Assembly (NCBI GenBank): GCA_022361535.1
Contig: JAKSAU010001165.1
Location: 1-10,427, forward strand
Source of the DNA: Desulfobacterales bacterium
GTDB lineage: Bacteria; Desulfobacterota; Desulfobacteria; Desulfobacterales; Desulfobacteraceae
Direction of reading: 5' to 3'
DNA: 10,427 bases
Shown piece by piece: positions 1 to 10,427 of this stretch. Position numbers and translations under genes: made by a program. Numbering within the stretch: position 1 is the stretch's first letter; every line of letters begins with the position of its first letter. The notes under the pieces are model-generated. The model was not told the origin of the DNA, made no database searches, and worked only from the letters and a program-made list of their open reading frames with translations.

Positions 1-530
1 GGTGCCAGAAACTGATTGATCAGGTAACCATGTGCCCCATGAAGTTCAATAAAATCAAACCCTGCTTCCCTGCAGCGCCTCGCAGACTCTGCAAAACAAT
101 CGACAAGATCTTTGATTTCATCTATTTCCAATGCACGAACCTCTCCCTTGACCACAGCTGGAGCCGGTATGGCTGAAGGAGCGACCTTTTCAGGCAAATA
201 AGACTGACGCCCGCCATGCATAAGCTGAACCCCGAACCAGGTATCATATTCTTTTACCCGGGCGACCATTTTTTTCAAAGAAGGAATACAGGAATCATCG
301 TACATCTGGGGCAAATCCGGCAATTCCTGCCCGCCGGGATGGACGCTGCCGCCACCAACAAGCATCATTCCAACCCCACCCTTTGCCCTGGCAACAAAGT
401 ATTCAATAAGCTGGTCAGTGACATGACAATTATCATCTACACCAAAATTAATGCTCATGGCAGACATGAGCAGACGGTTCTTAACATCCATATGTTGTAT
501 TTGAATCGGACTAAAGAGATCTGACAGCAT
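1..530 (-). CDS. OYE-family NADH:flavin oxidoreductase, N-terminal 176 residues (runs off left edge)
   Basis: Old-yellow-enzyme (FMN TIM-barrel) reductase, expected to reduce activated C=C bonds of enones, enoates or dienoyl-CoA with NAD(P)H in the cytoplasm. The translated part begins MLSDLFSPIQIQHMDVKNRL, the usual opening of this family. It then shows the first barrel strands, the VQLMHGGRQ segment (about residues 101-109) and the hallmark IELHGAHGYLINQFL block (161-175), whose His164 and His167 fit the substrate-binding HxxH. The ATG at 530-528 is preceded by GAGGAAG at a 7-base spacing, which supports this start. The 3' part lies outside the window, so it is not possible to tell a short (about 350-residue) OYE from a long FadH or 2-enoate-reductase form with a C-terminal Fe-S/flavin part; the HGAHGYL block fits the latter group well. 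It lies 116 bases after the nitroreductase stop on the same strand and may be co-transcribed with it. The exact substrate is unknown. Confidence 0.9.
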   Translation of the reverse strand, partial: MLSDLFSPIQIQHMDVKNRLLMSAMSINFGVDDNCHVTDQLIEYFVARAKGGVGMMLVGGGSVHPGGQELPDLPQMYDDSCIPSLKKMVARVKEYDTWFGVQLMHGGRQSYLPEKVAPSAIPAPAVVKGEVRALEIDEIKDLVDCFAESARRCREAGFDFIELHGAHGYLINQFLA

Positions 531-646
531 AGGCGCACTTCCTCTTCTTGGCAATGGTTAAGACCTGACCTTCATTTAATGGCAGACTTTTTTGCCAGAG
601 ACAAGGATTTTTAGACATATACCGGCCAGGGAAACGCGCCGGGTTC

Positions 647-1312
647 TTAACCTGGATAGCCAACCGTTTGCGCCAGAATAATTCTTTGGTCATCACGCAA
701 ATTCATCTTTTTACCAAGTGTTGGCCGGTCTATCCAATCCCTTACGACCGTACCCAATCCAAATGCAGCACAAAATAGATAAACATTTTGGCTGATGCAA
801 CCGGCATCCACGCCGGCATAGAACAACTTTTTTTCATCAGGCCTGTTGCCAAGCCTTGAAAAATCAGCCACATAAACCAAATTTAACGGGGCAGTTGAAA
901 CAAATTGTTGGATTCCGCAAGCACTTCGGATATCTTCGCCCACAACTTGAACCAGCTGGTGAAAATACGGATCAAACAAAAAAAGCCCATCTTCCTTGGC
1001 TGCATAGATTTCAATTTCCTGGCTGTTCTTGGGTGAAGGTGCAGTCCGGTATCCGGTTTCAGGGCGGTTAATACCAAATGCGGCCCATAGCAAATTTGAC
1101 AGGGTCTGTGCCGGCAAAGGCTTTTTGCTGAATGAGCGGGTGGACCTCCTGTTTTTCAGCGCATCCATCAAAGAGGTCTCATCTTGGGCTAATGGCGCGG
1201 GTAATGCGTCTGCCTTTTTCTTCTCCGCAAATAACGAGGGTGGTTCTAATGCGGATACAACAGCGGCCCCTGCTGCCGAACTCAAAAATTTTCGCCTGGT
1301 AATTCCCGACAT
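647..1312 (-). CDS. Tat-exported SagB/ThcOx-type nitroreductase-family flavoprotein
   Basis: Nitroreductase-fold FMN oxidoreductase of 221 residues. The N-terminus (residues 1-30) has a twin-arginine signal: TRRKFLSS, then an Ala/Val-rich stretch and a likely cleavage near SLFA-EK. This implies export of the folded, FMN-loaded enzyme to the periplasm. The mature part has the FMN-phosphate motif NRRSTRSF (54-61), the SagB-like LSNLLWAAFGIN (71-82), and APSPKNSQEIEIY (91-103). A C-terminal helix follows (GVDAGCISQNVYLFCAAFGLGTVVRDWID, 167-195), which normally packs on FMN and the dimer partner. The ATG at 1312 is preceded by AAGGAAG at 6 bases. It starts 60 bases after the diguanylate cyclase stop and may share its transcript; the OYE reductase follows. 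The known family includes peptide-azoline oxidases and uncharacterised reductases. No cyclodehydratase or precursor peptide is nearby, so a bacteriocin role is unsupported. The substrate is unknown. Confidence 0.88.
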   Translation of the reverse strand: MSGITRRKFLSSAAGAAVVSALEPPSLFAEKKKADALPAPLAQDETSLMDALKNRRSTRSFSKKPLPAQTLSNLLWAAFGINRPETGYRTAPSPKNSQEIEIYAAKEDGLFLFDPYFHQLVQVVGEDIRSACGIQQFVSTAPLNLVYVADFSRLGNRPDEKKLFYAGVDAGCISQNVYLFCAAFGLGTVVRDWIDRPTLGKKMNLRDDQRIILAQTVGYPG

Positions 1313-1372
1313 ACTGAACTTCCTTATTAATTTAATTGCATTATCTTTGACTTTTTAAGATGAAAGTACCCG

Positions 1373-3154
1373 TCACCCAATAGATCTAACCGTATTGCGC
1401 CCAGCCTTTTTTGCAGCATAAAGCCCTTGATCAGCCACCTTGATAACATCTTCTATATCATCCCCGCCAACCTCATAAACAGAGACACCCAGGGATATGG
1501 TAATTTTTACACTTTCCGTTTCAAGTTTCATCACCATATTCATTTCAACGTGGCGACGGATCTCCTCAGCTCTGTTCATTGTATGCGACAGGCTGGTGTT
1601 CGGCAGGATCAAAATAAATTCCTCTCCGCCATACCTGCAGACGACATCTTCATCCCTTATCCCTCTTTGAAGCATCTCGGCAAGCTTTTTTAATACCGTA
1701 TCACCTGCATCATGCCCATATGTATCATTAAAATTTTTGAAATGATCAACATCCGCCATTATAATACCAATTGAGAACTTCTCCCGCTTTGCCCGAGAAC
1801 TTTCCCTTTTTAGTGTTTCCTCCATGAAACGTCTGTTGAATAATCCAGTCAGCGGGTCTCGGACGGATTCCTGCTGAAGAGTATGGCGAAGCTCAAGGTT
1901 ACTTAAAAAAAGCGTATACGCCTGTATCAGATTTTCACCTATCCTCTGCTTTATAGAAAACTGTTTTTTGTCTTTGGTACGGACTACGACATGAAGCGCA
2001 CCCGATAGGTTCCCCTGAACAATTACAGGTACGCAAAAACCACGAGCCATGGTTTTATGGTTATGCTCACAATTAGCTTGAGTTTCCGGATTTAAACAAG
2101 CGTGTACCTGTTTGGTTTTTAAGGCGCGACACTCATCCACTCCCGAAGCGAATTTAGGAAAATATCCTTCTCCCCAGGTTACTATAGTCTCTATTTTACC
2201 GGTCTCAGGGTTCAGAATTGAAATCCCTCCATGATCACCAGTTAAAAGAGCTTCACACGCGCTAATAAGAACCGAAACAGTGTCTTCTTTGTTCTCACAT
2301 AACTGAAGTTCCTCAACATATCGTCTAAAAAGCTCTGATTGCCTATTTCTTGTGGCAAGGCTCTCTATCGTCTCCTCAAGTTTTATATTGGTTTCTTCCA
2401 GCTTATGAGTTCTTTCAGCCACTTTTCTTTCAAGATCCTGGTAAGACTCCTTCAGTTTGTGACTCATACTATTTATGGATTTGGCAAGCCATCCGATTTC
2501 GTCATTTCTATCTGACTGTCCAGATGTGGTGAACTCTCCTACTGCAATCTCTTCGGTTATCTGTGTCAGGCGGATAAAAGGCGATACAAAACTTTTATGG
2601 ATGAAAAAGCTTACTGCCAAGGCAATTATAATCAACTCCAAAATAAAAACTACCTGAATATATTGTGATGCCTTTTCCATGCGTGAAAGCACTGGGTTAG
2701 GATCAATACCTATTTCCACCCTGCCGATTGTATGCCCTTCATCTACAATATCCCGTTTAAAAATCAGTATATTTTCCGGTACATGCTTTTCTATCCTGGG
2801 CAGCTGTCCGATCTGGTGAACCAAAGGATTGTCTTGGGAATCATAGATCTCACAATAGGTAATCAATTTACCTTTTTCCAAACGGGAAACAAAACTCTCA
2901 AGTTGGTATATACTGAATTTACGGATAGGAAAAATACTGATCTCGGCCACAAATTCGCTGGTTTCAACACCATACTCGTTAAGCTGATCCAGCATATACT
3001 CACGTTGTTTATTAACAGCAAATTGTCCGATAAAAATAAGAATAAACCCTAAGATCAACACAATACCTACAGAGACTTTGACGCTTAGTTTTTGCCAAAA
3101 TTTGGGCCGAAACGTCTGAATACTATCACGTTTTTTTTGCTGAGAATCAGTCAC
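1373..3154 (-). CDS. Membrane diguanylate cyclase: periplasmic sensor-HAMP-coiled coil-GAF-GGDEF
   Basis: Predicted inner-membrane enzyme making c-di-GMP from two GTP. Counting from the GTG at 3154 (593 residues): TM1 about 26-47, periplasmic domain about 48-165, TM2 about 166-186, HAMP about 187-240 (ending NDEIGWLAKSINSM), coiled coil 240-272, GAF about 275-425 and GGDEF about 432-593. The cyclase has DPLTGLFNRR, the metal-binding MADVDHFKNFNDTYGHDAGD, an intact GGEEF active site (509-513) and the inhibitory RxxD site (Arg500, Asp503), so it should be active and product-inhibited. The periplasmic part (EIYDSQDNPLVHQIG) resembles PAS-like or CHASE8-like sensors. The GAF has a Cys/His cluster (Cys342, His351, Cys353, Cys362, His364, His366, Cys374). 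An in-frame GTG also exists at 3160, but GGAG lies 1 base from it and 7 bases from the GTG at 3154, so the latter is preferred. The start overlaps the upstream BMP gene's stop by 8 bases, implying translational coupling. Confidence 0.93.
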   Translation of the reverse strand: MTDSQQKKRDSIQTFRPKFWQKLSVKVSVGIVLILGFILIFIGQFAVNKQREYMLDQLNEYGVETSEFVAEISIFPIRKFSIYQLESFVSRLEKGKLITYCEIYDSQDNPLVHQIGQLPRIEKHVPENILIFKRDIVDEGHTIGRVEIGIDPNPVLSRMEKASQYIQVVFILELIIIALAVSFFIHKSFVSPFIRLTQITEEIAVGEFTTSGQSDRNDEIGWLAKSINSMSHKLKESYQDLERKVAERTHKLEETNIKLEETIESLATRNRQSELFRRYVEELQLCENKEDTVSVLISACEALLTGDHGGISILNPETGKIETIVTWGEGYFPKFASGVDECRALKTKQVHACLNPETQANCEHNHKTMARGFCVPVIVQGNLSGALHVVVRTKDKKQFSIKQRIGENLIQAYTLFLSNLELRHTLQQESVRDPLTGLFNRRFMEETLKRESSRAKREKFSIGIIMADVDHFKNFNDTYGHDAGDTVLKKLAEMLQRGIRDEDVVCRYGGEEFILILPNTSLSHTMNRAEEIRRHVEMNMVMKLETESVKITISLGVSVYEVGGDDIEDVIKVADQGLYAAKKAGRNTVRSIG

Positions 3155-4151
3155 GTCCACTCTCCGGCTCTAAAAAATTGGTTACTTTTATCGTTCCCGA
3201 AATAATATCCTTTTTTATTTTTTGTAAATTCTCCAGTATGAAAGCCGGAATTATATGCTTTGTATATTTCATCTCGCTCAACCGGATCCCCCCGTTGCCA
3301 AGGCTGTATGAAATTGTACCAGGGGTAAACCCCCCTTTTTGGACTTTGGCGAGTTCCTGGTAAACAGCATGGTCCAATTGTTTGATAACACTTGTAAGCA
3401 CGTATCCTTTGGCCATATGATCCTGATCGCGATCTACACCGATAACATATTTTTTTTCAATACTTGCCGTTCGTATCACTCCGTTTCCGCTTAGTCCGGC
3501 CACGGCAAAAATTACATCCACGTTGTTATCGTACATTTTTTTTGCCAAGCGGGAAGCCTTTGAAGGATCATTAAAACCGGAATAGTCCGGAAGTTTGGAA
3601 ATAAACTCAACCGCAACATCAACATTTGGTGAGGCATATGCAACCCCTTCGTTAAAACCGACAAGAAATGCCTGAATTACATCAATATCAATGGCCCCGA
3701 TAAAACCAACTTTTCCGCTGCGTGTAAACCACCCGGCAAGTGCTCCTGCTAAAAAAGAGCCTTCATGCTGTCCATAGATAATTGATTTTACATTAGGGTA
3801 ATTTCCCCCGTAGAAATCATTGGCTATAATTTTAACTGTCGGAAATCGATCAGCATAATTTTCAGTGAGAGGTAAAAACTGGTCTCCATTCAAAACGATT
3901 TGATCAGCATTGCTGTTCACCAATCCAAGAAACAGCTGGTCCATATCTTTTTCCTGTTCCCATTCCCGGACGATCAATTTGTGATTGAACTCTTTTACTG
4001 CCTTGGCCATTCCTTTGTAAGTTGCATCATTGAACGATTCATCTCCAAGTCCGCCAGAGCCGGTCAAAAATCCAATGTTTTTTGAATTCACCTGTACCGG
4101 AATAAAAAGTAGAAAAACAATCAGCCAAATACTTGCTTTTGATAAACGCAC
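3147..4151 (-). CDS. BMP-family (PnrA/TmpC-like) periplasmic binding protein, second paralogue
   Basis: Basic-membrane-protein family substrate-binding protein, 334 residues, a normal length. It has a Sec signal peptide at about 1-23 with no lipobox Cys, so it is probably a soluble periplasmic protein. Family landmarks: GLGDESFNDATYKGM (34-48), IIANDF (108-113), IIYGQHEGSFLAGALAGW (124-141), GKVGFIGA (146-153), VIFAVAGLSGNGVI (213-226), VIGVDRDQDHMAKGY (236-250) and LTSVIKQLD (252-260). Known members bind purine nucleosides or other small ligands and feed ABC transporters. No permease or ATPase is found here; the next gene is a diguanylate cyclase overlapping this stop by 8 bases. The start is GTG at 4151, with AAGGAG 5 bases upstream. 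It closely resembles the preceding BMP gene, from which it is separated by 84 bases carrying a strong inverted repeat; a tandem duplication is likely. The ligand is unknown. Confidence 0.92.
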   Translation of the reverse strand: MRLSKASIWLIVFLLFIPVQVNSKNIGFLTGSGGLGDESFNDATYKGMAKAVKEFNHKLIVREWEQEKDMDQLFLGLVNSNADQIVLNGDQFLPLTENYADRFPTVKIIANDFYGGNYPNVKSIIYGQHEGSFLAGALAGWFTRSGKVGFIGAIDIDVIQAFLVGFNEGVAYASPNVDVAVEFISKLPDYSGFNDPSKASRLAKKMYDNNVDVIFAVAGLSGNGVIRTASIEKKYVIGVDRDQDHMAKGYVLTSVIKQLDHAVYQELAKVQKGGFTPGTISYSLGNGGIRLSEMKYTKHIIPAFILENLQKIKKDIISGTIKVTNFLEPESGRD

Positions 4152-4205
4152 TTTAACTCCTTATTAACTATGGTATAGTCAGCCTTTGATTAGCAGTGGT
4201 ATTTC

Positions 4206-4247
4206 CAAAAGCCGTTACAAACTAAACTGTTGAGGTTACGGCTCTTG
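4206..4247 (-). repeat. Inverted repeat (10-bp stem) overlapping the stop of the first BMP gene
   Basis: In the minus-strand transcript, CAAGAGCCGT (4247-4238) pairs with ACGGCTTTTG (4215-4206) over 10 pairs with one G-U wobble, around a 22-base loop. The 5' arm encodes the last residues of the first BMP protein and reaches its TAA stop. The 3' arm is followed by GAAATACC, not a U-tract, so it is not a standard terminator. It may stabilise the upstream message or reduce read-through between the paralogues; that role is inferred. Confidence 0.6.
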
Positions 4248-5258
4248 TGACAGGATATTCGTTACAACAATCTGCCCTGAAATTATCTTTTCTTCGAGGT
4301 CTTTGAGGCGGTTGATAATATCTGAGCCGATTAACTCACGTGTATATGTCATGGGCGAAAGCGCAACCCCCTTTTCCTTTAGGCCGTAAAAATGTACTCC
4401 TGGTTCAAACTCGCCTTTCATGATAATTGCAAGTTCCCTGTAAGTAGCTATGTCAAGCCGCTTCATGACACTTGTTAAGATATATCCTTTGGCCATATGG
4501 TCCTGATCCGCATCCACCCCGATGACGAATCGTTTTCTCTCTAAAGCAGCCTGTATGACGCCGTTTCCGGACAATCCTGCCACTGTAAAAATTATATCTG
4601 CATCAGCCAGATACATCTCTTTTGCCTTTAAGTAGGCAAAGCCTGGATTGTCAAATCCGGATCGGTGATCATCTGACCCACCGATATATTCTGATATGAT
4701 TTCGATCTTTTTATTTACGTAAAAAGCCCCCTCCTCAAACCCTTTGAAAAATGCACGAATAATAGGCATGTTTTCGCCACCAATAAAACCTATCTTTCCG
4801 GTATTGGTTTTCCAGGCCGATAAAGCACCGGCAAGAAAAGCACCCTCATGTTGCCCGTAAACAGTTGATACCAAATTATCACCTGAGGTTACGGCAAAAT
4901 CGTTAAGGACAAATTTTACATGGGGATTTTTCTTGGCTGCTTTTCTTATTATGTTGCGAAATTCCCATCCGTTAGCAACCACAACCGTGGCACCGCGATT
5001 TAATAAAACCTCCAGACTGGCTTCCCTGCTGTTTTCCGTATTATCTGTTGTTTTTTCCCGGATCAGGGCAAATTTAAATTCATTTCTGGCCTTCACCATA
5101 CCTGCATAGGTCATATCATTAAAAGATTGATCACCCAGCCCGGACTGGGGCATAAGAAAACCAACGACTTTTGCAGCCATACAATTTGAACACAAGAATA
5201 TGGCGGCAACAAAGAGATAAACTATAATCCAGGCTGAAACTGTTTTCCAGAATCTCAT
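4236..5258 (-). CDS. BMP-family (PnrA/TmpC-like) periplasmic binding protein, first paralogue
   Basis: Basic-membrane-protein family binding protein, 340 residues from the ATG at 5258. That ATG follows GGAGGT at about 9 bases and begins directly with a signal peptide (MRFWKTVSAWIIVYLFVAAI, cleavage near CMAA-KV). An upstream in-frame GTG at 5324 would add 22 residues ahead of the signal peptide and has no well-spaced ribosome site, so it is rejected. Landmarks match the neighbour: GLGDQSFNDMTYAGM (40-54), FVLNDF (116-121), VYGQHEGAFLAGALSAWK (133-150), GKIGFIGGEN (154-163), FTVAGLSGNGVIQAA (224-238), VIGVDADQDHMAKGY (245-259), LTSVMKRLD (261-269) and a matching IISGQIVVTNIL tail. A Cys-rich FLCSNC near the cleavage site does not match a lipobox well. 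The first gene of the BMP-BMP-cyclase cluster, it is preceded by a long non-coding stretch that should hold the promoter. A transport role lacks a partner here; a ligand-sensing role is inferred. Confidence 0.92.
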   Translation of the reverse strand: MRFWKTVSAWIIVYLFVAAIFLCSNCMAAKVVGFLMPQSGLGDQSFNDMTYAGMVKARNEFKFALIREKTTDNTENSREASLEVLLNRGATVVVANGWEFRNIIRKAAKKNPHVKFVLNDFAVTSGDNLVSTVYGQHEGAFLAGALSAWKTNTGKIGFIGGENMPIIRAFFKGFEEGAFYVNKKIEIISEYIGGSDDHRSGFDNPGFAYLKAKEMYLADADIIFTVAGLSGNGVIQAALERKRFVIGVDADQDHMAKGYILTSVMKRLDIATYRELAIIMKGEFEPGVHFYGLKEKGVALSPMTYTRELIGSDIINRLKDLEEKIISGQIVVTNILSQEP

Positions 5259-5754
5259 TAATTGAAGACCTCCGGCTATAGTATTTTTTACACTCAATTT
5301 TATCATACCAATCCTCAAAAGCACCTCTTGGCTGAAAGCGAAAAGAGCGCCTGTTTTAATGAAACAAATTTTCGAGAATTGCGATAAATATAGTGATCAT
5401 GTCCTTAACCTAATAGTACCATCCAGAACCATTTATGCAACCTTTTGGATAGTCAAAACTAATCTTGGCAAGAGCTGACGTTCCTGAAAAAAATGAAGGT
5501 ATTGTGATTTGAGCACTTAGGCTCGATTGTTCTAAGAAGAAGGCATCAGGAGGATTTTTTACAAAAAATTCAGCAGCCGTTTCTTAATATAAACGGGCCG
5601 GTCTTTGTATATGGGATGCCTTTTTTCACCAAGCCAATCGGAAATTTATTTTGGAAATGACACACTAATGCAGGCGCGCATCATAGGTTAAGATGATTTT
5701 TATCGTTAAGACATGAATCAAGCAGGTGAAAATTTAGCGCAGGCTGTGTTGATT
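5259..5754. other. Long intergenic region between PilZ and BMP genes, no recognisable gene
   Basis: About 500 bases with stops in every frame and no ORF with a convincing start, RNA gene, insertion sequence or terminator. The minus strand has a 57-codon stop-free frame (5583-5413) without a start codon. It reads ETAAEFFVKNPPDAFFLEQ and onward, which I do not recognise; it may be a decayed gene or chance. The part nearest the BMP gene holds a candidate extended -10 promoter and a possible 14-residue leader peptide. This is the expected location of the control region for the BMP-BMP-cyclase cluster. Confidence 0.6.
5413..5440 (-). promoter_or_regulatory. Candidate promoter of the BMP-BMP-cyclase cluster (extended -10)
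   Basis: On the minus strand, TGGTACTAT forms an extended -10 (TGN-TACTAT, hexamer at 5413-5418). A weak -35-like TTGCAT lies 16 bases upstream (5435-5440). Transcription would start near 5405, giving a leader of about 150 bases before the first BMP gene. The match is modest and rests only on the motif and its place ahead of the cluster. Confidence 0.28.
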
Positions 5755-6405
5755 TCAGACAAAGTCCTCTATTGAAAAAATAAAATGCAGCAGCGGGGTT
5801 ATAAACTCATCGGTGGAATCCTTAAACTTGGCACCGATTGAAAGTGTGCCGCTCTCCCGTCTAATGTTCCTGACAAAAGCCAAAGATCCGACCTCACCGG
5901 GACACCCGGGAAAATTGCAGTATAATCTGAGCGCATCGCCTTCTCTGAAGGTAATATTATGCTGAAAAACAAATTGGCATCCTACTTTGCTGATATCGCT
6001 GACCATTACCGGGAATGACATCTTTTTAGCCTCAACCCGTCCTGGAATGACCACTTGTCTGCGGCGATTACGTCTCAGTTCCCTTTTTTGAACTACTTTG
6101 GGGTATTCCAGGGCAAGGGCTCGGATGGGCGTTGTAATCATTTCTATCACACTTGACTGAAATGCAAATACAGAGCCTTCGTATAGATATTTAACCACCA
6201 TTTTGTTGCCCGGATATAATTTGCTTTGAACGCTTTTATACTTTTTGGGCAGGGTAATCAGCATAAACTCATCTTTTAGCAGTCCGATGAATACACTGGT
6301 TACTGAAAAGGTAACACCCTGAATTTCCAGGTAAACGTCTGTCCCAATGTCAATGTAGATTCCTTCAGACTTGTTCAGTTCCAACAGGCCTTCTATATCT
6401 CGCAT
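5755..6405 (-). CDS. YcgR-like PilZ-domain protein, predicted c-di-GMP receptor
   Basis: Cytoplasmic protein of 216 residues with two parts. The N-terminal beta domain (about 12-100: GIYIDIGTDVYLEIQG, FIGLLKDEFMLITLP, ending ALEYPKVVQKREL) matches the flagellar-brake/YcgR N-terminal domain. The C-terminal PilZ domain (about 108-216) has the basic RRNRRR run at 111-116, giving the RxxxR signature, and DISKVG (137-142), giving the [D/N]xSxxG signature. Both c-di-GMP-binding signatures are present, so binding is likely. Family members link c-di-GMP to motility, exopolysaccharide or other outputs; the partner is not evident here. A GTG at 6411 is also in frame, but AAAGGA sits 2 bases from it and 8 bases from the ATG at 6405, so the ATG is chosen. 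It is flanked by about 195 bases upstream and 496 bases downstream, so it is probably transcribed alone. It lies two genes from a diguanylate cyclase. Confidence 0.9.
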   Translation of the reverse strand: MRDIEGLLELNKSEGIYIDIGTDVYLEIQGVTFSVTSVFIGLLKDEFMLITLPKKYKSVQSKLYPGNKMVVKYLYEGSVFAFQSSVIEMITTPIRALALEYPKVVQKRELRRNRRRQVVIPGRVEAKKMSFPVMVSDISKVGCQFVFQHNITFREGDALRLYCNFPGCPGEVGSLAFVRNIRRESGTLSIGAKFKDSTDEFITPLLHFIFSIEDFV

Positions 6406-6454
6406 ATTCACAATCCTTTACCTGTGACAATGAATTGGCGCTTTGCCCAAAGCT

Positions 6455-6518
6455 ATAATAATCAGTTTGATAAACAGAGTTAATTACTAGTAGTATTTGC
6501 TCGCCTGATTTTTGTCAA
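6455..6518 (-). promoter_or_regulatory. Two tandem candidate sigma70-type promoters for the PilZ gene
   Basis: Minus strand. The upstream candidate has a perfect -35 TTGACA (6513-6518), a 17-base spacer and a weak -10 TACTAC (6490-6495). The downstream candidate has TTAACT (6478-6483), a 17-base spacer and a good -10 TATTAT (6455-6460). Either would give a leader of roughly 40-80 bases before the PilZ ATG at 6405. This supports the PilZ gene being expressed separately from the upstream carrier operon. Confidence 0.45.
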
Positions 6519-6600
6519 GAAGAAATGCCCATTCATCAGGACGCTGCACGCCCGTTCGTTTGTCTCAAAGCTTTCATATGCACCTTTATTTGTATACCGG

Positions 6601-8121
6601 TTAAAAGGGACCGAATTTAATGGCAACGGCAATCATTAGAAAAATCATGGACAAGACCGCAATTCCCACCTGCATCTTCCAGGTCCACCTGATCCACTTT
6701 GGATAGGTCACAACGGTAAAGCTCAACCCAATAAGGAGTAGGGCATTGGTGGGAAAAACCATATTGGAAAACCCGTCACCCAGATCAAAGGCGAAAACAG
6801 CAGTCTGTCGTGTCAGCCCTACAATATCTGCCAGCGGTGCGATAATCGGCATGACTAAAAATGCTTTGGCAGATGCAGAAGAAATAAAAAAGTTCAGCGC
6901 CAGGGTGAGCAGATAAATATAAAACGCTGCCTGAAAGGGGTTTGTCCCCTCAATGGCCTGGGATGCATAAAAAAGAATAGTATCCATAACATGCCCCCGG
7001 GTCATGATGTGGGGCACACTCATGGCCATGAGAATCAGCATGATACCTGGCAGCATATTCATGGCCCCGGAAGAAAGTACTTTGAACAACTCTTTCCAGG
7101 AATATCCAATAATCCGCCCGGATCCGGCACCGCCGATAAGAAAAAGCAGTGCCACTGTCGGGAAAGCGGCATCAGAGGGCAGGGCCGGTATCAGTCCGGC
7201 CAACACCATGAACACGATCGCAATACCCAGGCAAACTCCGAACCAAAGTGCGGCTTTTACTTTTTTCGGATCGCTGTCCGCGCGGTCCCCAAGAACCTTT
7301 TCTACACTGAAACGGTCCCGAATTTTGCAATCCGCCTCATATACCGGGGATAATGACGGGTCTTTTTCCACTCTTCTTGCGTAGCGGCTGACCATGAAAT
7401 AGCAGAGCAGGTAAGTGGCAATAAAAAATATGATTCTAAACCAGGCACCTGAAAACAAAGGCAGGTCAGACAGCTCCTGTGCCACAGCAATGGTAAAGGG
7501 GTTGGTTACGGCCGCAGAAAACCCGAATGTAAGGGCCAGCATACTCATGCCAAGTCCGGTCAGACTGTCCCATCCCAGGGCCAGGGACATGGGAACAATG
7601 ATCACAATCAGGGGAACTAAAGCCTCATATACCCCGACAAAAGCTGCTAGGAACATCATGATAAATATAATCACACCCAGCAACCGGTATTTATTTGCTT
7701 TAAACCGCGCAACGGTCCATGCCAAAAGTTCCTGCAAAACCCCGCCTTTTTCCAGGACCGTGAATGACCCGCCTAAAAAGATCATGAACAGGGAAAGCAC
7801 CAGGATCATCAGCCAGTTATCTCCCCAAATCACCTCAACAGGTGCGGTAAACCAGCGCCAAACCGGGTATCCGGATTCATCCAAATATTGGAATGAATCT
7901 GCTTTCACCGCCATTCTGCCGTCAATTTGCACTCTTTCGTAAGCACCGGCAGGAATCCATTGGGTAAGAAAACCCGAAAAAACAATGAGGAGCAACAAAA
8001 TCCCGAATGCCGTAAGAAAAGGCTTGAGCCCTATTTTCAGCATGGACTCGTCGCCCGAGTCTGTTTGAGATGGTGCGACGGAATCCGCTTCAGTCCGGGC
8101 AGGAATGGTGGCATCTGTCAT
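6601..8121 (-). CDS. YfcC/DcuC-family membrane carrier (C4-dicarboxylate or amino-acid/peptide type)
   Basis: Polytopic inner-membrane protein of 506 residues, a typical length for the YfcC branch of the DcuC-like ion-transporter superfamily. After a polar cytoplasmic tail (1-30) come about 11-12 hydrophobic segments, e.g. 34-54, 103-120, 147-163, 167-183, 190-206, 228-244, 292-312, 320-336, 353-369, 397-414, 455-472 and 485-503. Two family hallmarks are the hairpin-like motifs FGFSAAVTNPFTIAVAQ (199-215) and SASAKAFLVMPIIAPLADIV (415-434), followed by DLGDGFSNMVFPTN (446-459). The ATG at 8121 follows AAGGA at 7 bases. It begins 18 bases after the M20 peptidase stop, clearly one operon. Known family members are secondary carriers of C4-dicarboxylates or basic amino acids, but specificity cannot be read from sequence. 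The peptidase neighbour suggests import of a peptide or N-acyl amino acid that is then hydrolysed (inference). Confidence 0.88.
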   Translation of the reverse strand: MTDATIPARTEADSVAPSQTDSGDESMLKIGLKPFLTAFGILLLLIVFSGFLTQWIPAGAYERVQIDGRMAVKADSFQYLDESGYPVWRWFTAPVEVIWGDNWLMILVLSLFMIFLGGSFTVLEKGGVLQELLAWTVARFKANKYRLLGVIIFIMMFLAAFVGVYEALVPLIVIIVPMSLALGWDSLTGLGMSMLALTFGFSAAVTNPFTIAVAQELSDLPLFSGAWFRIIFFIATYLLCYFMVSRYARRVEKDPSLSPVYEADCKIRDRFSVEKVLGDRADSDPKKVKAALWFGVCLGIAIVFMVLAGLIPALPSDAAFPTVALLFLIGGAGSGRIIGYSWKELFKVLSSGAMNMLPGIMLILMAMSVPHIMTRGHVMDTILFYASQAIEGTNPFQAAFYIYLLTLALNFFISSASAKAFLVMPIIAPLADIVGLTRQTAVFAFDLGDGFSNMVFPTNALLLIGLSFTVVTYPKWIRWTWKMQVGIAVLSMIFLMIAVAIKFGPF

Positions 8122-8139
8122 GGTAAATCCTTTTTACGA

Positions 8140-9639
8140 TTAAAGGTGGTAAAAAAGCTCTATATAAAATTCAAGTCCTTTTCTAAGATTCTCCAAAGAG
8201 ACCTTTTCATTCACACCGTGGATGCTTGCTACATCATCCGGGGTGAGAACAAGGGGACAGAATCTTAAGATTTGGCCGGTCAATTCATTATAGTATTTGG
8301 AATCAGTAGATCCGTTAACAAGATAAGGTACCGTGATGACATCCGGATGGGTTTTGGACAGCACTTTGCGTATAAGAGAAAATCCACCGGCATCAATATC
8401 TCCTGCCCGGATCGGATCGTTGGCAGGCCAGTGACCGGCGTCATCCAAGGTCAAACCGCCATCTTTAAGTGTTTTGCGATGCCTTCTCAAGATCATATTA
8501 ATGGTATCGCCAGGAATGATCCTGTGGTTGACAAGGCAGGCAGCCTCCCCGGGCAGTACATTTTCCTGTTCACCGGCTCTGATTACAGTCACTGCCTGGG
8601 TAGTTCTGATCAGGCTGTCTGTCACCCGGTTTTTTGAAAAAATAAACAGGATCAGTGGGCGGGTAAGCCAAAGATTGGCAAATACAATGCCAAGACCAAA
8701 TGATACGTAGGGAACAAACCGCTCCAGCATATTGGACATGACCGGGTCTAAACGGACCGGGAACGGTTTCTCCTCCAGACGCACAATACCTTTTGCCAAC
8801 CGGCCTATTGCGGTCCCCCCTTTGACAGGCATGGACGAATGCCCACTTTCGCCTGTTGCGGTTATCTTAAAAGTTACGAAACCTTTTTCAGCCAGGCCAA
8901 CCAAAGCTGCAGGCCGTTCTTTTAAAAACGCCAGCTGATCCTTTGCAATCACACCGCCTTCGTCCAGCACAAATTCAAACTCAAGTCCGCGCTCCTTGAA
9001 CAAGGCTGCTATTTTCTGGGCTCCATCAATCCCTGCGATTTCCTCGTCCCCTCCAAAGGCGAAGTAGATATCCCGGTCAGGCTGCCATCCTTTTTCCAAT
9101 AGGAACTCAGCTGTTTCCATCTGGAAGGCCAGCTGGCATTTGATGTCTAAGGTTCCACGCCCCCATAGAACACCGTCCTTTACATGGGCGCCAAACGGAT
9201 CTTCATCCCAGGTCTCATCACCTTTTTCTTCTGCCGGTACAACATCATAATGTGCAAGAAAGAGAACGGGTTTTTTCTTTGAATTCTTACCCTTCCAACA
9301 ATATATCAGACCAAAAGCATCGATCATTTCCCGGTCCATTTCGGTATGTACCCGGGGATACATTTTTTCCAATTCTGTTTGGAATTGCTTGAATGTATCA
9401 ATGTCCCGTTTGTTTCGATCGGTCCAGGACACTGTTGGAAGCATTATCATCTTACGAAACCGTTCAACGAAATGGTCAAAATCAGGAAGGGCTCTTTTTT
9501 GAGCCTCCTTATCAGAAGAGAATGCGAGTGCATAGCGTTGTTTAAGTGTCATATACCGGAACAGACAAAAGAAGATCAATCCGGCCACCCCGAGTATCAG
9601 GCAAGCAGCAATCAGGAATACAGGCATAGTACCAACCAT
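8140..9639 (-). CDS. Membrane-anchored M20 metallopeptidase, carboxypeptidase S/PM20D1-like
   Basis: Di-zinc M20 hydrolase of 499 residues, matching the length of the yeast CPS1 and mammalian PM20D1 branch, whose members cleave Gly-X dipeptides or N-acyl amino acids. One N-terminal membrane helix (about 6-27) is followed by R28, K33 and R35, whereas the N-tip has no charge, which favours a cytoplasmic catalytic domain. Metal and catalytic residues are all visible: LAHYDVVP (His130, Asp132), GRGTLDIK (bridging Asp165), GGDEEIAG (catalytic Glu199 with Glu200), VLDEGG (Asp226), GHSSMP (dimer-domain His267) and SIHGVNE (His474). TTQAVTVIRAGEQENVLP (346-363) is the branch's usual lid-to-catalytic junction. 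It is the first gene of an operon with the YfcC-type carrier. A good promoter lies only about 25 bases upstream, and no clear ribosome site precedes the ATG at 9639; an in-frame ATG at 9627 is an alternative. The substrate is inferred to be a peptide or acyl amino acid. Confidence 0.92.
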   Translation of the reverse strand: MVGTMPVFLIAACLILGVAGLIFFCLFRYMTLKQRYALAFSSDKEAQKRALPDFDHFVERFRKMIMLPTVSWTDRNKRDIDTFKQFQTELEKMYPRVHTEMDREMIDAFGLIYCWKGKNSKKKPVLFLAHYDVVPAEEKGDETWDEDPFGAHVKDGVLWGRGTLDIKCQLAFQMETAEFLLEKGWQPDRDIYFAFGGDEEIAGIDGAQKIAALFKERGLEFEFVLDEGGVIAKDQLAFLKERPAALVGLAEKGFVTFKITATGESGHSSMPVKGGTAIGRLAKGIVRLEEKPFPVRLDPVMSNMLERFVPYVSFGLGIVFANLWLTRPLILFIFSKNRVTDSLIRTTQAVTVIRAGEQENVLPGEAACLVNHRIIPGDTINMILRRHRKTLKDGGLTLDDAGHWPANDPIRAGDIDAGGFSLIRKVLSKTHPDVITVPYLVNGSTDSKYYNELTGQILRFCPLVLTPDDVASIHGVNEKVSLENLRKGLEFYIELFYHL

Positions 9640-9658
9640 ATTTAGAGGTTAGGGTTCA

Positions 9659-9819
9659 ATGAGCTATAAGACATACCATATTGCTTTGTCAAGCAGATGC
9701 ATTTAACAAGCAAAATTCACCCCTAGGGTAAAAACTTAGAAAAGATCTTTGAAAAGAGCATTAAAATAATCTGGGAAGACGGAACGATCAGTGAAATTGT
9801 GAAAAGTCCGGCCTGCTAA
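9659..9819 (+). pseudogene. Relic resembling the C-terminal end of a family 3 solute-binding protein
   Basis: This is the only coding-like plus-strand stretch in the window that is not antisense to a gene. Three successive frames read SYKTYHIALS (from 9662), ADAFNKQNSPLG (9693-9728) and KNLEKIFEKSIKIIWEDGT (9730-9786) continuing ISEIVKSPAC to a TAA at 9817-9819. Joined across two frame changes, this matches the usual SBP_bac_3 ending: a 'y-iAFsK' strand, a helix, then an 'i-eDGT-kI' tail. Stops break each single frame (TAA at 9704 and 9729, TAG at 9724), and the rest of the gene is absent. It therefore looks like a decayed remnant. The match is by eye only; a chance resemblance is possible. 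Confidence 0.4.
9663..9692 (-). promoter_or_regulatory. Sigma70-type promoter of the M20-carrier operon
   Basis: Minus strand: a perfect -35 TTGACA (9687-9692), an 18-base spacer and a -10-like TATAGC (9663-9668). It ends 23 bases before the ATG at 9639, so the transcript leader would be only about 16 bases, with no obvious Shine-Dalgarno sequence. It is the best promoter match in the gap and has the right position and direction. Confidence 0.55.
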
Positions 9820-9841
9820 AATAGTTTACTTTCGGCTGCTA

Positions 9842-10427
9842 CTAATTGGAGGAACCCGGATCTATCCGTCGCGACACAATGTCATTTAGAAGTGATTCCA
9901 CCAGGAGCGCAAACCCGGGAGCAGCCTTTTTTCCTGTAAGTATTGATTTTCCCCGGGCTGATTTAAAAAACTTGACGCAAACCTGATGCTGACTTGACGT
10001 CAGTAAAGAAGAAATTCCTTTTTTTACATCTGTATCTTCCTTTACAAGCTCAGGAAGATCCCTTCGGCCGTGGGCACGCCTGCTCATATGTGCATAGTAA
10101 AGAAGGGCCCGGTCCATGAGGATATACAAAAACTGAATATTTTCGTTTGGACCTAATTGAATGCGGTCTCCGCTCACCGGGCCGGACGGCTTTCCCGCCA
10201 GCCGTTTCAGTCCCATGAGGGCAGACCCGGCACCTATGGCGGACCCGATAGCCGTAAATACCCCAAAGCTTAACCCGGCTGCGGCGGCATCCAGAACCAC
10301 ACCGACTGAACCACCAAGTAACGCCCCGACAGTTGCCATCTGCTTTTTGGTTAGCCCAAGCATTTCCCAGGTCTGATCTGAGAAAAGGTCATGGCGAAGA
10401 ATGGAGTATTCAGGCAGGGGATAATCA
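9842..10427 (-). CDS. DUF3482-type protein, C-terminal 195 codons (5' end beyond right edge)
   Basis: The frame is open to the window edge and no start is needed here: codons upstream of the internal ATG at 10363 read DYPLPEYSILRHDLFSDQTWE, which continues naturally into MLGLTKKQMATVGALLGG. The RHDLF...W..LGL block, the small-residue hydrophobic segment (10330-10220 region, rich in GxxxG-like Gly/Ala spacing), GPNENIQFLYILMDRALLYY and RAHGRRD all fit the DUF3482 tail. In most relatives this tail follows an N-terminal MMR_HSR1 GTPase domain, so the missing part is probably a GTPase. The glycine-zipper-like segment suggests membrane association. The stop is TAG at 9842-9844. Function is unknown for the family. 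It is separated by 202 bases from the M20 operon, with a promoter between them, so it is probably a separate unit. Confidence 0.8.
   Translation of the reverse strand, partial: DYPLPEYSILRHDLFSDQTWEMLGLTKKQMATVGALLGGSVGVVLDAAAAGLSFGVFTAIGSAIGAGSALMGLKRLAGKPSGPVSGDRIQLGPNENIQFLYILMDRALLYYAHMSRRAHGRRDLPELVKEDTDVKKGISSLLTSSQHQVCVKFFKSARGKSILTGKKAAPGFALLVESLLNDIVSRRIDPGSSN

Follow-up and report, generated by a model that had tools for sequence, protein, structure and literature searches.

Two PnrA/Bmp-type binding proteins encoded beside a membrane diguanylate cyclase: probable nucleoside-type co-receptors of a sensor family with swapped outputs

Gene layout and the cyclase

The window, that is, the whole stretch of 10,427 nucleotides analysed here, carries two BMP genes followed by a gene for a membrane diguanylate cyclase (Table 1). 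This order and the overlap between the BMP2 stop and the cyclase start had been claimed in a sequence-only reading, and both were confirmed by the open reading frames (ORFs), their Pfam matches and the overlap sequence. Its further statement that no BMP-type ABC permease or ATPase lies in the window was borne out by the same ORFs and Pfam scan. BMP1 and BMP2 are 46% identical and lie 84 bases apart by their ORF coordinates. The ATG at 5258 is favoured as the BMP1 start, with a Shine-Dalgarno-like GGAGG upstream, and the GTG at 3154 as that of the cyclase, whose first 8 bases (GTGACTGA) are shared with the BMP2 stop; a database copy of 593 aa, 99% identical to the cyclase, agrees in length with this GTG start. 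The overlap makes it likely, judging from the DNA, that translation of the cyclase is coupled to that of BMP2. A fused or read-through BMP-cyclase product was ruled out, as the frames differ. An Rfam scan of the window gave 0 matches, promoter-like sites numbered 18 (11.7 expected) and terminator-like sites 3 (4.5 expected).

Table 1. Features of the window, all on the minus strand
Feature	Positions	Strand	Basis and description
BMP1	4236-5258	minus	PF02608 E 1.4e-58; 340 aa; secreted PnrA/Bmp-type binding protein
BMP2	3147-4151	minus	PF02608 E 6.2e-51; 334 aa; secreted PnrA/Bmp-type binding protein
Membrane diguanylate cyclase (predicted)	1373-3154	minus	593 aa; TM1-periplasmic-TM2-HAMP-GAF-like-GGDEF; Pfam, sensor alignment, model
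Periplasmic sCache/PAS-like sensor domain	2663-3016	minus	Alignment, model, linkage counts; marks the BMP-linked sensor family
HAMP relay	2447-2605	minus	PF00672 E 1.2e-9
GAF-like cytoplasmic stretch (weak)	1958-2287	minus	GAF_2 E 0.052, under curated cut-off
GGDEF catalytic domain	1394-1864	minus	PF00990 E 8e-52, 175.7 bits
BMP2 stop/cyclase start overlap, 8 bases	3147-3154	minus	Sequence GTGACTGA
PilZNR-PilZ (YcgR-like) gene	5755-6411	minus	PF12945 E 4e-16, PF07238 E 6e-7

The third gene of the cluster is predicted to encode a diguanylate cyclase: its product has a full GGDEF domain with the GG[DE]EF active site in the form GGEEF, preceded at a distance of five residues by RxxD (RDED-VVCRY-GGEEF), both sites being intact in the translation, as had been claimed. 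The PAS-like periplasmic domain of about 118 residues that the sequence-only reading had proposed is backed by a structure model, a small beta unit flanked by long helices, and by partial PDB matches, the best of which include WalK, a LapD-type periplasmic domain and CitA. Its core reads TYCEIYD in the window cyclase and AFCEIYD in most relatives. In the cytoplasm, the translated GAF-like stretch has four Cys within about 40 residues, and one relative (P0125) bears PF13185; this segment could be the cyclase's main input.

About 500 bases upstream of BMP1 lies a PilZNR-PilZ gene, in whose translation we read RRNRR and DISKVG, which we take to be meaningful PilZ motifs. The protein is a possible c-di-GMP effector.

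Family and pocket of the BMP proteins

Both BMPs exceed the PF02608 gathering score (173.6 and 198.7 bits against 24.1) over nearly the full domain. The sole non-Bmp Pfam family matched by them at E <= 0.001 is Peripla_BP_4 in BMP1, under its cut-off, and the NCBIfam putative B6 BMP family is matched weakly (63-66 bits, cut-off 400). BMP1 has a signal peptide as judged by eye, and a scan of BMP1 found no lipobox-like motif. It has relatives at 70% and 69% identity, and relatives of BMP1, BMP2 and the cyclase sit on contigs of equal sizes (11916 and 146872).

The best PDB matches of the BMP2 structure model (pLDDT 93.7) are guanosine-, adenosine-, uridine-, thymidine- and inosine-bound proteins, and fold alignments give 27-29% identity with PnrA, TmpC, BmpD and Lbp. 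The pocket residues of BMP2 are D37, F40, N41, D112, F162, F193, D240 and K257. Both stacking positions are Phe in BMP1 and BMP2 (the second was located from the alignments to TmpC and Lbp, that to BmpA having its gap elsewhere), and the equivalents of Asp225 and Lys242, in BmpA numbering, are present. We extended this comparison to 42 window-like BMPs, scoring at least 355 bits, with pair members counted apart and the window's two included; they belong to a set that is not a random sample, as the contig search behind it kept the best 80 of 494 matches. All 42 have Asp and Lys at the positions equivalent to Asp225 and Lys242, and an aromatic residue occupies one stacking position in 40 of them (the other two being gaps) and the other in 42 of 42. 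Where BmpA has Asp98, 15 of the 42 have Glu and 2 have Gly, a possible sign of altered specificity. Residues of the nucleoside pocket are retained in the window BMPs and in the larger set, in line with the nucleoside-like ligand put forward earlier, and the ligand of BMP1 and BMP2 is most likely a nucleoside.

It could be argued that a BMP docks on the cyclase as a structural or repressor subunit, in the way that YfiR acts on YfiN, independently of ligand or with a non-nucleoside one, and that the system senses something else, such as redox via the GAF-like segment. The four Cys of that segment, the Glu and Gly at the Asp98 position and the low score for the B6 family would fit such an arrangement, and a passage of a survey predicts sugars for nearly all of the Bmp members it covers (PMC9602780). 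The conserved aromatic positions and the invariant Asp and Lys speak for a nucleoside pocket, however, and two diverged neighbouring paralogues fit ligand discrimination better than a scaffold, so that we regard this explanation as unlikely.

Linkage to the sensor domain and separation from ABC transporters

A model of the sensor domain was run in four class-level searches of 242, 291, 129 and 149 genomes, which scored part of the first-look candidates in many genomes and may have missed some matches. A BMP gene was adjacent in 25 of 25 matches above 150 bits; 15 of these are independent of the rows used to build the model, and 14 of the 15 come from one class. At 90-150 bits, 7 of 10 loci had no adjacent BMP, which means that the sensor domain is usable without one; four more matches in this range came without a locus in those searches, L259 being the one among them with a BMP. 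Below 90 bits, a BMP was present at 1 of the 73 loci examined, loci being given for some matches, and most of these proteins are taken as generic sCache/PAS sensors. A fifth search (9 genomes, 4 sensor-domain matches) returned a BMP at three loci, namely L269 and L270, which are rows of the model, and L272, which scores 74.5 bits; the short locus L271 had none. At L254, a locus of the 90-150-bit range without a BMP and the one scanned, a PBP_like_2-OmpA protein is encoded two genes upstream, a hint of other binding-protein partners for this domain.

The BMP-linked periplasmic domain is common to histidine kinases, SpoIIE phosphatases and the window GGDEF cyclase. Linked sensors whose domains were scanned are mostly kinases; of the GGDEF version we know the window's own example and five database proteins, including the 99% copy. 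Across 31 pairs, BMP distances correlate with sensor distances (r 0.92, a value reached in 0 of 2000 permutations). Since common descent of the species yields the same signal, we do not take this correlation to show contact.

Among the window-like BMPs, 37 of 42 lie beside a sensor (the remaining five being both of L116 and those of L118, L126 and L009), and a check of the same-strand ORFs up to 4 away from each of the 42 BMPs showed no ABC ATPase or permease, 11 of these BMPs being viewed with only about 1.5 kb on each side (3.5-kb loci). The 77 weaker BMPs of the set include 0 beside a sensor and 47 beside ABC genes. In a tree of 119 BMPs, a single branch (SH-aLRT 97, the one support measure used, no bootstrap) separates 37 of 37 sensor-linked rows from 29 of 29 motif-labelled ABC rows. 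Two of the findings that the sequence-only reading had named as counting against it, a cognate ABC transporter adjacent in relatives and a BMP-cyclase linkage that is not conserved, were looked for. The first was seen beside none of the window-like BMPs, and the linkage holds, both in the strong matches and in the split of the tree. Its pairing of BMP with cyclase has to be amended in one respect: what the BMPs are paired with is the periplasmic domain, GGDEF being one output among several.

Whole genomes were also searched for BMPs and permeases. In G004, G006, G009, G010 and G662, every PF02608 BMP is sensor-linked and no other BMP was found, and no BMP-type permease (E <= 1e-20) was detected in these five or in G002, all searched as draft genomes. 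The permease model matched 3 of 3 control genomes at 9e-178 or better; it draws nearly all its sequences from relatives of the window's group and could therefore miss a permease that is more distant. A permease match was present elsewhere in 13 of the 19 sensor-bearing genomes searched, which leaves room for double use in those 13, and G239 and G278 also hold canonical BMPs or BMP-type permeases. Among viral contigs, 36 stretches fit a sequence pattern and 0 encode BMP relatives; 168 plasmid records were found, all below 60% identity.

These genomes bear on the idea of a dual role, in which the BMPs would supply an unlinked transporter and also stimulate the sensor, much as the maltose-binding protein of E. 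coli serves both uptake and chemotaxis. G239, G278 and genomes like them would permit it, but the sensor-linked BMPs keep to their own side of the tree and five genomes have neither another BMP nor a permease-model match, and we consider it distinctly improbable. That the BMPs are ordinary transport proteins feeding an unlinked ABC importer, with the cyclase downstream by chance or co-regulation, is very improbable indeed: a passage of PMC13325309 has characterised PF02608 proteins mostly treated as ABC-type receptors and permeases do occur elsewhere in the 13 genomes, but this leaves unexplained the BMP beside every strong sensor match, the lack of ABC genes around the 42 window-like BMPs and the six genomes with no permease-model match, five of which have no other BMP.

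Proposed mechanism and known systems

We favour, with a probability of roughly 0.78, the reading that the BMPs are nucleoside-type periplasmic co-receptors of a sensor family with swapped outputs, the output here being c-di-GMP. Since the same BMP partnership occurs with other signalling enzymes in relatives, BMP1 and BMP2 are probably ligand-sensing antennae. The PnrA/Bmp subclade that includes them would have moved from transport to signalling. A BMP, loaded or empty, would dock on the sCache/PAS-like periplasmic domain of the cyclase, and the HAMP segment would relay the change through the membrane and alter GGDEF activity. In this way c-di-GMP would be set from outside the cell by a ligand, most probably a nucleoside; docking, the ligand's identity and the direction of its effect are what we infer. 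Relatives combine this periplasmic domain and a BMP partner with a histidine kinase or SpoIIE phosphatase as output, and labour may be divided between BMP1 and BMP2.

Several systems offer partial precedents. In YfiR-YfiN, the target of the periplasmic protein is a HAMP-GGDEF cyclase whose periplasmic domain is small; YfiR is not known to be of the Bmp family, and no YfiR-type Pfam match was found among the nine ORFs scanned. The window cyclase scored 149.8 bits against the NCBIfam DgcN/YfiN model (cut-off 325) and was not filed as a YfiN. In LuxP-LuxQ and TorT-TorS, a class I periplasmic binding protein contacts the periplasmic domain of a sensor kinase and controls it. The Bmp fold belongs to the same broad class, BMP2 having ribose-binding and LacI-type matches, but LuxP and TorT are not known to be of the Bmp family and LuxQ and TorS have other periplasmic domains. 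ScrB-ScrC of Vibrio parahaemolyticus reportedly combines, like the window, a binding protein with a c-di-GMP enzyme, in that case a bifunctional one, and ScrB is said to be of another binding-protein family. The precedents first suggested, YfiR-YfiN and LuxP-LuxQ, are comparable but not the closest, as ScrB-ScrC and NspS-MbaA are nearer than YfiR-YfiN. According to PMC8967002, NspS of Vibrio cholerae is a periplasmic binding protein that senses polyamines, associates with the membrane c-di-GMP enzyme MbaA, a bifunctional GGDEF and EAL protein, and alters its activity. As there, the binding-protein genes of the window adjoin the gene for a c-di-GMP enzyme; they encode, however, two Bmp proteins unrelated to polyamine-type NspS, and the cyclase has GGDEF only, with no Pfam match to EAL, and a different periplasmic domain. 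The window was not filed as an NspS-MbaA system, having neither a polyamine-type binding protein nor EAL. PnrA/TmpC, BmpD, BmpA and Lbp share family, fold and pocket residues with the window BMPs; they are regarded as ABC-type receptors, whereas in the window a sensor replaces the ABC genes.

In open-licence PMC full text, searched with exact terms and viewed as titles and abstract openings, we found no report of a Bmp/PnrA protein acting on a cyclase or histidine kinase. To our knowledge, few of the signals acting on c-di-GMP have been identified. The solved nucleoside complexes in the Bmp family would provide a short list of ligands for the cyclase, the kinases and the phosphatases, and this list reaches genomes of Desulfobacterota, Halobacteriovoraceae and spirochaetes. 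A passage of PMC9602780 counts 13 binding-protein families known to drive receptors, and Bmp may join them. We would give even odds to the broader proposal that the Bmp/PnrA clade is the sensing half of modular receptors with one docking domain and interchangeable outputs (kinase, SpoIIE, cyclase), and that in the window's organism two such proteins of differing specificity allow nucleosides from outside the cell, such as those of lysed neighbours, to set c-di-GMP directly. Many genes now annotated as 'BMP family ABC transporter substrate-binding protein' probably encode sensors rather than transporters.

Organization of the BMP-cyclase cluster

Nine open reading frames of the window were put through a domain scan. 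BMP1 and BMP2 share 46% identity and precede the membrane diguanylate cyclase. The 8-base overlap of the cyclase start with the BMP2 stop, described in the sequence-only reading, is borne out by the GTG at 3154, and a near-copy of the cyclase in the protein database (99% identity) has 593 amino acids, the length predicted from that start; BMP1 also has a near-copy there (98% identity). The cyclase consists of TM1, a periplasmic part, TM2, HAMP, a weak GAF-like stretch (E 0.05, below the cut-off) and a GGDEF domain. Its periplasmic domain of ~118 residues and its GGEEF and RxxD sites, likewise read earlier from the sequence, were confirmed by ORF reading and the domain scan.

Genes of the window in transcription order, and loci of other genomes discussed in the text
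Feature	Position	Strand	Remarks
DUF3482 protein		-	incomplete at window edge
M20 peptidase	6601-9639 (with carrier)	-	
DcuC/YfcC-like carrier	6601-9639 (with peptidase)	-	
PilZNR-PilZ (YcgR-like) protein	5755-6411	-	RxxxR- and DxSxxG-type motifs
BMP1	4236-5258	-	best start ATG at 5258; GGAGG upstream
BMP2	3147-4151	-	best start GTG at 4151, preceded by AAGGAG
Diguanylate cyclase	1373-3154	-	best start GTG at 3154, preceded by GGAG
Sensor domain of cyclase	2663-3016	-	
Nitroreductase-family protein	647-1312	-	twin-arginine-like N-terminus
Old-yellow-enzyme family protein		-	incomplete at window edge
L051	6676-9452		Clostridium BMP-GGDEF pair
L116	8106-10144		window-like BMPs, no sensor
L118	8817-9833		BMP, no sensor
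L122	2431-4267		BMP beside SpoIIE sensor
L137	8211-10001		597-aa protein
L146	5585-9242		transport-type BMP and GGDEF gene
L254	3553-9574		1260-aa protein with diverged sensor domain

The PilZNR-PilZ protein, encoded ~500 bases upstream of BMP1, could be a local effector of the cyclase. The nitroreductase gene, encoded on the cyclase's strand, starts 60 bases past it and may be on its transcript. The adjoining carrier and M20 peptidase look like a pair for peptide or amino-acid uptake and use.

Linkage of BMPs to a common sensor domain

The BMP-sensor linkage seen in the window is conserved in relatives. When a sensor-domain model built from 14 domains was run on four classes (242, 291, 129 and 149 genomes), a BMP gene was adjacent in 25/25 matches above 150 bits, of which 10 are rows of the model and 15 are independent (14 of those from one class). 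A BMP was found in 3 of the 10 loci examined at 90-150 bits and in 1 of the 73 examined below 90 bits. From BMP stop to longest sensor start the distance is -14 to 174 bases in 28 of 31 linked pairs and 534 to 650 bases in three. In the protein database, the first 425 residues of the cyclase matched 14 proteins in total: five GGDEF proteins (57-99% identity), three PAS-histidine kinases (45-48% across 55-62% of the query) and six weak matches. Relatives of BMP1, BMP2 and the cyclase come from contigs all 11916 long (P0102, P0004, P0122) or all 146872 long (P0135, P0005, P0125), BMP2 and cyclase relatives from contigs both 5860 long, and two BMPs and one kinase from contigs of one size, 7013; this is strong but indirect evidence that each set shares one contig.

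BMP relatives from named genomes were the best 80 of 494, and others came from searches of two classes (242 and 291 genomes), in which 10 and 13 genomes had a match at E <= 1e-60. In both class searches, all matches score at least 422 or at most 269 bits; in larger regions, a two-TM sensor comes after most high-scoring BMPs, and an ABC ATPase with permeases after most low-scoring ones. The loci hold 119 different BMPs, pair members counted apart and the window's two included, of which 42 score at least 355 bits. A sensor lies beside 37 of these 42, 36 found by script within four same-strand ORFs and one (L266) on examining the locus. ABC genes were looked for as neighbours in relatives, and an ATPase or permease lies within four same-strand ORFs of 0/42, 11 of them viewed in 3.5-kb loci only. 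Among the 77 weaker BMPs, 47 have such a gene beside them and the ORF script found a sensor beside none, overlooking a 71-bit sensor match (L247) adjacent to one, L261. In a maximum-likelihood tree of the 119 (quick search, SH-aLRT support without bootstrap, four long end branches flagged), one branch (SH-aLRT 97) has all 37 sensor-linked rows on one side and all 29 ABC-by-motif rows on the other; the sensor side also holds 8 unlabelled rows, L261 included.

A sensor is missing beside five of the high-scoring BMPs, namely the two of L116 and those of L118, L126 and L009. The L116 pair adjoins a glutamate synthase gene; the L118 BMP has a neighbour placed alike and of the same gene length (1486 aa), and an SBP_bac_3 protein two genes after it.

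The linked sensors scanned are histidine kinases in nine loci (L117, L119, L120, L121, L124, L125, L127, L002, L006), an Hpt-HATPase protein in L007 and SpoIIE phosphatases in L122 and L010. A receiver-GGDEF gene directly follows the kinase in L002 and a receiver-DUF3369-HD gene that in L006; two of the kinase versions thus have candidate c-di-GMP enzymes downstream, degradation of c-di-GMP by the HD protein being a guess. In L122 the longer frame of the BMP beside the sensor contains a single internal TAG, and immediately upstream is an SBP_bac_3 protein.

The BMP-linked sensors and the window cyclase have a periplasmic domain in common, with 23-36% identity to that of the cyclase in nine loci and 46-77% in seven database relatives, both over 118 columns. 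Its core is AFCEIYD or near it in most rows of the sensor alignment and is absent in L006, L007 and L010. The structure model (pLDDT 81.3, pTM 0.54, from 15 sequences) has a small beta unit flanked by two long helices that cross the membrane into HAMP; WalK, a LapD-type periplasmic domain and CitA are among its best partial matches in the PDB.

Ligand pocket and transport

The BMP2 model has the Bmp fold (pLDDT 93.7), and its best PDB matches are proteins bound to guanosine, adenosine, uridine, thymidine and inosine. The BmpA pocket residues Phe27, Phe151, Phe176, Asp98, Asp225 and Lys242, as given in PMC13325309, correspond to F40, F162, F193, D112, D240 and K257 of BMP2, all kept in BMP1. 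Among the 42 high-scoring BMPs, the first stacking position is Phe in 34, Tyr in 6 and a gap in 2, and the second, located via TmpC and Lbp alignments (the BmpA alignment has its gap elsewhere), is Phe in 40 and Tyr in 2; the Asp225 and Lys242 equivalents are invariant. These residues are also kept in transport-type BMPs and therefore support ligand binding, not signalling. Two points count against a nucleoside: at the position equivalent to Asp98 there is Glu in 15/42 and Gly in 2/42, and one survey predicts sugars for nearly all of the Bmp members that it covered (PMC9602780).

To look for transport by sensor-linked BMPs, a BMP-type permease profile (seven rows from the window's wider group, one from a Bacillota) was run on 19 sensor-bearing genomes and three controls at E <= 1e-20. 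No match was found in G002, G004, G006, G009, G010 and G662, drafts from which a distant permease could escape; all three controls matched at 9e-178 or better, the match of G220 being a profile row. In five of these six drafts of unknown completeness, every PF02608 match is a sensor-linked BMP; G002 has one extra, weak BMP. The other 13 genomes do have a permease match, and double use in transport and sensing is therefore possible there.

Other arrangements and a putative receptor family

A Clostridium genome has a pairing (L051; also L274) in which 30 bases separate a BMP that falls outside the signalling clade from the GGDEF gene after it, whose product has a longer, different extracellular part. 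Among 194 genomes of the family, one other had a relative at E <= 1e-8, and the pair is present there as well (2/194). Because this pair is separate, the BMP-cyclase pairing probably arose twice. L146 holds a transport-type BMP (239 bits) near which no ABC gene was detected; a GGDEF gene follows it on the same strand after 920 bases, with a second further on, a proximity that may be chance. The L254 protein has a PBP_like_2-OmpA protein two genes upstream and no BMP there, perhaps the same sensor domain with another binding-protein partner. The L137 protein joins a BMP half to ~250 residues resembling, by eye, a Cache-type domain, and may be a natural fusion of BMP and sensor.

Mechanistically, a BMP would dock on the small periplasmic sensor domain and shift its helices; the two paralogues may respond to different ligands or oppose each other. 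Judged from sequence and gene order, the earlier proposal that BMPs may act as ligand sensors for the cyclase stands, and so does a wider one, a putative family of BMP-linked receptors with swapped outputs. The best-known parallel is NspS-MbaA, in which the c-di-GMP enzyme is under the control of a periplasmic binding protein (PMC8967002). Kinases, chemoreceptors and cyclases driven by binding proteins of several families are described in PMC9602780 and PMC11113362, and the putative BMP-linked receptors would belong to this already known kind, the binding-protein-controlled sensor.
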